Shown: positions 1 to 64,000 of the stretch, piece by piece | Layout of the letters: each line of letters begins with the position of its first letter | How positions within the stretch are numbered: position 1 is the first letter of the stretch | From: Myroides marinus | GTDB lineage: Bacteria > Bacteroidota > Bacteroidia > Flavobacteriales > Flavobacteriaceae | NCBI RefSeq assembly: GCF_900109075.1 | Contig: NZ_FNYS01000001.1 | Span: 248,001 to 312,000, forward strand | Direction: 5' to 3' | DNA: 64,000 bases | Made by a program: the position numbers and the translations under genes | Notes under the pieces: model-generated | Told to the model about the DNA's origin: nothing | Database searches by the model: none | Seen by the model: the letters and a program-made list of their open reading frames with translations, nothing else

Positions 1-735
1 AACGTCTTCAGAATTATATTTCTTATACTCTTCATAGTACAACTTACCACATTGCCAAATGATTTGTATATTCTTATTTCTCAGTTCTTCTATGTTCTTC
101 TCAATTAATTGATTTATTCTACGAGCACCTAAACTTCCTCCTAGTACTAAAAGAATTGGTCGATCACTATCTAATCCAAATACTTCTATTCCTTCTTCTC
201 TATTAGCTCCAACGTTCAATAAATCATTTCTTACTGGGTTACCAGTTTTGACAATTTTCTCCTTTGGAAAAAATCTTTCCAAATTGTCATAAGCAACACA
301 TACTCTATTCGCCTTTTTCCCTAATAACTTATTAGTTATTCCTGGAAAAGAATTTTGTTCTTGTATTAATGTAGGTATGCTCATACTTGCTGCTACCTTG
401 ACAACAGCTCCACTAGCAAACCCACCAGTTCCAATAACCACATCAGGTTTAAACTGTTTAATTATTTTTTTTGATTTCCATAAACTACTTATAAGCTTAA
501 ATGGAAACGCTAAATTATCAATAGTCAATTTCCTTTGGATACCTGATATCCATAAACCCTCTATTTTATAACCTGCTTGTGGCACCTTCTGCATTTCCAT
601 CTTATCCTCTGCTCCTACGAACAGAATTTCCGCATCTGCATATCTTGCTTTAATTTCATTAGCGATAGCGATAGCTGGATAAATATGTCCTCCTGTACCT
701 CCTCCACTTAATATAACTCTCGGTGCACGTTTCAT
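1..735 (-). CDS. murG: MurG, UDP-GlcNAc:lipid I GlcNAc transferase (3' end outside window)
   Basis: MurG adds GlcNAc to lipid I on the cytoplasmic face of the membrane, giving lipid II. The frame is open from an ATG at 735 down to base 1, so 245 codons are visible of the roughly 360 usual for the family; the C-terminal third lies outside the window. Residues 10-18 read SGGGTGGHI, the glycine-rich loop typical of MurG, and a TGGFASG loop and a QEQNSFPG segment follow, all family hallmarks. It lies 17 bp downstream of ftsW and is the last visible gene of the dcw operon. The start is well supported because the motif falls at the expected distance from the N terminus. Confidence 0.95.
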
Positions 736-752
736 TTATGTAATTCTTTATT

Positions 753-1991
753 CTAATTAGCTAATCCTTGTTCTTGTCTAATTTCATTTATCCTCTTTAG
801 TTCCTCCTGCATTCGTTCTTCTTCCTCTAATCTTTCCATCTCTTGTTTTTGTATTTCTTGTTCTTTCTTAGTCACACTTAATATAACTCCTAAAGAAACA
901 CAAGTCATCCAAATAGAGGTTCCTCCACTACTAATCAAAGGCAAGGTCTGTCCTGTAGTTGGCAATAGTGATACAGCCACTCCCATATTAATCAAAGCCT
1001 GGGATATAAAATAAATCCCTAATCCTATCACTAGTAATTTCCCAAACAATGTTGGTGCCTTATGAGCTGCAATCAAGAATCTAAAGAACAAATACAAATA
1101 CAAAAACAGTATTGTCAAGCCTCCTAATAATCCATACTCTTCAACAATAATAGCGTAGATAAAATCCGAAGATGACTGTGGCAAAAAGTTCTTCTGAATA
1201 CTCTTACCAGGTCCCTTACCAAACAAGCCACCAGATGCTATCGCAATCTTAGCATTATCAACTTGATATAAATCCTTACCACCTTCATCTGCATTGGCAA
1301 AACGATCTATACGACTAATCCAAGTATCTACACGATTAGGCATAGTACCTTCTGGTAAAGTTTTAGCAGCTAAGACAAACAAAGCAACAAATGCAATACC
1401 AGCAAACCCTATAGCTAAAAGATACTTCCAGGGATACTTCCCTATAAATGCTAAACCAACAACCATCAAGAAAATAATCGCTGCAGTAGAGAAGTTAGCT
1501 GGTAAAATAAGTCCTACAACTATCACTACAGGCAACCACAACTCCAACGCTGATGGCCAAAACTCCACTTTCTTATCTTGTATACTAACGAGATACTGTG
1601 CTACATAAGCTAACAAAACAATAGCTGCAATAGCCGATGGCTGTATTTGCACAAAGCCAATATCTAACCATCTACTTGCATTAGCCCCTCCAATCGTTTT
1701 CCCTTGTATTAGAGTAAAAAACAACAGAACGATAGCTACAGGCATCATTAATATAGCTATTGATCGAAAATATCTATACTCAAGTCTATGAACTAAATAC
1801 AATAGTGTAAAACCAACAGATAAATGAAAAAAATGCTTAAACAGATAAGAGAAGGTAGATTTACCTGTTCCTACAGTATACACCAAGTTAGTACTTGCAC
1901 TATAAACAGGTACAAACGAAAATAAGGCCAGCAAAAAAATCACTGTCCATATATGTTTGTCTCCATATAAATGTGCTACTAACTTTTTCAT
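753..1991 (-). CDS. ftsW: FtsW, SEDS-family septal peptidoglycan polymerase
   Basis: This is an integral membrane protein of 412 residues with about ten hydrophobic segments. It belongs to the SEDS family (FtsW/RodA/SpoVE), whose members polymerise glycan strands from lipid II at the septum together with a class B penicillin-binding protein. The conserved C-terminal loop PTTGQTLPLISSGGTS is present near residue 350. After the last membrane segment comes a highly charged Glu/Lys/Arg-rich tail of about 40 residues, probably a cytoplasmic helix or coiled coil. Position between murD and murG in the dcw cluster favours FtsW over RodA. Confidence 0.93.
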   Translation of the reverse strand: MKKLVAHLYGDKHIWTVIFLLALFSFVPVYSASTNLVYTVGTGKSTFSYLFKHFFHLSVGFTLLYLVHRLEYRYFRSIAILMMPVAIVLLFFTLIQGKTIGGANASRWLDIGFVQIQPSAIAAIVLLAYVAQYLVSIQDKKVEFWPSALELWLPVVIVVGLILPANFSTAAIIFLMVVGLAFIGKYPWKYLLAIGFAGIAFVALFVLAAKTLPEGTMPNRVDTWISRIDRFANADEGGKDLYQVDNAKIAIASGGLFGKGPGKSIQKNFLPQSSSDFIYAIIVEEYGLLGGLTILFLYLYLFFRFLIAAHKAPTLFGKLLVIGLGIYFISQALINMGVAVSLLPTTGQTLPLISSGGTSIWMTCVSLGVILSVTKKEQEIQKQEMERLEEEERMQEELKRINEIRQEQGLAN

Positions 1992-1996
1992 TTTAT

Positions 1997-3328
1997 CTAT
2001 AGATTATTCACTTCAGCTTTAAACTGATGTCCTCTATCTTCATAATTTTTAAACAAATCAAAACTTGCACAAGCTGGTGATAACAATACTGTATCTCCAC
2101 TCTCTGCTAAGCGTTGAGCCATTTTAACAGCATCAGCCATACTCTGCACTTCGATTAATGTATCTACCACAGATTCGTAAGCTGCTTTTATCTTAGAATT
2201 ATCAACTCCTAAACAAACAATGCTCTTAACTTTCTCTCGAACCAAAGGCATTAATTCATCATAATCGTTTCCTTTATCTACACCTCCTACTATCCATACT
2301 GTTGGAGTCTTCATACTCTCTAATGCAAAAAAAGTAGCATTGACATTAGTCGCTTTAGAATCGTTGATATACTGAACATTCTCCACCTTCATTACTTTCT
2401 CTAAACGGTGTTCAGCTCCTTGAAAATCAGATAAACTTTCACGAATACTTTGCTTTCTAATTCTCTTTAACTGCGCTACAGCAGTTGCAGCCATAGCATT
2501 CTTAACATTGTGCTTTCCTTCTATCCCAAGCTCACTTATAGGCAATACAACAGTTTCTTTATCCATCGCTACTACAATATTTTGCCCTTCTAGATATGCT
2601 CCATATTCTAACTTTTTAGAAATTGAGAATGGAACTTTCTTAGCGGCAGTTTTATTATTAGTTAACCAACGTTGAATCTCGACATCATCATAATCATAGA
2701 TTAGATAATCATCTTTTGTCTGATTCATTGTAATTCTAAACTTAGCATTGATATAATTCTCATATTTATAATCATATCTATCCAAGTGATCTGGGCTAAT
2801 ATTAGTAATAACAGCAATATGAGGTCTATACTTGCGTATGCCATCTAATTGAAAACTACTCAATTCTAAAACATAACACTTCTCTGGGTTAACAGCTACC
2901 TGTTTAGCATAGCTTTCCCCTATATTCCCTCCTATTCCGACATTTAACCCTCCTTTACTTAGTAAGTGATAAGTCAACATCGTTGTTGTTGTTTTTCCAT
3001 TACTACCAGTTATAGCAACAGATGGCTCTGTATTAAAAGTATAAGCAAACTCTATTTCTGATATCACATCAATATCATTAGCCAATATCTTTTGTATTAT
3101 AGCTACTTTGTCTGGTATACCAGGACTTTTCACCACTATATTTCCACTTAATATTTCTGATTCTGTGTGTTTACCCTCTTCCCAACGTATGTCAAATTCA
3201 TTCAAGATAGCCTTATACTTGTCGCTAATCATTCCAAAATCTGATACGAATACTTCATAACCTTTAGCCTTTGCTAACACAGCAGTTCCTACACCACTCT
3301 CTCCTGCGCCTAATACAATCACTTTCAT
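1997..3328 (-). CDS. murD: MurD, UDP-MurNAc-L-Ala:D-Glu ligase
   Basis: This cytoplasmic Mur ligase adds D-glutamate to UDP-MurNAc-L-alanine using ATP. The protein of 443 residues has the three-domain layout: an N-terminal Rossmann-like domain starting GAGESGVG at residues 7-14, a central ATPase with the P-loop GSNGKTTTT near residue 108, and a C-terminal ligase domain containing NDSKATN, the typical MurD motif with the ATP/Mg-binding residues. It is 1 bp from mraY and 5 bp from ftsW, so it is translated from the dcw transcript. Confidence 0.96.
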   Translation of the reverse strand: MKVIVLGAGESGVGTAVLAKAKGYEVFVSDFGMISDKYKAILNEFDIRWEEGKHTESEILSGNIVVKSPGIPDKVAIIQKILANDIDVISEIEFAYTFNTEPSVAITGSNGKTTTTMLTYHLLSKGGLNVGIGGNIGESYAKQVAVNPEKCYVLELSSFQLDGIRKYRPHIAVITNISPDHLDRYDYKYENYINAKFRITMNQTKDDYLIYDYDDVEIQRWLTNNKTAAKKVPFSISKKLEYGAYLEGQNIVVAMDKETVVLPISELGIEGKHNVKNAMAATAVAQLKRIRKQSIRESLSDFQGAEHRLEKVMKVENVQYINDSKATNVNATFFALESMKTPTVWIVGGVDKGNDYDELMPLVREKVKSIVCLGVDNSKIKAAYESVVDTLIEVQSMADAVKMAQRLAESGDTVLLSPACASFDLFKNYEDRGHQFKAEVNNL

Positions 3329-3329
3329 A

Positions 3330-4541
3330 CTATCTAATTTTTAGAGAAACAATACAGAATATTCCTAATAGTATTCCTATAATCCAAAAACGAGTAACAA
3401 TCTTACTCTCATGATATCCTTTCTTCTGAAAATGGTGATGAAGAGGAGACATTAAGAATATCCTTCTTCCTTCTCCAAATCTCTTTTTCGTGTATTTAAA
3501 ATAAGCTACCTGCAATACCACAGATAGGTTCTCTGCTAAGAATATTCCACATAAAACTGGAATAATCAACTCTTTACGAACCGCGATAGCCAATACAGCG
3601 ATAATACCCCCAATTGTCAAACTTCCCGTATCTCCCATAAATACCTGAGCAGGGTATGTATTATACCATAAGAACCCAATCAATGCTCCCATAAAGGAGG
3701 CTATAAACACCGTCATCTCTCCCGAATGAGGAATATACATTACATTCAAATACGTAGATAAAATCACGTTACCCGAAATAAACGCAAAAATTCCCAACAC
3801 AAAAGTTGAGATTGCAGATGTCCCGGCGGCTAATCCATCGATACCATCTGTAAGGTTAGCTCCATTTGATACTGCTGTAACAATAAATATTACAATAGGT
3901 ATAAATATCAGCCATGTATATTTTTCGGCTCCTTCACCCATCCAACTAATCAAAATAGAATAGTCGAACTCATTATCTTTTAAGAAAGGAATAGTCGTTG
4001 CTGTCGATTTTACATCATACTTACTAGCAACTTCTTCTACTAAAACGCGATTCGCAGGCATCTCTCTTACTGTAACACTTGGGCTAAAATAAAGAACTGA
4101 ACCTACGATAAGCCCTAGACCTACTTGACCGATTACTTTAAATCTTCCTTTTAATCCTTCTTTATCTTTTCTCTTCATTTTTAGATAATCATCTAAAAAC
4201 CCGATAGCTCCCATCCACACTGTAGTTAATAACAATAATAACACATATGTATTATCAAGTTTAGCAAACAACAATACTGGAATTAACGTAGCTACGATAA
4301 TAATAATACCTCCCATTGTAGGTGTTCCTGCTTTCTCCTTTTGCCCTTCTAATCCAAGCTCACGAACAGTTTCACCAATCTGCATTTTATGTAAAAACTT
4401 AATAATTTTCTTACCATAGATGATTGATATCAACAATGAGAAAATCATTGCCATACCAGAACGGAACGTGATGTAGTGAAACATTCCCGCTCCTGGAATT
4501 TTGAAATATTCATCTAAGTATTCGAATAAATTATATAACAT
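3330..4541 (-). CDS. mraY: MraY, phospho-MurNAc-pentapeptide translocase
   Basis: MraY transfers phospho-MurNAc-pentapeptide from UDP to undecaprenyl phosphate, giving lipid I. The 403-residue protein is a polytopic membrane enzyme. Visible family motifs are GTPTMGG near residue 73, the [14 protein letters not shown] cytoplasmic loop, [12 protein letters not shown] with the catalytic aspartates, and [11 protein letters not shown] with the histidine cluster near residue 365. The length is somewhat above the E. coli 360, as is usual in Bacteroidota, which have an insertion in a loop (around residues 160-200 here). Confidence 0.96.
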
Positions 4542-4560
4542 ACTTTTAATCTCCCTTAAT

Positions 4561-6018
4561 CTATTGTTCTAAAAATTCAGTTACAATCTCTAAATCATTA
4601 AAATGATTTCTTACACCTTTAATCTCTTGGTAAGTCTCATGTCCTTTACCAGCAATTAAAATAATGTCACCTGCTTCAGCTTGTTGACAAGCTAATTTGA
4701 TAGCTTGTTTACGATCCTCTACTACTACAGTCTTCATCGTGTTCTGAGGCTCTACCCCTCTTTCCATTTCCTCTAAAATCACATTAGGATCTTCGAATCT
4801 AGGATTATCAGACGTAAATATTACTTTATTACTTAATTCTGATGCTATCTGAGCCATTTCAGGTCTCTTTGTTTTATCTCTATTCCCTCCACACCCTACT
4901 ACTGTTATCAATTTCTCATTGAAAGTTCGAATAGAATTTATTGTATCGATTACATTTTTTAATGCATCAGGTGTATGTGCATAGTCTACAATAGCAGTGA
5001 CTTTTTTAGAAGAAACCACATATTGAAATCTTCCTGCTACACTTGTTAACTTACTAACCTCCAAAAGAGCTTGTTCTTCATCTACTCCTAATTGTACTGC
5101 TGCGCCATAAACAGCTAATAAATTTGAAGCATTAAAAGCACCTATTAATTGTACCCAGATTTCACGTTGATTAATTTTCATCAACATCCCTGAGAACTGA
5201 CTCTCTAATACTTCACCTTTAAAATCTGCTACATTCTTTAATGCATAGGTCTTAATTAAAGCTTTTGTATTTTGAGTCATTATCAATCCATTCTTGTCAT
5301 CAGCATTAGTCACAGCAAACGCTTTGTTTCCTAATTGATCAAAGAACATCTTTTTTGCATTTCTATATTCAGCAAATGTCTTGTGATAATCTAGGTGATC
5401 ATGAGTTAAGTTCGTAAATATACCCCCATCAAACTCTAAACTATGTGTACGCATCTGAACAATACCATGCGAGCTCACTTCCATAAAGCAATACTCACAA
5501 CCTGCTTCAACCATCTCATTTAAATAATGATTAATAGTCAATGAGTCTGGCGTTGTATGTGTAGCATTATATGCTATATCTCCTACCTTAATAATAACTG
5601 TAGATAATAGACCTGCTTCATAACCTAAATTTCTAAACATTGTATATAACAATGTTGCTATAGTTGTCTTACCATTAGTACCTGTTACACCTACTAATTT
5701 CAACTTAGATGAAGGGTTATCATAATAATTACTAGCTGCTATAGCTAATGCCTTATTACTGTCTTCTACCAATACATAAGTAACTCCCTTTACTAGCTCC
5801 TCTGGCATCTGTTCACAGATTACTGCTGTAGCTCCATCTTTAATAGCTTGACTAATATAATCATGGCCATTAACAACAGTACCTGGGATAGCTACGAATA
5901 GGGTATTCTCTGAAACCTCACGTGAATCAAATGCAATCTTGTCTATAGCTAGGTCTAAATCACCACCTACTACAGATATCATTTTTGCTGATTGTAATAA
6001 TTCGTTTAACTTTTTCAC
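4561..6018 (-). CDS. murE: MurE, UDP-MurNAc-tripeptide synthetase (meso-DAP type)
   Basis: MurE adds the third amino acid of the peptidoglycan stem peptide. The 485-residue protein shows the N-terminal UDP-substrate domain, the ATPase loop [15 protein letters not shown] near residue 112, and the C-terminal domain with the motif [13 protein letters not shown] at this site is the known signature of enzymes that use meso-diaminopimelate rather than lysine, so the wall is inferred to be the A1-gamma type. The start codon overlaps the ftsI stop by 4 bp, indicating translational coupling. Confidence 0.96.
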
Positions 6019-8018
6019 GATAGTTCTAATACTACTTTTTGATTTCTAATTATTTTCTGACCCGCTATAATAGACTGAGTCTTTATTTTTCCAATTCCTT
6101 TAATTTCAACTTTCAAGCCTAAATTTTCTAATAATGGAACTGCATCCATTGCATACATTCCTCTTACATCAGGCATGATATCCACACTCTCATTTACTTT
6201 ATCAGAGTATGTGTTATAACTAGCTCTTACATTAGATGGTACCGCATTTATATTGCTTAAGCTAGTAGTCGTAGGCACATCAGTATATATCTTCTGTGCG
6301 ATACGTTTAAATACTGGACCAGACACATCTGCCCCATAATAACTCTTCGTTCTATCTGGTTTATGTATAATAACTATACACGAATATTTAGGATTATCTA
6401 TAGGAAAGTATCCCGCAAATGAAGACGAATAATACATATCCTTTCCTTTGCCCTTTCCATAGTTCACCTGAGCCGTCCCTGTCTTACCTGCCATAGAAAA
6501 ATTAGGAGAACTCAGCTTCTTCCCTGTTCCCTTCTTTACTACATTTGCAAGTACAGCTTGTACTTGATCGATAACTTCTGGTGACGCTATCTGAGGATTA
6601 ATAACCTCTGGCTCAAACTTCACCACAGTCTTATTAAACTCTTTTACCTCTGATACGAACATTGGTTTTACCATCACACCATCATTAGCCACTGCATTAT
6701 ATAACATCAATGTATGTAAAGGTGTTATAGATACCCCGTATCCAAAAGCCATCCATGGCAATGCTAATCCACTCCATCCCTTCTTACCTGGTTTTGGCAT
6801 GTATGGCACTCCACCTCCTTTAATAGGTATATCAACAGCTTTGTCTAATCCTAGTGAACTTAGATAATTAGTAAACTCACTTGGTTTATCTTTAAACCCT
6901 TCATTTACAGCTTGTGTTATAACTGTATTAGACGAAACCTCAATACCTCTAGCTAGTGAAATCTTACCATAGCCACCCCATTTAGAATCGCGAACTCTAG
7001 CATTGTAAAACTTCACAACCCCATCATTAGTATCGTAAATTCTAGCTGTATCACTTTTTTTCTTTTCTAGCAACGCCAATAACGATGCCAATTTAAATGT
7101 AGACCCAGGTTCATGTCTTTCTCCTACAGCATAATTAATAGTTTCATAATAATTACCACTTTCAGATCTACCTAAATTAGAAATAGCACGTATAGCTCCA
7201 GTTTGTACTTCCATTACTACTACACATCCATGATCTGCACTATAGTACTCCAACTGCTTTAAAAGAGCGTGGTGAGCGATATCTTGGATATACACATCTA
7301 TAGTAGATACTACATCTTGCCCATCGATAGGTTCTATCTCATTCTCATCATTAATTGGTTTCCATTGATCCTTACCTAAACTTTGCATTTTACGTCGACC
7401 ATCGATACCACTTAAATAAGAAGTAAACGCTCCTTCTATACCAACTCTACTATATGTATTATCCTCATTCTTTCTCTCATACCCTATGGTACGCTGAGCG
7501 ATTTTCCCAATTGGATGTTGTCTAATTGTTTTTTGAAGAGAAATAATACCTCCTTTATAAGGACCTCTTTTAAACAGAGGAAAGCTTTTCACACGCACAT
7601 ACTGTGTGTAACTTAAGTCCCTTGCAATAAACACATATCGACTTCCATTCTTCCTTGCCTTTCTAAGCATATTTTCATAATAGCTAGAAGGCTTATTAAA
7701 CATCACTCCTAAAGAATCAGACAATGGCTTTACATTATCATAAAAATCTTTCTCACTTGGAGCCAAACCATCAAAACGAATTTCAAAGACCGGAACAGAA
7801 GTTGCTAATAAACTCCCATCTGACGAATACACATTCCCTCTATTAGCAGGGATGTCCTCTATCTTTATTCTAGTTTTATCTTGTGCCTTTTCTCTTAACT
7901 CTTTTCCTTCTATCCCTTGGATTTGAACCAAACGATAAATTATCCCTCCAGCAAACAGTAAAACCACAGCAGAGATAAGATATATATTCACATAAATATT
8001 TTTATTATTTAGCGCCAT
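6015..8018 (-). CDS. ftsI: FtsI/PBP3, septal transpeptidase with PASTA domain
   Basis: This class B penicillin-binding protein cross-links septal peptidoglycan in the periplasm. The 667-residue protein has an N-terminal membrane anchor (residues about 10-30), a PBP dimerisation domain, then the transpeptidase domain with the catalytic SxxK (GSTFKLAS, near residue 305), SSN and KTGTAQ motifs in order. A PASTA domain follows at the C terminus (from MPDVRGMYA near residue 613), which is common in Bacteroidota FtsI but absent in E. coli. It overlaps ftsL by 10 bp and murE by 4 bp. Confidence 0.95.
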   Translation of the reverse strand: MALNNKNIYVNIYLISAVVLLFAGGIIYRLVQIQGIEGKELREKAQDKTRIKIEDIPANRGNVYSSDGSLLATSVPVFEIRFDGLAPSEKDFYDNVKPLSDSLGVMFNKPSSYYENMLRKARKNGSRYVFIARDLSYTQYVRVKSFPLFKRGPYKGGIISLQKTIRQHPIGKIAQRTIGYERKNEDNTYSRVGIEGAFTSYLSGIDGRRKMQSLGKDQWKPINDENEIEPIDGQDVVSTIDVYIQDIAHHALLKQLEYYSADHGCVVVMEVQTGAIRAISNLGRSESGNYYETINYAVGERHEPGSTFKLASLLALLEKKKSDTARIYDTNDGVVKFYNARVRDSKWGGYGKISLARGIEVSSNTVITQAVNEGFKDKPSEFTNYLSSLGLDKAVDIPIKGGGVPYMPKPGKKGWSGLALPWMAFGYGVSITPLHTLMLYNAVANDGVMVKPMFVSEVKEFNKTVVKFEPEVINPQIASPEVIDQVQAVLANVVKKGTGKKLSSPNFSMAGKTGTAQVNYGKGKGKDMYYSSSFAGYFPIDNPKYSCIVIIHKPDRTKSYYGADVSGPVFKRIAQKIYTDVPTTTSLSNINAVPSNVRASYNTYSDKVNESVDIMPDVRGMYAMDAVPLLENLGLKVEIKGIGKIKTQSIIAGQKIIRNQKVVLELS

Positions 8019-8368
8019 AACTTATCCCAAAAACTTTCTTTTGTTACTTCTTCTGTTACTTTAATCTTTGTCGCTGGTATCTCTGATGGAAATATCCCAT
8101 CTTCTTCCAAATTCTTGGTAATAGTAGATTCCATCTTTAACTCCATCAACTCTGATCGCGTATCCACAAATTCCGCTCGCAACATTTTAACTTCGTGAGT
8201 TAATTTTGCAATTTTGAATACCTTCGATTCATACGACTGTGTATTCCCAATTAACAACAAACTCAAAATGATAACATAAATAATAAATGCCCAAGTCTTT
8301 GCCGAGTTCTCATTTACGAGAATCTTAGCTTTAATTATATCTCCTGGACTACTTACTTTGTTTTTCAT
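8009..8368 (-). CDS. ftsL: FtsL-like divisome protein
   Basis: A small bitopic protein of 119 residues with a cytoplasmic N terminus, one membrane segment at about residues 25-45 and a heptad-like periplasmic helix (KIAKLTHEVKMLRAEFVDTRSELMELKMES). This matches the FtsL topology rather than any sequence motif, and the place between rsmH and ftsI is the expected one for FtsL. It ends in KLWR. It overlaps rsmH by 4 bp and ftsI by 10 bp. Function as a divisome scaffold with FtsB/FtsQ is inferred from family and context. Confidence 0.85.
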   Translation of the reverse strand: MKNKVSSPGDIIKAKILVNENSAKTWAFIIYVIILSLLLIGNTQSYESKVFKIAKLTHEVKMLRAEFVDTRSELMELKMESTITKNLEEDGIFPSEIPATKIKVTEEVTKESFWDKLWR

Positions 8369-9279
8369 TTTTTCTCAGCTATTCTCAATTTTGCAGAACG
8401 TGCCCTGTTATTTACTGCTATTTCTTCATCAGTTGGCAATATTAACTTGCCAAGCTGCTTCATCGGAACTTCAAATCTTCCAAAGAAATCCTTTTCAGGT
8501 TCTCCTTCGAACATTCCATTCTTCATAAAACGTTTTACTAAACGATCTTCTAACGAATGGTATGAAATAATACTTAAGCGACCTTCTGGTTTTAATACCT
8601 CAAGACTCTGCATCAACATTTCCTTAAGCACATCCATCTCCTGATTTACCTCAATACGAATTGCTTGATAAATCTGAGCTAGTATCTTCGCACTCTTGTG
8701 AGCGGGTAAAAATCTAGCTAATACTATTTTTAATTCATCAGTATTCTTAATTGGTGCTTCAGCTCTAGCTTTTACAATTGTATTAGCGATAGAACCAGCA
8801 TTCTTAAGCTCCCCATACATGTAGAACATATTTCTTAAGTCTGCCTCTTCATATTCATTTACCACATTAAATGCAGACACATCTCCAGACTGACTCATAC
8901 GCATATCTAATTCACCATCAAAACGAGTAGAGAACCCTCTTTCAGGAACATCAAATTGATGTGATGACACACCCAAATCTCCTAAAACACCATCCACTTC
9001 CTTTACTCCATGAAAACGCAAATAGCGTTTTAGATATCTAAAATTCTGATTAATCAGTGTAAATCTAGGATCATCTATGGCATTAGCTAACGCATCCTCA
9101 TCTTGATCAAAAGCAAACAACTTACCTTCACTCCCTAAACGACTAAGTATCTCACGAGAATGACCTCCTCCTCCAAATGTAACATCTACATAAACACCAT
9201 TCGGATCAGTTATTAATCCATCAATACTTTCCGTTAACAAAACGGGTCTGTGATAACCATATTCTTCTTTACTCATCAA
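8365..9279 (-). CDS. rsmH: RsmH (MraW), 16S rRNA m4C1402 methyltransferase
   Basis: RsmH methylates N4 of C1402 in 16S rRNA in the ribosomal P site. The 304-residue protein carries the SAM-binding motif DVTFGGGGHSREIL near residue 33, GVLGDLGVSSHQFD near residue 98, GFSTRFDGELDMRM and the C-terminal SYHSLEDRLVKRF, all diagnostic of the family. The start overlaps the end of mraZ by 11 bp. A second ATG lies one codon downstream, so the exact first residue is uncertain. Confidence 0.96.
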   Translation of the reverse strand: MMSKEEYGYHRPVLLTESIDGLITDPNGVYVDVTFGGGGHSREILSRLGSEGKLFAFDQDEDALANAIDDPRFTLINQNFRYLKRYLRFHGVKEVDGVLGDLGVSSHQFDVPERGFSTRFDGELDMRMSQSGDVSAFNVVNEYEEADLRNMFYMYGELKNAGSIANTIVKARAEAPIKNTDELKIVLARFLPAHKSAKILAQIYQAIRIEVNQEMDVLKEMLMQSLEVLKPEGRLSIISYHSLEDRLVKRFMKNGMFEGEPEKDFFGRFEVPMKQLGKLILPTDEEIAVNNRARSAKLRIAEKK

Positions 9280-9724
9280 AACTTATATTACTCATTACAT
9301 CCTGAGCCAACTCTCCAAAATCAAAATCATCTTCTTCAAGTGTTGCCTCATACATCTTCTTATCCCAAATTTCCATTATATTCACCTTTGACGAAAAGAC
9401 AAGATCTTTGCTTATCTGTGCAAAATCAATCAAATCCTTAGCAATCAAAAGACGTCCAGCATCATCGATATCTACATTCTTCACACCAGCCATAAATCGA
9501 CGAATAAAAGCATCATTCTTTTTATCAAAAGGATTCAACTTTCCTATTTTACTCATCATTTTCTCCCACTCTGCCATAGGCCATAACTCTAAACAGTGCT
9601 CAAAAACAGAACGTTTCAATACAAAACCATCAGCAATACCAGGCAACTGCTTCTTTAGAGAAGCAGGAACTAGCACCCTTCCTTTGGCGTCTATTTTGCA
9701 TTCATATGTCCCGATTATTGCCAT
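9269..9724 (-). CDS. mraZ: MraZ, dcw operon transcriptional regulator
   Basis: MraZ is a ring-forming DNA-binding protein of the SpoVT/AbrB fold that represses its own dcw operon by binding short direct repeats upstream of its gene. The 151-residue protein contains the two expected half-domains: the first begins GTYECKIDAKGRVLVPASLKKQL (Asp-Ala-Lys-Gly-Arg signature at residues 12-16) and the second contains VDIDDAGRLLIAKDL. It is the first gene of the operon, and a matching operator lies about 50 bp upstream (9772-9796). Confidence 0.96.
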   Translation of the reverse strand: MAIIGTYECKIDAKGRVLVPASLKKQLPGIADGFVLKRSVFEHCLELWPMAEWEKMMSKIGKLNPFDKKNDAFIRRFMAGVKNVDIDDAGRLLIAKDLIDFAQISKDLVFSSKVNIMEIWDKKMYEATLEEDDFDFGELAQDVMSNISFDE

Positions 9725-9752
9725 CTGTGTACACCTATAAATATAATCTTAG

Positions 9753-9778
9753 CAAATGTAGTCATTTTTTTACCACAA
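9753..9778 (-). promoter_or_regulatory. Candidate mraZ/dcw promoter
   Basis: On the minus strand TACATTTG (9760-9753) matches the Bacteroidota -7 element TAnnTTTG, and a TTG lies at 9778-9776. The spacing of 15 bp is shorter than the usual 17-23, so the -33 assignment is weak. The site is 28 bp upstream of mraZ and overlaps the MraZ boxes. The rest of the 354-bp gap to the divergent hydrolase gene is AT-rich and shows nothing else clear. Confidence 0.5.
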
Positions 9779-9796
9779 TTTACCACTTTTTCCCAC
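9772..9796 (-). promoter_or_regulatory. MraZ operator: three direct repeats with 10-bp period
   Basis: Read on the minus strand, three pentamers GTGGG, GTGGT and GTGGT lie at 9796-9792, 9786-9782 and 9776-9772, exactly 10 bp apart and separated by A/T-only pentamers. Tandem TGGGN boxes with 5-bp spacers are the known MraZ target in other bacteria, and the site is about 50 bp before mraZ. The last box overlaps the candidate -33 TTG of the mraZ promoter, which fits repression by occlusion. Binding itself is inferred. Confidence 0.8.
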
Positions 9797-10039
9797 TTTG
9801 TTAATAAGTTTTGAGTATTCCCCCTAATTAATCAAGAAAATAGGGTAATCGACTGAATTATAGCCCTTAATTTTGAATTACAATTCGCATTTTCAACTAG
9901 AGTTTTTACTCAAAAAAACACATTTATCAACCGAAATAAAATGTCAAAAACACCTAACAAAAACACACAGCAATAAATTAATTACAACCTTAGCATTAAA
10001 TTATTAGTTCTTTTAGAATATTTCTCATAGATAAAAGCG

Positions 10040-10047
10040 TATATTTG
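10040..10047 (+). promoter_or_regulatory. -7 element upstream of the hydrolase-engB pair
   Basis: TATATTTG is an exact TAnnTTTG match 31 bp before the ATG at 10079. No TTG is found at the expected -33 distance, so only half of the promoter is supported. Confidence 0.45.
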
Positions 10048-10078
10048 TGGGAATTTAAAAATCGCATTTAGAAACTAC

Positions 10079-10846
10079 ATGGAGCGAACTTTAAAAGAAG
10101 ATGGTAAATTCCGTTTTATAGAAATTGGCGAAGGTACACCGATCGTCATTTTACACGGATTAATGGGAGGTCTGAGCAATTTTGATGGTGTTACAAATTT
10201 TTTCCCAAAAGAAGGTTACAAAGTAGTTCTTCCAGAACTTCCTCTTTACACTAACAGTATTTTAAAAACGAATGTAAAGGCTTTCGCAAAATTTGTAAAA
10301 GATTTTATCGACAAAAGAGGTTATAACAAAGTTATTCTACTAGGAAATTCTCTTGGTGGGCATATCGCCTTATACTTTGCTAAGATGTATCCTGAATATC
10401 TTCAGGCTATGATATTAACTGGTAGCTCTGGTCTATACGAAAGTGCGATGGGAGACAGTTATCCTAAGCGAGGTGACTACGAGTACATCAAGAAAAAAGC
10501 TCAAGATGTATTTTACAATCCTGATATAGCAACTAAAGAACTTATAGACGAAGTATTCGCTACTGTAAATGATCGTATGAAAGTAATCAAAACAATTACT
10601 ATTGCCAAAAGTGCGATACGACACAACATGTCTAAAGATTTGCCAAAAATAAAAGTACCAACATGTTTAATCTGGGGAAGAAACGACAAAGTAACTCCTC
10701 CTGAAGTAGCTGTTGAATTTGACGAATTATTACCTGATTCAGATCTATATTGGATCGATGAGTGCGGGCATGCTGCTATGATGGAGCACCCAGACCAGTT
10801 CAACGAATTATTAAACGCTTGGTTCATCAAGAGAAATATTAAATAA
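10079..10846 (+). CDS. Alpha/beta hydrolase
   Basis: A 255-residue soluble enzyme of the alpha/beta hydrolase fold. The oxyanion-hole segment HGLMGG is at residues 26-31, the nucleophile elbow GNSLGG places Ser91, the acid is probably Asp203 in WGRNDKVTP, and His231 in [11 protein letters not shown] completes the triad. Substrate is unknown; the family includes esterases, lipases and C-C hydrolases. It precedes engB with a 1-bp gap, a pairing that suggests a shared transcript. There is no signal peptide, so it acts in the cytoplasm. Confidence 0.9.
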
Positions 10847-10847
10847 A

Positions 10848-11468
10848 ATGAAAATAAATACAGCTGAATTTGTTGTTAGTAACTCTGATGCAAAGAAGTG
10901 TCCTAATGAGCCTATCCCTGAATATGCATTCATCGGTAGATCTAACGTAGGTAAATCCTCTTTGATTAATATGCTTACTAATCAAAAATACTTAGCAAAG
11001 ACTTCTTCTAGACCAGGAAAAACACAACTAATCAACCACTTTAAAATTAATTCTAATTGGTACTTAGTCGATTTACCAGGTTATGGATATGCTAAAGTAT
11101 CTAAGAAAACTAAAGCTGTATTCCAAAAGTTTATCACTGACTACTTCGAGAACAGACAACAATTAGTAAGCGCATTCGTACTAGTTGATATCAGACACGA
11201 AGCTCAGAAGATCGACTTAGAGTTCATGCAATACCTAGGAGAAACAGAAGTTCCATTCTCTATAATCTTTACTAAAGCTGATAAAGTAGGTAAACAAAAA
11301 GTACACGGATTAATAGCTGACTACAGAAAAAAGATGCTAGCTAATAACTGGGAAGAGATGCCTCCATGCTTCATCACTTCTTCTGAAGACAAAACAGGAA
11401 GAGACGAAGTACTAGATTACATCGAAGAAATAAACGTTGAAATGTTTAAAAATCAAAACTTCATATAA
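10848..11468 (+). CDS. engB: EngB/YsxC, ribosome biogenesis GTPase
   Basis: A 206-residue TRAFAC-class GTPase needed for assembly of the large ribosomal subunit. The G motifs are visible: G1 GRSNVGKSS at residues 30-38, a Thr for G2 after the P-loop region, G3 DLPGYG, G4 TKAD and a G5-like TSSEDKTG. Length is typical of the family. It is followed at once by a strong intrinsic terminator, so it ends the two-gene unit with the hydrolase. Confidence 0.95.
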
Positions 11469-11469
11469 T

Positions 11470-11497
11470 AAAAGACTGCCAATGTGCAGTCTTTTTT
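11470..11497 (+). terminator. Intrinsic terminator after engB
   Basis: A 9-bp stem (AAAGACTGC at 11471-11479 with GCAGTCTTT at 11486-11494), a 6-nt loop and a following T run, starting 2 bp after the engB stop codon. Confidence 0.9.
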
Positions 11498-11620
11498 GTT
11501 ACAACTCCTCATTGCTGTAGTACACTATCCTTTTATTAGACACCACAAAACAACAACATCTATCCTTTATAAAAAAATAACTGTTCAGTCTTTAAACAGC
11601 TCTGTTCACGAAAGCCGATA

Positions 11621-11653
11621 AAAAAAGGCTTATCTAATAAAAGACAAGCCTTA
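11621..11653 (-). terminator. Intrinsic terminator after the LuxR-type regulator
   Basis: On the minus strand AAGGCTT pairs with AAGCCTT across a short imperfect stem and is followed by six T residues. It lies about 40 bp past the stop codon of the regulator gene. Confidence 0.75.
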
Positions 11654-11689
11654 AACATCTTTATAACAAAGTGACAATCTACATCACCA

Positions 11690-12346
11690 CTATATATAAT
11701 AATCATTAACTGTAATAATACCAGATCTAATAGCATATCTAGTAGCGTCATAGACATTACTCACACCTAACTTCTTAAAGATGTTTTTACGGTGCGTAAT
11801 GACAGTATGAGTACTAATACTGCGCTCTGCAGCAATCTCCTTAGTCATCTTACCAGATGCAATCTCTTTCAGTATCTCACGCTCCGCATTAGTCAATATC
11901 TGCTCTACCTTTAGGATGCTATCTTGATGTTCTTCCAGTTTCTTCTTAATCCAAGGAGCTAGATAAGTCTCTTTTAAAATAGTCTTAGAGATACCTTCTT
12001 TTATATGTTCAAGTTTATCATTTTGAAACACGATATTAAAAGAAGAAATACGATTAGACAAGAACTGCTTAAGCCACTGTTCATTTAACTCACTAAAGAA
12101 TAAAAGCCATTGTGATTTTAAGTTCTGCTCTCTCAACATTAGTAATAAATCACTTTGTTTCTCTAAACACTGACTAAACGGATCTACTATAATCACAGCA
12201 TTAGGATCCTTAGCTAAATAACTCTTAAGGTCTGCTAGATTATCTAACTCTAGCACATTTATATCCCCTTGATAAACCTCTCTTATCAAAGCTTTCAATG
12301 CATAACGAGTAATCTCTTGACTTTCTACTATTCCTATATTTAACAT
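11690..12346 (-). CDS. LuxR/NarL-type regulator with degenerate receiver domain
   Basis: A 218-residue DNA-binding protein. Residues 1-125 resemble a response-regulator receiver: a possible phosphoacceptor Asp55 sits in IIVDPF, but the acidic pair near the N terminus is reduced to Glu8 and the conserved Lys of the last strand seems absent. Residues about 150-210 form a clear LuxR-type helix-turn-helix (LTNAEREILKEIASG, then KEIAAERSISTHTVITHRK). No histidine kinase is adjacent. The gene lies 3' of the susCD pair in the same orientation, but a terminator separates them. Control without phosphorylation is possible; its targets are unknown. Confidence 0.85.
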   Translation of the reverse strand: MLNIGIVESQEITRYALKALIREVYQGDINVLELDNLADLKSYLAKDPNAVIIVDPFSQCLEKQSDLLLMLREQNLKSQWLLFFSELNEQWLKQFLSNRISSFNIVFQNDKLEHIKEGISKTILKETYLAPWIKKKLEEHQDSILKVEQILTNAEREILKEIASGKMTKEIAAERSISTHTVITHRKNIFKKLGVSNVYDATRYAIRSGIITVNDYYI

Positions 12347-12483
12347 CCTAATATTTATAATTGTATTACTTTATTCTCAATAAAACAAAGCTTCTATATC
12401 CATGTCTCTAAATACAAAAATACAGAACTTTCACCATTTATTACAACACTCTTTCTACTTAGATAAAGCGATATTTATAAAAC

Positions 12484-12522
12484 AAGAAGGAGCTTCCAAC
12501 AAACATTGAAAACTCCTTCTTT
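12484..12522 (-). terminator. Candidate terminator after susD
   Basis: A perfect 9-bp repeat pair (AAGAAGGAG and CTCCTTCTT) with a 20-nt loop lies about 40 bp after the susD stop on the minus strand. The T tract is interrupted (TTGTTTT), so efficiency is uncertain. Confidence 0.55.
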
Positions 12523-12557
12523 CGCTAACTAATTCTTTTATTCTATTTTAAACTCTT

Positions 12558-14087
12558 TTACAAATGAGGGTTTTCATTTATTTCAGAATCTGTAATACGA
12601 TATAAATAGTACTTACTATTAGGTACAAATGCCGTTTTATCAGGGAAGTTTAACACATTATGCCCATTTGCTACAAGGTTCACTGTAACATTCTTAACTA
12701 CTCCAGCATTATCTATTGTTTCGTATGTAAATGGCACTGTCATTCCTGTAGGTATAGCTTTACGCTCAACTGCCTTTTGGTTTCTAACAATATCAACAAG
12801 AGCAAATCCTTCTCCAAACAACTCTTTACGACGCTCTACATAAATTGCCTCTAAAAGATCTTTTCCTGCTAATCCACTTACAACTTTAGCACCACGTGCA
12901 GTTTTTAATTGGTTTAACTTATTTATAGCGTCACCATCTCCTAATTGTGCTTTAGCCTCAGCATTAATCAAATATATTTCTGAAGTACGCATTAATACGA
13001 TATCAGCTATTTGTCCAGCTTTAAACTTAAACTTAGCATATCGCATATAAGCAGCATCTTTTTCTTTTGGTGCTACATTAGATGGATTTGGCGCCCAATA
13101 AATCATACTCTTTCTATAATCTCCATCGTCAAACAAATCTTTAAAATATGGATCTGCATTGAAACTATAGTAATAACTATCAGGAGATGTAGTATCTAAG
13201 TAATGGAATTGATAAGAAGCACCACTCTGTTCTGGAGTTTGTAAATGCCCCCAAATCCACTCTACGTTACTAGCATCATTAAATCCTGCTTTATAATCAC
13301 TCTCACTCATTAATCGATCATTATTAGCTAATGCTAAATCAGAATATTTCTTAGCTTGTTCCCAATTACGCGCATATAAATGGACGCGAGATAACAAACC
13401 TAACACAACCTGTTGGTCTATTCTAAACTTATCAGATCCTCTTTTATACGAATCAAGATTAGGAATTAAGTTATAAGCCTCTTCTAAATCTTTAATAGAC
13501 TGATTGTACAATTCTCTAACAGTCGCTAAAGGATTTGGAGTTGTAGTAGCTGTTGACGGGGTCAAATAAATTGGAGCCGTTTTTGCTTCTGGATCAAGAT
13601 CTATTGCAAACGAGTAGCTAGAAGCTAAATGTAGATACATAAATCCCCTTAAAGCTAACGCTTGACCTTTTATACGTTTCTTATCCGCAACAGGCCCTTC
13701 TGAACCGTCAATTCTAGTAATAATATTATTCATATTATCAATGACTTTATAAGTCATTATCCAGCTCAAACTATTAGTTCCTCCTTTACCATAAATAGCA
13801 GAGAATCTATAGTGATTAATAAAGCCGTAATTACCATTTAGTACAGCATCATTCCCCATAGCATCACTAGCTCTTAAAAATGACCCATATCCTGGATTCG
13901 CATAACTATTAAAAGTTTCCATTAAGTACACCCACGTTCCGTTCCATACTTTTTCACTTCCAGCAGTTGTCTTGAATACTTTCGCATCCTCTAAAGCCGT
14001 CGTCGGAGACGTGTCTAAATCACATGACACAAGCGTTCCAGACATTAATACAGCTCCTAAAATATATTTTATAAATCTACGTTTCAT
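12558..14087 (-). CDS. SusD/RagB-family outer-membrane nutrient-binding lipoprotein
   Basis: A 509-residue surface lipoprotein of the SusD family, which caps the cognate SusC channel and binds the substrate. The signal peptide ends in a lipobox with Cys22 (SGTLVSC). The alpha-helical TPR-like SusD fold is recognisable from the RGFMYLHLASSYSFAIDLD segment near residue 147 and the C-terminal RRKELFGEGFALVDIVRN, a strong family signature. It lies 14 bp after susC. No glycosidase, peptidase or sigma/anti-sigma pair is nearby, so the substrate cannot be inferred. Confidence 0.95.
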   Translation of the reverse strand: MKRRFIKYILGAVLMSGTLVSCDLDTSPTTALEDAKVFKTTAGSEKVWNGTWVYLMETFNSYANPGYGSFLRASDAMGNDAVLNGNYGFINHYRFSAIYGKGGTNSLSWIMTYKVIDNMNNIITRIDGSEGPVADKKRIKGQALALRGFMYLHLASSYSFAIDLDPEAKTAPIYLTPSTATTTPNPLATVRELYNQSIKDLEEAYNLIPNLDSYKRGSDKFRIDQQVVLGLLSRVHLYARNWEQAKKYSDLALANNDRLMSESDYKAGFNDASNVEWIWGHLQTPEQSGASYQFHYLDTTSPDSYYYSFNADPYFKDLFDDGDYRKSMIYWAPNPSNVAPKEKDAAYMRYAKFKFKAGQIADIVLMRTSEIYLINAEAKAQLGDGDAINKLNQLKTARGAKVVSGLAGKDLLEAIYVERRKELFGEGFALVDIVRNQKAVERKAIPTGMTVPFTYETIDNAGVVKNVTVNLVANGHNVLNFPDKTAFVPNSKYYLYRITDSEINENPHL

Positions 14088-14101
14088 AATTTCTTAGTTT
14101 T

Positions 14102-17100
14102 TTAAAGTTTCACGTTCAACCCGAAAGAAATTACTTTCATAGCTGGGTATCTGTAATAAGTTGTTCCATCAAATGTTTGCTCTGGATCCATACCTTGCTC
14201 TTTTGTCCAAGTAAACAAGTTCTCTGCTTGGAAAAACACACTAGCTGAACCTAATTTGATTTTTCTCAACCATTCTTTAGGAAGATTATATGTCAATGTT
14301 AAGTTCTTAAGTTTTAAGAACGAACGATCTACTAAGAATCTATCAGACTGACTAGTCCATGAACTTCCAGGGCTAGTCGTTAATCTAGCGATATCAGTAT
14401 CTGTATTTTCAGGTGTCCATCTTCCCATCATATCAGCACTCCACGTATTACCATTTCCTGCTTGTCTATATAAACTAGTTTTATCTCCATTATAAATCTT
14501 ACCTCCTATAGTATAAGAGAAGTTAGCAGACAATGTCCAGTCTTTATAAGTCACCTCAGTTAAGAATCCTCCCGTTACATCTGGCAAAGAGTTTCCTTTA
14601 TACACTTTATCTTTACTTGTTAAAGAAGAGTAATCTTCTGTAACTGTTTTACTTCCATCTGCATTCTGCACATACCATTGTCCATTTCCGTTTTCTGGAT
14701 TAACACCAGCCCATTCAACTAAATAAAAATCATAAACTGACCCATACTGAACCCACTTCTTAGTACCATTCCACATTTCATCTGATGGCAATGAAGTAAT
14801 CTTGTTTTTATAAGTAGTCAAGTTAGCTCCTAAATGGATCTTCCAATCTTCAGTAACTAAAGGATATCCATCTACAGTAAATTCCCATCCGTAGTTTTTA
14901 ACTCCTCCTATGTTAGTCTGTAAAGAAGTAAATCCTAATGAAGGTGCTAATTGTCTAGAGAACAATAAATCTTTTGATCTACGCTCAAAATACTCAATTG
15001 TACCATTCAATCTGTTATTAAACAATCCGAAGTCAAAACCTATATTTAAGTTCAAGTTAGTTTCCCAAGATAATTCTGGTGTAGCTAATCTTGAAGTAAC
15101 AAGTCCTGGATTACCGTTATAATTCTTAATATCATATAATGCTTGGTAAGCATATAGGTTACCAATATTATCATTCCCTTGAGCACCATAACTAGCTTTA
15201 ACTAATAAGTTAGATAACCACTTGTCACGGAATTTAGTCATAAACTCTTCATCTACTAATCTCCACGAAGCACCTACTGACCAGAAATCTCCCCATCTGT
15301 TATCAGGGTGAAAACGCGAAGATCCATCTCTACGGTATGATGCTGATAAGAAGTATTTTTTATCGTATGAGTAGTTTGCACTACCAAAGAAACTCAACAT
15401 TCTATACTCATCAGAGTTTCCATAGAAAGATACTAAACGAGATGCAGCATCTGGTTCTTCAAAACCAACAGTAATAATTTGCTGACGTACACCTCCAAAG
15501 TTAGAATAATCATTTTGAAAATACTCTTGTCCTGCCATTAATCCAAGAGAATGTTTATCACCAAACTCTAAATCATAGTTTAACACGTTATTAAACGTAA
15601 GTGCTACTCTTCTTCCATTACTTTTAGATACTGACCCACCTGTAGCTGCCCCTGGCCCAACTTCTGGATTAGTAACATTGTGACTATTCACACTGCTATA
15701 ATCAACGTTTAAAGATGTTTTAAACTTTAAATTATCTAAAAGTTTTGCTTGCGCATATGTTCTAAATGTAGCAACATCTCTTTTTACCTGTGCTTTATCC
15801 AGAGGCATAGTTGCTGCTAAATTATATTTAGCATATGAAGTTGTTCTATATAGACCAAAGTCATAAATTCTCTCTCCTGTCTCAGGGTCTCTTAAATATT
15901 CTCCTGTAGTTAAGTTTCTTTCATATACTGGATAGAATGAAGGTAAACCTCTTGCAAATCCAATTACGTTAGAGATAGCACTATCATCTTGTTTTGGTGC
16001 ATCTTGAATAGAGTGAGAAGCAGAAACGTTCATTCCTAACTCTAACCAATCTTTAGCATCTACAACGATGTTAGAACGCAAATTAAATCTCTTGAATCCA
16101 GATTCAATCACATACCCTTGATCATTTAGAAACCCTCCAGAAACATAGTATCTAGATTTATCTCCACCACCACTAACACGTAAATTAATATCTGTAAATC
16201 TAGCATTCTGGCTTAATGCATCATTCCAGTCATCATTCCATAAAGGTGTTAACCCTGCTCTTAATTTCCCATCAGTACCTACTGGATTAGGATTATTAAG
16301 CCCATAAGGATTGATACCTATAGAGTTTACTAATTGATTAGTCGCTTCTAATGCTGCATCAGCTGCATTCATCTTTCTACTATCCATATATCCGTTGCGC
16401 AGTGCTTCCCACTGTAACTCCATATATTGATTAGTACTTAACTGTTTATAGTCACTACGCGCACGAGAAGAAAAACCGTGCTTAGCAGAGATTTCTATCT
16501 GTGGAGCCTCACCTTTTCTACCTTTTTTAGTAGTAATCATCACTACTCCATTAGCAGCACGTGATCCATATAATGTAGCAGCTGTAGCATCTTTAAGTAC
16601 TGTAATAGACTCAATATCTGAAGCAGCTATAGCATTCAGACCACCTTCATAAGGCACACCATCTACCACGAATAATGGATTACTACTAGCATTAATAGAT
16701 CCTACTCCTCTAATACGGATAGTAGCCTCTGATCCAGGCTGTCCACTAGCTGAGAAAGACTGTAGACCTGCTACTGTACCCTCTAAAGCTTTAGTTACGT
16801 TACTCACCTGAGCATTTTCTATTGCTTTAGCCTGTACTACTCCTACAGATCCAGTATAAGTCTTTTTATTAGCAGTACCATAAGGTACAGTGATAACTAC
16901 TTCACCTAACTCATTCGACTCATCATTAAGCTTGACATTGATTAGGCTCTGCCCTTTATATGTAATATTTTGTGTTTGATACCCTATAAATGAGAAGACT
17001 AGCACTTGACCATCTTTTACTTTAATGGAATACTGTCCATCTAAGTCTGTCATTGTACCTTCGTTACTCCCCTGAATCAAAACACTAACCCCTGGTAGTG

Positions 17101-17200
17101 TTCCGTTAGCATCAGTAACATTTCCTGTTACGAGCTTTTCTTGTGCATGTAGGGTAAGGAATCCTACAAACACAAACAAGATTGTGTAAATTTTTTGCAT
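14102..17200 (-). CDS. SusC/RagA-family TonB-dependent outer-membrane transporter
   Basis: A 1032-residue TonB-linked outer-membrane protein. After a signal peptide (residues 1-19, ending LHAQ) comes a CarboxypepD_reg-like domain (VTGNVTDANGTLPGVSVLIQG onward to about residue 95), a plug domain with the SusC hallmark IRGVGSINASSNPLFVVDG near residue 165 and SITVLKDATAATLYGSRAANG, and a long beta-barrel ending in an aromatic-rich strand (VISFGLNVKL). It forms a two-gene unit with susD. Uptake of an oligomeric nutrient is the family role; the substrate is unknown. Confidence 0.95.
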   Translation of the reverse strand: MQKIYTILFVFVGFLTLHAQEKLVTGNVTDANGTLPGVSVLIQGSNEGTMTDLDGQYSIKVKDGQVLVFSFIGYQTQNITYKGQSLINVKLNDESNELGEVVITVPYGTANKKTYTGSVGVVQAKAIENAQVSNVTKALEGTVAGLQSFSASGQPGSEATIRIRGVGSINASSNPLFVVDGVPYEGGLNAIAASDIESITVLKDATAATLYGSRAANGVVMITTKKGRKGEAPQIEISAKHGFSSRARSDYKQLSTNQYMELQWEALRNGYMDSRKMNAADAALEATNQLVNSIGINPYGLNNPNPVGTDGKLRAGLTPLWNDDWNDALSQNARFTDINLRVSGGGDKSRYYVSGGFLNDQGYVIESGFKRFNLRSNIVVDAKDWLELGMNVSASHSIQDAPKQDDSAISNVIGFARGLPSFYPVYERNLTTGEYLRDPETGERIYDFGLYRTTSYAKYNLAATMPLDKAQVKRDVATFRTYAQAKLLDNLKFKTSLNVDYSSVNSHNVTNPEVGPGAATGGSVSKSNGRRVALTFNNVLNYDLEFGDKHSLGLMAGQEYFQNDYSNFGGVRQQIITVGFEEPDAASRLVSFYGNSDEYRMLSFFGSANYSYDKKYFLSASYRRDGSSRFHPDNRWGDFWSVGASWRLVDEEFMTKFRDKWLSNLLVKASYGAQGNDNIGNLYAYQALYDIKNYNGNPGLVTSRLATPELSWETNLNLNIGFDFGLFNNRLNGTIEYFERRSKDLLFSRQLAPSLGFTSLQTNIGGVKNYGWEFTVDGYPLVTEDWKIHLGANLTTYKNKITSLPSDEMWNGTKKWVQYGSVYDFYLVEWAGVNPENGNGQWYVQNADGSKTVTEDYSSLTSKDKVYKGNSLPDVTGGFLTEVTYKDWTLSANFSYTIGGKIYNGDKTSLYRQAGNGNTWSADMMGRWTPENTDTDIARLTTSPGSSWTSQSDRFLVDRSFLKLKNLTLTYNLPKEWLRKIKLGSASVFFQAENLFTWTKEQGMDPEQTFDGTTYYRYPAMKVISFGLNVKL

Positions 17201-17629
17201 AAAAGTTTTGTTAAATAAAAGACAAAAGTCTTATTTTGGTTTTTTGATTTGTCTGAAATATATAAAAATAAAAGACATAAAGTGACATATCGTACTATAA
17301 ATACGAAATTTTAACAAAATAAGATCTAAATGAGAATAAAAAATAATGTTAAAACACTATATACAGCAACACATGCACATTATAGAAAATGTACTAGAAG
17401 AAATTGAATCAGTAAGTCTAAAATTACGAGCGTTAAGTTCTCGCTTTTGTTCAATTGATTGCATAATATTTGGGTTTTTATAATTTTCTCTTTTCAGTGA
17501 AAATAAAGTAGAGGTAAGTCTAATGTGAATATTTCTTTACAAAACAAACAATAATTATACACAACAGATTTAGATATAAATACCTCTACTTTTGTGTTAC
17601 AAATGTATAAGTACCCAACCTTTTCTGAA

Positions 17630-17647
17630 ATACCATATATATGGTAT
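17630..17647. promoter_or_regulatory. 18-bp perfect palindrome, candidate operator
   Basis: ATACCATATATATGGTAT is a perfect inverted repeat without spacer, 430 bp upstream of susC. Two TAnnTTTG-like elements in opposite orientation (TACTTTTG at 17587-17594 and its counterpart at 17600-17607) lie just before it. A dimeric regulator site is an inference from symmetry; the protein is unknown. Confidence 0.4.
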
Positions 17648-17821
17648 ATTTAAACTTCTGTTAAGGCTAGAATACAACCTTCACTATTCAAATAATTAGT
17701 TTATAGCGTATTTAATATAGCTAAAACTGTTGCCCTACTACAATACCTGTTGACGTAAAAGCTTAATAACAGCAGCTTGACTCTGATATAACTCCGCTAA
17801 AACATCTAAAAGAACGGAGTG

Positions 17822-17855
17822 ACTACAGACTTATAGCGGACTTACAACGGACTCA
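17822..17855. repeat. Tract of 11-bp repeats, GGACTYA type
   Basis: The motif GACTTA or GACTCA recurs with an 11-bp step: GACTTATAGCG, GACTTACAACG, then GACTCATCTGCG. The same unit occurs at 33361-33418. The tract lies just before the tyrS terminator. Confidence 0.6.
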
Positions 17856-17870
17856 TCTGCGACCAAACAA

Positions 17871-17900
17871 AAAAGGATCCCCAATGATGGAGATCCTTAA
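17871..17900 (-). terminator. Intrinsic terminator after tyrS
   Basis: On the minus strand AAGGATCTCC pairs with GGGGATCCTT and is followed by six T residues, 23 bp past the tyrS stop. Confidence 0.85.
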
Positions 17901-17922
17901 CAATATTAATTAGAAAACTAAA

Positions 17923-19215
17923 TTACTTTACGTGTAAAATGAAATAGTTTTTCTTTCCTTTTTGTAGTAATACGAATTGATCATTAATCAAATCGTTAGA
18001 AGAGATTACATAGTCTTCTGTTACTTTCTCTCTATTTACAGAGATAGAGTTAGCTTGTAACGAGCGACGAGCATCTCCATTAGATGAAGCTAAATCTGAA
18101 TTAGCTGCTAATGCATCTACGATAGTTAAACCTGCTTCGATATCAGCCTTAGCTACTTCTGACTGTCCTACTCCATCAAATACTTCTAAGAATGTCTTCT
18201 CATCTAATTGTTTTAAATCTTCTGTAGAAGAATTTCCGAATAAGATATTAGAAGCTTTGATAGCATTGTCTAATTGTTCTTGGCCGTGAACCATAGTAGT
18301 CACCTCTTCTGCTAAACGACGCTGTAATACACGTAAATGTGGTGCCTCAGCATGCTCTTTAATTAATGCTTCGATATCCTCTCTAGAAATAAAAGTAAAG
18401 ATCTTAATATATCTTTCTGCATCAGCATCAGCCACGTTTAACCAGTATTGGTAGAATTTATATGGAGAAGTGTACTCCGCAGACAACCAAATATTACCGC
18501 CTTCTGATTTACCAAATTTAGTACCATCAGCTTTAGTAATCAATGGACAAGTAAGTGCATAAGCTTTCTCACTGATCGTTCTACGAATTAATTCTGTACC
18601 TGTAGTAATGTTACCCCATTGGTCAGAACCTCCCATTTGTAATGTAATATTATTCTCTTTGTATAAATGCAAGAAGTCATACCCTTGCATTAATTGATAA
18701 CAGAATTCTGTAAATGACATTCCATCTTGGAACTCTCCATTTAGACGTTTCTTTACAGAGTCTTTTGCCATCATATAGTTAACTGTGATATGCTTACCTA
18801 CTGTACGAATAAACTCTAAAAAAGAGAAATCTTTCATCCAGTCATAGTTATTCACTAACACAGCAGCATTCTCAGCACCTGAATTAAAATCTAAGAAACG
18901 ACTTAACTGTTCTTTGATTGCGTTTTGATTATGACGTAAAGCCTCTTCATCTAATAAATTTCTCTCATTAGACTTACCTGATGGGTCACCTACCATACCA
19001 GTAGCTCCACCTACAAGAGCGTAAGGCTTATGTCCAGCTAATTGAAAGTGTTTCAATAGCATTACTCCTACTAAATGTCCAATATGCAATGAATCGGCTG
19101 TTGGGTCAATTCCCACATACGCAGCACGCATTTGCTCCAACAAATGTTCTTCAGTGCCTGGCATTACGTCGTGGAGCATTCCTCTCCAAGTCACTTCTTC
19201 AATAAAATTCTTCAT
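17923..19215 (-). CDS. tyrS: Tyrosyl-tRNA synthetase
   Basis: A 430-residue class I aminoacyl-tRNA synthetase that charges tRNA-Tyr in the cytoplasm. The HIGH motif is at residues 44-47 (SLHIGHLVG), the KMSKS-type loop reads KFGKSEGGN near residue 230, and a C-terminal S4-like RNA-binding domain follows ([14 protein letters not shown] near residue 380). Length fits the bacterial TyrRS type. It is a single-gene unit with its own terminator. Confidence 0.96.
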
Positions 19216-19231
19216 TTAAATAAATTTTACA

Positions 19232-19239
19232 CAAAGATA
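19232..19239 (-). promoter_or_regulatory. -7 element of tyrS
   Basis: TATCTTTG on the minus strand matches TAnnTTTG, 16 bp before the tyrS start. No -33 TTG is found at the right spacing. Confidence 0.4.
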
Positions 19240-19382
19240 GCCCAAAACCTTAGCTTATGGAATAAAAATTCTCAAACACTGCATTTTTATTCGTTTTCTA
19301 CATTTATCCTTCAAGAACTAATAATAGGGGCGTTAGTTTTCAACTTTATTTCATAATTTTTCACTATGTAAAACATATAACT

Positions 19383-19390
19383 TACTTTTG
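19383..19390 (+). promoter_or_regulatory. -7 element immediately before the epimerase gene
   Basis: TACTTTTG is an exact TAnnTTTG match that ends 7 bp before the ATG at 19398. If used, transcription would start at or next to the start codon, giving a leaderless mRNA. No -33 TTG was found. Confidence 0.4.
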
Positions 19391-19397
19391 TCTAAAT

Positions 19398-20396
19398 ATG
19401 ATACTAGTTACAGGAGGTACAGGCTTAGTAGGAGCGCATTTATTATTACATCTTCTTCAGTCAGAAGATGCAATACGTGCTATATACAGAAATGAAGAAA
19501 GTATTAAAAAAACAAAGGCTTTCTTTGCTTTAAATAATCAAGCGAAATTATTCTTAAAAATAGAATGGGTAAAAGCTGACTTAATTGATGTACCTGCATT
19601 AGAAGTAGCATTTAAAGATGTAGATTATGTTTACCACTGTGCTGCACTAGTTTCGTTTGAACCTAAAGACGAGAAACAACTACGCAAAACCAATATAGAA
19701 GGTACTGCGAATATCGTCAATCTATCTATTGCCTTTAACATAAAGAAACTCTGCTATGTTAGTTCTATAGCTGCTCTAGGTGAAACTCTAGCTAAAGATA
19801 AAGTCATCACTGAAACAACAGATTGGAATCCAGAACTATATCACGGGGACTATGCTATCACAAAGTATGGTGCTGAAATGGAGGTATGGAGAGGTACTCA
19901 AGAAGGATTAGATGTTATCATCGTCAATCCAGGTATTATATTCGGTAGAGGTTTTGGCTATGAAGGTAGTGGAGCTTTCTTTCAGAAAGTAAAAAAAGAC
20001 TTTCCTTTTTATACAAAAGGTATTGCTGGTATAGTAGGTGTAAATGATGTGGTGAATGCTATGTATATGCTTATGAATAGTGAAGTTAAAAATGAGAGAT
20101 TTGCACTAGTATCTGACAACATCTCATACCAAGAGCTAATCAACTATATCGCTGACCTTATGGGTAAGAAACATCCTAGTATAAAAGTATCACGTACCTC
20201 TAGTGTATTAGCTTGGAAGTTAGATAACCTTGTCTCTCTAATAACTAGAAAAAAAAGAAGCTTCACACGATCTCTCGCGCAAGCTTCTCATTCTAAATAT
20301 ATCTATGATTGTTCGAAAATAAAGAATACTATTTCTTTTGAATTTGAACACTATCAATCTTTTCTGCCTCTAATTGCGGAAGAGCATCTTCGATAG
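19398..20396 (+). CDS. NAD(P)-dependent epimerase/dehydratase (extended SDR)
   Basis: A 332-residue extended short-chain dehydrogenase. The dinucleotide-binding loop GGTGLVGAHL is at residues 6-15, directly after the start, which supports this ATG. The catalytic YAITK (Tyr-x-x-x-Lys) lies near residue 152, preceded by the Ser-containing YVSSIAALG. The family covers nucleotide-sugar epimerases, flavonoid/3-beta-hydroxysteroid-type reductases and similar enzymes; the substrate is not evident. Its 3' end overlaps the convergent DUF4296 gene by 68 bp. Confidence 0.9.
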   Translation: MILVTGGTGLVGAHLLLHLLQSEDAIRAIYRNEESIKKTKAFFALNNQAKLFLKIEWVKADLIDVPALEVAFKDVDYVYHCAALVSFEPKDEKQLRKTNIEGTANIVNLSIAFNIKKLCYVSSIAALGETLAKDKVITETTDWNPELYHGDYAITKYGAEMEVWRGTQEGLDVIIVNPGIIFGRGFGYEGSGAFFQKVKKDFPFYTKGIAGIVGVNDVVNAMYMLMNSEVKNERFALVSDNISYQELINYIADLMGKKHPSIKVSRTSSVLAWKLDNLVSLITRKKRSFTRSLAQASHSKYIYDCSKIKNTISFEFEHYQSFLPLIAEEHLR

Positions 20397-20769
20397 CCTT
20401 CTGATCTTCTTTATTAGCTTCAAACTTGTTATAAAGAGAATCAGCTACTACTTTAGCTGCTTCTAGACGAGCTAGAATATTGTTTTGCATCTTATTATAT
20501 ACACCATCTCCTAACTCTACATAATACCTATTATTAGAGACAAAAGTAAGACTGTCGATGTCATACTTCTTATATATAGCACTAACATTAATCTTCTTTA
20601 GAGTATCTTCTCTACTATAAGCACTTACACTCTCTATAGAGTATAATACAGCCATATCGTATAAGATATCTTCCATTTTCTTTTGTTCTATAAAAGGAGT
20701 TGGTTTAGTAGTACTATTCTTACACGACATAAGAATAAGAACCGTTAATATAACTAAGAATCTATTCAT
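20329..20769 (-). CDS. DUF4296 lipoprotein
   Basis: A 146-residue predicted lipoprotein with a signal peptide and lipobox (LILMSC, Cys16). The body is helical with the MEDILYDMAVLYSIES segment typical of the Bacteroidota DUF4296 family; function is unknown. It lies 14 bp downstream of pyrC in the same direction, an arrangement compatible with one operon dpm1-like/pyrC/DUF4296. The last 68 bp are antisense to the end of the epimerase gene. Confidence 0.85.
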   Translation of the reverse strand: MNRFLVILTVLILMSCKNSTTKPTPFIEQKKMEDILYDMAVLYSIESVSAYSREDTLKKINVSAIYKKYDIDSLTFVSNNRYYVELGDGVYNKMQNNILARLEAAKVVADSLYNKFEANKEDQKAIEDALPQLEAEKIDSVQIQKK

Positions 20770-20783
20770 TTTATTTTTAGGTT

Positions 20784-22121
20784 TTATCTTACAAACAATA
20801 ATCGTTGTCCTTGATGTTGTTCATTTACCTTATCATTTTCATAAGCAAGGAAACCGTTGACAAAAGTATGAGTTATTTTTGAACTAAACTCTTGCCCTTC
20901 GAATGGTGACCATCCGCATTTATACAACACATTCTCTTTGCTTACCTCCCATTTATAGTCAGTATCAATAATAGCAATATCTGCGTGATAACCTTCCTTA
21001 ACATATCCTCTCTTCTCCACTTGGAATAAGATAGCTGGATTATGAGCAGTTTTTTCAACAATCTTCTCTACACTAATCTTACCTTGTTTAGATGCTTCGA
21101 ATAGAGATACTAATGCATGCTGTACTAATGGCCCTCCTGATGGAGCAGACATATAAGCTTTACTCTTCTCTTCTAGTGTATGAGGAGCATGATCAGTTGC
21201 AATAACATCTATTCTATCATCTAATAATGCTTTCCACAACCCATCTCTATCAGCTTCAGTCTTAACTGCAGGGTTCCATTTAATGAAGTTCCCTTTAGTG
21301 TCATAGTCTTTATCAGTAAACCAAAGGTGGTGTACACATACCTCTGCTGTAATCTTCTTATCTTTTAATGGAATATCATTTCTAAACAACTCTGTTTCTT
21401 TAGCGGTAGAAACATGGAACACATGTAATCTAGCCCCTGTTTTCTTAGCTAATTCAATAGCCTTAGATGATGAGATATAGCACGCTTCTTCACTTCTGAT
21501 AATTGGGTGATACTTAACTGGTATATCCTCTCCAAACTCTTCTTTATACTTAGCTAGATTAGCTTTGATTGTACCTTCATCCTCTGCGTGTACAGCAATT
21601 AGAAGCGAAGTACTTGAAAATATCTTCTCTAACACATCCTGTCTATCCACAAGCATATTTCCTGTAGACGATCCTAAAAACAATTTAATACCTGCTACAT
21701 TACGAGGATTCGTTTTTAATAACTCTTCTAAATTGTCATTTGTACCTCCCATCATAAATGAATAGTTAGCAAAAGACTTAGTAGAAGCTATCTGGTATTT
21801 CTCTTCAAGTATTTCTTGTGTTACAGCATTAGGTACTGTATTTGGTTGTTCTATAAAAGAAGTAATACCTCCAGCGATAGCAGCTCTTGATTCAGATTCG
21901 ATATCTCCTTTATGTGTTAATCCAGGTTCTCTAAAGTGTACTTGATCATCGATCATACCAGGTATAACGTATTTACCAGTGGCGTCAATCACAGTTACAT
22001 TGTCAGCAACTTCTATAGAAGGTGCAACTTTAGTAATAAATCCGTTCTCGATTAATACATCAGATACTGTTGTAGTTCCTTCGTTTACAACCTTTCCGTT
22101 TTTAATTAAATACTGTGTCAT
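20784..22121 (-). CDS. pyrC: Dihydroorotase
   Basis: A 445-residue amidohydrolase that cyclises carbamoyl-aspartate to dihydroorotate in pyrimidine synthesis. The metal-binding DDQVHFREPG motif is near residue 58 (the class I signature is usually D-x-H-x-H; here the first His position is Gln), the carboxylated-Lys-type segment KLFLGSSTG follows, then HAEDE, HVFHVSTAKE and ATDHAPH. It overlaps the upstream glycosyltransferase gene by 1 bp. The family also includes allantoinase-like and hydantoinase-like enzymes, but length and motifs fit dihydroorotase. Confidence 0.88.
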   Translation of the reverse strand: MTQYLIKNGKVVNEGTTTVSDVLIENGFITKVAPSIEVADNVTVIDATGKYVIPGMIDDQVHFREPGLTHKGDIESESRAAIAGGITSFIEQPNTVPNAVTQEILEEKYQIASTKSFANYSFMMGGTNDNLEELLKTNPRNVAGIKLFLGSSTGNMLVDRQDVLEKIFSSTSLLIAVHAEDEGTIKANLAKYKEEFGEDIPVKYHPIIRSEEACYISSSKAIELAKKTGARLHVFHVSTAKETELFRNDIPLKDKKITAEVCVHHLWFTDKDYDTKGNFIKWNPAVKTEADRDGLWKALLDDRIDVIATDHAPHTLEEKSKAYMSAPSGGPLVQHALVSLFEASKQGKISVEKIVEKTAHNPAILFQVEKRGYVKEGYHADIAIIDTDYKWEVSKENVLYKCGWSPFEGQEFSSKITHTFVNGFLAYENDKVNEQHQGQRLLFVR

Positions 22122-22843
22122 TATAGTGTGTTAAGTAGTTTGCGAATACGTAAATTAATTACTCCAAAAACAGCTTCTTTAATAATACCTCCGGACATCT
22201 TAGATTCACCTCTAGTGCGGTCAGTGAATATAATAGGTACTTCTGTAATAGCAAACTTCTTGACATAAGTGCGATACTTCATCTCTATTTGGAATGCATA
22301 TCCAACGAAACGCACTTTATCTAAATCGAAGCTCTCTAATACTTGTCGTGAAAAACATACAAAGCCTGCTGTGGTATCCTTAATCTTCATTCCTGTAATC
22401 ATACGAACATAAATAGATGCACCATAAGACAACAAAACTCTATTAAGTGGCCAATTAACTACATTTACACCAGTAACGTATCTAGAACCAATAGCAAGAC
22501 CTTGATTAGCTTTACAAGCTTCTAGTAACCTTGGCAAATCTTTAGGATCATGAGAAAAGTCTGCATCCATCTCGAAAACATAGTCATATAATCGAGATAA
22601 AGCCCATCTAAAACCATGTACATAGGCAGTACCAAGACCATTCTTACCTTGTCTCTTTTCTAAAAATAAAGTAGTTGGATATTTTTCTTGAAGTCTTTGT
22701 ACTACATCAGCAGTACCGTCGGGAGAATTATCATCGACAATTAGAACGTGAAAACGTTGAGGCAATGCCATCACAGCATCAATAATCAACTCTATATTTT
22801 CAATTTCATTATACGTTGGTATAATGACAAGTCCTAATTCCAT
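22121..22843 (-). CDS. Polyprenol-phosphate mannosyltransferase-like glycosyltransferase (GT2)
   Basis: A 240-residue GT-A glycosyltransferase of the DPM1 type, which transfers a hexose from a nucleotide sugar to a polyprenyl phosphate at the inner membrane face. The core motifs are IIPTYNEIENI near the N terminus, VDDNSPDGTADVV, FEMDADFSHDP (the DxD-like site) and the GSRYVTG loop. The start was set at the ATG at 22843; an upstream GTG at 22861 would lie inside the likely -7 element. There is no C-terminal membrane anchor, as in the short DPM1 class. Confidence 0.9.
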   Translation of the reverse strand: MELGLVIIPTYNEIENIELIIDAVMALPQRFHVLIVDDNSPDGTADVVQRLQEKYPTTLFLEKRQGKNGLGTAYVHGFRWALSRLYDYVFEMDADFSHDPKDLPRLLEACKANQGLAIGSRYVTGVNVVNWPLNRVLLSYGASIYVRMITGMKIKDTTAGFVCFSRQVLESFDLDKVRFVGYAFQIEMKYRTYVKKFAITEVPIIFTDRTRGESKMSGGIIKEAVFGVINLRIRKLLNTL

Positions 22844-22860
22844 GTTTAAAACGTTTGGCA

Positions 22861-22868
22861 CAAAAATA
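22861..22868 (-). promoter_or_regulatory. -7 element of the dpm1-like/pyrC/DUF4296 unit
   Basis: TATTTTTG on the minus strand matches TAnnTTTG and lies 17 bp before the ATG at 22843. This also argues against the upstream GTG start. A clear -33 TTG is absent. Confidence 0.4.
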
Positions 22869-22930
22869 ACCTTTTTCTATAAAGTTAGCACTTAAATAAA
22901 ATACAAAGTATCATTGAATGTTTTTTTTGC

Positions 22931-22938
22931 TAATTTTG
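22931..22938 (+). promoter_or_regulatory. -7 element of the DUF4271-hemD pair
   Basis: TAATTTTG matches TAnnTTTG and ends 8 bp before the ATG at 22947, again implying a nearly leaderless message. A TTG at 22914-22916 is only 14 bp away, shorter than normal. Confidence 0.4.
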
Positions 22939-22946
22939 CACTAATT

Positions 22947-23621
22947 ATGGAGAACCTAATACTTATCGATCGCATAATACCAAGTAAAGATTGGGCCACT
23001 ATCCTTTTCTTTATAGGATTCTCTATTATTGCAATTAATAGAACGATATTCGGTGTCCGTTTCACTGAGTTCACTAAACTTGCAGTATCTAATAAATATC
23101 TAAAGATTTACAAAGACAACACAAACTTAAGAAACAGTTTTACACTTTCATTTCTTTTGGTTCAATTATTATCTGTAACCTTCTTTGTACAGATAGCATT
23201 AAAGTCATTTGGTATTATTCCTATTTACAACTTTGGTTCATTCTTAATGATTCTAAACTTTGTAGGAACTTTTATCATTGGTAAATACTTAATTGATAAA
23301 ATTATCTCTACTACCTTTGGTATAGAAGAATTTTCAGATGCATTAAACCTTCAAAAAGCAACATATCGAAATTACTTAGGAATGATCTTGTTAGCTGTAG
23401 ACGTACTACTATTCTACAACGATATTACTAACAAGTTTATAATAGGATCTTTTTTAATTGCGTTAATCGCAACAAATATCCTATTATACATCATTTTTAT
23501 AAAAAACAACCAAAAATCAATAATAAATAAAGTCTTCTATTTTATTTTGTATCTTTGCACCCTTGAAATAGCTCCTTATCTATTATTATATTTCTGGTTT
23601 AAAGATTATGGAGCCTTATAA
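22947..23621 (+). CDS. DUF4271 membrane protein
   Basis: A 224-residue polytopic membrane protein with about six hydrophobic segments and the NRTIFGVRFTEFTKL motif near the N terminus, typical of the Bacteroidota DUF4271 family. Function is unknown. It is followed 14 bp later by hemD, which suggests co-expression with tetrapyrrole synthesis. The ATG at 22947 was preferred over an upstream TTG (22914) because the latter precedes the likely -7 promoter box. Confidence 0.85.
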   Translation: MENLILIDRIIPSKDWATILFFIGFSIIAINRTIFGVRFTEFTKLAVSNKYLKIYKDNTNLRNSFTLSFLLVQLLSVTFFVQIALKSFGIIPIYNFGSFLMILNFVGTFIIGKYLIDKIISTTFGIEEFSDALNLQKATYRNYLGMILLAVDVLLFYNDITNKFIIGSFLIALIATNILLYIIFIKNNQKSIINKVFYFILYLCTLEIAPYLLLYFWFKDYGAL

Positions 23622-23635
23622 GAAAAAGTACAATT

Positions 23636-24379
23636 ATGAAAGTGAAAACAATTTTGGTTTCTCAACCAGAGCCTAAAGTAGAAAACTCACCTTACTTCGA
23701 ATTAGAGCAGAAATTCAAAGTAAAAATTGACTTTAGACCCTTCATCCACGTAGAAGGTGTTCCAGCCAAAGAGGTAAGACACCAAAAAATTGATCTAAAC
23801 AACTTTACTGCTATTATTTTAACAAGTAAAAACTCAGTAGATCACTTCTTTAGAGTAGCAGAAGAAATGAGATATAAAGTGCCAGAAACACTTAAATATT
23901 TCTGTCAGTCTGAAGCTGTAGCTTATTACTTACAAAAATACGTGGTATATCGTAAAAGAAAGATTTACGTAGGACAAAAAGACTTTGCAGAACTAGCTCC
24001 TTTGATTAAAAAATACAAAGATGAGACGTTCTTATTACCAGCATCTGATCAATTAAATCACGATGTTCCAACTACTTTAAATGATTTAAAAGTAAACTGG
24101 ACTCCAGGTACATTCTATCGTACTGTGATGAGTGATTTATCTGATTTAGCAGATGTGAAGTATGATGTATTAGCCTTCTTTAGCCCTACAGGTATTAAAT
24201 CTCTATTCAAGAACTTCCCTGACTTTAGTCAAGATAATACTAGAATAGCTGTATTTGGTACTACTACACAAAAAGAAGCTCTAGATCACAACCTTAGAGT
24301 AGATATTATGGCACCAGCACCTGGTACACCATCTATGACTATGGCCTTAGAGAAATATATTCAGCAAGCAAACAAGTAA
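23636..24379 (+). CDS. hemD: Uroporphyrinogen-III synthase
   Basis: A 247-residue HemD-family protein that closes and isomerises hydroxymethylbilane to uroporphyrinogen III. The two-domain fold is suggested by ILTSKNSVDHFFRVAEEM near residue 65 in the first lobe and the conserved AFFSPTGIKSLFKNF followed by AVFGTTTQKEALDHNL and a GTPSMTMALEKYI tail in the second. HemD is poorly conserved overall, and these two lobes are the usual recognisable parts. It ends in a strong terminator. Confidence 0.88.
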   Translation: MKVKTILVSQPEPKVENSPYFELEQKFKVKIDFRPFIHVEGVPAKEVRHQKIDLNNFTAIILTSKNSVDHFFRVAEEMRYKVPETLKYFCQSEAVAYYLQKYVVYRKRKIYVGQKDFAELAPLIKKYKDETFLLPASDQLNHDVPTTLNDLKVNWTPGTFYRTVMSDLSDLADVKYDVLAFFSPTGIKSLFKNFPDFSQDNTRIAVFGTTTQKEALDHNLRVDIMAPAPGTPSMTMALEKYIQQANK

Positions 24380-24396
24380 TACACTTAAACAATACA

Positions 24397-24430
24397 AAAC
24401 CTCCTTTTTACAAGGAGGTTTTTTTATATC
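24397..24430 (+). terminator. Intrinsic terminator after hemD
   Basis: AAAACCTCCTT and AAGGAGGTTTT form an 11-bp stem with a short loop, followed by a T run. Confidence 0.9.
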
Positions 24431-24504
24431 AATACTTTTCCTCACTTAATCCAAAATTACTCTTTAAACCTCTTAAAAAAGGCAATCTAGAAAGATATAC
24501 CCAC

Positions 24505-24538
24505 AAAAAAAGGAGATGACATAATCATCTCCTTTTGA
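24505..24538 (-). terminator. Intrinsic terminator after pckA
   Basis: On the minus strand AAAAGGAGATGA pairs with TCATCTCCTTTT, followed by more T residues, 26 bp past the pckA stop. Confidence 0.9.
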
Positions 24539-24563
24539 TTTATATAAAATATATGATATTCTA

Positions 24564-26183
24564 TTATAATTGAGGTCCAGCAGCTACTAATGCTTTTCCT
24601 TCTTCATTGTTTGAGTACAATTTAAAGTTCTCAACGAATAAAGCAGCTAAATCTTTTGCTTTCTCTTCCCACTCAGCAGCATTGTCATAAGTGTTACGAG
24701 GATCTAAGATGTTAGTATCTACTCCTTCTAAAGCTGTAGGAACAGCGAAGTTGTAAATAGGAACAATCGTAGTCTCAGCATTCTCGATAGAACCATCTAA
24801 GATACGGTCGATAATAGCTCTAGTATCTTTAATAGAGATACGTTTACCAGTACCATTCCATCCAGTGTTCACCATATAAGCTGTAGCATTGTGCTCTTCC
24901 ATTTTCTTAACTAATTCTTCACCGTATTGAGTTGGGTGTAGAGATAAGAAAGCTTTACCGAAACAAGCAGAGAATGTAGGCTCTGGTTTAGTTACTCCAC
25001 GCTCAGTACCAGCTAACTTAGCTGTAAATCCTGATAAGAAGTAATATTTAGTTTGCTCTGGAGTCAATTTAGAAACTGGAGGCATAACACCAAAAGCATC
25101 TGCAGTTAAGAAGATAACTTTAGTCGCATGTCCAGCTTTAGATACCGGCTTAACGATATTGTCAATATGGTTGATAGGGTAAGATACACGTGTATTTTGT
25201 GTAACAGAACCATCGTTGAAGTCAATAATTCCATTAGCATCTACAGTAACGTTTTCTAATAAAGCGTCACGACGAATAGCACCATAAATATCTGGCTCAT
25301 TCTCTTTGCTTAAGCTAATAGTCTTAGCATAACAACCTCCTTCAAAGTTGAATACTCCTTCATCATCCCATCCGTGCTCATCATCTCCGATTAACTCACG
25401 TTTAGGATCTGTTGATAAAGTTGTTTTTCCTGTTCCTGATAATCCAAAGAATACAGCAACATCACCATCTTTACCTTTGTTTGCAGAACAGTGCATTGCA
25501 GCCATTCCTTGAAGAGGTAAATAGTAGTTCATCATAGCGAACATACCTTTTTTCATCTCTCCACCGTACCAAGTACCTCCAATAACTTGGATTTTCTCAG
25601 TTAAGTTAAATGCTACATAAACCTCAGAATTTAATCCGTAGTTTTTATAGTCTTTAAATGAAGTTTTAGAACCGTTCATTACTACGAAGTCTGGCTCACC
25701 GAAGTTAGCTAACTCTTCTGCAGTTGGACGGATAAACATATTTGTTACGAAGTGCGCTTGCCACGCTACTTCCATGATAAATCTTACTTTTAAACGAGTG
25801 TTCTCGTTAGCCCCACAAAACGCATCAACAACGAATAATCTTTTCCCTGATAACTGATTAACTGTGTTTTCTTTTAATGCAGCCCAAGTTTTGTTGTCAA
25901 TTGGTTTGTTATCATTTGGAGATTCTGGAGAATTCCACCATACAGTGTTTTCTGTAACTGAATCTTTAACGATGTACTTATCTTTAGGAGAACGTCCTGT
26001 AAACTCTCCAGTCATTACGTTAACTGCACCTAGCTCAGTTACTACTCCTTTATCGTACCCTGATAAGTTTGGGTTAGTCTCTTCATTATATAAAACGTCG
26101 TACGAAGGATTATAGATTACCTCTACAACATCTTTAATACCATATTTTTCCAGTGAAATTGATTCAGAAATATCCATTTTCAT
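24564..26183 (-). CDS. pckA: Phosphoenolpyruvate carboxykinase (ATP)
   Basis: A 539-residue enzyme that interconverts oxaloacetate and PEP, the entry step of gluconeogenesis. The ATP-type signature is clear: the kinase-1a P-loop [14 protein letters not shown] near residue 248, the kinase-2/metal motif [11 protein letters not shown], the [10 protein letters not shown] substrate region and [17 protein letters not shown] second ATG two codons in is an equally possible start. In glucose-poor, amino-acid-feeding Bacteroidota this gene is central to carbon supply. Confidence 0.97.
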
Positions 26184-26210
26184 TATTTAGGTTGTGTATT
26201 AATTTGTTTG

Positions 26211-26218
26211 CAAACTTA
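26211..26218 (-). promoter_or_regulatory. -7 element of pckA
   Basis: TAAGTTTG on the minus strand matches TAnnTTTG and is 27 bp before the pckA start. The nearest upstream TTG is 25 bp away, slightly beyond the usual range. Confidence 0.45.
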
Positions 26219-26251
26219 GAAATAAATTTAAAATATAAATATACAAAAGAA

Positions 26252-26647
26252 TTATTTAATCGCATTTTTACCTTTATACGCCTGTATACCAGCATATAAC
26301 CATGCAATAATAAACAGTACCCCACCCACAGGTGTAATAGGCCCAATAAATCTTAAGTTAATGGAAATCATATCTTTAAAAGTCAAAAGATAGATAGATC
26401 CGGAGAAGAACAATATACCAAACAAAACCAGATACATAGCTGTTTTTTTAGCCTTGTCTGAAAAATAACTGCTCATTCCTATAAAAAGTAAAAAAAAGGC
26501 ATGATACATTTGGTAACGTACTCCTACTTCAAAAGTTAGTACCTGAGCTTCTGAAACAACTTTTTTCAGTCCATGAGCTCCAAATGCTCCTAACATTATT
26601 CCGATAGCACCAATTAATGCTGCAATAAAAACAACTTTTCGTCCCAT
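26252..26647 (-). CDS. DUF423 small membrane protein
   Basis: A 131-residue protein with four hydrophobic segments and the family opening GAIGIMLGAFGAHGLKK, followed by RYQMYHAFFLLFIG and a C-terminal ITPVGGVLFIIAWL. This is the YwdK/DUF423 family, widespread and of unknown role. It lies upstream of pckA in the same direction; with a gap of about 70 bp and a separate -7 box for pckA, they are probably separate units. Confidence 0.9.
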   Translation of the reverse strand: MGRKVVFIAALIGAIGIMLGAFGAHGLKKVVSEAQVLTFEVGVRYQMYHAFFLLFIGMSSYFSDKAKKTAMYLVLFGILFFSGSIYLLTFKDMISINLRFIGPITPVGGVLFIIAWLYAGIQAYKGKNAIK

Positions 26648-26762
26648 TTATTTTTCTTTCAAATATACAACTTATCACTCAATTAGCACATCATAATTTT
26701 TGTACAATTTTATCTCAATATTGAACAGCTATTTTGTATATTGAAAAACCAACTAAAATATT

Positions 26763-28118
26763 ATGACCAAAGAAATTTTAATAGTAGGAGCAGGTAGATC
26801 CAGCTCTTCATTAATCAAGTATCTCTTAGACAAGTCAAAAGAAGAGAACTTACATCTTACCATAGGTGACTTATCCCTTGAGTCTGCCCAACAGAAGGCA
26901 ATGAATCATCCAAATGCAACTCCAATTGCTTTTGACCTATTCAACGAATCTGAACGACAAGCATTAGTACAGAAAGCAGACATTGTAGTCTCTATGTTAC
27001 CAGCTATATTACACGTTGAGTTAGCTAAGGATTGTGTTAGATATAAAAAACATATGGTTACAGCTTCTTACATCAGTCCTGCTATGCAAGAACTAAATGA
27101 AGAAGTAACAGCTAACAATCTTATTTTCATGAACGAAATAGGTCTAGACCCAGGTATAGACCACATGAGTGCCATGAAAATTATACATGACATTAAAAAC
27201 AAAGGAGGTAAAGTCATCTCTTTTGAATCTTTTTGCGGCGGACTTATCGCTCCTGAATCAGACACCAATCTTTGGAATTACAAATTCACTTGGAACCCTC
27301 GTAACGTAGTACTTGCAGGACAAGGTGGAGCAGCTAAATTCCTACAAGAAGGACAATACAAGTATATCCCATATAACAAAGTCTTTAGACGTACAGAGTT
27401 CCTAAACGTAGATGGTTATGGAAAGTTTGAAGCATATGCCAATAGAGATTCTTTAAAATATAAAGACATTTATGGACTAGATGACGCCCGTACAATATTT
27501 AGAGGAACGATACGAAGAGTAGGGTACTCTAGAGCGTGGAATCTATTCGTAGAATTAGGTATCACAGATGACAGTTATAAAATAGACAACTCTGAAGAAA
27601 TGACTTACAGAGAGTTTATCAACTCCTATCTACCATACCATCCTACCGACACAGTCGAAACCAAACTAAGACTCGCTCTTGGCATTGACCAAGATGATAT
27701 TATGTGGGACAAATTATTAGAACTTGATTTATTTAACCCAACCAAAAAAATAGGGTTAAAACAAGCTACTCCTGCACAGATCTTAGAGAAGATACTAAGT
27801 GACTCTTGGACATTAGATCCTGACGATAAAGACATGATTGTTATGTATCACCGTATTGGATATGAACTACATGGAGAAAAGAAACAAATAGATTCACGCA
27901 TGGTATGTCTTGGAGATAATCAAGTATATACTGCCATGGCTAAAACAGTAGGATTACCAGTAGCCATAGCTACACTAAAAATACTAAAGGGAATCATCAC
28001 TACACCAGGTGTACAGATGCCTATCACCGAAGATGTATACGAACCTATTCTAAAAGAATTAGAAAACTATGGTATTAACTTCGTTGAGGATGAAGTTCCA
28101 TACTCTGGTTTTAATTAA
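26763..28118 (+). CDS. Saccharopine dehydrogenase-like reductase
   Basis: A 451-residue NAD(P)-dependent enzyme with the Rossmann opening IVGAGRSSSSLIKYLLD at residues 7-23, the MLPAILH segment and a central NEIGLDPGIDHMSAMK, followed by the saccharopine dehydrogenase C-terminal domain (FESFCGGLIAPESD onward). This matches the LYS9/saccharopine reductase-like group common in Bacteroidota, where the physiological substrate is uncertain because most use the DAP lysine pathway. It is monocistronic, bounded by the shared terminator at 28138-28172. Confidence 0.88.
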   Translation: MTKEILIVGAGRSSSSLIKYLLDKSKEENLHLTIGDLSLESAQQKAMNHPNATPIAFDLFNESERQALVQKADIVVSMLPAILHVELAKDCVRYKKHMVTASYISPAMQELNEEVTANNLIFMNEIGLDPGIDHMSAMKIIHDIKNKGGKVISFESFCGGLIAPESDTNLWNYKFTWNPRNVVLAGQGGAAKFLQEGQYKYIPYNKVFRRTEFLNVDGYGKFEAYANRDSLKYKDIYGLDDARTIFRGTIRRVGYSRAWNLFVELGITDDSYKIDNSEEMTYREFINSYLPYHPTDTVETKLRLALGIDQDDIMWDKLLELDLFNPTKKIGLKQATPAQILEKILSDSWTLDPDDKDMIVMYHRIGYELHGEKKQIDSRMVCLGDNQVYTAMAKTVGLPVAIATLKILKGIITTPGVQMPITEDVYEPILKELENYGINFVEDEVPYSGFN

Positions 28119-28137
28119 ACCTAAATGTATACTAAAA

Positions 28138-28172
28138 TAATAAAGGCTCCTTATGTAGGAGCCTTTATTATT
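28138..28172. terminator. Bidirectional terminator between convergent genes
   Basis: AAAGGCTCC and GGAGCCTTT form a stem, with A-rich sequence on the left and T-rich on the right, so it can serve both the reductase gene and the convergent ABC gene. Confidence 0.9.
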
Positions 28173-29858
28173 TTATTTAGGTATCGAACTGATCAATCCT
28201 TTTGTATATGTTGTCTTAGGATTGGCATATAATTCATCAGCCTCACCTATTTCTTCTATTCTTCCCTTATTCATCACCATCACGTTATCTGACATATACT
28301 TCACTACAGATAAGTCGTGCGATATAAAAATATACGTGAAGTTATAATTGTCCTTTAAGTCATTAAGTAAGTTAAGTACCTGTGCTTGCACAGATATATC
28401 CAGAGCAGACACAGACTCATCACATATAATAAGCTTTGGTTGTACAGCTATAGTTCTCGCTATACCTATACGTTGTCTTTGTCCACCTGAGAACTCATGT
28501 GGATATCTACTAAACACAGTCTCATCTAACCCTACTCGATATAATATTTCTATAACCTTCCCTCTTCGATCTGCATCATTATTACCAATCTTATGTACCT
28601 TCATTGGTTCCATAATAGCCTGCCCAACTGTAAGTCTAGGGTTTAATGAAGAATACGGATCCTGAAAAATGATCTGTATATCCTTTCTAAACACTCTAAA
28701 CTCCTTGGATGACAGCTTCGTAATATCCTGTCCTTTATAGAATATTTGCCCTTTAGTAGCTCTATCCAGTTGTAAGATTACATTACCTAGTGTAGACTTA
28801 CCACAACCACTCTCTCCTACTAGCCCAAGAGTTTCTCCCTCATACACATTAAAGCTAATATCTTGTAATGCATGGAATATCCCTTTTTTAAACAGCCCTC
28901 CATTTATCACATAATCCTTAAATACACTGCGTATTTCTAACAAAGGCGCTTGACTATATAAAGCAACCAACTTATTCTTGCGATTCTCAGGAGTCACCAC
29001 CTCTTTAACCACCTTATTATTTAGAAAATCACCTATAGTAGACAATCTTTTTAATCGCTCTGTCAGCGAAGGCCGTGATGCTACTAAAGCTTGAGTATAG
29101 ACATCTTGAGGATGATTAAACACATCAGTAGCTCCACCCTGTTCCACTATATCTCCTTTATACATCACTAATATGCGATCACTAATAGACAACACTAGAT
29201 TAAGGTCATGAGAGATAAATAATATACTCATATTATTATCTTTCTGCAAATCCTTCAGTAGATTAATGATTTCATTTTGTACCGTTACATCTAGAGCAGT
29301 AGTAGGCTCATCAGCTATAAGCAACTTAGGCTTACATGCCACAGCCATAGCTATCATTACTCTTTGCTTCTGTCCACCAGATATCTGATGTGGATATTTA
29401 CTATAAACTTGGTTTGGATTAGGTAATTTAACTCTCTCAAAAAGGCGTAACACCTCATCTTTTAAATCTTTACCCCTAAGAGAAGTGTGTTCGCGTAATA
29501 TCTCCGCTACTTGCTCTCCACATGTGATTGAAGGATTTAGAGCACTCATAGGTTCTTGGAATATCATAGATATTTGTGCTCCGCGTAGTAAGCGAAACTC
29601 TCTATCTGTATAATGCGTAATATCTTTCCCTTCAAAAATAATATTACCAGAAGCTATCTGAGAAATCTCTCTAGGCAATAGCCCCATTAATGCAAGTGAT
29701 GTAACTGACTTACCAGAACCAGATTCTCCTACTACACCGAGAATTTCATTAGAATAGATATCAAAAGAACTCTTCTTGATAATAGTATTCCATGATTTCT
29801 CTTTCAGAAAATCAATTTGTAAATCCCTTACAGATAATATAGGTGTCTCTTCTTTCAT
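28173..29858 (-). CDS. ABC transporter with two fused ATPase domains (peptide/nickel family)
   Basis: A 561-residue cytoplasmic protein made of two ABC ATPase domains in tandem, like YejF or GsiA of oligopeptide and microcin importers. Domain 1 has Walker A GESGSGKS, signature SGGQKQR and Walker B LLIADEPTTALD; domain 2 has GESGCGKST, SGGQRQR and LIICDESVSALD. Each ends in the oppD/F-type C-terminal segment. The ATG at 29858 was chosen; a GTG seven codons upstream is possible. No permease or binding protein is next to it, so the partners are encoded elsewhere. Confidence 0.93.
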   Translation of the reverse strand: MKEETPILSVRDLQIDFLKEKSWNTIIKKSSFDIYSNEILGVVGESGSGKSVTSLALMGLLPREISQIASGNIIFEGKDITHYTDREFRLLRGAQISMIFQEPMSALNPSITCGEQVAEILREHTSLRGKDLKDEVLRLFERVKLPNPNQVYSKYPHQISGGQKQRVMIAMAVACKPKLLIADEPTTALDVTVQNEIINLLKDLQKDNNMSILFISHDLNLVLSISDRILVMYKGDIVEQGGATDVFNHPQDVYTQALVASRPSLTERLKRLSTIGDFLNNKVVKEVVTPENRKNKLVALYSQAPLLEIRSVFKDYVINGGLFKKGIFHALQDISFNVYEGETLGLVGESGCGKSTLGNVILQLDRATKGQIFYKGQDITKLSSKEFRVFRKDIQIIFQDPYSSLNPRLTVGQAIMEPMKVHKIGNNDADRRGKVIEILYRVGLDETVFSRYPHEFSGGQRQRIGIARTIAVQPKLIICDESVSALDISVQAQVLNLLNDLKDNYNFTYIFISHDLSVVKYMSDNVMVMNKGRIEEIGEADELYANPKTTYTKGLISSIPK

Positions 29859-29887
29859 TTGTATATTCAGTACGATCACTAGAATAA

Positions 29888-29895
29888 CAAAAATA
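29888..29895 (-). promoter_or_regulatory. -7 element of the double-ATPase ABC gene
   Basis: TATTTTTG on the minus strand, 29 bp before the ATG at 29858. No -33 TTG at the expected distance. Confidence 0.35.
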
Positions 29896-29983
29896 TATAA
29901 TAATTGTGATATAGTATAAGCTATCTAATAAACTAATTAAACATCTATACTATACCACAATTGTTATAGAATATACAGACATA

Positions 29984-30433
29984 CTAAGCTACTTTTACTT
30001 CATCATATTCCTTGACTAACGTAACGATAGTAGGAGTTTTTTCTTTAAAATTTGCAAACATTGGGCAAGCTGATTTCACAGCGTCTAACCATTCTTTTAG
30101 CAACACGATAGATGCCTCAGAAGTAGGTTTTACCACTACGTCTACTCTATTAAAGTGATCTAAGTTATCTTTTTCGAAGCCTTCACCTTTGATTACACCA
30201 GACACTTCTATCTGAATAGACTTAAGGTTTAGCCCTAAAGTATTACCGATTAGTTTACCCACAGCATGGATACTACCCGCTAACTTAGCTAATAATAATT
30301 CTGCAGAGTCCGCATTAACGTCTCTAACTAATTCTCTCCCATCTTTCACTGTGAAAGAGTAGTTGGCTGTTTTTACAGCGAATTGTTGCTCTCTCACAGA
30401 GAACCCCAAAACTTTTAAAACTTTACTTTCCAT
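29984..30433 (-). CDS. OsmC-family protein
   Basis: A 149-residue OsmC/Ohr-fold protein. The helix LLLAKLAGSIHAVGKLIGNTLGLNLKSIQIEVSG is the OsmC core; the family's first redox cysteine, normally in this helix, is Ser54 here, while the second is present as Cys123 in SACPM. It may therefore not be a two-cysteine hydroperoxidase. The ATG at 30433 was preferred over an upstream TTG because the intervening sequence is an intrinsic terminator hairpin. The leader (30434-30643) looks like an attenuator. Confidence 0.82.
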   Translation of the reverse strand: MESKVLKVLGFSVREQQFAVKTANYSFTVKDGRELVRDVNADSAELLLAKLAGSIHAVGKLIGNTLGLNLKSIQIEVSGVIKGEGFEKDNLDHFNRVDVVVKPTSEASIVLLKEWLDAVKSACPMFANFKEKTPTIVTLVKEYDEVKVA

Positions 30434-30465
30434 TTTTTTGTAAGTATTATATATTAAACCATAAA

Positions 30466-30504
30466 AAAAGGTCCTTTTAGTAGTATATACCAAAAGGACC
30501 TTTT
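30466..30504 (-). terminator. Intrinsic terminator in the leader of the OsmC gene
   Basis: Two 13-bp arms (AAAAGGTCCTTTT at 30466-30478 and its complement at 30492-30504) with a 13-nt loop, followed on the minus strand by a T run, end 33 bp before the OsmC start. A terminator in front of, not behind, the gene points to attenuation or to a separate short transcript ending here. Confidence 0.85.
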
Positions 30505-30538
30505 CATTTCTTTATCATTACATATCAAATATTGTAAA

Positions 30539-30643
30539 TCAGAAGCAGCAATCACTCTTGGTAACGTATGTCCACATCGAACGCACAGGAATACAAATTC
30601 CCTTATATGACGTTGACGTTATGTGATTAAAGACTAAATTCAT
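30539..30643 (-). CDS. Candidate 34-residue leader peptide ending in Cys-Cys-Phe
   Basis: A short frame with an ATG at 30643 and a TGA at 30541-30539, encoding 34 residues that end SDCCF. It stops 35 bp before the terminator at 30466-30504 and precedes the OsmC gene. Adjacent Cys codons next to a terminator resemble amino-acid attenuators. No ribosome-binding site or promoter could be assigned, and a second frame through the same DNA also lacks stops for about 50 codons, so coding status is uncertain. Confidence 0.35.
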   Translation of the reverse strand: MNLVFNHITSTSYKGICIPVRSMWTYVTKSDCCF

Positions 30644-30671
30644 TACTCTATTATTTATGTTGTTATTATTT

Positions 30672-30705
30672 TAAAAAAAAAGCCCCTGTAGAGGTACAGA
30701 GGCTT
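30672..30705 (-). terminator. Intrinsic terminator downstream of the exonuclease gene
   Basis: AAGCC-CTGTA pairs with TACAG-GGCTT (one internal mismatch) and is followed on the minus strand by nine T residues. It lies about 190 bp past the exonuclease stop; the stretch 30706-30898 holds no gene. Confidence 0.8.
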
Positions 30706-30898
30706 AATAAATATTATTAATTATTCAAAAGTACCCTATACCACAAAATATGCAATCTTACATAAGACTACAGACTTCATCGAATAAACCGTATTTGAAT
30801 AAATTATTTGCATTATTATCTCTTTATTTACAGTCAAAAATAGGAAAAATATATTTTAACACCAAACACTAACCAATGTTTTTTAACTATTCCTTAAC

Positions 30899-31612
30899 CT
30901 AAACAGATAATATCTCTTCAAAACTTAGCAATTCCTCTCGCTTAAACCTAAGCAAAACCTGTGCCACAGCTACTACGTCTTTCTCACAGTACACTATAAT
31001 TCTGTCGATATTATTATCCTCATAGTACACTTTTGCCACTTCACTACCGTCTATATCATCTTTTGGTGAAGGAATATCAAGAATTCTAGTCAAAAGCTTT
31101 AAAGATGTAAAATTTTTATAATCTCCGATTTTCCATAACTCCATGGTATCTAGATGATTTACTTCCCACGGTTTTTTCCCAAACATACACAACTTATTGG
31201 GGATTTTTACCCCATTTATCAACATTCTTCTAACCACAAATGGGATATCAAACTCCCTGATATTGTGACCACATAGCATGCGACTAGGATCTCTAAAGTA
31301 TCCCTCAATTAGATTAGAAAACTCTTCTAACAATACTCTCTCTTCACCAGCAAAAGACTTAACCCTAAACTGCCTGTCTCCATTCTTATAAGTAAAGTAT
31401 CCCACAGAGATACAAACCACCTTACCAAACTCTGCCCAAATACCAGCTCGCTCATAAAACTCACTTGCTGTCTGACCATCCTTGCGTTGATAAGCCGTTT
31501 TGATATCAAACAATTCCTGCATCTCTTCATCCAACTCATCATAACTACTACTTACAGGAACAGTCTCTATATCAAAAAACAACAGGCTATCTAACTCTAA
31601 ACTACTCAGCAT
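30899..31612 (-). CDS. PolB-like 3'-5' exonuclease (DEDDy)
   Basis: A 237-residue protein of the family of predicted exonucleases related to DNA polymerase B. Exo I is LLFFDIETVP (Asp/Glu pair, residues 11-20), Exo II is CGHNIREFDIPFVVRRM near residue 128 and Exo III is the YCEKDVVAVAQVLLR segment near residue 208 with the Tyr-x(3)-Asp pattern. All metal-binding acids seem present, so it should be active on single strands or mismatched ends. It is 3 bp downstream of the serine hydrolase gene. Confidence 0.88.
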   Translation of the reverse strand: MLSSLELDSLLFFDIETVPVSSSYDELDEEMQELFDIKTAYQRKDGQTASEFYERAGIWAEFGKVVCISVGYFTYKNGDRQFRVKSFAGEERVLLEEFSNLIEGYFRDPSRMLCGHNIREFDIPFVVRRMLINGVKIPNKLCMFGKKPWEVNHLDTMELWKIGDYKNFTSLKLLTRILDIPSPKDDIDGSEVAKVYYEDNNIDRIIVYCEKDVVAVAQVLLRFKREELLSFEEILSV

Positions 31613-31615
31613 ATC

Positions 31616-32773
31616 CTACTTTCTTTGGTCTAGCATACTATACGCTTCGTCTATATATGTATATAGATCATTGCTGTGAGGATCAGTCTCTGTCTGCACC
31701 CCTTTAAGATGCCCTAGGCGTACGATAATCACATTATCCTTAGGAGATACGATAACGAACTGACCTAAGTGACCTCTCATATAGAAGAAATCTTGTCCTC
31801 TATAGTTCACTAGCCACCATCCATATCCATACTCAGGAGCATTCTTAAATCGAGGAGTTATAGACTTCTCTATAAACGAACTATCTAATATCTGCTGTCC
31901 ATTCCACATCCCCTTATCTCTATATAACTTTCCGAATCTAGCGAAGTCTCTAGCATTACTCGTGAAGCAGCAGTATGACTTCTCTACCCCATCTCCTTTA
32001 TGATCTATCTGCCATAGAGCAGGGTTCTCAGCCCCCATTGGCTTCCAGAAATACTCTGACACATATTCAGACAAAGGTTTACCAGTCGCCTTTTCTAGTA
32101 CCATAGTTAACAACTCTGTATCTCCACTCTTATAGATAAACTCTTGACCTGGCTTATCCTTTATCTCAAGTCCCAGCATAACACTGCGCAAGTCATCGTC
32201 AAAGTATGCTCTAGTCACAATAGAGAATGGGCTATAGTACGCCTCATCCCAATCTAAACCAGATGCCATAGAAGACAAATCTCCTACAGTAATATCATCC
32301 TTATATTGTCCTTTTAATTCAGGTAAAAAATCAATCACTTTCTGATCTAAGCTCTTAATCTCCCCTCTCTGTAATGCCTTACCTAGAGCAGCAGACACAA
32401 TACTCTTAGCCATAGAGAACGAGTTAGTATAAGAGTCTTTATCATACCCATCATAGTAAGCCTCATAAAAGATACTATCATTCTTAATTACTATAAACGC
32501 AATAGACTGAAGCTCCTTATGTGTCTTCTCTAGATTCTCACTTGCCTTCACTGTGTTATAATCCTTAGTGAATGCCCACGGTTGTCCTACATCATTCTTA
32601 ATCTCACGTGTAGGAAAATACTTATAATCATCTAAGAACGCTGTCTTATATCCATTAAAATAAATAGTACGAACCGCAGTGAATAGATAATCCACCTTAA
32701 AGATATACATCAATGCTACCACTAATGCGATTATGACTATCAGCCACTTCAGGATTTTCTTTATTACCTTCAT
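31616..32773 (-). CDS. Membrane-anchored serine hydrolase (class C beta-lactamase fold)
   Basis: A 385-residue protein with an N-terminal membrane segment (residues about 8-26) and a beta-lactamase/transpeptidase-like domain. The nucleophile motif SxxK is SMAK in NSFSMAKSIVSAALGK near residue 124, followed by a YKSGDTELL segment at the YxN position and a YGYGWW region. The family includes DD-peptidases, esterases and D-amino-acid hydrolases; the substrate is not evident. The active site should face the periplasm. Confidence 0.88.
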   Translation of the reverse strand: MKVIKKILKWLIVIIALVVALMYIFKVDYLFTAVRTIYFNGYKTAFLDDYKYFPTREIKNDVGQPWAFTKDYNTVKASENLEKTHKELQSIAFIVIKNDSIFYEAYYDGYDKDSYTNSFSMAKSIVSAALGKALQRGEIKSLDQKVIDFLPELKGQYKDDITVGDLSSMASGLDWDEAYYSPFSIVTRAYFDDDLRSVMLGLEIKDKPGQEFIYKSGDTELLTMVLEKATGKPLSEYVSEYFWKPMGAENPALWQIDHKGDGVEKSYCCFTSNARDFARFGKLYRDKGMWNGQQILDSSFIEKSITPRFKNAPEYGYGWWLVNYRGQDFFYMRGHLGQFVIVSPKDNVIIVRLGHLKGVQTETDPHSNDLYTYIDEAYSMLDQRK

Positions 32774-33360
32774 AATAGTTTTTAAATAATTGGTTCCTAT
32801 AAATTTATAAAAATAAATCTCTAAAACTAAGGTTTGAACGTAATGTCTATATAAAGAAATTTAAATTGTGCCTATTCTGAATGCACTATGTGAAAACCCT
32901 CGATCCTTATCCACAATAACTTAGGCAAGCCTAATGTCACGTAAGTATTAAGAATCATATAATACGCCATACGAAAAAAGAGAAATTAATCTCTCAATAC
33001 ATTGAAGTAAATAATAAGGAAATACGTTGTCGGCATAAAGCATTATGCCTATAAAGCAAGAAAATACATACACAATAAACCCAACACTTTACCTGCCCTT
33101 ATTTGGAGATAATGCCCTCTCATGGTTATAATGGTCAATTATGGAGTATTCATTTAAACATAAAATACTGAATATCAGCATTCAATAAAACATAATTTTT
33201 AATTTGTTTGGATACTGTTTGGTAACTTCTAGTGTTTACTTGGGTTCAGAGGCTATTTTCAAAACCATACTAAACTCGTACCCAAACCATCTACTAACTA
33301 TCTGTTGGTGTTTTACTCTATATCACTCTATGTCTTATTTTGAGTAAGTGCGTTATCTCT

Positions 33361-33418
33361 CCGTGATGAGTCCGTAGTGAGTCCGTTGTTTTGATTAAAA
33401 CAACGGACTCACTACGGA
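33361..33418. repeat. 11-bp repeats and a perfect 22-bp inverted repeat
   Basis: Arms 33371-33392 and 33397-33418 are perfect reverse complements around a 4-nt GATT loop. Within each arm the unit CGGACTCA(Y)nA recurs with an 11-bp step, related to the tract at 17822-17855. No T run follows on either side, so it is not a standard terminator. Confidence 0.75.
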
Positions 33419-33540
33419 AATACACCTAACTCAATACTCACTCATCCAACACGAAACAACCACAAAACAGAGATGAGGTAGTAAGTAGCCCACTAACATC
33501 AACCCTAAAAACGTTAATACTCATAAATTTACAGTTGTAT

Positions 33541-33571
33541 TTGGCAGACGGTTAATCTAGTTTTATATTTG
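33541..33571 (+). promoter_or_regulatory. Promoter of the O-methyltransferase gene
   Basis: TTG (33541-33543), a 20-bp spacer and TATATTTG (33564-33571) fully match the Bacteroidota consensus. The start codon follows 29 bp later. Confidence 0.8.
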
Positions 33572-33600
33572 TGCCCTTAAATAATACTTGAATTACGATT

Positions 33601-34242
33601 ATGCATTTTATATCACCAGAGCTAGAGGATTATGCTGCAAGACACTCAGAAGATGAGCCAGAATTATTAGCAAAACTAGATAAAGAAACTTACCAAAAAG
33701 TATTGCAACCTAGAATGTTAAGTGGACATTTTCAAGGTCGTTTTTTAAGTATGATATCTAAGCTAGTCAACCCTCAGCATATATTAGAGGTAGGTACATT
33801 CACTGGGTATGCTACATTAAGCTTAGCAGAAGGTCTGAGAGCAGATGGTACCATCGACACTATCGATGTGAATGAAGAACTAGTAGACTTCCAACGCAAG
33901 TACTTCGATATGTCTGGATATGGTGAGCAGATCACACAACACTTAGGTAGTGCATTAGACATTATCCCTACGTTAGACAAAAAGTTTGATTTAGTATTTT
34001 TAGATGCAGACAAAAAGAATTACACTAACTACTTTCACCTTATCATAGAGAAGATGAACAAGGGGGGAATTATCCTATCTGACAATGTGTTATGGTCAGG
34101 GAAGGTAGTCGAAGAGATTAAGTGGAATGACAGAGCTACTATAGAGATAGATCAGTACAATAAATTACTAAAAGAAGATCCTCGTGTAGAGACTATACTC
34201 CTACCGATTAGAGATGGGCTTACAGTATCTAGAGTAAGATAA
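33601..34242 (+). CDS. Class I O-methyltransferase (caffeoyl-CoA O-methyltransferase type)
   Basis: A 213-residue SAM-dependent methyltransferase of the COMT/YrrM type. The SAM site is ILEVGTFTGYATLSLAEGL near residue 60, the acidic loop is TIDVNEE, and the metal-binding FLDADKKNY near residue 137 with a following DNVLWSGKV is typical of cation-dependent O-methyltransferases. In bacteria related proteins modify small catechols or wobble uridines of tRNA (TrmR); the substrate is not determined here. It has its own promoter and terminator. Confidence 0.9.
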   Translation: MHFISPELEDYAARHSEDEPELLAKLDKETYQKVLQPRMLSGHFQGRFLSMISKLVNPQHILEVGTFTGYATLSLAEGLRADGTIDTIDVNEELVDFQRKYFDMSGYGEQITQHLGSALDIIPTLDKKFDLVFLDADKKNYTNYFHLIIEKMNKGGIILSDNVLWSGKVVEEIKWNDRATIEIDQYNKLLKEDPRVETILLPIRDGLTVSRVR

Positions 34243-34243
34243 A

Positions 34244-34278
34244 TAAAAAAGGCTTAGAGAACACTCTAAGCCTTTTTT
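34244..34278. terminator. Bidirectional terminator
   Basis: A 14-bp stem (34246-34259 with 34264-34277) and 4-nt loop, A-rich on the left and T-rich on the right, between the convergent O-methyltransferase and PAP2 genes. Confidence 0.92.
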
Positions 34279-34287
34279 AGTACTGGA

Positions 34288-34851
34288 TTAAACCAGTTTA
34301 TATTTCTTTTCTAACCATTTAAACAGGTTGTAGAATAAAGTTCCTGTCAGTGTCCCTGCACACATACCTACTAAGATATCTCCAGGGAAGTGTAATGATA
34401 AGTATATACGACTATACGCAAATACTAATGGGAATATGAACACTAAGAATGCATACTTATAATATCTTCTCAATAATAAGAATAAGAATAACATAGTAGC
34501 AGTAGAGTTAGACGCATGCCCTGAGAAGAAACTGTTAGTACTACTACATTTTACAATTCTCAACATACTCTGTATATCTTCTGTATTACACGGTCTAGGT
34601 CTAGCGAAGTATCCCTTTACTAGATTAGTAAACTGATCTGTAAATGCGATAAGTCCAGCTATCACTAACAGTACTACTCCTAGAGTTTTTAGTGATACCT
34701 TCTTATAGACTAGGTATAACAGTAGGATATAAAACGGCAACCAATTAAGTTGCTTAGTGATAAATAACCAGAATGGATCATATGTAGTACTTCCTAAATT
34801 ATTTAGATACACTAATAATTCTTTGTCCCACTGTATAAGTGTCTCTATCAT
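34288..34851 (-). CDS. PAP2-family membrane phosphatase
   Basis: A 187-residue protein with about five membrane segments and the three phosphatase motifs: KGYFARPRP near residue 78, FFSGHASNS near residue 108 and SRIYLSLHFPGD near residue 146. The family removes phosphate from lipid phosphates such as undecaprenyl pyrophosphate or phosphatidylglycerol phosphate. It overlaps the tatA stop by one base, so the two are translationally coupled. Confidence 0.92.
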   Translation of the reverse strand: MIETLIQWDKELLVYLNNLGSTTYDPFWLFITKQLNWLPFYILLLYLVYKKVSLKTLGVVLLVIAGLIAFTDQFTNLVKGYFARPRPCNTEDIQSMLRIVKCSSTNSFFSGHASNSTATMLFLFLLLRRYYKYAFLVFIFPLVFAYSRIYLSLHFPGDILVGMCAGTLTGTLFYNLFKWLEKKYKLV

Positions 34852-35168
34852 TACAATTGTCTTTTAATAGGTCCAGTGATATTCTCTATATCTTCTTTCT
34901 GCTTCTCTACCTCGTTCTGAATATCCTGTAATGGGTTCATATCTTTCATTGGGTTAATGTCCATGTCAAAAGTCTCTGTTATCTCTTTTTTGATACCTGA
35001 TTCTTCTGCACTTCTATTAATCTCGTGTTTAATATCGTTAGTAGCATTCTTAACCTGAGCCATAAACTTACCAAAAGTACGAGCCATCTCAGGCACTTTA
35101 TCTGAACCAAATAACATTAAGACTACTAATAATATGAAGAAAATTTCTCCGCCACCGATTCCAAACAT
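34851..35168 (-). CDS. tatA: TatA/TatE-type twin-arginine translocase subunit
   Basis: A 105-residue protein with the N-terminal membrane helix GGGEIFFILLVVLMLFG, the FG-SDKVPEMARTFGK hinge and amphipathic helix, and a charged C-terminal tail. This is the TatA/B layout; TatA-type subunits form the translocation pore for folded proteins. tatC is not nearby. Distinguishing TatA from TatB by sequence alone is not certain. Confidence 0.85.
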   Translation of the reverse strand: MFGIGGGEIFFILLVVLMLFGSDKVPEMARTFGKFMAQVKNATNDIKHEINRSAEESGIKKEITETFDMDINPMKDMNPLQDIQNEVEKQKEDIENITGPIKRQL

Positions 35169-35253
35169 AAAGTGTTTTTTATAATTATAAGATTACAAAT
35201 CTACGAAGTTTATTAAATTTCTGTATAGATTTTCGTATAAACCATTTGTTAAA

Positions 35254-36015
35254 CTATTCTATCTTAGCCTGCTTACCCTTCTCTACCTCCTTCTCATTAA
35301 TCAATTGGATAAAGTTTAAAGCTAACTCTCCTGTATAACTTGTCACCTTATTAGAGTCTGGTACAGTAGCATTAAGATAAGATGACATCAGCTCATCTGT
35401 AGCCACATAATAAGCAAATCCGTTGACATAGTCTTTCGGGATACTGTAATCCTTAATCAGTTTTTCTTCACTTACTATATTCAGGAATTTGTCTTTACGA
35501 GTCTCTTGTCGTTCGTAGGCTAACGCTTTCTTAAGCATCTTAGTACGACCAGAAATCATATTAACGATAGCATCTACAGAGATTAGTCCACTACCCGTAG
35601 TAGCTGTATATATCTTACGCTCAGCAGGTGTACGTATCTTAGTCCCTTTAGGTACTAATCCTAGAGACTCCGCTGTAATCTTAGTGATTATAATCTCGTC
35701 TAACTCATAGTATAGCGAGTTAGGTTCTAATGGGATTAATACTAAGTCACGTTTAAAGTCTATATTATCTAGCTTATGTCTATATCCTAAAAATAACGGC
35801 CCCGAAAACATCAAGGTATCATTCTCCTGTGCCTTTATTCTAAAATACCCTCCTTCTCTCGTCATATAAGATTCTCCAGTATTGATATTAGCTACATAGA
35901 CACCCTCTAGCTGCTTAGTTCTCGCTACAATCTTACCATCTATTATCTTTCTTTCTTGTCCAAATATTGTAGATATGTTCAATATTAGTAGAAAGGCTAT
36001 AAAAAATCTCATCAT
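35254..36015 (-). CDS. Secreted CarboxypepD_reg-like protein, paralog 1
   Basis: A 253-residue exported protein with a signal peptide ending near IFGQ. Residues about 25-110 form a beta-sandwich of the CarboxypepD_reg-like type (DGKIVARTKQLEGVYVANINTGES, then MFSGPLFLGYRHKLD). A helical C-terminal half follows, with the family blocks TPAERKIYTATTG, GRTKMLKKALAYERQETRKDKFL and IPKDYVNGFAYYVATDEL. It is the most divergent of five tandem paralogs and the last in the row. The double ATG at 36015/36012 starts the signal peptide. Function unknown. Confidence 0.85.
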   Translation of the reverse strand: MMRFFIAFLLILNISTIFGQERKIIDGKIVARTKQLEGVYVANINTGESYMTREGGYFRIKAQENDTLMFSGPLFLGYRHKLDNIDFKRDLVLIPLEPNSLYYELDEIIITKITAESLGLVPKGTKIRTPAERKIYTATTGSGLISVDAIVNMISGRTKMLKKALAYERQETRKDKFLNIVSEEKLIKDYSIPKDYVNGFAYYVATDELMSSYLNATVPDSNKVTSYTGELALNFIQLINEKEVEKGKQAKIE

Positions 36016-36101
36016 TCTGTAATTATTGTTGTAAAAATATCTTATTCTGTACAACGTACAAATTTTACATCTGCAAACTTATGTTAAATAAACTTACATC
36101 C

Positions 36102-36857
36102 CTACCCATTTAAAGGCGAAACTGTTGTAGCAGGTTGCTCTTTTATCATCTCTAAAAATTCAAAGACAATAGGGGTGATAATCTTCTCTAACGCACCCGG
36201 ATCCATAGGATTTCTATTTAGCATATCTTTTACCTCTGCCTTAGTTACTGCATAGTATACAAAGCTTTCGGTATAGTCACTCGGTATCTTAAAGTAAGTC
36301 ACTAAACGACTATTATCTACTGCGTCTAAGAACTTCTCTATCCTGCTACCTTCGCGTTCATACTCTAGATTTTTCTTTAATACAGAAGTACGCCCATTTA
36401 AAGCATTGACTAATAAATCTAGAGATCCTGTAGTAGCTGTTCTAAGCTTGCGTTCTGCGGGAGTATATTTCTTTCCTATTCCCTCAAAGAGTCCAAGAGA
36501 GCCCCCGCTATACTTAGTGATTACGATTTCGTTTAGCTGATTTACTTCATACAATTGTTCTAGAGGAAACAGAACAGGGTTGCGCTTCATATCAAGTTCA
36601 GTTACTACATAAGTATATTCGATATGGAAAGGACTAGTAAACTTTAGGGTATCGTTTACTTGACTGTTGATATCAAAATAACCAATCTTATCAGACAGTA
36701 CAGAGTTACCCTTAGTCTTATTCGTTACTACAATACCTTCTCTACTACCCTCTCGAGTAATAATTCTCCCATGTAACACATCAGTACTCTGCTGCGCTAT
36801 ACTACTTAAATAAATAAGGAAGAAGAAAAGGCACCATAGTGAGTGTGTGCTTTTCAT
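36102..36857 (-). CDS. Secreted CarboxypepD_reg-like protein, paralog 2
   Basis: A 251-residue member of the same tandem family, with a signal peptide (WCLFFFLIYLSSIAQ), a CarboxypepD_reg-like domain (HGRIITREGSREGIVVTNKTKGN) and the helical block TPAERKLRTATTG, LVNALNGRTSVLKKNLEYEREGSR and IPSDYTESFVYYAVTKAEVK. The alternation of exported beta-sandwich and conserved helical half is shared with its four neighbours. The role is unknown; cell-envelope localisation is inferred from the signal peptide. Confidence 0.85.
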   Translation of the reverse strand: MKSTHSLWCLFFFLIYLSSIAQQSTDVLHGRIITREGSREGIVVTNKTKGNSVLSDKIGYFDINSQVNDTLKFTSPFHIEYTYVVTELDMKRNPVLFPLEQLYEVNQLNEIVITKYSGGSLGLFEGIGKKYTPAERKLRTATTGSLDLLVNALNGRTSVLKKNLEYEREGSRIEKFLDAVDNSRLVTYFKIPSDYTESFVYYAVTKAEVKDMLNRNPMDPGALEKIITPIVFEFLEMIKEQPATTVSPLNG

Positions 36858-36937
36858 ATTAGCAATAGTGTTTAGTAAGGTGATCTGCTCCCCTAATGAT
36901 AACAGATATAAACTAAAACGAATACTTCTAATAAAAA

Positions 36938-37684
36938 TTATTCTGTTTTATTATTTAACATCTTTTTATCGTCTTGGTTTATCAAGTCTAAAAAGTCGAC
37001 AGCTAGAGGAGTGATAATTCCTTCTAGATAATGAACATCGACTGGAGTAATAACTAAAGCCTCTTTCACCTTATCATTAAGCACAGCATAGAAAGCAAAA
37101 CCTTCTGCATAATCATAAGGTATATTAAACTGAGTGGTTAATCTCTCTGGGGGTATATAATCTAAAAACTTCTCTACTCTGAACCCTTCTCTTTCATAAA
37201 GCAAGGCTTTTTTCAGCATAGCTGTTCGTCCATTAATCAAGTTGATCAATGGAGTGATAATACCCGAGGTAGCAGAAGCTAACTTTCGCTCTACTGGTGA
37301 AGGTCCTTTAGATTTATAAGTATAGATATGACTAGGTTTCTTAGTAATAATAATCTCTTCTAATATCTCACCTGACTTATTTCGTTCTAAAGGAAAGAGC
37401 ACAGGATCACGATCAAAGTCCGCATCCTTGATTACGTAGGTGTACAGTAAGAAGGTAGGGCTTATAAAGCGAAGTGTATCCATAGCCTGACTATTGATAT
37501 CAAAATAACCAGCATCATCTGATACTACAAAAATCCCTTTGCTTACATTGATAATCGTAACTCCTTCTTTACTTCCTTCATTGCTAATTATCTTACCATG
37601 TAGACTCTTCAAGCCTTGCTGTGCAAAAGCAAAGACGTGAAACAATAAAAACACAACAAATAAGAATGGCTTAGTACAACGCAT
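36938..37684 (-). CDS. Secreted CarboxypepD_reg-like protein, paralog 3
   Basis: A 248-residue paralog with signal peptide (FLFVVFLLFHVFAFAQ), domain segment HGKIISNEGSKEGVTIINVSKG and the helical half SPVERKLASATSG, LINLINGRTAMLKKALLYEREGFR, IPYDYAEGFAFYAVLND. TPAER of the other copies is SPVER here. It lies 6 bp downstream of paralog 4, so these two are probably co-translated. Confidence 0.85.
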   Translation of the reverse strand: MRCTKPFLFVVFLLFHVFAFAQQGLKSLHGKIISNEGSKEGVTIINVSKGIFVVSDDAGYFDINSQAMDTLRFISPTFLLYTYVIKDADFDRDPVLFPLERNKSGEILEEIIITKKPSHIYTYKSKGPSPVERKLASATSGIITPLINLINGRTAMLKKALLYEREGFRVEKFLDYIPPERLTTQFNIPYDYAEGFAFYAVLNDKVKEALVITPVDVHYLEGIITPLAVDFLDLINQDDKKMLNNKTE

Positions 37685-37690
37685 AATAAT

Positions 37691-38452
37691 CTAATTTTGT
37701 TTTACTTCTCTATTAATCAATTCTATAAAATCGAATACGACTGGCGTTAAGAGTTTCTCTAAATATCGAGTATCTACCACGCTAGCATTGAGTATATCCT
37801 TAACCTCCTGTTTACTTATCGCATAATAAGCAAAACTATCTACATAATCTATTGGTATCTTATAATATGATACTAAGCGATCTCTACTCACTAGGTCTAG
37901 GAGCTTCTCTGTTCTAGTATCTTCCTTCTCATAAGATAATGCTTTTTTAAGCGCCCCAGTCCTTCCATTTAAGTAATTAACAATAGGATCTATTGGCATA
38001 ACTAACATTCCTCCTCCTGGAGATGTAGTAGCTTTTTTTATCTGACGTTCAGCAGGCGTATATCTCTTGGTAAACTGATTAGTAAACCCTAGTGCATCAC
38101 TATCTATCTTAGTGATGACAATCTCATCTAATCGATTCATTGAAAACAAGGGTTCTAGTGGAAATAGAACTTGCTTTCTCCCAAGATCAAACTCATTAAC
38201 TACATAAGCATACTCTATATGATTAGGACTAATAAACTTTAGTGTATCTCCTACCTGACTACCGATATCAAAGTGGCCTAATTTATCTGATAGTACAGAT
38301 GCGTTCTTAGTTGTATTAATAACAGAAATAGCATCTGCACTGCCACTGCGTACTACTATCTTGCCATATATAACCTCTCCTCTAGTCTGTCCTATACAAT
38401 AAGGACAAACAAAGAAGATAAATAGACTAAATAGTGGAAAAACACTTCTCAT
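37691..38452 (-). CDS. Secreted CarboxypepD_reg-like protein, paralog 4
   Basis: A 253-residue paralog with a signal peptide (LFSLFIFFVCPYCIGQ). It is very close to paralog 5: both contain SVINTTKNASVLSDK or a near copy, EIVITKIDSDALG, TPAERQ, RTEKLLDLVSRDRLVSYYK and the ending FIELIN. The similarity extends to the DNA, so this is a recent duplication or a case of gene conversion. Confidence 0.87.
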   Translation of the reverse strand: MRSVFPLFSLFIFFVCPYCIGQTRGEVIYGKIVVRSGSADAISVINTTKNASVLSDKLGHFDIGSQVGDTLKFISPNHIEYAYVVNEFDLGRKQVLFPLEPLFSMNRLDEIVITKIDSDALGFTNQFTKRYTPAERQIKKATTSPGGGMLVMPIDPIVNYLNGRTGALKKALSYEKEDTRTEKLLDLVSRDRLVSYYKIPIDYVDSFAYYAISKQEVKDILNASVVDTRYLEKLLTPVVFDFIELINREVKQN

Positions 38453-38518
38453 ATCTATATTAGGGGATTCAGCTGATATACATCAATAACTAACTATAGT
38501 GTAACTTAACTATAATTA

Positions 38519-39286
38519 TTATTTGACTTTAGTATCTATAGATTCTTTGTCTGATTTATTAATTAATTCTATAAACTCAAATACAATCGGTGTTAAGTAC
38601 CTTTCTAAGTATCGAGTATCTATCACGCTAGCATTAAGCACCTCCTTAACTTCAGGTTTACTTACTGCGTAATATGCAAAACTATCTACATAATCTGCTG
38701 GTATCTTATAATAGGACACTAGACGATCTCTACTTACTAAGTCTAAAAGCTTCTCTGTTCTAGTTCCTTCCTTCTCATAAGCTACCGCCTTCTTAAGCAT
38801 AGCTGTTCTACCTGTAAAGTAATTGACAATAGGATCTACAGGTATAATACCTCCTCCTGTAGTAGCTTTCTTTAGTTGACGCTCAGCAGGAGTATGCCTT
38901 TTGGTATATTGATTAGTAATACCTAATGCATCACTATCTATCTTAGTAATCACAATCTCGTCTAACTGATTCATTGTAAATAACGGTTCTAATGGAAAGA
39001 GAACAGGGTTTCTCTTTATATCAAATTCATTGACTACATAAGTATACTCTATATAATTAGGACTAATAAACTTTAGTGTATCTCCTACCTGACTACTGAT
39101 GCTGAAGTAGCCATACTTATCTGATAGTATAGAAGCGTTCTTAGTAGCATTAATAACAGAGATAGCATCTACACTGCCTCTACGTACTACTATCTTTCCG
39201 TTTATAAAAGAAGTGTTCTCCTGAGCATATCCGATACTACACCACAGTAGTACCGCTAGACTCAGTAGTCTCAAAAAGTTAATCAT
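38519..39286 (-). CDS. Secreted CarboxypepD_reg-like protein, paralog 5
   Basis: A 255-residue paralog, first of the row. The start was set at the ATG at 39286, which opens a normal signal peptide (FLRLLSLAVLLWCSIGYAQ); the frame stays open upstream but overlaps the divergent pepE gene and has no export-signal sense. Domains match the other copies: CarboxypepD_reg-like up to residue about 105, then TPAERQLKKATTG, GRTAMLKKAVAYEKEGTR and IPADYVDSFAYYAVSK. Confidence 0.87.
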   Translation of the reverse strand: MINFLRLLSLAVLLWCSIGYAQENTSFINGKIVVRRGSVDAISVINATKNASILSDKYGYFSISSQVGDTLKFISPNYIEYTYVVNEFDIKRNPVLFPLEPLFTMNQLDEIVITKIDSDALGITNQYTKRHTPAERQLKKATTGGGIIPVDPIVNYFTGRTAMLKKAVAYEKEGTRTEKLLDLVSRDRLVSYYKIPADYVDSFAYYAVSKPEVKEVLNASVIDTRYLERYLTPIVFEFIELINKSDKESIDTKVK

Positions 39287-39377
39287 TATAGTGTTTTGTT
39301 TAGTTAGGTGAACATTTGCCCGATAAAAGACCAATGTTCTATTTAAACGGCTTATTTTTACAAAAATTATTATCCTT

Positions 39378-40085
39378 ATGAAGAATCTAATCATAGCTAG
39401 TACATCTACTATATATAATGGTACGTACCTAGAGTACTTATTACCTACATTAAAGGAGCACTTTAAAAACGTATCTACATTATTATTTATACCATACGCA
39501 CGCCCTAGTGGTATCACTCATGATCAATATACTGATAAGGTGCGTACAGCATTCGCTTCTATAGGAATAGATGTAAAAGGAATTCATGAATATAATAATC
39601 CAGTAGAAGCTGTACAGAAAGCAGAAGGTATATTCACAGGTGGTGGTAATACATTCTTATTAGTACAACAACTATATAGAACAAGTGTGCTAGACGCGGT
39701 AAAAGAGGCAGTGAATAATGGCACTCCTTATCTAGGGTGTAGTGCAGGGAGCAATATCTGTGGTCTGACTATGGAAACTACTAATGATATGCCTATCGTA
39801 TATCCACCTTCATTTAAGACATTCGGATTTGTTCCTTTTAACCTTAACCCACATTACCTAGATCCTATCGAAGGCTCTACTCATATGGGAGAGACGAGAG
39901 AGACGCGTATTAATGAATTTCACGCATTTAATACTCAACCTGTACTTGGTCTTAGAGAAGGTAGTTGGCTAGAAGTAAAGGGTGATGTGATAATACTGAG
40001 AGGTGAGCACCAAGCACGTATCTTCAAACAAAATAAAGCAGCATACGAAGTAGAGACTAATACTGACTTAAGCGATCTGAACTAA
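39378..40085 (+). CDS. pepE: Dipeptidase E (alpha-aspartyl dipeptidase)
   Basis: A 235-residue peptidase of family S51, which cleaves Asp-X dipeptides in the cytoplasm. The nucleophile motif GCSAGSNICG near residue 117 and the preceding FTGGGNTFLLVQQL are diagnostic, followed by the conserved FVPFNLNPHYLDP and TRETRINEFHAF. It is divergent from the paralog array, sharing a 91-bp intergenic region. Confidence 0.93.
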   Translation: MKNLIIASTSTIYNGTYLEYLLPTLKEHFKNVSTLLFIPYARPSGITHDQYTDKVRTAFASIGIDVKGIHEYNNPVEAVQKAEGIFTGGGNTFLLVQQLYRTSVLDAVKEAVNNGTPYLGCSAGSNICGLTMETTNDMPIVYPPSFKTFGFVPFNLNPHYLDPIEGSTHMGETRETRINEFHAFNTQPVLGLREGSWLEVKGDVIILRGEHQARIFKQNKAAYEVETNTDLSDLN

Positions 40086-40115
40086 ACAGATAGGATAGAG
40101 TCTATCTAAAATAAA

Positions 40116-40163
40116 TATCCCCCTAATACTGTCTTCTCTTGAAAACAATATTAGGGGATTCTT
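40116..40163 (+). terminator. Terminator-like hairpin after pepE
   Basis: A long imperfect stem (ATCCCCCTAATA-type left arm with TATTAGGGGAT right arm) and a 16-nt loop, followed by a T-rich stretch, about 30 bp after the pepE stop. Confidence 0.75.
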
Positions 40164-40223
40164 TTAATATATACATATATCTAAAATACAACTACTACTA
40201 ACTGAATAAAATCATATAAAGGA

Positions 40224-40760
40224 CTATTCAATAACAATCTCTATATCTTGCTCAAAACGCGCCCATTCAAAACTAAATAATTTACGTATACGATAGACAC
40301 CTTCATTATAAGACAATTTATCTGAGAATAAATTAATATTAAAAGTCTTACTCTCTCCTATCTTAATACTATCATTCTCCTGTTCAAATGTGATATGAGA
40401 CATATCTAATAATACCCAATCGTCACCTTCCTTTCTGCTTATCTCATATCCAGGCTCTGATACTATATCCCATTCAGAACTATTAGTCACCACCATCTGT
40501 ACTACATCAGGTACGGAGCTATATACTAGCTGTGTCGATGTACTGTGCACATGTTCCATGACATTATCTAAACCACTGAATGCTATATCAGGTGGTTGTC
40601 TCCACATCATATCCTCATCTGGCACCTCTTCACTATCTACTATAGTCGAATCAGTATCACTTATCGGGTAACTATAAGACTCTTCTGCTTCTTTATCTAC
40701 ACATGCAATAACAGAAAGTAGACCAAGTCCAAACAAAAAAGATGTAATAACTCTTCTCAT
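40224..40760 (-). CDS. Lipoprotein with bacterial Ig-like domain
   Basis: A 178-residue predicted lipoprotein with lipobox Cys20 (LSVIAC), an acidic linker (about residues 22-50) and one C-terminal Ig-like beta-sandwich. The segment MVVTNSSEWDIVSEPGYEI and the ending NEGVYRIRKLFSFEW resemble the Big_14-type bacterial Ig domain of Bacteroidota proteins. Likely exposed at the envelope; ligand unknown. It is monocistronic. Confidence 0.75.
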   Translation of the reverse strand: MRRVITSFLFGLGLLSVIACVDKEAEESYSYPISDTDSTIVDSEEVPDEDMMWRQPPDIAFSGLDNVMEHVHSTSTQLVYSSVPDVVQMVVTNSSEWDIVSEPGYEISRKEGDDWVLLDMSHITFEQENDSIKIGESKTFNINLFSDKLSYNEGVYRIRKLFSFEWARFEQDIEIVIE

Positions 40761-40955
40761 ACACTTAAAATATTAACACCTAAAATACTAAATACCTGAC
40801 ATTTAAACACAGTCAAAGAAAGAAAATACTATAAAAAAAATTAATAGTAAATATTACTTCCTAAAAAGCATATATCACAAGACATGAATGAGTACCGATA
40901 CGATTGTTAGTCAAACAATTGAGAGCCAATATTTTCGAAAAAAGGAAGTAGAAAT

Positions 40956-40985
40956 TTGTAAAGTACAGAATTAATTGTACTTTTG
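40956..40985 (+). promoter_or_regulatory. Promoter of rplM-rpsI
   Basis: TTG (40956-40958, in TTTG), a 19-bp spacer and TACTTTTG (40978-40985) match the Bacteroidota promoter. The leader of about 40 nt contains a small TCCC/GGGA hairpin near 40990-41002. Confidence 0.8.
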
Positions 40986-41032
40986 CACTCCCTTAATTGG
41001 GAATGGAATGTTTAATTAAATACAAATTTATT

Positions 41033-41488
41033 GTGGAAAGTTTAAGCTACAAGACAGTATCGGCTAACAAAGCAACTGCTCAAAAAGAGTGGTTAATTGT
41101 TGACGCTGAAGGTCAAAATTTGGGACGTCTTGCTTCTAAAGTTGCAGTACTTTTAAGAGGTAAACACAAACCAAGTTACACACCGCACGTAGACTGTGGA
41201 GACAACGTAATCGTTATCAACGCAGAGAAAATCAACCTAACAGGTAACAAATTAGATGACAAGACTTACATCCGTCACACAGGTTACCCAGGAGGACAAA
41301 GAGAATTAACTGCTAAAGTAATGCAACAAAAAAACCCTGCATTATTAATCGAGAAAGCAGTAAAAGGAATGTTGCCTAAAAACAAATTAGGAGCACAATT
41401 ATTCCGTAATTTAAATGTTAATGTAGGTTCTGAGCACAAACATGAAGCTCAACAACCTAAGGCCGTTAATTTAAACGAAATTAAGTAA
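41033..41488 (+). CDS. rplM: Ribosomal protein L13 (GTG start)
   Basis: A 151-residue large-subunit protein. Family motifs include [37 protein letters not shown], the [10 protein letters not shown] loop and [10 protein letters not shown]. The GTG at 41033 was chosen because flavobacterial L13 starts just before [11 protein letters not shown]; an in-frame ATG at 41003 would add ten atypical residues. The stop overlaps the rpsI start (TAATG), as in the conserved L13-S9 pair. Confidence 0.93.
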
Positions 41489-41874
41489 TGGGAGTTATTC
41501 ACAAAATCGGTAGAAGAAAAACCGCTGTTGCTCGTGTTTACGTTTCAGAAGGAACAGGAAACATCACAGTTAACAAAAAAGATTTTAAAACTTATTTCCC
41601 AACTGGTACATTACAGTACAAAGTATTACAGCCACTTTCAATGACTGAAAACGCTGAGAACTTTGACGTAAAAGTAAATGTATACGGTGGAGGAACAACA
41701 GGACAAGCTGAAGCAGTGCGTATGGCTATCGCTAGAGCAATGTGTGAACTTGATGTTGAGAACAGAGCAATCTTAAAACCAGAAGGATTACTTACTCGTG
41801 ACCCTCGTATGGTTGAGCGTAAGAAATTCGGTCAGAAGAAAGCTCGTAAGAGATTCCAATTCTCTAAACGTTAA
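41488..41874 (+). CDS. rpsI: Ribosomal protein S9
   Basis: A 128-residue small-subunit protein with the opening [12 protein letters not shown], the [18 protein letters not shown] core and the basic tail [25 protein letters not shown] that reaches the P-site tRNA. Translationally coupled to rplM. Confidence 0.97.
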
Positions 41875-41940
41875 TATTTATTTATTATTAAAAATCTGGG
41901 TTTTTGTTGCCCCACTTACAAAATGCTGTAAGAGGTAGTT

Positions 41941-41994
41941 TAGCATCTAAATAATCAAGACCAGTACTTCGGTATTGCTACTTAGATTATTGCT
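41941..41994 (+). ncRNA. Structured 5' leader of rpsB, possible S2 autoregulatory element
   Basis: In the 148-bp gap before rpsB, AGTAC (41963-41967) and GTATT (41972-41976) close a C(UUCG)G tetraloop, and AATAATC (41950-41956) pairs with GATTATT (41985-41991) around it. Such stable nested stems in ribosomal protein leaders often bind the encoded protein; that role is inferred. Confidence 0.5.
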
Positions 41995-42022
41995 AAAGTA
42001 ACAGAACGTAAACTATTAGAAA

Positions 42023-42763
42023 ATGGCAAACAAAGTAGAAGTAAAAGATTTACTAGAAGCAGGTGTTCACTTCGGACACATGACTAGAAAATGGGATCCA
42101 AACATGGCTCCTTATATCTATATGGAGCGTAATGGTATTCACATTATCAATCTATATAAAACTGCAGCTAAAATTGAAGAAGCTAATGAAGCTTTGAAAA
42201 AAATCGCTGCATCAGGAAGAAAAATCCTTTTCGTTGCAACTAAAAAGCAAGCGAAAGACATCGTAGCTGAAAAAGCAGCTGCTGCTAACATGCCTTACAT
42301 CACTGAAAGATGGCCAGGTGGTATGTTAACAAACTTCGTTACTATCAGAAAAGCTGTTAAGAAAATGGCTATGATCGATAGAATGAAAAAAGACGGTACA
42401 TTTATGACTCTTTCTAAGAAAGAGCGTTTACAAGTTGAACGTCTTCGTGCAAAATTAGAGAAAAACTTAGGTTCTATTGCTGACATGACTCGTCTACCAG
42501 CAGCTCTATTTGTTGTAGATATTAAAGCTGAACACATTGCGATAAAAGAAGCTCAAAAATTAAACATTCCGATCTTCGCTATGGTTGATACGAACTCTGA
42601 CCCACGTCAAGTTGATTTCGTTATTCCAGCAAACGATGATGCTTCTAAATCAATCGATAAAATTTTATCATTAGTGACTTCTGCTATTATCGAAGGTAAT
42701 GCAGAAAGAAAGTCTGAAAAAGAAGAAGCTACTAAAGTAGAAGCTCCTGCTGCTAAGGCATAA
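42023..42763 (+). CDS. rpsB: Ribosomal protein S2
   Basis: A 246-residue small-subunit protein. It opens with [26 protein letters not shown] and has the conserved [18 protein letters not shown] and [13 protein letters not shown] segments. The C-terminal tail is Glu/Ala/Lys-rich. It precedes tsf, the usual bacterial order. Confidence 0.97.
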
Positions 42764-42780
42764 TTTTTTAACAATATCAT

Positions 42781-42842
42781 AAAGTCGTTATGCTGATAGT
42801 TGTCTACCTTTGTATACACTGTCGATAACGACTTTTTTTTAT
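42781..42842 (+). terminator. Terminator or attenuator between rpsB and tsf
   Basis: AAGTCGTTAT (42782-42791) pairs with ATAACGACTT (42825-42834), followed by a T run. The loop of about 33 nt contains an exact -7 element. It would reduce read-through from rpsB into tsf. Confidence 0.75.
42805..42812 (+). promoter_or_regulatory. -7 element for tsf inside the terminator loop
   Basis: TACCTTTG matches TAnnTTTG, 53 bp before the tsf start. No TTG at the expected -33 position. Confidence 0.4.
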
Positions 42843-42865
42843 TAACTCATTAATACTCTTTTAAA

Positions 42866-43831
42866 ATGGCAAATATTACTGCTGCAGAAGTAAATAAACT
42901 AAGACAACAAACAGGTGCCGGAATGATGGACTGTAAAAAAGCTTTAGTTGAAGCTGAAGGAGATTTCGATAAAGCAATCGAAGTTTTACGTAAAAAAGGA
43001 CAAAAAGTTGCTGCTAACCGTTCTGACCGTGAGTCAAGCGAGGGTGCTGCTGTAGCTTTAGTTAATGCAGACAAAACTAGAGGTGTTGTTCTTACATTAA
43101 ACTGTGAGACTGACTTCGTAGGTAAAAACGAAGGATTCCAAGCTTTAGCAAAAGAATTAGCTGAAAAAGCTATCAACTTCAATTCTAAAGAAGAATTCTT
43201 AGCTTCTCCATTTGACGCTACTATGACTGTTGCTGAAAAATGTGTTGAGCAAACTGGAGTTATCGGTGAGAAAATCGAGATCGGTTCTTTCGAAGTATTA
43301 GAAGGTGCTTTCATCGGATCTTACGTTCACGGAAACAAAATCGCTGCTATCACTGCTTTATCTGAAGCTGTTGCTAAAGCTGACGAGATTGCTAAAGACG
43401 TATCTATGCAAGTTGCTTCTATGGGTGCTGATACTTTATCTTACAAAGATTTTGATGCAGAATTCGTAGCTAAAGAAACTGAAGCTCGTATCGCTGTTAT
43501 CGTTAAAGAAAATGAAGAATTAGTACGTTTAGGAAAAACTCTTAAAAATGTACCTCAATATATTTCTTACGCTCAAATTACTGAAGAAGTATTAAAACAA
43601 GCGGAAGAAGATGCTAAAGCTGAATTAAAAGCTGAAGGTAAACCAGAAAACATTTGGGATAGAATCTTACCAGGTAAAATCCAACGTTTCATCAGTGATA
43701 ACACTACTTTAGACCAAGAAAAAGCATTATTAGACCAAAACTTCATCAAAGATGAATCTAAAAAAGTGTCTGACTATGTTAAAGGTTTCAACGTAGAAAT
43801 CACAGGATTCAAAAGAGCTTCATTAGGTTAA
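42866..43831 (+). CDS. tsf: Elongation factor Ts
   Basis: A 321-residue guanine-nucleotide exchange factor for EF-Tu. It starts with the UBA-like NKLRQQTGAGMMDCKKALVEA, continues with LNCETDFVGKNEGF near residue 77 (the EF-Tu contact) and has the two-subdomain core; the last part contains the insertion and FISDNTTLDQEKALLDQ segment common in Bacteroidota. It ends in a strong terminator. Confidence 0.97.
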   Translation: MANITAAEVNKLRQQTGAGMMDCKKALVEAEGDFDKAIEVLRKKGQKVAANRSDRESSEGAAVALVNADKTRGVVLTLNCETDFVGKNEGFQALAKELAEKAINFNSKEEFLASPFDATMTVAEKCVEQTGVIGEKIEIGSFEVLEGAFIGSYVHGNKIAAITALSEAVAKADEIAKDVSMQVASMGADTLSYKDFDAEFVAKETEARIAVIVKENEELVRLGKTLKNVPQYISYAQITEEVLKQAEEDAKAELKAEGKPENIWDRILPGKIQRFISDNTTLDQEKALLDQNFIKDESKKVSDYVKGFNVEITGFKRASLG

Positions 43832-43858
43832 TCATTTAACCTTTTAGCAATATTTATT

Positions 43859-43890
43859 AAAAGCCTCAGTTTATTCTGAGGCTTTTTTTA
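43859..43890 (+). terminator. Intrinsic terminator after tsf
   Basis: A 10-bp stem AAAGCCTCAG/CTGAGGCTTT (43860-43869 and 43876-43885), 6-nt loop and T run. Confidence 0.93.
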
Positions 43891-43920
43891 TTACTTTTAC
43901 CTGACGCAACTATTTTTATT

Positions 43921-45108
43921 ATGAAATTCTTAAAAAAGAATCTGTTAATTCAGATTGTAATCGCTATCGGATTAGGTAGTGTGTTAGGTAATTATCTTCC
44001 TGAATCAATAGGAAGAATCTTTAGTACTTTCAATAGTATTTTCGGAGGCTTTTTAGGCTTCTCTATTCCGCTTATCATCATTGGGCTTATCGTACCAGCT
44101 ATTGGTAACATTGGTAAGAACGCTGGTAAACTTCTTTTGATAACCACCGGTATCGCATATGGCTCCACTCTTTTTGCTGGTTTCGTATCCTACGGAGTGA
44201 GTATAGCTACATTCCCAAATATCCTTTCTTTAGGGCAGTTAGGTGATGTAGTAGAATCTACAAAGAACTTATCTCCATATTTTAATATAGAAATGCCCCC
44301 TATGTTTGACGTTATGAGTGCATTGATTATATCTTTTATATTGGGAATAGGTATTTCTAAAGGTGATTTCAAGTATTTAGAAGGCATTTTTAACGACTTT
44401 CAGAATATTATCATGTCATTAATCAATAAGGCAATCATCCCCTTCTTACCGTTGTTTATTTTCGGTATATTCTTAAACATGACTTACAATGGTCAGGTTT
44501 ATGTAGTGCTAGGTACTTTCTTAAAGATAATTGGAGTAATCTTTGTTTTACATATTTTTGTACTATTATTCCAGTACGTAATTGCTGGTATGATCAGTAA
44601 ACAAAACCCATTTGAGTTAATGAAAAATATGCTACCTGCGTACTTCACTGCTCTAGGGACACAGTCATCTGCTGCAACTATACCAGTAACGTTAGAACAA
44701 ACACTAAAAAATAATGTGAGTCCTAAAATTGCAGGTTTCACTATTCCTCTATGTGCCACTATTCACTTATCTGGTAGTACACTAAAGATAGTAGCCTGTG
44801 CGATAGCTCTAATGCTAGTTCAAGGGCAAAGCATTGACTTTACAGTAATGGTAGGATTTATCTTTATGCTAGGTATAGCTATGGTGGCAGCTCCTGGTGT
44901 TCCAGGTGGGGCTATTATGGCGTCACTAGGAGTATTAGCTTCTATCTTAGGGTTTGATACTGAACAACAGAGTTTAATGATTGCATTATACATCGCTATG
45001 GATAGTTTCGGTACTGCATGTAACGTAATGGGAGATGGTGCTATAGCAATCATTGTAAATAAAATATCAAAAAACACAACTGAGGCTGAAACTATATCAG
45101 CGAGTTAA
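43921..45108 (+). CDS. Dicarboxylate/amino acid:cation symporter (DAACS family)
   Basis: A 395-residue polytopic membrane protein of the GltP/DctA fold. The signature serine-rich region reads GTQSSAATIPVTLE near residue 244, where most relatives have GTSSSAATLP; the second hairpin is PGVPGGAIMASLGVLAS and transmembrane helix 8 contains SFGTACNVMGDGAIAIIV. It imports a dicarboxylate or acidic/neutral amino acid with Na+ or H+; the exact substrate is not clear. The methyltransferase gene follows after 7 bp. Confidence 0.9.
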   Translation: MKFLKKNLLIQIVIAIGLGSVLGNYLPESIGRIFSTFNSIFGGFLGFSIPLIIIGLIVPAIGNIGKNAGKLLLITTGIAYGSTLFAGFVSYGVSIATFPNILSLGQLGDVVESTKNLSPYFNIEMPPMFDVMSALIISFILGIGISKGDFKYLEGIFNDFQNIIMSLINKAIIPFLPLFIFGIFLNMTYNGQVYVVLGTFLKIIGVIFVLHIFVLLFQYVIAGMISKQNPFELMKNMLPAYFTALGTQSSAATIPVTLEQTLKNNVSPKIAGFTIPLCATIHLSGSTLKIVACAIALMLVQGQSIDFTVMVGFIFMLGIAMVAAPGVPGGAIMASLGVLASILGFDTEQQSLMIALYIAMDSFGTACNVMGDGAIAIIVNKISKNTTEAETISAS

Positions 45109-45115
45109 AATATCT

Positions 45116-45637
45116 ATGTACGAAAAAACATATCCGAGTAAACGATTCCACAAAACAATGGAATTTGTAAACAAACATATTTCAAAAGAATCTACTATAC
45201 TGGATCTAGGAGTAATAAACCCTTTAAGCAAAATAATGCAAGAGGATGGGTATAAAGTTATCAATACTACAGGTGAAGACCTAGATGAGAATCAAAGTGC
45301 TCTAGTAAATACCAATTACGATGTACTTACTGCTTTCGAAATAGTAGAGCATTTACTTAATCCTTACACTGTATTAAAAGCTAATAAAGCTCCTAAAATA
45401 GTAATTTCAGTTCCTCTAAGATTATGGTTTTCGACTGCATACAGAAGTAAAACAGATATGTTAGATAGACATTACCATGAATTTGAACCATGGCAACTGG
45501 ATTGGCTTGTAGAAAAAGCTGGATATAAGATCATCGACAGAGACAGTTGGACACATCCCATTAAGAAACTTGGTTTCAGACCAATACTGAGATGGTTCAC
45601 TCCTAGATACTACATTATATACGCTGAAAGAATATAA
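45116..45637 (+). CDS. SAM-dependent methyltransferase-like protein
   Basis: A 173-residue protein with a short class I methyltransferase fold. The first motif is ILDLGVINPLSKIM (glycine-poor compared with the usual E/DxGxGxG), then a central LTAFEIVEHLLNPYTVL that resembles the motif before strand 4 in ubiquinone-type methyltransferases. The loss of glycines in the SAM loop leaves activity in doubt. It shares a transcript with the symporter and ends in a terminator. Confidence 0.75.
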   Translation: MYEKTYPSKRFHKTMEFVNKHISKESTILDLGVINPLSKIMQEDGYKVINTTGEDLDENQSALVNTNYDVLTAFEIVEHLLNPYTVLKANKAPKIVISVPLRLWFSTAYRSKTDMLDRHYHEFEPWQLDWLVEKAGYKIIDRDSWTHPIKKLGFRPILRWFTPRYYIIYAERI

Positions 45638-45640
45638 CAA

Positions 45641-45674
45641 AAAACGCTGAGAATTATACCTCAGCGTTTTTTTT
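45641..45674 (+). terminator. Intrinsic terminator after the methyltransferase gene
   Basis: AAAACGCTGAG and CTCAGCGTTTT form an 11-bp stem with an 8-nt loop and a T run, 3 bp after the stop codon. Confidence 0.93.
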
Positions 45675-45701
45675 ATGCCGTATGGTAACTGAACATATAA
45701 T

Positions 45702-45731
45702 TTGTTTGGTATAAATATTTATCTATATTTG
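45702..45731 (+). promoter_or_regulatory. Promoter of the thiamin operon
   Basis: TTG (45702-45704), 19-bp spacer, TATATTTG (45724-45731). Transcription should begin just upstream of the riboswitch. Confidence 0.85.
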
Positions 45732-45736
45732 TCTCA

Positions 45737-45822
45737 AGCTTTAGGGGTGTCTACATCATATTGTAGGCTGAGACTTCACCCTTGGAACCTGATCTAGTTA
45801 ATACTAGCGTAGGGAAAAGTAA
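45737..45822 (+). ncRNA. TPP riboswitch (THI element) of the thi operon
   Basis: The conserved blocks appear in order: GGGGTG, GGCTGAGA, ACCCTTGGAACCTGATCT, GTTAATACTAGCGTAGGGA. CTTT (45739-45742) and AAAG (45816-45819) can close P1. Downstream, CCATTCCT (45863-45870) can pair with AGGAATGG (45893-45900), which covers the putative Shine-Dalgarno bases and the thiS ATG; this points to translational control by TPP. Confidence 0.96.
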
Positions 45823-45896
45823 GATGACTTCATTAGAGAGGTACGTTCGTACCCTATTGTAGCCATTCCTAAAGTTATATATAAAAACGAAAAGGA

Positions 45897-46103
45897 ATGG
45901 AACTCAAAATCAACAATCAACTAGTACAATTTGACTCTGATACATTAAGCATTCAGTCAATGTTGGATATTTATAATCCAAACAAACAGAAAGGTATTGC
46001 TATTGCTGTCAACCAATGTGTTATTTCTAAACACAGTTGGGAAACTCATATACTATCTGCAACAGATGATATCTTAATTATAACCGCTACACAAGGTGGT
46101 TGA
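45897..46103 (+). CDS. thiS: ThiS, sulfur carrier protein
   Basis: A 68-residue ubiquitin-like protein that carries the thiocarboxylate used by thiazole synthase. It ends in the required Gly-Gly (ATQGG). The start lies at the end of a hairpin that may be opened or closed by the riboswitch. First gene of the thiamin operon. Confidence 0.93.
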   Translation: MELKINNQLVQFDSDTLSIQSMLDIYNPNKQKGIAIAVNQCVISKHSWETHILSATDDILIITATQGG

Positions 46104-46117
46104 TTCCATTCGTATAA

Positions 46118-47965
<1,848 letters not shown>

Positions 47966-47977
47966 TACTTGAGTATT

Positions 47978-48610
47978 ATGGTGGTTATAACGTCTCCTAC
48001 TCCCATGGTAAATGAAGCAAGCCTTATCAACAAAATGTTTGAAAAAGGCTTGTCTTTACTTCATGTCCGCAAACCAAATATGGATATAAATGAGCTACGA
48101 TTATGGGTAAAAAACATTGATAATTGCTATCATCAAAGTCTAGTTATTCACATACCAAACATAGTTATCAACAATAAAGAATGGTTTTTTGAACAATATA
48201 TAGCACTTATCAACAATTTAAACAGTACTTATACACACTTATCAACAGATAATTGTTCATTTGTTAATAACTACAAGTATAAACTACCTAAGTTATCAAC
48301 ATCTGTTCACTGTATAACTGAAGTTAATAAGTTATCAACAACTATAGAAAGAGTGTTTATTAGTCCCATCTATCCGAGTATCTCTAAAAAAGGATATTCC
48401 TCATCAATAAATTGGACAGAAGAGATACGACTGAGAACAAACTTTAATACAACCTTAGTTGCATTAGGAGGTATTACACCTTATCGAATAAAAGAACTCA
48501 AGACAATGGGGTTTGATGACTATGCTTTACTAGGAACTATATGGGAAGCAGACCAACCTTTAAAACAATTTGAATTATGTCAACATTACGACCAATTGCA
48601 TTGGCAATAG
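47978..48610 (+). CDS. ThiE/TenI-like protein, divergent paralog
   Basis: A 210-residue TIM-barrel protein of the thiamin-phosphate synthase/TenI superfamily. Recognisable parts are LLHVRKP near residue 31, STSVH, FISPIYPSISKKGYSS (the phosphate-side SPIFPTxSK motif of ThiE) and VALGGITPYRIKEL. The central part, where ThiE has DGVHLGQ-type metal and pyrophosphate residues, is poorly conserved, so a role as TenI-like thiazole tautomerase is at least as likely as synthase. The ATG at 47978 was chosen over an upstream TTG. Its middle part contains eight DnaA-box-like nonamers. Confidence 0.8.
   Translation: MVVITSPTPMVNEASLINKMFEKGLSLLHVRKPNMDINELRLWVKNIDNCYHQSLVIHIPNIVINNKEWFFEQYIALINNLNSTYTHLSTDNCSFVNNYKYKLPKLSTSVHCITEVNKLSTTIERVFISPIYPSISKKGYSSSINWTEEIRLRTNFNTTLVALGGITPYRIKELKTMGFDDYALLGTIWEADQPLKQFELCQHYDQLHWQ
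48024..48340 (+). repeat. Cluster of eight DnaA-box-like nonamers
   Basis: TTATCAACA occurs at 48024, 48165, 48207, 48239, 48293 and 48332; TTATTCACA at 48144 and TTATACACA at 48229. The last two fit the TTATNCACA DnaA consensus and the six identical copies differ from TTATCCACA by one base. All are on the plus strand. They fall in all three frames of the host gene, so the protein sequence alone does not account for them. The spacings 21, 42, 22 and 10 bp are near whole helical turns. Confidence 0.65.
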
Positions 48611-49332
48611 CAGGTTTTGACCCTACAAGTGGTGCTGGGGTTTTAGCTGATGTTAGAACATTTGAACAAGCTAACGTATATCCGATGGCTGTACTGTCAG
48701 CTAATACAATACAAACTGAAGATAGTTTTAGTAGTGTCCAATGGGAAGATAATAGGTATTTGATAAAACAATTAGAAACATTACTAAAGACTTATACTAT
48801 CTCAGCTATTAAGATAGGTATTATCAAAGACCTAGATGTCTTACAACATTGTATCACTTTAATCAAGAAACTATCTCCTACGACAGTCATAGTATGGGAC
48901 CCTGTATTGCGTTCCTCTAGTGGATTTGATTTTACTGAATTAGATACCTCTGAATTACTAACAACAGTACTAAAACAGATAGACCTTATCACTCCAAATT
49001 ATTTAGAGATACATCAGCTAATAACGAATAAAGATGATGCTATCCAGAAAGCTCAAACCTTGAGTCTATACTGTGATGTACTACTAAAAGGAGGACATAA
49101 TCCTAACGCTTTAGGCTTTGACTATTATATCCATAAAGAACATATACAAACTATAGCTCCAACAACACTTTCAGATTACCCAAAACACGGTTCTGGCTGT
49201 GTTCTTTCTTCAGTTATTACAGCTAATATCGCAAAAGGATATACCGTATTAGAAGCCATACAAACTGCTAAACTATATATCGAGTCATTCCTCAATTCTA
49301 ACCACACATTACTTGGATATCATGCTAAATAA
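48577..49332 (+). CDS. thiD: ThiD, HMP/HMP-P kinase
   Basis: A 251-residue ribokinase-like enzyme that phosphorylates hydroxymethylpyrimidine (phosphate). Motifs: ALAIAGFDPTSGAGVLADVRTF at the N terminus, IKIGI, WDPVLRSSSG near residue 108, LLKGGHN and the anion-hole HGSGCVLSS near residue 206 with the catalytic region. The start overlaps the preceding gene by 34 bp. Confidence 0.95.
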   Translation: MSTLRPIALAIAGFDPTSGAGVLADVRTFEQANVYPMAVLSANTIQTEDSFSSVQWEDNRYLIKQLETLLKTYTISAIKIGIIKDLDVLQHCITLIKKLSPTTVIVWDPVLRSSSGFDFTELDTSELLTTVLKQIDLITPNYLEIHQLITNKDDAIQKAQTLSLYCDVLLKGGHNPNALGFDYYIHKEHIQTIAPTTLSDYPKHGSGCVLSSVITANIAKGYTVLEAIQTAKLYIESFLNSNHTLLGYHAK

Positions 49333-49942
49333 AATACAATACATCAGTCATGGTGATACTCCACAAGAACAGTTGTATCACATCGAATCTGTTCTTGCTG
49401 CAGGACAGCAGTGGGTACAATACAGATTTAAAAACACAACTAGTACAACGCTTTGGCAAACTGCAGAACAAGTAAAAAAACTTTGTCAACAATATAATGC
49501 CACCCTAATTATTAATGATTATGTAGACTTGGCTAAAGCTATAGATGCGGATGGTGTACACTTAGGACTAACAGATTTGAGCATCACTCAGGCTAGAGAA
49601 TATCTACCTAACAAAATCATAGGTGGTACAGCTAATACATTTGAAGATATATTGCTCAGACATTACGAAGGTTGTGATTATATAGGCCTTGGACCATATC
49701 AATTTACATCTACCAAACAACAACTAAGTCCTATACTAGGTTTAAGTGGATATAGTAAGTTAATCAAGCAAATGAGAGACACAGATATAAACATTCCCAT
49801 TATAGCTATAGGAGGAATACAACTAGAGGATGTACGCGCCTTAAAACAAACAGGAATACATGGTATAGCCATATCAGGATTACTTCAACACAGTCAAGAC
49901 AAACAAACACTAATACAACAACTAAACAGCATACTAATATGA
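49322..49942 (+). CDS. thiE: ThiE, thiamin-phosphate synthase
   Basis: A 206-residue TIM barrel that joins HMP-PP and thiazole phosphate. QYRFKN near residue 34 (QxRxK motif), [35 protein letters not shown] and the [15 protein letters not shown] and AIGGI motifs are all present, so this copy, not the upstream paralog, is the probable catalyst. The ATG at 49322 overlaps thiD by 11 bp; an upstream TTG is less likely. Confidence 0.93.
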
Positions 49943-50715
49943 ACATACAACCACTCAAAATAGCAGACAAGACTTTCCAATCTAGACTGTTCTTAGGCAC
50001 AGGTAAATATGGCTCTAACCTAGAGATGGAACAGGCAACACTAGCTTCTGAAAGTGAGTTAGTCACTGTAGCCCTTAAGCGCATTGATACCTCAACAGAT
50101 ACAGATGCTATACTTTCTCATCTACACCATCCGCATATTAATCTATTGCCTAATACTTCTGGAGCTAGAAATGCTAAGGAAGCGATCTTTGCTGCTCAGT
50201 TAGCTAGAGAGGCATTAGAAACTAACTGGCTGAAGCTTGAGATACACCCTGACCCTAAATACCTTCTACCTGATCCTATAGAAACACTAAAGGCTACAGA
50301 AGAATTAGCTAAACTCGATTTCATTATACTTCCATATATACACGCTGATCCCGTATTGTGCAAAAGACTAGAAGATGTAGGTACAGCTGCTGTTATGCCC
50401 TTAGGAGCACCTATAGGTACTAATAAAGGCCTAAAAACAATAGATTTCTTAGAAATAATAATTGAGAACAGTAAAGTACCTGTTATTGTAGATGCAGGTA
50501 TAGGAGCCCCATCTGATGCAGCTAGAGCTATGGAAATAGGTGCTGATGCTGTGCTAGTGAACACAGCAATAGCAGTAGCAGGTAATCCTGTACAAATGGC
50601 TGAAGCTTTTAAACTTGCTGTACAGGCAGGTAGACTTGCCTATGAAGCCAAACTACCTCCTATTGCAAGTCATGCTAACGCCTCAAGTCCTTTAACCGCA
50701 TTTTTATTAGAATAA
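49939..50715 (+). CDS. thiG: ThiG, thiazole synthase
   Basis: A 258-residue TIM-barrel enzyme that forms thiazole phosphate from DXP, dehydroglycine and ThiS thiocarboxylate. The N-terminal [11 protein letters not shown], the [14 protein letters not shown] loop, the [15 protein letters not shown] segment with the Schiff-base Lys, and the [28 protein letters not shown] tail are diagnostic. It overlaps thiE by 4 bp. Confidence 0.97.
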
Positions 50716-50717
50716 CT

Positions 50718-51827
50718 ATGTCTTTTATCCATACTTATGAACAATACAATTGGGAAGAAGTCAAAAGAACAATATATAACACAACTTCTTTTCAAGTAGA
50801 ACAAAGTCTTCAACAACCCAAAAAAACACTTACAGATTTTTTACATCTCATCTCTCCTGCTGCTTCACCATACTTAGAGCAGATGGCACAGCTAAGCCAA
50901 CAACTTACTCAAAAGAGATTTGGTAAAACCATATCACTTTACGCTCCTATGTATTTAAGCAATGAGTGTAATAATATCTGCACTTATTGCGGGTTTAGTT
51001 TAGACAACAACATTAGGAGAAAAACACTGACTCCAAAAGAAATAGAACAAGAAGTATCAGTAATTAAAAGTCAAGGATATGATCACATACTATTAGTCAC
51101 AGGTGAAGCTAATCACATCGTTAATATCAACTACTTCAAACAGAGTATTCAACAGATACAACAGTCTTTCTCTACCATATCTATAGAAGTACAGCCGTTA
51201 AAACAAGACGAATATGAACAATTAGCAGAACTAGGTGTCTATGCGGTATTAGTGTATCAAGAAACCTATCACAAAGAAGTATACAAACAATATCACCCTA
51301 AAGGGAAGAAATCTAACTTCGAATATAGACTTGACACTCCTGATAGAATAGGCAGAGCAGGTATACATAAGATAGGACTCGGAGTACTGCTAGGATTAGA
51401 AGATTGGCGAGTAGACAGTTTCTTTAATGCACTACACATCGATTATTTACAAAAGACCTATTGGCAAACCAAATACTCTGTTTCTTTTCCACGATTAAGG
51501 CCTGCCGAAGGTGTGATAGAACCGAACTTCATTATGGAAGATAAAGATCTAATACAACTTATGTGTGCCTATAGAATATGGAATGAAGACTTAGAAATAT
51601 CGATATCAACTAGAGAAAGTGAAATACTGAGAAATAATGTCTTCAAACTAGGAGCTACTACGATGAGCGCAGGTTCTAAGACTAATCCAGGTGGATATAG
51701 TGTTGATGAAGATTCTTTAGAACAATTTGAAATCTGTGATAACAGAACTACAGCCGAAATATATTCTTTAATCAAAAAGGCAGGTTATGAACCAGTATGG
51801 AAAGACTGGGATAAAGCATATCAATAA
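50718..51827 (+). CDS. thiH: ThiH, tyrosine lyase (radical SAM)
   Basis: A 369-residue radical SAM enzyme that cleaves tyrosine to give dehydroglycine for ThiG, an oxygen-sensitive alternative to ThiO. The cluster motif is CNNICTYCGF (CX3CX2C) near residue 84, followed by EVQPL and the C-terminal tail with SAGSKTNPGGYS. Gap to thiG is 2 bp. Confidence 0.96.
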   Translation: MSFIHTYEQYNWEEVKRTIYNTTSFQVEQSLQQPKKTLTDFLHLISPAASPYLEQMAQLSQQLTQKRFGKTISLYAPMYLSNECNNICTYCGFSLDNNIRRKTLTPKEIEQEVSVIKSQGYDHILLVTGEANHIVNINYFKQSIQQIQQSFSTISIEVQPLKQDEYEQLAELGVYAVLVYQETYHKEVYKQYHPKGKKSNFEYRLDTPDRIGRAGIHKIGLGVLLGLEDWRVDSFFNALHIDYLQKTYWQTKYSVSFPRLRPAEGVIEPNFIMEDKDLIQLMCAYRIWNEDLEISISTRESEILRNNVFKLGATTMSAGSKTNPGGYSVDEDSLEQFEICDNRTTAEIYSLIKKAGYEPVWKDWDKAYQ

Positions 51828-51842
51828 CTAAAACATTACAAT

Positions 51843-52553
51843 ATGGATACTACTGATTTTTTAAGGTACAGCAGACAAATGAATCTAACAGAAGTAGGTG
51901 TAGAAGGTCAAATGAAGATAAAACAAGCTAAAGTATTAGTAATAGGTGCTGGAGGATTAGGTTCTCCAGTACTTACATACTTATCGAGTTGTGGCGTGGG
52001 CACACTTGCAGTAGTTGACTTTGATACAATAGAACAACACAATCTACATCGTCAAATATTATTTACTGAAGAAGATATCAATCAAAATAAAACAGCAGTT
52101 GCCTATCAGCGCATCAAACAGATTAATCCACATATAAACTTCACTGTCTATAATCAAAAACTCAATACAAACAATGCTGAACAGATATTAAGACATTATG
52201 ATATTATCGTAGATGGAAGTGATAATTTTTCCACACGTTATCTAGTCAACGATACATGTGTATTACTAAACAAAACACTAGTATCTGGAACAATATTCGG
52301 ATTCGAAGGGCAGATTAGTGTATTTAACCACAAAGGCTCTCCTAATCTACGTAACCTATTTCCTGAACCACCTGCAGTAGAAGATGTTCCTAACTGTAAC
52401 CTAAACGGAGTATTAGGTACTTTTCCAGGAATTATAGGTACTATTGTGGCACACGAAACATTAAAAGCAATACTAGAATTACCCACACTAAGTGGCCAAT
52501 TACTAATACTTAATACATTAACTTGGGAAATAAATAAACTAAGATATACCTAA
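51843..52553 (+). CDS. thiF: ThiF/MoeB/HesA-family adenylyltransferase
   Basis: A 236-residue E1-like enzyme that adenylates the ThiS C terminus. The ATP site is VLVIGAGGLGSPVLTYLSSCGVGTLAVVDFDTIE, then NLHRQILF, the catalytic Asp in IIVDGSDNFSTRYLVND. The two zinc-binding CxxC pairs seen in many relatives seem absent, so it resembles the short ThiF form. Last gene of the operon, ending 1 bp from the convergent aat. Confidence 0.92.
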   Translation: MDTTDFLRYSRQMNLTEVGVEGQMKIKQAKVLVIGAGGLGSPVLTYLSSCGVGTLAVVDFDTIEQHNLHRQILFTEEDINQNKTAVAYQRIKQINPHINFTVYNQKLNTNNAEQILRHYDIIVDGSDNFSTRYLVNDTCVLLNKTLVSGTIFGFEGQISVFNHKGSPNLRNLFPEPPAVEDVPNCNLNGVLGTFPGIIGTIVAHETLKAILELPTLSGQLLILNTLTWEINKLRYT

Positions 52554-52554
52554 C

Positions 52555-53199
52555 TTACTTTTTAGGAAGATACTCCATATACACCTCTCTAGGTATTTCG
52601 TAAGCTCCTAAAGAGCTTAGGTGATCATTATACACCTGACAATCTAGAAGTGAGTATTTTTTCTTTTGTAGATACTCACATAGATAAATAAAAGCAACTT
52701 TACTAGCATTTGGTACAAAGGAGAACATACTCTCTCCGCAGAATACTGGTTTCATATCTACGCCATATAAGCCACCTACAAGTTCTCCTTCTAGCCATAC
52801 TTCAACAGACTGAGCTAAACCTAGTCTATGTAGATTACAATATGCATCTATCATATCATCTGTAATCCATGTTCCCAATTGTCCATCGCGTTTAGCATTC
52901 TGACAATTGCTAATCACATCAGCAAAGCAAGTATTGAAAGTCACTGTAAACTGATCTTTCTTCAGTACATTACGCATACTTTTAGAAATATGCACTTCAT
53001 GTGGCTCTAAAACCATACGCATACTAGGAGACCACCAAGTAATAGGTTCTCCATCTTCAAACCAAGGAAATATACCTGACTTATAAGCTAGTATTAATCT
53101 ATTCGCAGATAGATCACCACCTAATGCTAATATACCTGACTCGTGGGTGTTCTCCACAGCCGGAAAATATAAATAGTTACTATCTAAAATTGATATCAT
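52555..53199 (-). CDS. aat: Leucyl/phenylalanyl-tRNA-protein transferase
   Basis: A 214-residue enzyme that adds Leu or Phe to N-terminal Arg/Lys of proteins as an N-degron tag. Motifs include FPAVENTHESGILALGGDLSANRLILAYKSGIFPW and WWSPSMRMVLEP near the N terminus, GTWITDDMIDAYCNLHRLGLAQSVEVW, and the GGLYGVDMKPVFCGESMFS segment. It is downstream of the DUF3127 gene after a terminator. Its 3' end abuts thiF on the other strand. Confidence 0.95.
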   Translation of the reverse strand: MISILDSNYLYFPAVENTHESGILALGGDLSANRLILAYKSGIFPWFEDGEPITWWSPSMRMVLEPHEVHISKSMRNVLKKDQFTVTFNTCFADVISNCQNAKRDGQLGTWITDDMIDAYCNLHRLGLAQSVEVWLEGELVGGLYGVDMKPVFCGESMFSFVPNASKVAFIYLCEYLQKKKYSLLDCQVYNDHLSSLGAYEIPREVYMEYLPKK

Positions 53200-53204
53200 A
53201 ATAC

Positions 53205-53237
53205 TAAAAAAAAGTCCCTAAGAATACTCCTAGGGAC
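53205..53237 (-). terminator. Intrinsic terminator after the DUF3127 gene
   Basis: On the minus strand GTCCCTA and TAGGGAC pair across a 10-nt loop and are followed by eight T residues, just before the aat start. Confidence 0.85.
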
Positions 53238-53253
53238 AGTTAAAAGAATATTT

Positions 53254-53922
53254 TTAGAATGGTAGATCATCGTGATCTTCCTCCATATAGCTAGAAGCTG
53301 GAGGAAACTGTTGTCCCATATTACTTTGTCCTTGGTTAAAACCTTGTTGGTTTTGGTTAAACCCGCCTTGTTGTTGTGCTTGGTTATTTTGAGCAAAACC
53401 TTGTTGTTGATTAAACTGTTGGTTTTGGTTAAATCCTCCTGCTTGTTGACCTTGATTATTTTGAGCGAAACCTTGTTGTTGATTTTGATTAAATCCACCT
53501 TGTTGTTGCGCTTGGTTATTTTGAGCAAAACCTTGTTGTTGGTTAGACTGTTGTTGCATACCAGCATTACCATATTGAGACTGCATATTATCTTGTTGTC
53601 CCATGTAAGGTTGTTGGTTTTGTCCCATATTACCACCTTGTTGAGCAGGCATCATATGTTCTATTCTCCACCCTTGAATTGTATTAAAGTATCTCATTTC
53701 TCCCTGTGGACTTTGCCACTCTCTTCCTCTCAAATTAATAGAAACTCTAACTTGCTCACCTACTTGATAAGAGTCTAATAAGTTCACTTTATCTTGAGTA
53801 AACTCAATCATAATATGTTGAGGATATTGCTCTTCAGTAGTTACTACTACTTCTCTTTTTCTAAATGATGAACTAATATCTTGTATGTGTCCAATTAGTT
53901 TGATTCTTCCTGTAACTTCCAT
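53254..53922 (-). CDS. DUF3127 protein with Q/N-rich linker and SSB-like acidic tip
   Basis: A 222-residue cytoplasmic protein. Residues 1-95 are the DUF3127 domain, a small beta-rich module (GRIKLIGHIQDISSSFRKREVVV, then VNLLDSYQVGEQVRVSINLRGREW) that suggests an OB-type fold. Residues about 96-205 are low complexity, Gln/Asn/Gly/Phe-rich, with three tandem copies of a roughly 20-residue unit QGFAQNNQAQQQGGFNQ. The last residues are EEDHDDLPF, matching the acidic C-terminal tip of single-stranded DNA-binding proteins. The design is that of SSB, although the family is uncharacterised. Terminated before aat. Confidence 0.85.
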   Translation of the reverse strand: MEVTGRIKLIGHIQDISSSFRKREVVVTTEEQYPQHIMIEFTQDKVNLLDSYQVGEQVRVSINLRGREWQSPQGEMRYFNTIQGWRIEHMMPAQQGGNMGQNQQPYMGQQDNMQSQYGNAGMQQQSNQQQGFAQNNQAQQQGGFNQNQQQGFAQNNQGQQAGGFNQNQQFNQQQGFAQNNQAQQQGGFNQNQQGFNQGQSNMGQQFPPASSYMEEDHDDLPF

Positions 53923-53947
53923 TTTAATCTCTATTTTTAATTACAAT

Positions 53948-54829
53948 CTATTCGGCTAAAATTGTTTTCCAAGCCAAAGGTACATTATTTTCTTCTAAAT
54001 ATTTTTTTGCTAATTTAAATTTATTGATTTGATTCTTAGATGTCAATATTTCTTTTAATTCAACATTAGAATTTACAAAACTTAGCACCTCATCTTTGCT
54101 AGGCAACTGTTCTATATTACCTAAAACACCCAAATCATTACCCGAGAACACGCCACTCTCTACCACACCAGTTGGTAATGCATCTACCCCTAAACCAAGT
54201 GTAGTCAACGGTTTTTCTACCTCGAATATCCCTTCATTAGCACGTGTATACCAATTAGCTCCCATACGAGCCACTAAGTCTATCTTATGTTGATCTATTT
54301 GCCCATTTTCATCTAGTACATCTTCGTTTACATGTATTTTCACTACTTCACAGATAACTAAATTACCTGCTCCTCCTTCATTTCCTAGACCTATCACTTC
54401 CTGTACTACACATTCATATTGTACAGGACTCTCCTTCACTCTGAATGGTTTCACTATATCAGAAGGCACCATAGTCAATCCCGATTTTATAAACTCGTTC
54501 ACCCCATCCTGATATTCAGTACTCGATAGAGATGTCTGTTGTACCATATCATAAGTTACCACATTAATCACTACCTGAAGGTTACCTTGAACATTAAACA
54601 GAGTATGTTTATTCGTATTATCTCTCACTCTTCTAGACGGAGAGAACACCAATATAGGTGGATTAGTACTCACCATATTAAAGAAGCTAAATGGAGACAG
54701 ATTAGGTCTTCCATCAGCATCCACAGTACTAGCTAAAGCTATAGGACGAGGTCCTATAGACGTTTGCATTAATCGTTGTAGTTCTACTACAGATATATCT
54801 TTAGGTTCTAATGATTTCATATATTTCAT
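53948..54829 (-). CDS. Flavin reductase-like, FMN-binding split-barrel protein
   Basis: A 293-residue protein of the flavin reductase domain family. The opening IGPRPIALASTVDADGRPNLSPFSFFNMVSTNPP and the PVQYECVVQEVIGLG segment are typical; a C-terminal extension of about 80 residues after residue 210 is specific to this group. It probably reduces flavins for a partner oxygenase or binds FMN; no oxygenase is adjacent. An in-frame ATG three codons downstream is an alternative start. Confidence 0.88.
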   Translation of the reverse strand: MKYMKSLEPKDISVVELQRLMQTSIGPRPIALASTVDADGRPNLSPFSFFNMVSTNPPILVFSPSRRVRDNTNKHTLFNVQGNLQVVINVVTYDMVQQTSLSSTEYQDGVNEFIKSGLTMVPSDIVKPFRVKESPVQYECVVQEVIGLGNEGGAGNLVICEVVKIHVNEDVLDENGQIDQHKIDLVARMGANWYTRANEGIFEVEKPLTTLGLGVDALPTGVVESGVFSGNDLGVLGNIEQLPSKDEVLSFVNSNVELKEILTSKNQINKFKLAKKYLEENNVPLAWKTILAE

Positions 54830-54953
54830 AATTGAAGAAAAGTAAAGTTACAAAAGCTTTTAAGAACGATAAAATTTTTAATACCACATTAAAGCAAAAT
54901 CAATTCATTTATTTTAATTACTTTTAATTCTCATTACTAAACCATTTCAAAAC

Positions 54954-56105
54954 TTGAGAAATAAGAAAGAAATATTTCGCTGGTCAGTAATCACTGCCGC
55001 ACTGATAACCCTATTAGTCATTCTGTGGAACACTTATTCCTTCTTTCAAACCTATAAAACAGAAGAAAGAACTAAAATGAAAATATGGGCAGAGGCACTT
55101 AACACTTTAGATATAGCCACTTCTATAGAAGCAGACGTATCCTTACCATTTCTAATCATGATGGAGAATAAAACTATTCCTATCATACAGACAGATGTCA
55201 ACGACAGTATCCTAGCATTAAATAACATAGACGAACATGTAGTCAATACTATAGAGAAAAAACAAGCTCTACTGCGAAAACTAAAATCACAGAACCCTCC
55301 TATCATACTAAAAGTAGGTAAGCAAACACAGTATGTCTACTATGGTAACTCTTCACTGCTAACTAAACTGAAATATTATCCAGTGACCCTAGTATTGATT
55401 TTCTTGTTTTTCACTGTCTTATTATTTTACTTCTACAGAAGTAATAAAGTAGCTACTCAAAACAAACTGTGGACTGGTATGGCTAAAGAAACTGCTCACC
55501 AGATAGGTACACCTCTTTCCTCACTACTAGGATGGATAGAAATTATGAGACTAGACAATATTAGTCCAGATATCACAGAAGAAATAGAGAAAGACGTAAA
55601 GAAGCTACAGATTATCGCAGACCGTTTTTCTAAGATAGGTTCTATACCTAAACTAACTGATGTAGACATCATAGCCGAAACCCGTAAGACATTTGACTAC
55701 TTCTCTATCAGAAATTCTAAGCAAGTCCTATTCACTATGGATAGTCCTGATTATGAAATCATGATACCTCTTAACAAAGAGTTACACAGTTGGACCATAG
55801 AGAACTTAATCAAGAATGCTATAGATGCCATGAAAGGGAAAGGAAAATTAGATATCCATATCCAAGACACACCTAAGGCTGTAAACATCTTTATCACAGA
55901 CTCTGGTAGCGGTATACCGAAGAAAGTACTCAAAAAGATCTTCGAGCCAGGATACACCACTAAGAAACGTGGATGGGGTCTAGGATTATCATTAACAAAA
56001 CGGATAGTAGAAGACTTCCAAAACGGAAAGATAAAAGTAACACAATCAGAAGTAGGTAAAGGAACCACATTCTGTATTACTTATAACAAAAAAAGGTTGC
56101 ACTAA
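54954..56105 (+). CDS. Sensor histidine kinase (TTG start)
   Basis: A 383-residue membrane kinase. Transmembrane segments lie at about residues 10-30 and 143-162 with a periplasmic sensor region between them. The H box is AKETAHQIGTPLSSLLGW with His182 as phosphoacceptor; the N box ENLIKNAIDAM, G1 DSGSGI and G2 GWGLGLSLTKRI follow. The TTG start at 54954 is needed to include the first membrane segment, and no ATG precedes it in frame. No response regulator is adjacent. Confidence 0.9.
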   Translation: MRNKKEIFRWSVITAALITLLVILWNTYSFFQTYKTEERTKMKIWAEALNTLDIATSIEADVSLPFLIMMENKTIPIIQTDVNDSILALNNIDEHVVNTIEKKQALLRKLKSQNPPIILKVGKQTQYVYYGNSSLLTKLKYYPVTLVLIFLFFTVLLFYFYRSNKVATQNKLWTGMAKETAHQIGTPLSSLLGWIEIMRLDNISPDITEEIEKDVKKLQIIADRFSKIGSIPKLTDVDIIAETRKTFDYFSIRNSKQVLFTMDSPDYEIMIPLNKELHSWTIENLIKNAIDAMKGKGKLDIHIQDTPKAVNIFITDSGSGIPKKVLKKIFEPGYTTKKRGWGLGLSLTKRIVEDFQNGKIKVTQSEVGKGTTFCITYNKKRLH

Positions 56106-56126
56106 TATCAGTGCAACCTTTTTTGT
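56091..56126 (+). terminator. Intrinsic terminator containing the kinase stop codon
   Basis: A 13-bp stem (56091-56103 and 56110-56122) with a 6-nt loop and T run begins before the end of the kinase gene; the final codons and stop form part of the left arm. Confidence 0.92.
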
Positions 56127-56142
56127 TTTATAATGAGTAGTC

Positions 56143-56532
56143 TTATAGATGACTACTAATAGCTTTAGCTACATCTGTGAATTCCTCTGGAGTTAACTTT
56201 TCTTTCTTAGTGAATCGCATATCATCCATCTCTTGTAGAGGTATTAGATGTACATGTACATGAGGTACTTCTAGCCCTACTACAGCCATACCGATCCTTT
56301 TACAAGGCACTGCTAATTCAAGTGCTTTAGCCACCTTACGAGAGAACTTCATCAATTCCATATAATGATCCTCTTCCATATCAAAAATCTTATTGATTTC
56401 CTTTTTTGGAATACATAACGTATGTCCTTTAGCATTAGGATTGATATCTAAGAATGCTAAGAAGTTATCATCCTCAGCTACTTTATAAGCAGGAATCTCT
56501 CCAGTAATGATTTTAGTGAAAATAGAACTCAT
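56143..56532 (-). CDS. HIT-family nucleotide hydrolase
   Basis: A 129-residue protein with the HIT motif HVHVHLIPL near residue 95 and the family opening SIFTKIITGEIPAYKVAEDD. HIT proteins hydrolyse nucleotide-phosphate bonds (adenosine phosphoramidates, AMP-lysine). It lies 16 bp after greA, in the same direction, so the two are likely a transcription unit. Confidence 0.93.
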   Translation of the reverse strand: MSSIFTKIITGEIPAYKVAEDDNFLAFLDINPNAKGHTLCIPKKEINKIFDMEEDHYMELMKFSRKVAKALELAVPCKRIGMAVVGLEVPHVHVHLIPLQEMDDMRFTKKEKLTPEEFTDVAKAISSHL

Positions 56533-56548
56533 AATATATATATTTTAA

Positions 56549-57025
56549 TTAGTCTCTAGAAATCTCAAGAAGCTCAAACTTCATCGTACCATTAGGAACC
56601 TGTATCTCTGCTACATCTCCTACTGATTTTCCTAACAACCCTCTTCCGATAGGTGAAGTTACAGAAATCTTTCCAGCTTTAAGATCAGCTTCGCTTTCTG
56701 CTACTAATGTATAGGTAATCTCCATACCATTAGCTTGGTTCCTAATTTTTACTTTAGACAATACTAAAGCTTTAGACGTATCTAACTGAGACTCGTCTAT
56801 TAATCTAGCATTCGCTACTACCTCTTCTACTTTAGCTATCTTTAGTTCTAATAATCCTTGTGCTTCTTTGGCAGCATCATACTCTGCATTCTCAGACAAG
56901 TCTCCCTTATCCCTTGCATCAGCTATCGCTTGAGATGCTCTTGGACGCTCCACACTTTTCAACTGCTCTAATTCGTCTTTTAGTTTCTTAAGACCTTCCG
57001 CAGTATAATACGAAATCTTACTCAT
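56549..57025 (-). CDS. greA: Transcript cleavage factor GreA
   Basis: A 158-residue RNA polymerase factor. The N-terminal coiled coil begins SYYTAEGLKKLKDELEQLK and carries the conserved acidic tip ARDKGDLSENAEYDAAKEAQ; the C-terminal FKBP-like domain contains ISVTSPIGRGLLGKSVGD. It rescues backtracked polymerase by cleaving the nascent RNA. A terminator-like hairpin sits in its leader. Confidence 0.96.
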   Translation of the reverse strand: MSKISYYTAEGLKKLKDELEQLKSVERPRASQAIADARDKGDLSENAEYDAAKEAQGLLELKIAKVEEVVANARLIDESQLDTSKALVLSKVKIRNQANGMEITYTLVAESEADLKAGKISVTSPIGRGLLGKSVGDVAEIQVPNGTMKFELLEISRD

Positions 57026-57051
57026 AATTAACTCGTTTATATAAATAGAAA

Positions 57052-57073
57052 AAATCCCATAAAAACGGGATTC
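57052..57073 (-). promoter_or_regulatory. Terminator-like hairpin in the greA leader
   Basis: On the minus strand AATCCC pairs with GGGATT around an 8-nt loop and is followed by T residues, 27 bp before greA and just downstream of its promoter. It resembles the leader terminator that produces short RNAs at greA in E. coli. The stem is only 6 bp. Confidence 0.5.
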
Positions 57074-57080
57074 TTCACTA

Positions 57081-57111
57081 TAAAGATATTTTTATTTTTT
57101 CGTTAAATCAA
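57081..57111 (-). promoter_or_regulatory. Promoter of greA
   Basis: On the minus strand TTG (57111-57109), a 20-bp spacer and TATCTTTA (57088-57081), which differs from TAnnTTTG in the last base. Confidence 0.6.
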
Positions 57112-57150
57112 TAATTGACTGTTCTGTTATATTTGTCAAAGTTAAATAAT

Positions 57151-57158
57151 TAAATTTG
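57151..57158 (+). promoter_or_regulatory. -7 element of the Rieske-like lipoprotein gene
   Basis: TAAATTTG, 21 bp before the ATG. A second exact TATATTTG lies at 57128-57135. The nearest TTG is 15 bp upstream, shorter than normal. Confidence 0.4.
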
Positions 57159-57179
57159 TTTTTCAAATAGTTTATTAAA

Positions 57180-57635
57180 ATGAAGAAGATATTTCTAATC
57201 CTATTTACCATAGTCATAACTATCTCTTGTAGTAAGAGTAACAACGATAATAACTACCCAAATATTCCTGTAGTTAATATTAATTTTGATTTAAATCTGA
57301 ACCTCCCTTCTGCAAATGATTTACGTGTTCCTAATGGGACTTACATTGACTATAATCACGGATATAATGGGATTGCGATTGTTAATAATGTAAGATATTA
57401 CTCTGCATGGGAATTAACCTGCCCTGATCACAATGCTGCTACTCCATGTTCTAAATTAGTTCAAAAGAAGAAAAATGATATCTATGTATATTGTCAATGT
57501 AAAGATAAGCACAATGGACAAGAGGCGCAGTTTAGTCTAATCACAGGTCAATCCATGACTCCTGGATTAAAGTATGTCCAACTAAAACCTTATCCAGTAT
57601 ACGAATCTAATGGAGCACTAAGAATTCGCTACTAG
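57180..57635 (+). CDS. Rieske-like lipoprotein with altered ligands
   Basis: A 151-residue lipoprotein (lipobox ITISC, Cys17). Residues 70-151 resemble a Rieske ferredoxin: YSAWELTCPDHNAA near residue 81, then YVYCQCKDKHNGQEAQFSLITGQ and a C-terminal KPYPVYESNGALRIRY, which mirrors the usual end of a Rieske domain. The cluster ligands are altered: CPDH (Cys81, His84) instead of CxH, and CQCKDKH (Cys105, Cys107, His111) instead of CxxH. Whether it binds iron-sulfur is unknown. It may be attached to the periplasmic side of a membrane. Confidence 0.65.
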   Translation: MKKIFLILFTIVITISCSKSNNDNNYPNIPVVNINFDLNLNLPSANDLRVPNGTYIDYNHGYNGIAIVNNVRYYSAWELTCPDHNAATPCSKLVQKKKNDIYVYCQCKDKHNGQEAQFSLITGQSMTPGLKYVQLKPYPVYESNGALRIRY

Positions 57636-57720
57636 ACATCATATCTATAAAGCAAAGAAGTATACCTTATTTACAGCAAGTGAACTAGGTACAACTAATC
57701 TGAAATACCTAATACTTATA

Positions 57721-57757
57721 ACAAAAAAACACCATATCGCTATGGTGTTTTTTTGTT
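57721..57757. terminator. Bidirectional terminator
   Basis: An 11-bp stem (AAAACACCATA at 57726-57736 with 57741-57751), 4-nt loop, A run on the left and T run on the right, between the convergent lipoprotein and TonB receptor genes. Confidence 0.93.
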
Positions 57758-57796
57758 ATAAGTAATCTAGCCTATTAGATTGCTTGGTTATAATAT

Positions 57797-59941
57797 TTAG
57801 AACTTAATAGTTAGCCCAGCTAAAATATTAAACTCTGCCTGTGGATAATATGATGGTCCCCATTCTGGGTCATAATATCCGTTAGACATATACTTCACAT
57901 TAAATATATTATTTGCCAATACAGATACTCCTACTGATCTTACCCATCCCTTAATAGGAAACTCATACGTAGCACTAAGATCATTGATAAAATAAGAATC
58001 TAACTTAGACTCTTTTGCATCTAGATTAGCCATATACTGCTCACCTACGAATTTAGTTAGCAAGGATACACTCATTCCCTCTACTGGTAGATAAGTAATA
58101 GCATTAGATGCGATGAAGTCAGGTGAGAACGCAATATTAGTAGTACCTAAATTTACTGCCTGTCCATCCACTGTAGTCATAAAGTTTTTATTCTTATTCG
58201 CACTTATCGTCATACTAGGAGCCCAGTATAGCTTATCTAATACACGTACATTAGCATCTATCTCAATACCTGCTCTATAGCTATCCCCACTATTCGCTCT
58301 TAACATCCCTCCTACATCATTAATTTCTCCTGTTAAGATTAATTGGTTCTTATACTTCATGTAATATGCATTCACATTTACAGTAGCTCTATTCCCTTTA
58401 AATCTCCATCCTAGCTCATAATCATCCATACTCTCAGACTTAGGCTTTCCTTCACCTTCATAATCCTTTCGATTAGGCTCTCTATTTCCTTTAGCATAGG
58501 AGAAATACAGTTGATTAGAATCATCTACCTGATATGTAATACCTCCTTTAGGATTAAAGAAGTTAAACTTATCATCTACTAAACCTGTTTCAATACCGTT
58601 AGCCTCATACGTCACACGTCTATACTGCATATCTCCATATAAACTCCACTTATCAGCGAACTGCCAAGTAGCCTTCGCATAGAAGTTCATATCTGTCTTT
58701 ACAGCATCATCTCTATAGTATTCATAATTAGGCGTTAGCTTCACAGGTTCTCTAGTCCATAACACATTACCGAAGTGATCACCTTCATATTTATTAGCTC
58801 CTCCTCCTACGATTACACTTATTTTATCAGCAGTATAATTCGTATTGAACACCATTCCATAGAAATGATTAGCTAAACTCTTCTGTCTAATTAAGTCAGT
58901 CTTATTTACCTCTTTACCATCTACCACGATAGGATTAAAACCATACGTCTTAAACTTTTGGTTAGTCTTATAATTCTCATAATATCCATCACCCTTAGTA
59001 TAGTGAAGAGACACATTAGATGACCATGCTGAAGACCACTTCTCACTCCAGTGTAGCTGATAATGTGTCTGTATATAATTATCAGTCTCATTATCATAGA
59101 ACTGTGTATTTCCTTGATCATCCTTATACTTTCCAGCAGGATTATACCTACGTCCGTACTTATCTATATCCGCCTGAGATACACCATTCCACGCTTGGTA
59201 AGTTCTCTGTTTTCCACCGAACATTACAGCTTTTACTAATGACGTTTCACCCACATACACCCCTTGTAAATAATATGACTTCATCTTAGACAAAGCTCTA
59301 TCGATATATCCATCAGACTTCATATCAGACAAACGACCTGCAATCTCAAACTTGTCATTGATTAAACCAGTACTGAACTTAACCGTAGACTTTCGAGTAT
59401 TATAACTACCAAAAGAATTAGATATTTCTCCATTAGCATCATGAGAATAGTCATCTGTCTTTAAGTTAAGACTTGCACCAAAAGCAGCAGAGCCGTTAGT
59501 TGATGTTCCTACTCCACGTTGCAACTGTAAATTCTGTACAGAAGAAGTAAAGTCAGGCATATTTACCCAAAACGAACCTTGAGACTCTCCATCGTTATAC
59601 GGAATACCATTTAGCGTTACATTGACACGAGTAGCATCAGATCCACGTACTCTAAAGCTAGAATACCCTATCCCATTACCCGCGTCTGTAGTAGTCACCA
59701 CAGAAGTCATATAAGACATCATCGTAGGAATATCTTGACCTAGATTACGCTTACCTAAGTCCTTCTTAGACAAGTTAGCATAAGCGATAGGTGTCTTCTC
59801 ATCCACACGAACAGCAGATAATACAATTTCGTTAAGTGTTGATTGTTGAATAGAATCTTTTACTTGTTTATCTTGAGCGTAAGCTGTAGCACCTATACAG
59901 GTAGCTGTCAAGACTAAAGATTGTAGTAAAGTTTTTTTCAT
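57797..59941 (-). CDS. TonB-dependent receptor, probable thiamin importer
   Basis: A 714-residue outer-membrane receptor with a signal peptide ending YAQ, a plug domain (SYSSFRVRGSDATRVNVTLNGIPYNDGE near residue 105, then VQRGVGTSTNGSAAFGASLNLKT-like sequence) and a beta barrel whose last residues are FNILAGLTIKF. The start was set at the ATG at 59941, which gives a normal signal peptide. A TPP riboswitch directly upstream makes thiamin or a thiamin phosphate the likely substrate, as for known Bacteroidota OMthi receptors; that is inference from regulation. Confidence 0.92.
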   Translation of the reverse strand: MKKTLLQSLVLTATCIGATAYAQDKQVKDSIQQSTLNEIVLSAVRVDEKTPIAYANLSKKDLGKRNLGQDIPTMMSYMTSVVTTTDAGNGIGYSSFRVRGSDATRVNVTLNGIPYNDGESQGSFWVNMPDFTSSVQNLQLQRGVGTSTNGSAAFGASLNLKTDDYSHDANGEISNSFGSYNTRKSTVKFSTGLINDKFEIAGRLSDMKSDGYIDRALSKMKSYYLQGVYVGETSLVKAVMFGGKQRTYQAWNGVSQADIDKYGRRYNPAGKYKDDQGNTQFYDNETDNYIQTHYQLHWSEKWSSAWSSNVSLHYTKGDGYYENYKTNQKFKTYGFNPIVVDGKEVNKTDLIRQKSLANHFYGMVFNTNYTADKISVIVGGGANKYEGDHFGNVLWTREPVKLTPNYEYYRDDAVKTDMNFYAKATWQFADKWSLYGDMQYRRVTYEANGIETGLVDDKFNFFNPKGGITYQVDDSNQLYFSYAKGNREPNRKDYEGEGKPKSESMDDYELGWRFKGNRATVNVNAYYMKYKNQLILTGEINDVGGMLRANSGDSYRAGIEIDANVRVLDKLYWAPSMTISANKNKNFMTTVDGQAVNLGTTNIAFSPDFIASNAITYLPVEGMSVSLLTKFVGEQYMANLDAKESKLDSYFINDLSATYEFPIKGWVRSVGVSVLANNIFNVKYMSNGYYDPEWGPSYYPQAEFNILAGLTIKF

Positions 59942-60008
59942 TCGTAAAAAAGTATCTACAAATAAAAGGGGCAATTATTCTTATTAATTAATAATTACAC
60001 TAGTCCAT

Positions 60009-60030
60009 AACAGTTCTAGCAAGAACTGTT
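60009..60030 (-). promoter_or_regulatory. Expression-platform hairpin of the second TPP riboswitch
   Basis: AACAGTTCT and AGAACTGTT form a 9-bp stem with a 4-nt loop just after the aptamer. No T run follows, so it is not a standard terminator; the start codon is 67 bp further on. Confidence 0.6.
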
Positions 60031-60106
60031 CTTACTCCCTTGGCAGCATTACCTGCCCAGGTTCTATGGGTATGATCTCAGCCGTACGGCACCCCTTTGA
60101 GATTTA
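60031..60106 (-). ncRNA. TPP riboswitch (THI element) of the TonB receptor gene
   Basis: On the minus strand the aptamer blocks run AAAGGGGTGCC, GGCTGAGATCATACCC, GAACCTGGGCAGGTAATGCTGCC and AAGGGAG, the standard THI order. The promoter lies 6 bp upstream. Confidence 0.95.
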
Positions 60107-60111
60107 TGGTA

Positions 60112-60143
60112 CAAATATAGGCTGTTTTTCGAAAGAAAAACAA
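60112..60143 (-). promoter_or_regulatory. Promoter of the riboswitch-TonB receptor unit
   Basis: On the minus strand TTG (60143-60141), a 21-bp spacer and TATATTTG (60119-60112). The predicted start is close to the 5' end of the riboswitch. Confidence 0.8.
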
Positions 60144-60180
60144 CAATTCAATTAAGATAAATTCTTTAACACAGTTAGAC

Positions 60181-60579
60181 TTATAACACTCTTTTTCTCA
60201 AGGCTTTCTTTAAAGAATTCTGTTGTTTATTCTCTTTTCTCTTCTGTATTACTCGACGAGGAGTCTTAGTTTCTCTACGTTCTTTCTCTATGTGCAACCC
60301 AATAGCTAACAATTGAAAGAAACGGTCTACTACAATCTCTTTATTCTTAATCTGACTACGTGTATTATCTGCATCTAAGATAAGTACTCCCTCCTTATTA
60401 AATCTGTTCTTTAGACGTTCTAACAGTAGCGTACGCTCTTCATCAGATACTCCTTGCGAATTCATACAGTCCCAAGACAACACTACCTTAGAAGACACTT
60501 TATTAACGTTCTGACCTCCAGCACCACTACTGCGTACTGCCTTAAAGCTCAATTCTTTTTCTATTACTTCTCTAAGCAT
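60181..60579 (-). CDS. arfB: ArfB/YaeJ-type peptidyl-tRNA hydrolase
   Basis: A 132-residue ribosome-rescue factor with the catalytic GGQ in SSGAGGQNVNK near residue 23 and a basic C-terminal tail (KTPRRVIQKRKENKQQNSLKKALRKR) that enters the empty mRNA channel. It releases peptides from stalled ribosomes independently of a stop codon. It overlaps the end of the PnuC-family gene by 16 bp. Confidence 0.92.
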   Translation of the reverse strand: MLREVIEKELSFKAVRSSGAGGQNVNKVSSKVVLSWDCMNSQGVSDEERTLLLERLKNRFNKEGVLILDADNTRSQIKNKEIVVDRFFQLLAIGLHIEKERRETKTPRRVIQKRKENKQQNSLKKALRKRVL

Positions 60580-61190
60580 TTTCCTCTATTTATAGTTTTA
60601 TACCACGAGATATAAGCCATCGTGGCCAATACAGTAAAGATAGCAAATTGTACTGCTAAAATACCATATCCTCTATATGCATATAAGGGAACAGATACGA
60701 TATCACCTATAATCCATAATGTCCAGTTCTCAATTTTCTTTAAAGCCATATAGTACATCCCCGTAAAGAAGATACCTGACGTGATGATATCTATATAATT
60801 TTCGGGTAAAATCTCTTTCCCAGAGAAATGATATACACCGTAGATTACCACTAATGTCACAAAGAATATAATAATACCGTTAACCTTCTCTCGCATATTA
60901 GTTCGACTAATCTTAAGCACTGTATCTCCATCTTTCTGTCTAGACCAATTATACCATCCGTAAACACTCATGATAGAGTAATATCCATTTAAGATCATGT
61001 CTCCATAATAACCGATAACGTATAATAAATAAACTGTAATAATAGTAGCGATAATACCTGTAGGATAGACTAAGATATTTTCCTTACCCGCATACCATAC
61101 ACTCAGTATACCGAATATAAATACTATTGATTCTAATATTATCTGAAGAGAACTCGCCTCTTTATAAGCTCCAAAGAAAAAGTCAAACAT
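60564..61190 (-). CDS. PnuC-family vitamin permease (possibly thiamin, PnuT)
   Basis: A 208-residue membrane protein with about seven hydrophobic segments and the PnuC signature NGYYSIMSVYGWYNWSRQ near residue 75. PnuC members import nicotinamide riboside and PnuT members import thiamin; proximity to a TPP-regulated TonB receptor favours thiamin, but this gene is upstream of, not behind, the riboswitch. The ATG at 61190 was chosen because an upstream frame start would lie inside the terminator of the preceding gene. Confidence 0.85.
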   Translation of the reverse strand: MFDFFFGAYKEASSLQIILESIVFIFGILSVWYAGKENILVYPTGIIATIITVYLLYVIGYYGDMILNGYYSIMSVYGWYNWSRQKDGDTVLKISRTNMREKVNGIIIFFVTLVVIYGVYHFSGKEILPENYIDIITSGIFFTGMYYMALKKIENWTLWIIGDIVSVPLYAYRGYGILAVQFAIFTVLATMAYISWYKTINRGKCLEK

Positions 61191-61205
61191 AAGTAGTGTG
61201 TTGTA

Positions 61206-61240
61206 TAAAAAAACCGCGTTCTCTAAGAGAACGCGGTTCA
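61206..61240 (-). terminator. Intrinsic terminator after the BI-1 gene
   Basis: A 12-bp GC-rich stem (61212-61223 and 61227-61238) with a 3-nt loop, followed on the minus strand by a T run. Confidence 0.93.
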
Positions 61241-61262
61241 AATGTATAATTTATCTTTCTAA

Positions 61263-61982
61263 TTAGTTGTTTCTGCTCATTAATATTCTTAGGATGTACC
61301 AGAATAATAACATTAAAGATGCAAATAATGATAGAGCTGCAGGGATGTATTGGTTCGCTGCGTACTCATTCTTAATCTGCCAAGTAGAGTATAAGATAGA
61401 TCCTGATGCTAATCCAACCATAGCTAATGAGAACCATAAACCTAAGTCAAATCCGAAGATCATACCAGCGATGATAACTCCTAATGCTAAAAAGAATCCA
61501 ATAGTTAGGATAGATCTCATAAATGAGAAATTAACGCTAGATCCAAATACTACTCCTGTCAATCCTCCGAATAATGCTAAAGTCAAGATACCAGCTTGAG
61601 CTAATAAAGCTCCATTAGGTGCCATGCTTAAAGCGATATACATAATAGGCACGAAGATTAATGCTTCTGCGAATGTATATAAGAAGAACCCAGCGTACTG
61701 TTGTGTCTTATTTGTTGTATTATCAGCTAACTTTTGAGCATACCAAGTAATTCCCATAAAAGCACCAATCACGATAAGCCATGAGAATTTACCCATTCCG
61801 ATAAGCTTAAACATTCCTTCTACTACGAATGGAGTATTAAGCATAATAGTTTCTAAAATAATAAAAGCTAATACTCCCATAGCTAGGGTAGCATAAGTCT
61901 TTTTATAAAATTGTGCTCTTACTGTCTCAGATTCCTGAGCAACAGGCACCATGTAATTCAAATTGTTAAAATTATTTTCCAT
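61263..61982 (-). CDS. Bax inhibitor-1/YccA-family membrane protein
   Basis: A 239-residue protein with seven hydrophobic segments and the family features FYKKTYATLAMGVLAF near residue 26 and a Phe/Gly-rich sixth helix. Bacterial members (YbhL, YccA, BsYetJ) are pH-dependent calcium leak channels or modulators of FtsH. It forms a single-gene unit. Confidence 0.92.
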   Translation of the reverse strand: MENNFNNLNYMVPVAQESETVRAQFYKKTYATLAMGVLAFIILETIMLNTPFVVEGMFKLIGMGKFSWLIVIGAFMGITWYAQKLADNTTNKTQQYAGFFLYTFAEALIFVPIMYIALSMAPNGALLAQAGILTLALFGGLTGVVFGSSVNFSFMRSILTIGFFLALGVIIAGMIFGFDLGLWFSLAMVGLASGSILYSTWQIKNEYAANQYIPAALSLFASLMLLFWYILRILMSRNN

Positions 61983-61999
61983 TCCTTTTATATTTTTAC

Positions 62000-62007
62000 C
62001 AAAAATA
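62000..62007 (-). promoter_or_regulatory. -7 element of the BI-1 gene
   Basis: TATTTTTG on the minus strand, 17 bp before the BI-1 start. No -33 TTG found. Confidence 0.4.
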
Positions 62008-62029
62008 GTAATTAAAATTATAATTTATA

Positions 62030-62647
62030 CTATGATTTTGATTCTAACGCATAAACCAACACGAAATTACCTAAATCAATTAGCTTATATTCAAACAGTT
62101 GTTTAAATATTTCATTATTCACAATAGCTCGCTTCTCTCCAGTCAATACATTCATATCATCTTTAAAACTCAGACTACGAGATTCACACATTTTAAACAT
62201 AGCTTCTTTAGCACACCACACCTCAGTTAACACCTCTATTTCGTTTTGTGCGTTTGTAGCTAACTCCAATTCTATTGTATTACAGAATTTATTAGCGATG
62301 CGTTTTATCTTATCTCTTTTCATCTCCACGTCTATTCCTACATTCTCAGTTCCTATTATGATAGACGCATATTCAAAAGAGTGAGATATAGAAATATGAG
62401 AACCATCTACTAATGACGGTTTACCATTCTCATCATAACACAAATCTAAATCAGAATACCCAGCAGCACTTAACAAATGTCTCACGGCCATAAAGCCTTT
62501 TTGATGTACCTCTGATTTCATTTTACTGAAGCGCTCTTTTGTAGCCTCTCGCAGTACAACACCCTCTCTAAGATTATCCAGATTCTCTTCTACTCTCCAG
62601 ATAAGTACTCTATAATTATCTTCTATTATCTCTTTTATTAAAGGCAT
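62030..62647 (-). CDS. 4'-phosphopantetheinyl transferase (Sfp type)
   Basis: A 205-residue enzyme that attaches phosphopantetheine to carrier proteins. The magnesium/CoA motif VGIDVEMKRDKIKRIANKFC near residue 102 and WCAKEAMFKM near residue 147 are the Sfp-family signatures, and SISHSFEYASI precedes them. It may serve acyl-carrier or secondary-metabolite proteins; no synthase is adjacent. Confidence 0.9.
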   Translation of the reverse strand: MPLIKEIIEDNYRVLIWRVEENLDNLREGVVLREATKERFSKMKSEVHQKGFMAVRHLLSAAGYSDLDLCYDENGKPSLVDGSHISISHSFEYASIIIGTENVGIDVEMKRDKIKRIANKFCNTIELELATNAQNEIEVLTEVWCAKEAMFKMCESRSLSFKDDMNVLTGEKRAIVNNEIFKQLFEYKLIDLGNFVLVYALESKS

Positions 62648-62740
62648 ATTCTCATCTCTAATTAATAAGGCAAAGATATATGAAATAAAAAACTCTTCAT
62701 TACATCATTTACTCAAGGGAAGTAATCTCTACTTTATACT

Positions 62741-62772
62741 ACAAAAAAAGCCACTCAAACGAGCGGCTTTTA
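62741..62772 (-). terminator. Intrinsic terminator after mscL
   Basis: AAAAGCC-CTC and GAG-GGCTTTT pair with one internal mismatch, and T residues follow on the minus strand, 22 bp past the mscL stop. Confidence 0.85.
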
Positions 62773-62793
62773 AATATTAGTGATTATTCTAAT

Positions 62794-63234
62794 TTATTGT
62801 TTCTTTAATAAATCTCTAATTTCAGCTAAAAGATCTTCTTGAGTAGGTGCTGGTGGTCCTGCTGGTGCTTCCTCTACTGCTGCAGCTTCTTTCTTCTTCA
62901 ATGTGTTGATTCCTTTAACTAATAAGAACACACACAGTGCTAATAAAGTAAAGTTGATAACTTCAGTAATGAAACTACCATACGCAAATACAACGTTTCC
63001 GTCAATTCCTCTAGCTGCTGCTAATGGAGCTCCGTCAGGTGCATCTCCTTTTAACACTAAATACATATTAGAGAAGTCTGGTGTACCAATAATAGCTGAT
63101 ACGATAGGCATGATAACGTCGTTAACTACACTTGTAACGATTTTACCGAATGCTCCCCCAATGATAACCCCTACTGCAAGGTCCATTACATTCCCTTTAA
63201 CAGCGAATTCTTTAAATTCTTTTACAAATCCCAT
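62794..63234 (-). CDS. mscL: Large-conductance mechanosensitive channel
   Basis: A 146-residue channel protein with the opening [37 protein letters not shown], two transmembrane helices joined by a short periplasmic loop, and a C-terminal cytoplasmic helix ([15 protein letters not shown]). It acts as a safety valve during osmotic downshock. It lies 44 bp downstream of alr. Confidence 0.96.
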
Positions 63235-63278
63235 AATCTTGATTGTTTAAGTTTTGAAGTGTTAAAAATATAACTTTT

Positions 63279-64000
63279 TTACTCTACAAAAAAAATTCTT
63301 TTAACGCGAAGTGCAATACTTGTTAAAATCTCATATGGTATAGTATTTATTTTTTCAGCTATTATAGTGACAGGCAGGTCTTTACCAAAAATAATGACTT
63401 CATCATTTTCTTCACAATTTATATTTGTTACATTAATCATTAACATATCCATACAAATCGAACCTGTTATTTCTGCTTTTTGCCCATTTACCAAGACATA
63501 GCCGACACCTGCACCCCATGATCGATGCACGCCATCAGCATAACCAATTGGTACTGTGGCTATACGAGTTCGACCTTGTGAACGGAATCTTCTACCATAT
63601 CCAACACTATCAGCATCATTTATTTCCTTTATTTGCATTATGCGAGTTTTAAGAGTGCTCACATTAGCCAATTGTTGCATTTCTTCTTTATCATTTCCTA
63701 CTCCATATAATCCAATACCCAATCTTACCATGTCAAACTGATATGCTGTAAAGTGAAAAATACCAGATGTATTTAAAATATGTCTAATAGGATTAATATC
63801 TAGCTCCTGCATTAGTTTATCCGAATTCTGTGTAAACATATCTATTTGCCCTAAAGTAAAATCAGTGTACTCGGGCATATCACTCGAAGATAAATGAGAG
63901 AATATAGACTTCACCTCTACTACATTAGTATGTCTAAGTACTTCGATTAGTTCGTCTAAGTCTCCTGTCAAGAATCCGTGTCTATGCATCCCCGTATCTA
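63279..64000 (-). CDS. alr: Alanine racemase, C-terminal part (5' end outside window)
   Basis: The frame is open to the right edge, so the N terminus and the PLP-lysine region are missing. What is visible is KV-DTGMHRHGF at the edge, HFTAYQFDMVRLGIGLYG, the SVGYGRRF segment with the catalytic Tyr of the second subunit, PIGYADGVHRSW and ITGSICMDMLMINV. It supplies D-alanine for peptidoglycan. In many Bacteroidota the gene is fused to murF; the missing part prevents a decision here. Confidence 0.9.
   Translation of the reverse strand, partial: DTGMHRHGFLTGDLDELIEVLRHTNVVEVKSIFSHLSSSDMPEYTDFTLGQIDMFTQNSDKLMQELDINPIRHILNTSGIFHFTAYQFDMVRLGIGLYGVGNDKEEMQQLANVSTLKTRIMQIKEINDADSVGYGRRFRSQGRTRIATVPIGYADGVHRSWGAGVGYVLVNGQKAEITGSICMDMLMINVTNINCEENDEVIIFGKDLPVTIIAEKINTIPYEILTSIALRVKRIFFVE

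Follow-up and report, generated by a model that had tools for sequence, protein, structure and literature searches.

Do bacteria of the phylum Bacteroidota contain a second protein of the single-stranded DNA-binding (SSB) type in addition to the canonical SSB? The question is raised by a gene in Myroides marinus, located on the minus strand at positions 53254-53922 of the 64,000 nucleotide stretch of DNA analyzed here (referred to as the window; contig NZ_FNYS01000001.1, positions 248,001 to 312,000). The gene codes for a DUF3127 protein of 222 amino acids. We argue that this is probably a second, divergent SSB-like protein, with an OB domain that would bind single-stranded DNA (ssDNA), a linker and a tip for the docking of partners, which would work beside SSB in cells and replace it in some phages.

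Domain organization of the DUF3127 protein

The gene was delineated from its open reading frame (ORF) and from matches to Pfam and PHROGs. Residues 2-88 match DUF3127 (PF11325) with an E-value of 4.8e-30 and 104 bits, as compared to a cut-off of 27, over the entire profile (1-85 of 85), and residues 1-97 match PHROG 4932, "single strand DNA binding protein", with an E-value of 2.4e-36, a label that reflects annotation rather than an assay. The 222 amino acid protein had no match to the canonical SSB family PF00436 in Pfam, nor to any family in NCBIfam, at E <= 1. Likewise, three other genes but not the DUF3127 gene were matched when the M. marinus genome was searched for PF00436. The closest named relative, among the best 80 of 581 relatives (75 distinct proteins), which by this choice are close relatives, is a protein of Myroides sp. 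N17-2 with 92% identity across the domain.

Three parts were distinguished, all encoded on the minus strand: an SSB/PriB-like OB-fold domain (residues 1-95, positions 53638-53922), as predicted from a structural model, Foldseek, VIA-align and hhalign; a low-complexity linker rich in Q, N and G (residues 96-213, positions 53284-53637), as seen from composition and repeats; and an SSB-type acidic C-terminal tip, EEDHDDLPF (residues 214-222, positions 53257-53283), as identified by translation, pattern scans and comparison with relatives. The product ends in MEEDHDDLPF. We read two overlapping ORFs, at 53196-53636 (minus strand) and 53272-53778 (plus strand), as probable by-products of the repeat in the linker. 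A terminator-like hairpin with a T-run was located by a hairpin scan between the DUF3127 gene and aat (53214-53237, minus strand), a statistically weak signal, with one such hairpin in the region and 0.9 expected from shuffled sequences. The plus strand at 46151-52553 contains a run of ORFs, convergent with the aat and DUF3127 genes, which we take by eye to resemble a thiamine synthesis operon.

Predicted fold of the N-terminal domain

The domain was modelled from an alignment (A6) of the window protein with 90 relatives. Residues 1-95 were predicted with a mean pLDDT of 96.1 and with strands ordered as in an OB fold, the strands being located at residues 2-10, 21-28, 36-42, 57-70 and 76-89, and a helix at residues 43-51 between strands 3 and 4. 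A preliminary description, made from the sequence alone, had noted a small beta-rich domain at the N-terminus and had named an OB fold of residues 1-95 as the check on its likeness to SSB. The five predicted strands and the single helix agree with the former, and the prediction of a fold of the SSB/PriB type, with a pLDDT of 96, agrees with the latter.

A comparison with solved chains in Foldseek yielded 132 PDB matches at E <= 0.001, and the 50 listed were all SSBs, with identities of about 10-20% in the structure alignments of the DUF3127 model to SSBs. Rescoring of the Foldseek matches with VIA-align 2 gave Z-scores of 10.5-11.7 overall, with SSB and PriB tied. The top match was to the Salinibacter SSB (Z 11.7, rmsd 2.7, 90 residues), and PriB, Rim1 and mitochondrial SSB scored similarly. 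Since PriB scores as highly as SSB, the fold alone cannot separate the coating of ssDNA from a role in the primosome.

Similarity to SSB in sequence is faint. A match to an SSB chain was obtained with phmmer (E 0.023), and two profile searches recovered SSBs among other chains at E-values of 0.055 to 1 and an SSB at 0.16, respectively. In hhalign, the family profile aligned collinearly to Bacteroidota SSBs with a probability of 68% (E 4.8e-5), such that the motif R-E-W..G..R-Y is paired with R-x-W..G..R of SSB; with a profile built from alignment A1 the probability was just 8%. Given the faint sequence similarity and the matching predicted fold, the DUF3127 protein is placed outside PF00436 as an SSB-like protein, which shares with SSB its fold, as predicted, and an R-x-W..G..R segment in collinear position. 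Aromatic residues are found at positions 20, 33, 69, 78, 79 and 85 in 94-100% of 400 sequences, a conservation that suits base stacking but is not in itself proof of contact with ssDNA.

Conservation of the acidic C-terminal tip

The preliminary description had also proposed that the DDLPF ending should recur in relatives, and a survey of C-termini showed that it does. An acidic stretch followed by a terminal Pro-Phe was identified in 106 of 109 chromosomal DUF3127 genes (108 distinct proteins, representing 106 of the 171 genomes with DUF3127; a non-random set consisting of the 30 best-scoring genes and then mostly one per genus, from which the duplicate loci L148 and L149, the frameshifted gene of genome G077 (L166 and L170) and L167, which is truncated at the end of a contig, were excluded). 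Two of the three exceptions are without Pro-Phe and one ends in QDQPF. Among the 80 close named relatives, 79 end in DDLPF, and the exception (L226) may be due to a frame error. The 79 tips are encoded by 20 different nucleotide strings, which indicates that the amino acids are the conserved level.

As a control, none of 650 other ORFs of at least 150 amino acids (from the named loci and the window, and longer than a typical DUF3127 protein) ends in Pro-Phe. In the 4.16 Mb genome of M. marinus, D-D-L-P-F-stop occurs in only two places, the DUF3127 gene and one SSB gene, as compared to no matches to the reversed pattern. The wider pattern D-[DN]-[LIVMF]-P-F-stop was found in six places: the DUF3127 gene, two SSB genes, the gene for DnaB, a frame of 28 residues that is not a gene, and one non-stop match. 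The tip of the DUF3127 protein is thus more than chance.

The three PF00436 proteins of M. marinus (L083, L084 and L085) comprise an SSB with the tip DNLPF, encoded after a MutY-like gene, an SSB with the tip DDLPF that adjoins an integrase-like gene (both neighbors named by eye), and a form of 111 amino acids without the tip. The 30 best-scoring SSBs in the search of the phylum all end in DDLPF.

A linker expanded in Myroides and Paenimyroides

The linker consists of 37% Q, 17% N and 16% G and is devoid of K and R, and its DNA is tandemly repeated at positions 53344-53544. The Q/N-rich linker that had been ascribed to the SSB layout is thus present in the 222 amino acid protein but is not a trait of the family, in which the median length of the chromosomal members is only 123 amino acids (n=109), the second longest having 147. 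The lengths of the 80 named relatives also refute such a linker as a family-defining trait: lengths of 158-223 amino acids are confined to Paenimyroides and most Myroides, while most other relatives have about 125 amino acids and the Myroides guanonis protein has 127. Two viral members (L002 and L045), of 165-166 amino acids, also have Q- and N-rich linkers. The Q/N/G linker appears to have expanded recently, at the level of the genus. In E. coli SSB, the disordered linker has reportedly been tied to condensation (PMC12143593, PMC11947617), and one may speculate, by analogy, that the Myroides linker has a similar effect.

Distribution and gene neighborhood in cells

Of the 296 genomes of the phylum, 171 were found to encode DUF3127, representing 70 of 139 genera. 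Within the class to which the window belongs, the gene is present in 72 of 73 genomes sampled (by row count). It was also found in the control genome, Bacteroides ihuae. A single match was obtained in 167 of the 171 genomes, and one of the other four contains a frameshifted gene that was counted twice. This broken gene (L166/L170, G077:C4:116703-116967) may be an assembly error.

Canonical SSB was detected in 293 of the 296 genomes. Two of the three genomes with no SSB match (G024, G136 and G220) carry DUF3127, and the absence of SSB from the three assemblies, of 50-210 contigs, may well be due to a gap. DUF3127 as a replacement of SSB in cells was ruled out by the presence of SSB in 293 of 296 genomes, and in cells DUF3127 is thus an addition. 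This fits the suggestion in the preliminary description of a second SSB-like factor, although its novelty is only partial, since PHROG 4932 and several phage records in RefSeq already bear the SSB name.

A gene for Aat is located near the DUF3127 gene in 74 of the 80 named loci and a flavin reductase gene in 75, as compared to 20 and 21, respectively, of 78 loci from other genomes. Elsewhere, smaller groups of loci share other neighbors; in 10 loci, for example, the gene is accompanied by an ORF that by eye resembles alaS. No replication or repair genes were indicated among the shared chromosomal neighbors. The conserved gene order in the Flavobacteriales is more like that of an old housekeeping gene.

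DUF3127 proteins in phages

Relatives were found in 115 phage records, of which 104 are from Flavobacterium, Polaribacter or Cellulophaga phages. No PF00436 match was obtained in 50 DUF3127-bearing IMG/VR contigs of at least 31 kb, which may be incomplete. Among 18 isolate phages, picked for carrying either DUF3127 or SSB, 12 have only DUF3127, six have only SSB and none has both. One IMG/VR contig (L025) represents the same phage as the isolate phi18:3, which is therefore counted in both sets. The reverse search, which recovered DUF3127 in none of 50 SSB-bearing IMG/VR contigs, was given no weight, as the hosts of these contigs may lie outside the Bacteroidota. Phages of this kind with canonical SSB are not rare, as 80 Flavobacterium phage records have a match to it, and the genus Ficleduovirus is mixed, with DUF3127 in FL-1 and SSB in FCL-2 and FCV-1. 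In the phages examined, DUF3127 appears to take the place of SSB.

The gene order in a Nonlabens phage, with Erf, an exonuclease and DUF3127, mirrors that of RecT, an exonuclease and SSB in a Leeuwenhoekiella phage. Erf or RecT was annotated near DUF3127 in six of the 12 isolates and was absent from the stretch examined in the other six, several of which encode a NinG-like or RusA-like nuclease, a primase or a helicase there.

The mutual exclusion in phages and the tip bear on an alternative with the same predicted fold, namely that DUF3127 is an accessory of the primosome or of replication restart like PriB (primosomal replication protein N), which as an OB protein would bind both ssDNA and helicase loaders and would not be a general coat. 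It would be consistent with the Z-scores of 10.8-11.4 to PriB chains, tied with those to SSB, and with the finding that DUF3127 does not replace SSB in cells. PriB, however, consists of the OB domain and is not known to have an SSB tail, whereas DUF3127 has both a linker and an SSB tip, and its exclusion of canonical SSB from the examined phages is as expected for a replacement, not for an accessory. We therefore consider a PriB-like role unlikely.

The tip is less strictly kept in viruses. It was identified in 150 of 210 viral members (119 of 172 distinct proteins), and the full acidic Pro-Phe tip is missing in 60 (53 of 172 distinct). No protein recurs from one of the three scans to another, and L409, with no stop within the stretch, was excluded from the count. 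Half of these 60 members (30) have a length of 83-96 amino acids, which is barely more than the domain. Some short viral proteins (L009, L014, L017, L046 and similar loci) are without the linker and still end in Phe.

In a FastTree phylogeny of 194 sequences (83 from hosts and 111 from phages), the host or phage label switches at least 26 times, which suggests repeated exchange of DUF3127 between hosts and phages, as judged from a poorly supported tree of a domain of about 95 residues. The intermixing would also be expected if the host gene were a domesticated phage SSB that serves as a recombination or anti-phage factor, competing with the SSB of phages or mobile elements for the partners of the tip. 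We find this quite improbable, as the tree is built on only about 95 residues, and the presence in 72 of 73 genomes of the class together with the Flavobacteriales gene order have the appearance of housekeeping. It is very improbable that DUF3127 is an RNA- or ribosome-associated OB protein with a Pro-Phe tip that is coincidental or meant for another partner, as might be thought from the weak similarity to IF3 (E 0.12 and E 0.063) and from shared chromosomal neighbors with no DNA-repair context, given that the IF3 matches are sub-threshold and span about 30-40 residues, that the 50 Foldseek matches listed are SSBs, and that phage copies are located near recombination or replication genes.

Pro-Phe ends in DnaB

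The DnaB protein of M. marinus (named by eye; L546, G000:C29:35441-36958) has a low-complexity tail that ends in DDDVPF. We examined 70 DnaB-like genes (L547-L616; the 30 best-scoring and 40 chosen, from 145 genomes with a match), of which 60 end in Pro-Phe, seven more in Phe and three in neither, with none of the 650 control ORFs ending in Pro-Phe. Such ends occur in genomes with and without DUF3127, and the acidity preceding Pro-Phe varies among the DnaB tails, all of which are from this phylum. In two genomes (G006 and G001, family f12), the DUF3127 protein (L155 and L158) has an acidic end without Pro-Phe, and DnaB retains Pro-Phe in both.

The DnaB tails suggest that SSB-like tips are used more widely in the phylum. 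Tentatively, and with somewhat less than even confidence, we propose that the Bacteroidota have an expanded SSB-tip code, in which SSB, DUF3127 and DnaB may compete for or share docking pockets, and into which phages may enter through SSB or DUF3127. A Pro-Phe tail on DnaB would extend the biology of the SSB tip to several proteins of the replication fork.

Relation to known proteins and proposed function

Like E. coli SSB and the M. marinus SSB encoded next to the MutY-like gene, the DUF3127 protein has a (predicted) OB fold, a linker and an acidic Pro-Phe tip. It differs from canonical SSB by having no match to PF00436, by a QYP motif of its own and by its coexistence with SSB in cells. PHROG 4932 is the same family by profile, but its phage proteins were named by annotation, and some consist of the domain only, without linker and tip. 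The SSB gp25 of Pantoea phage AAS23 is reported to match both an SSB domain and DUF3127, with E. coli SSB as the best HHpred match (PMC8004638), but Pantoea is not a member of the Bacteroidota. The SSB label of phage copies and a link between DUF3127 and a phage SSB, the latter from this paper, are thus already known. A study of the Flavobacterium psychrophilum SSB mentions an "additional gene" with no function assigned and with similarity to an ssDNA-binding domain (PMC3991886), which may be DUF3127. In the open-licence PMC literature searched, we found no mention of PF11325 by name, no biochemical data on DUF3127 proteins, and no report that the chromosomal DUF3127 protein is a conserved second factor of the SSB type, that its tip is conserved or that DUF3127 and SSB exclude each other in phages.

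The predicted fold, the architecture and the conservation of the DUF3127 protein all speak for the SSB-like reading, and from them we infer the binding of ssDNA and of partners, as well as an oligomeric state. The N-terminal OB domain would bind ssDNA through its conserved aromatic residues, and a flexible linker would bear the Asp-Asp-Leu-Pro-Phe tip, which would dock into the pockets for canonical SSB tips on replication, recombination and repair proteins. The chromosomal protein would act beside the housekeeping SSB, the one that adjoins the MutY-like gene, most likely in recombination or in the repair of gaps and ends. Some phages of the Bacteroidota carry DUF3127 in place of canonical SSB, often within a recombination or replication region.

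If this is right, a domain of unknown function in Pfam, DUF3127, would gain an identity as an ssDNA-binding domain, and many members of a large phylum, including the Flavobacteriaceae and also Bacteroides, would have a second tip-bearing ssDNA-binding protein. It could then be tested directly why two SSB-like proteins with a tip are needed in one cell, and the phages would provide a natural exchange of one type of SSB for another, highly diverged one.
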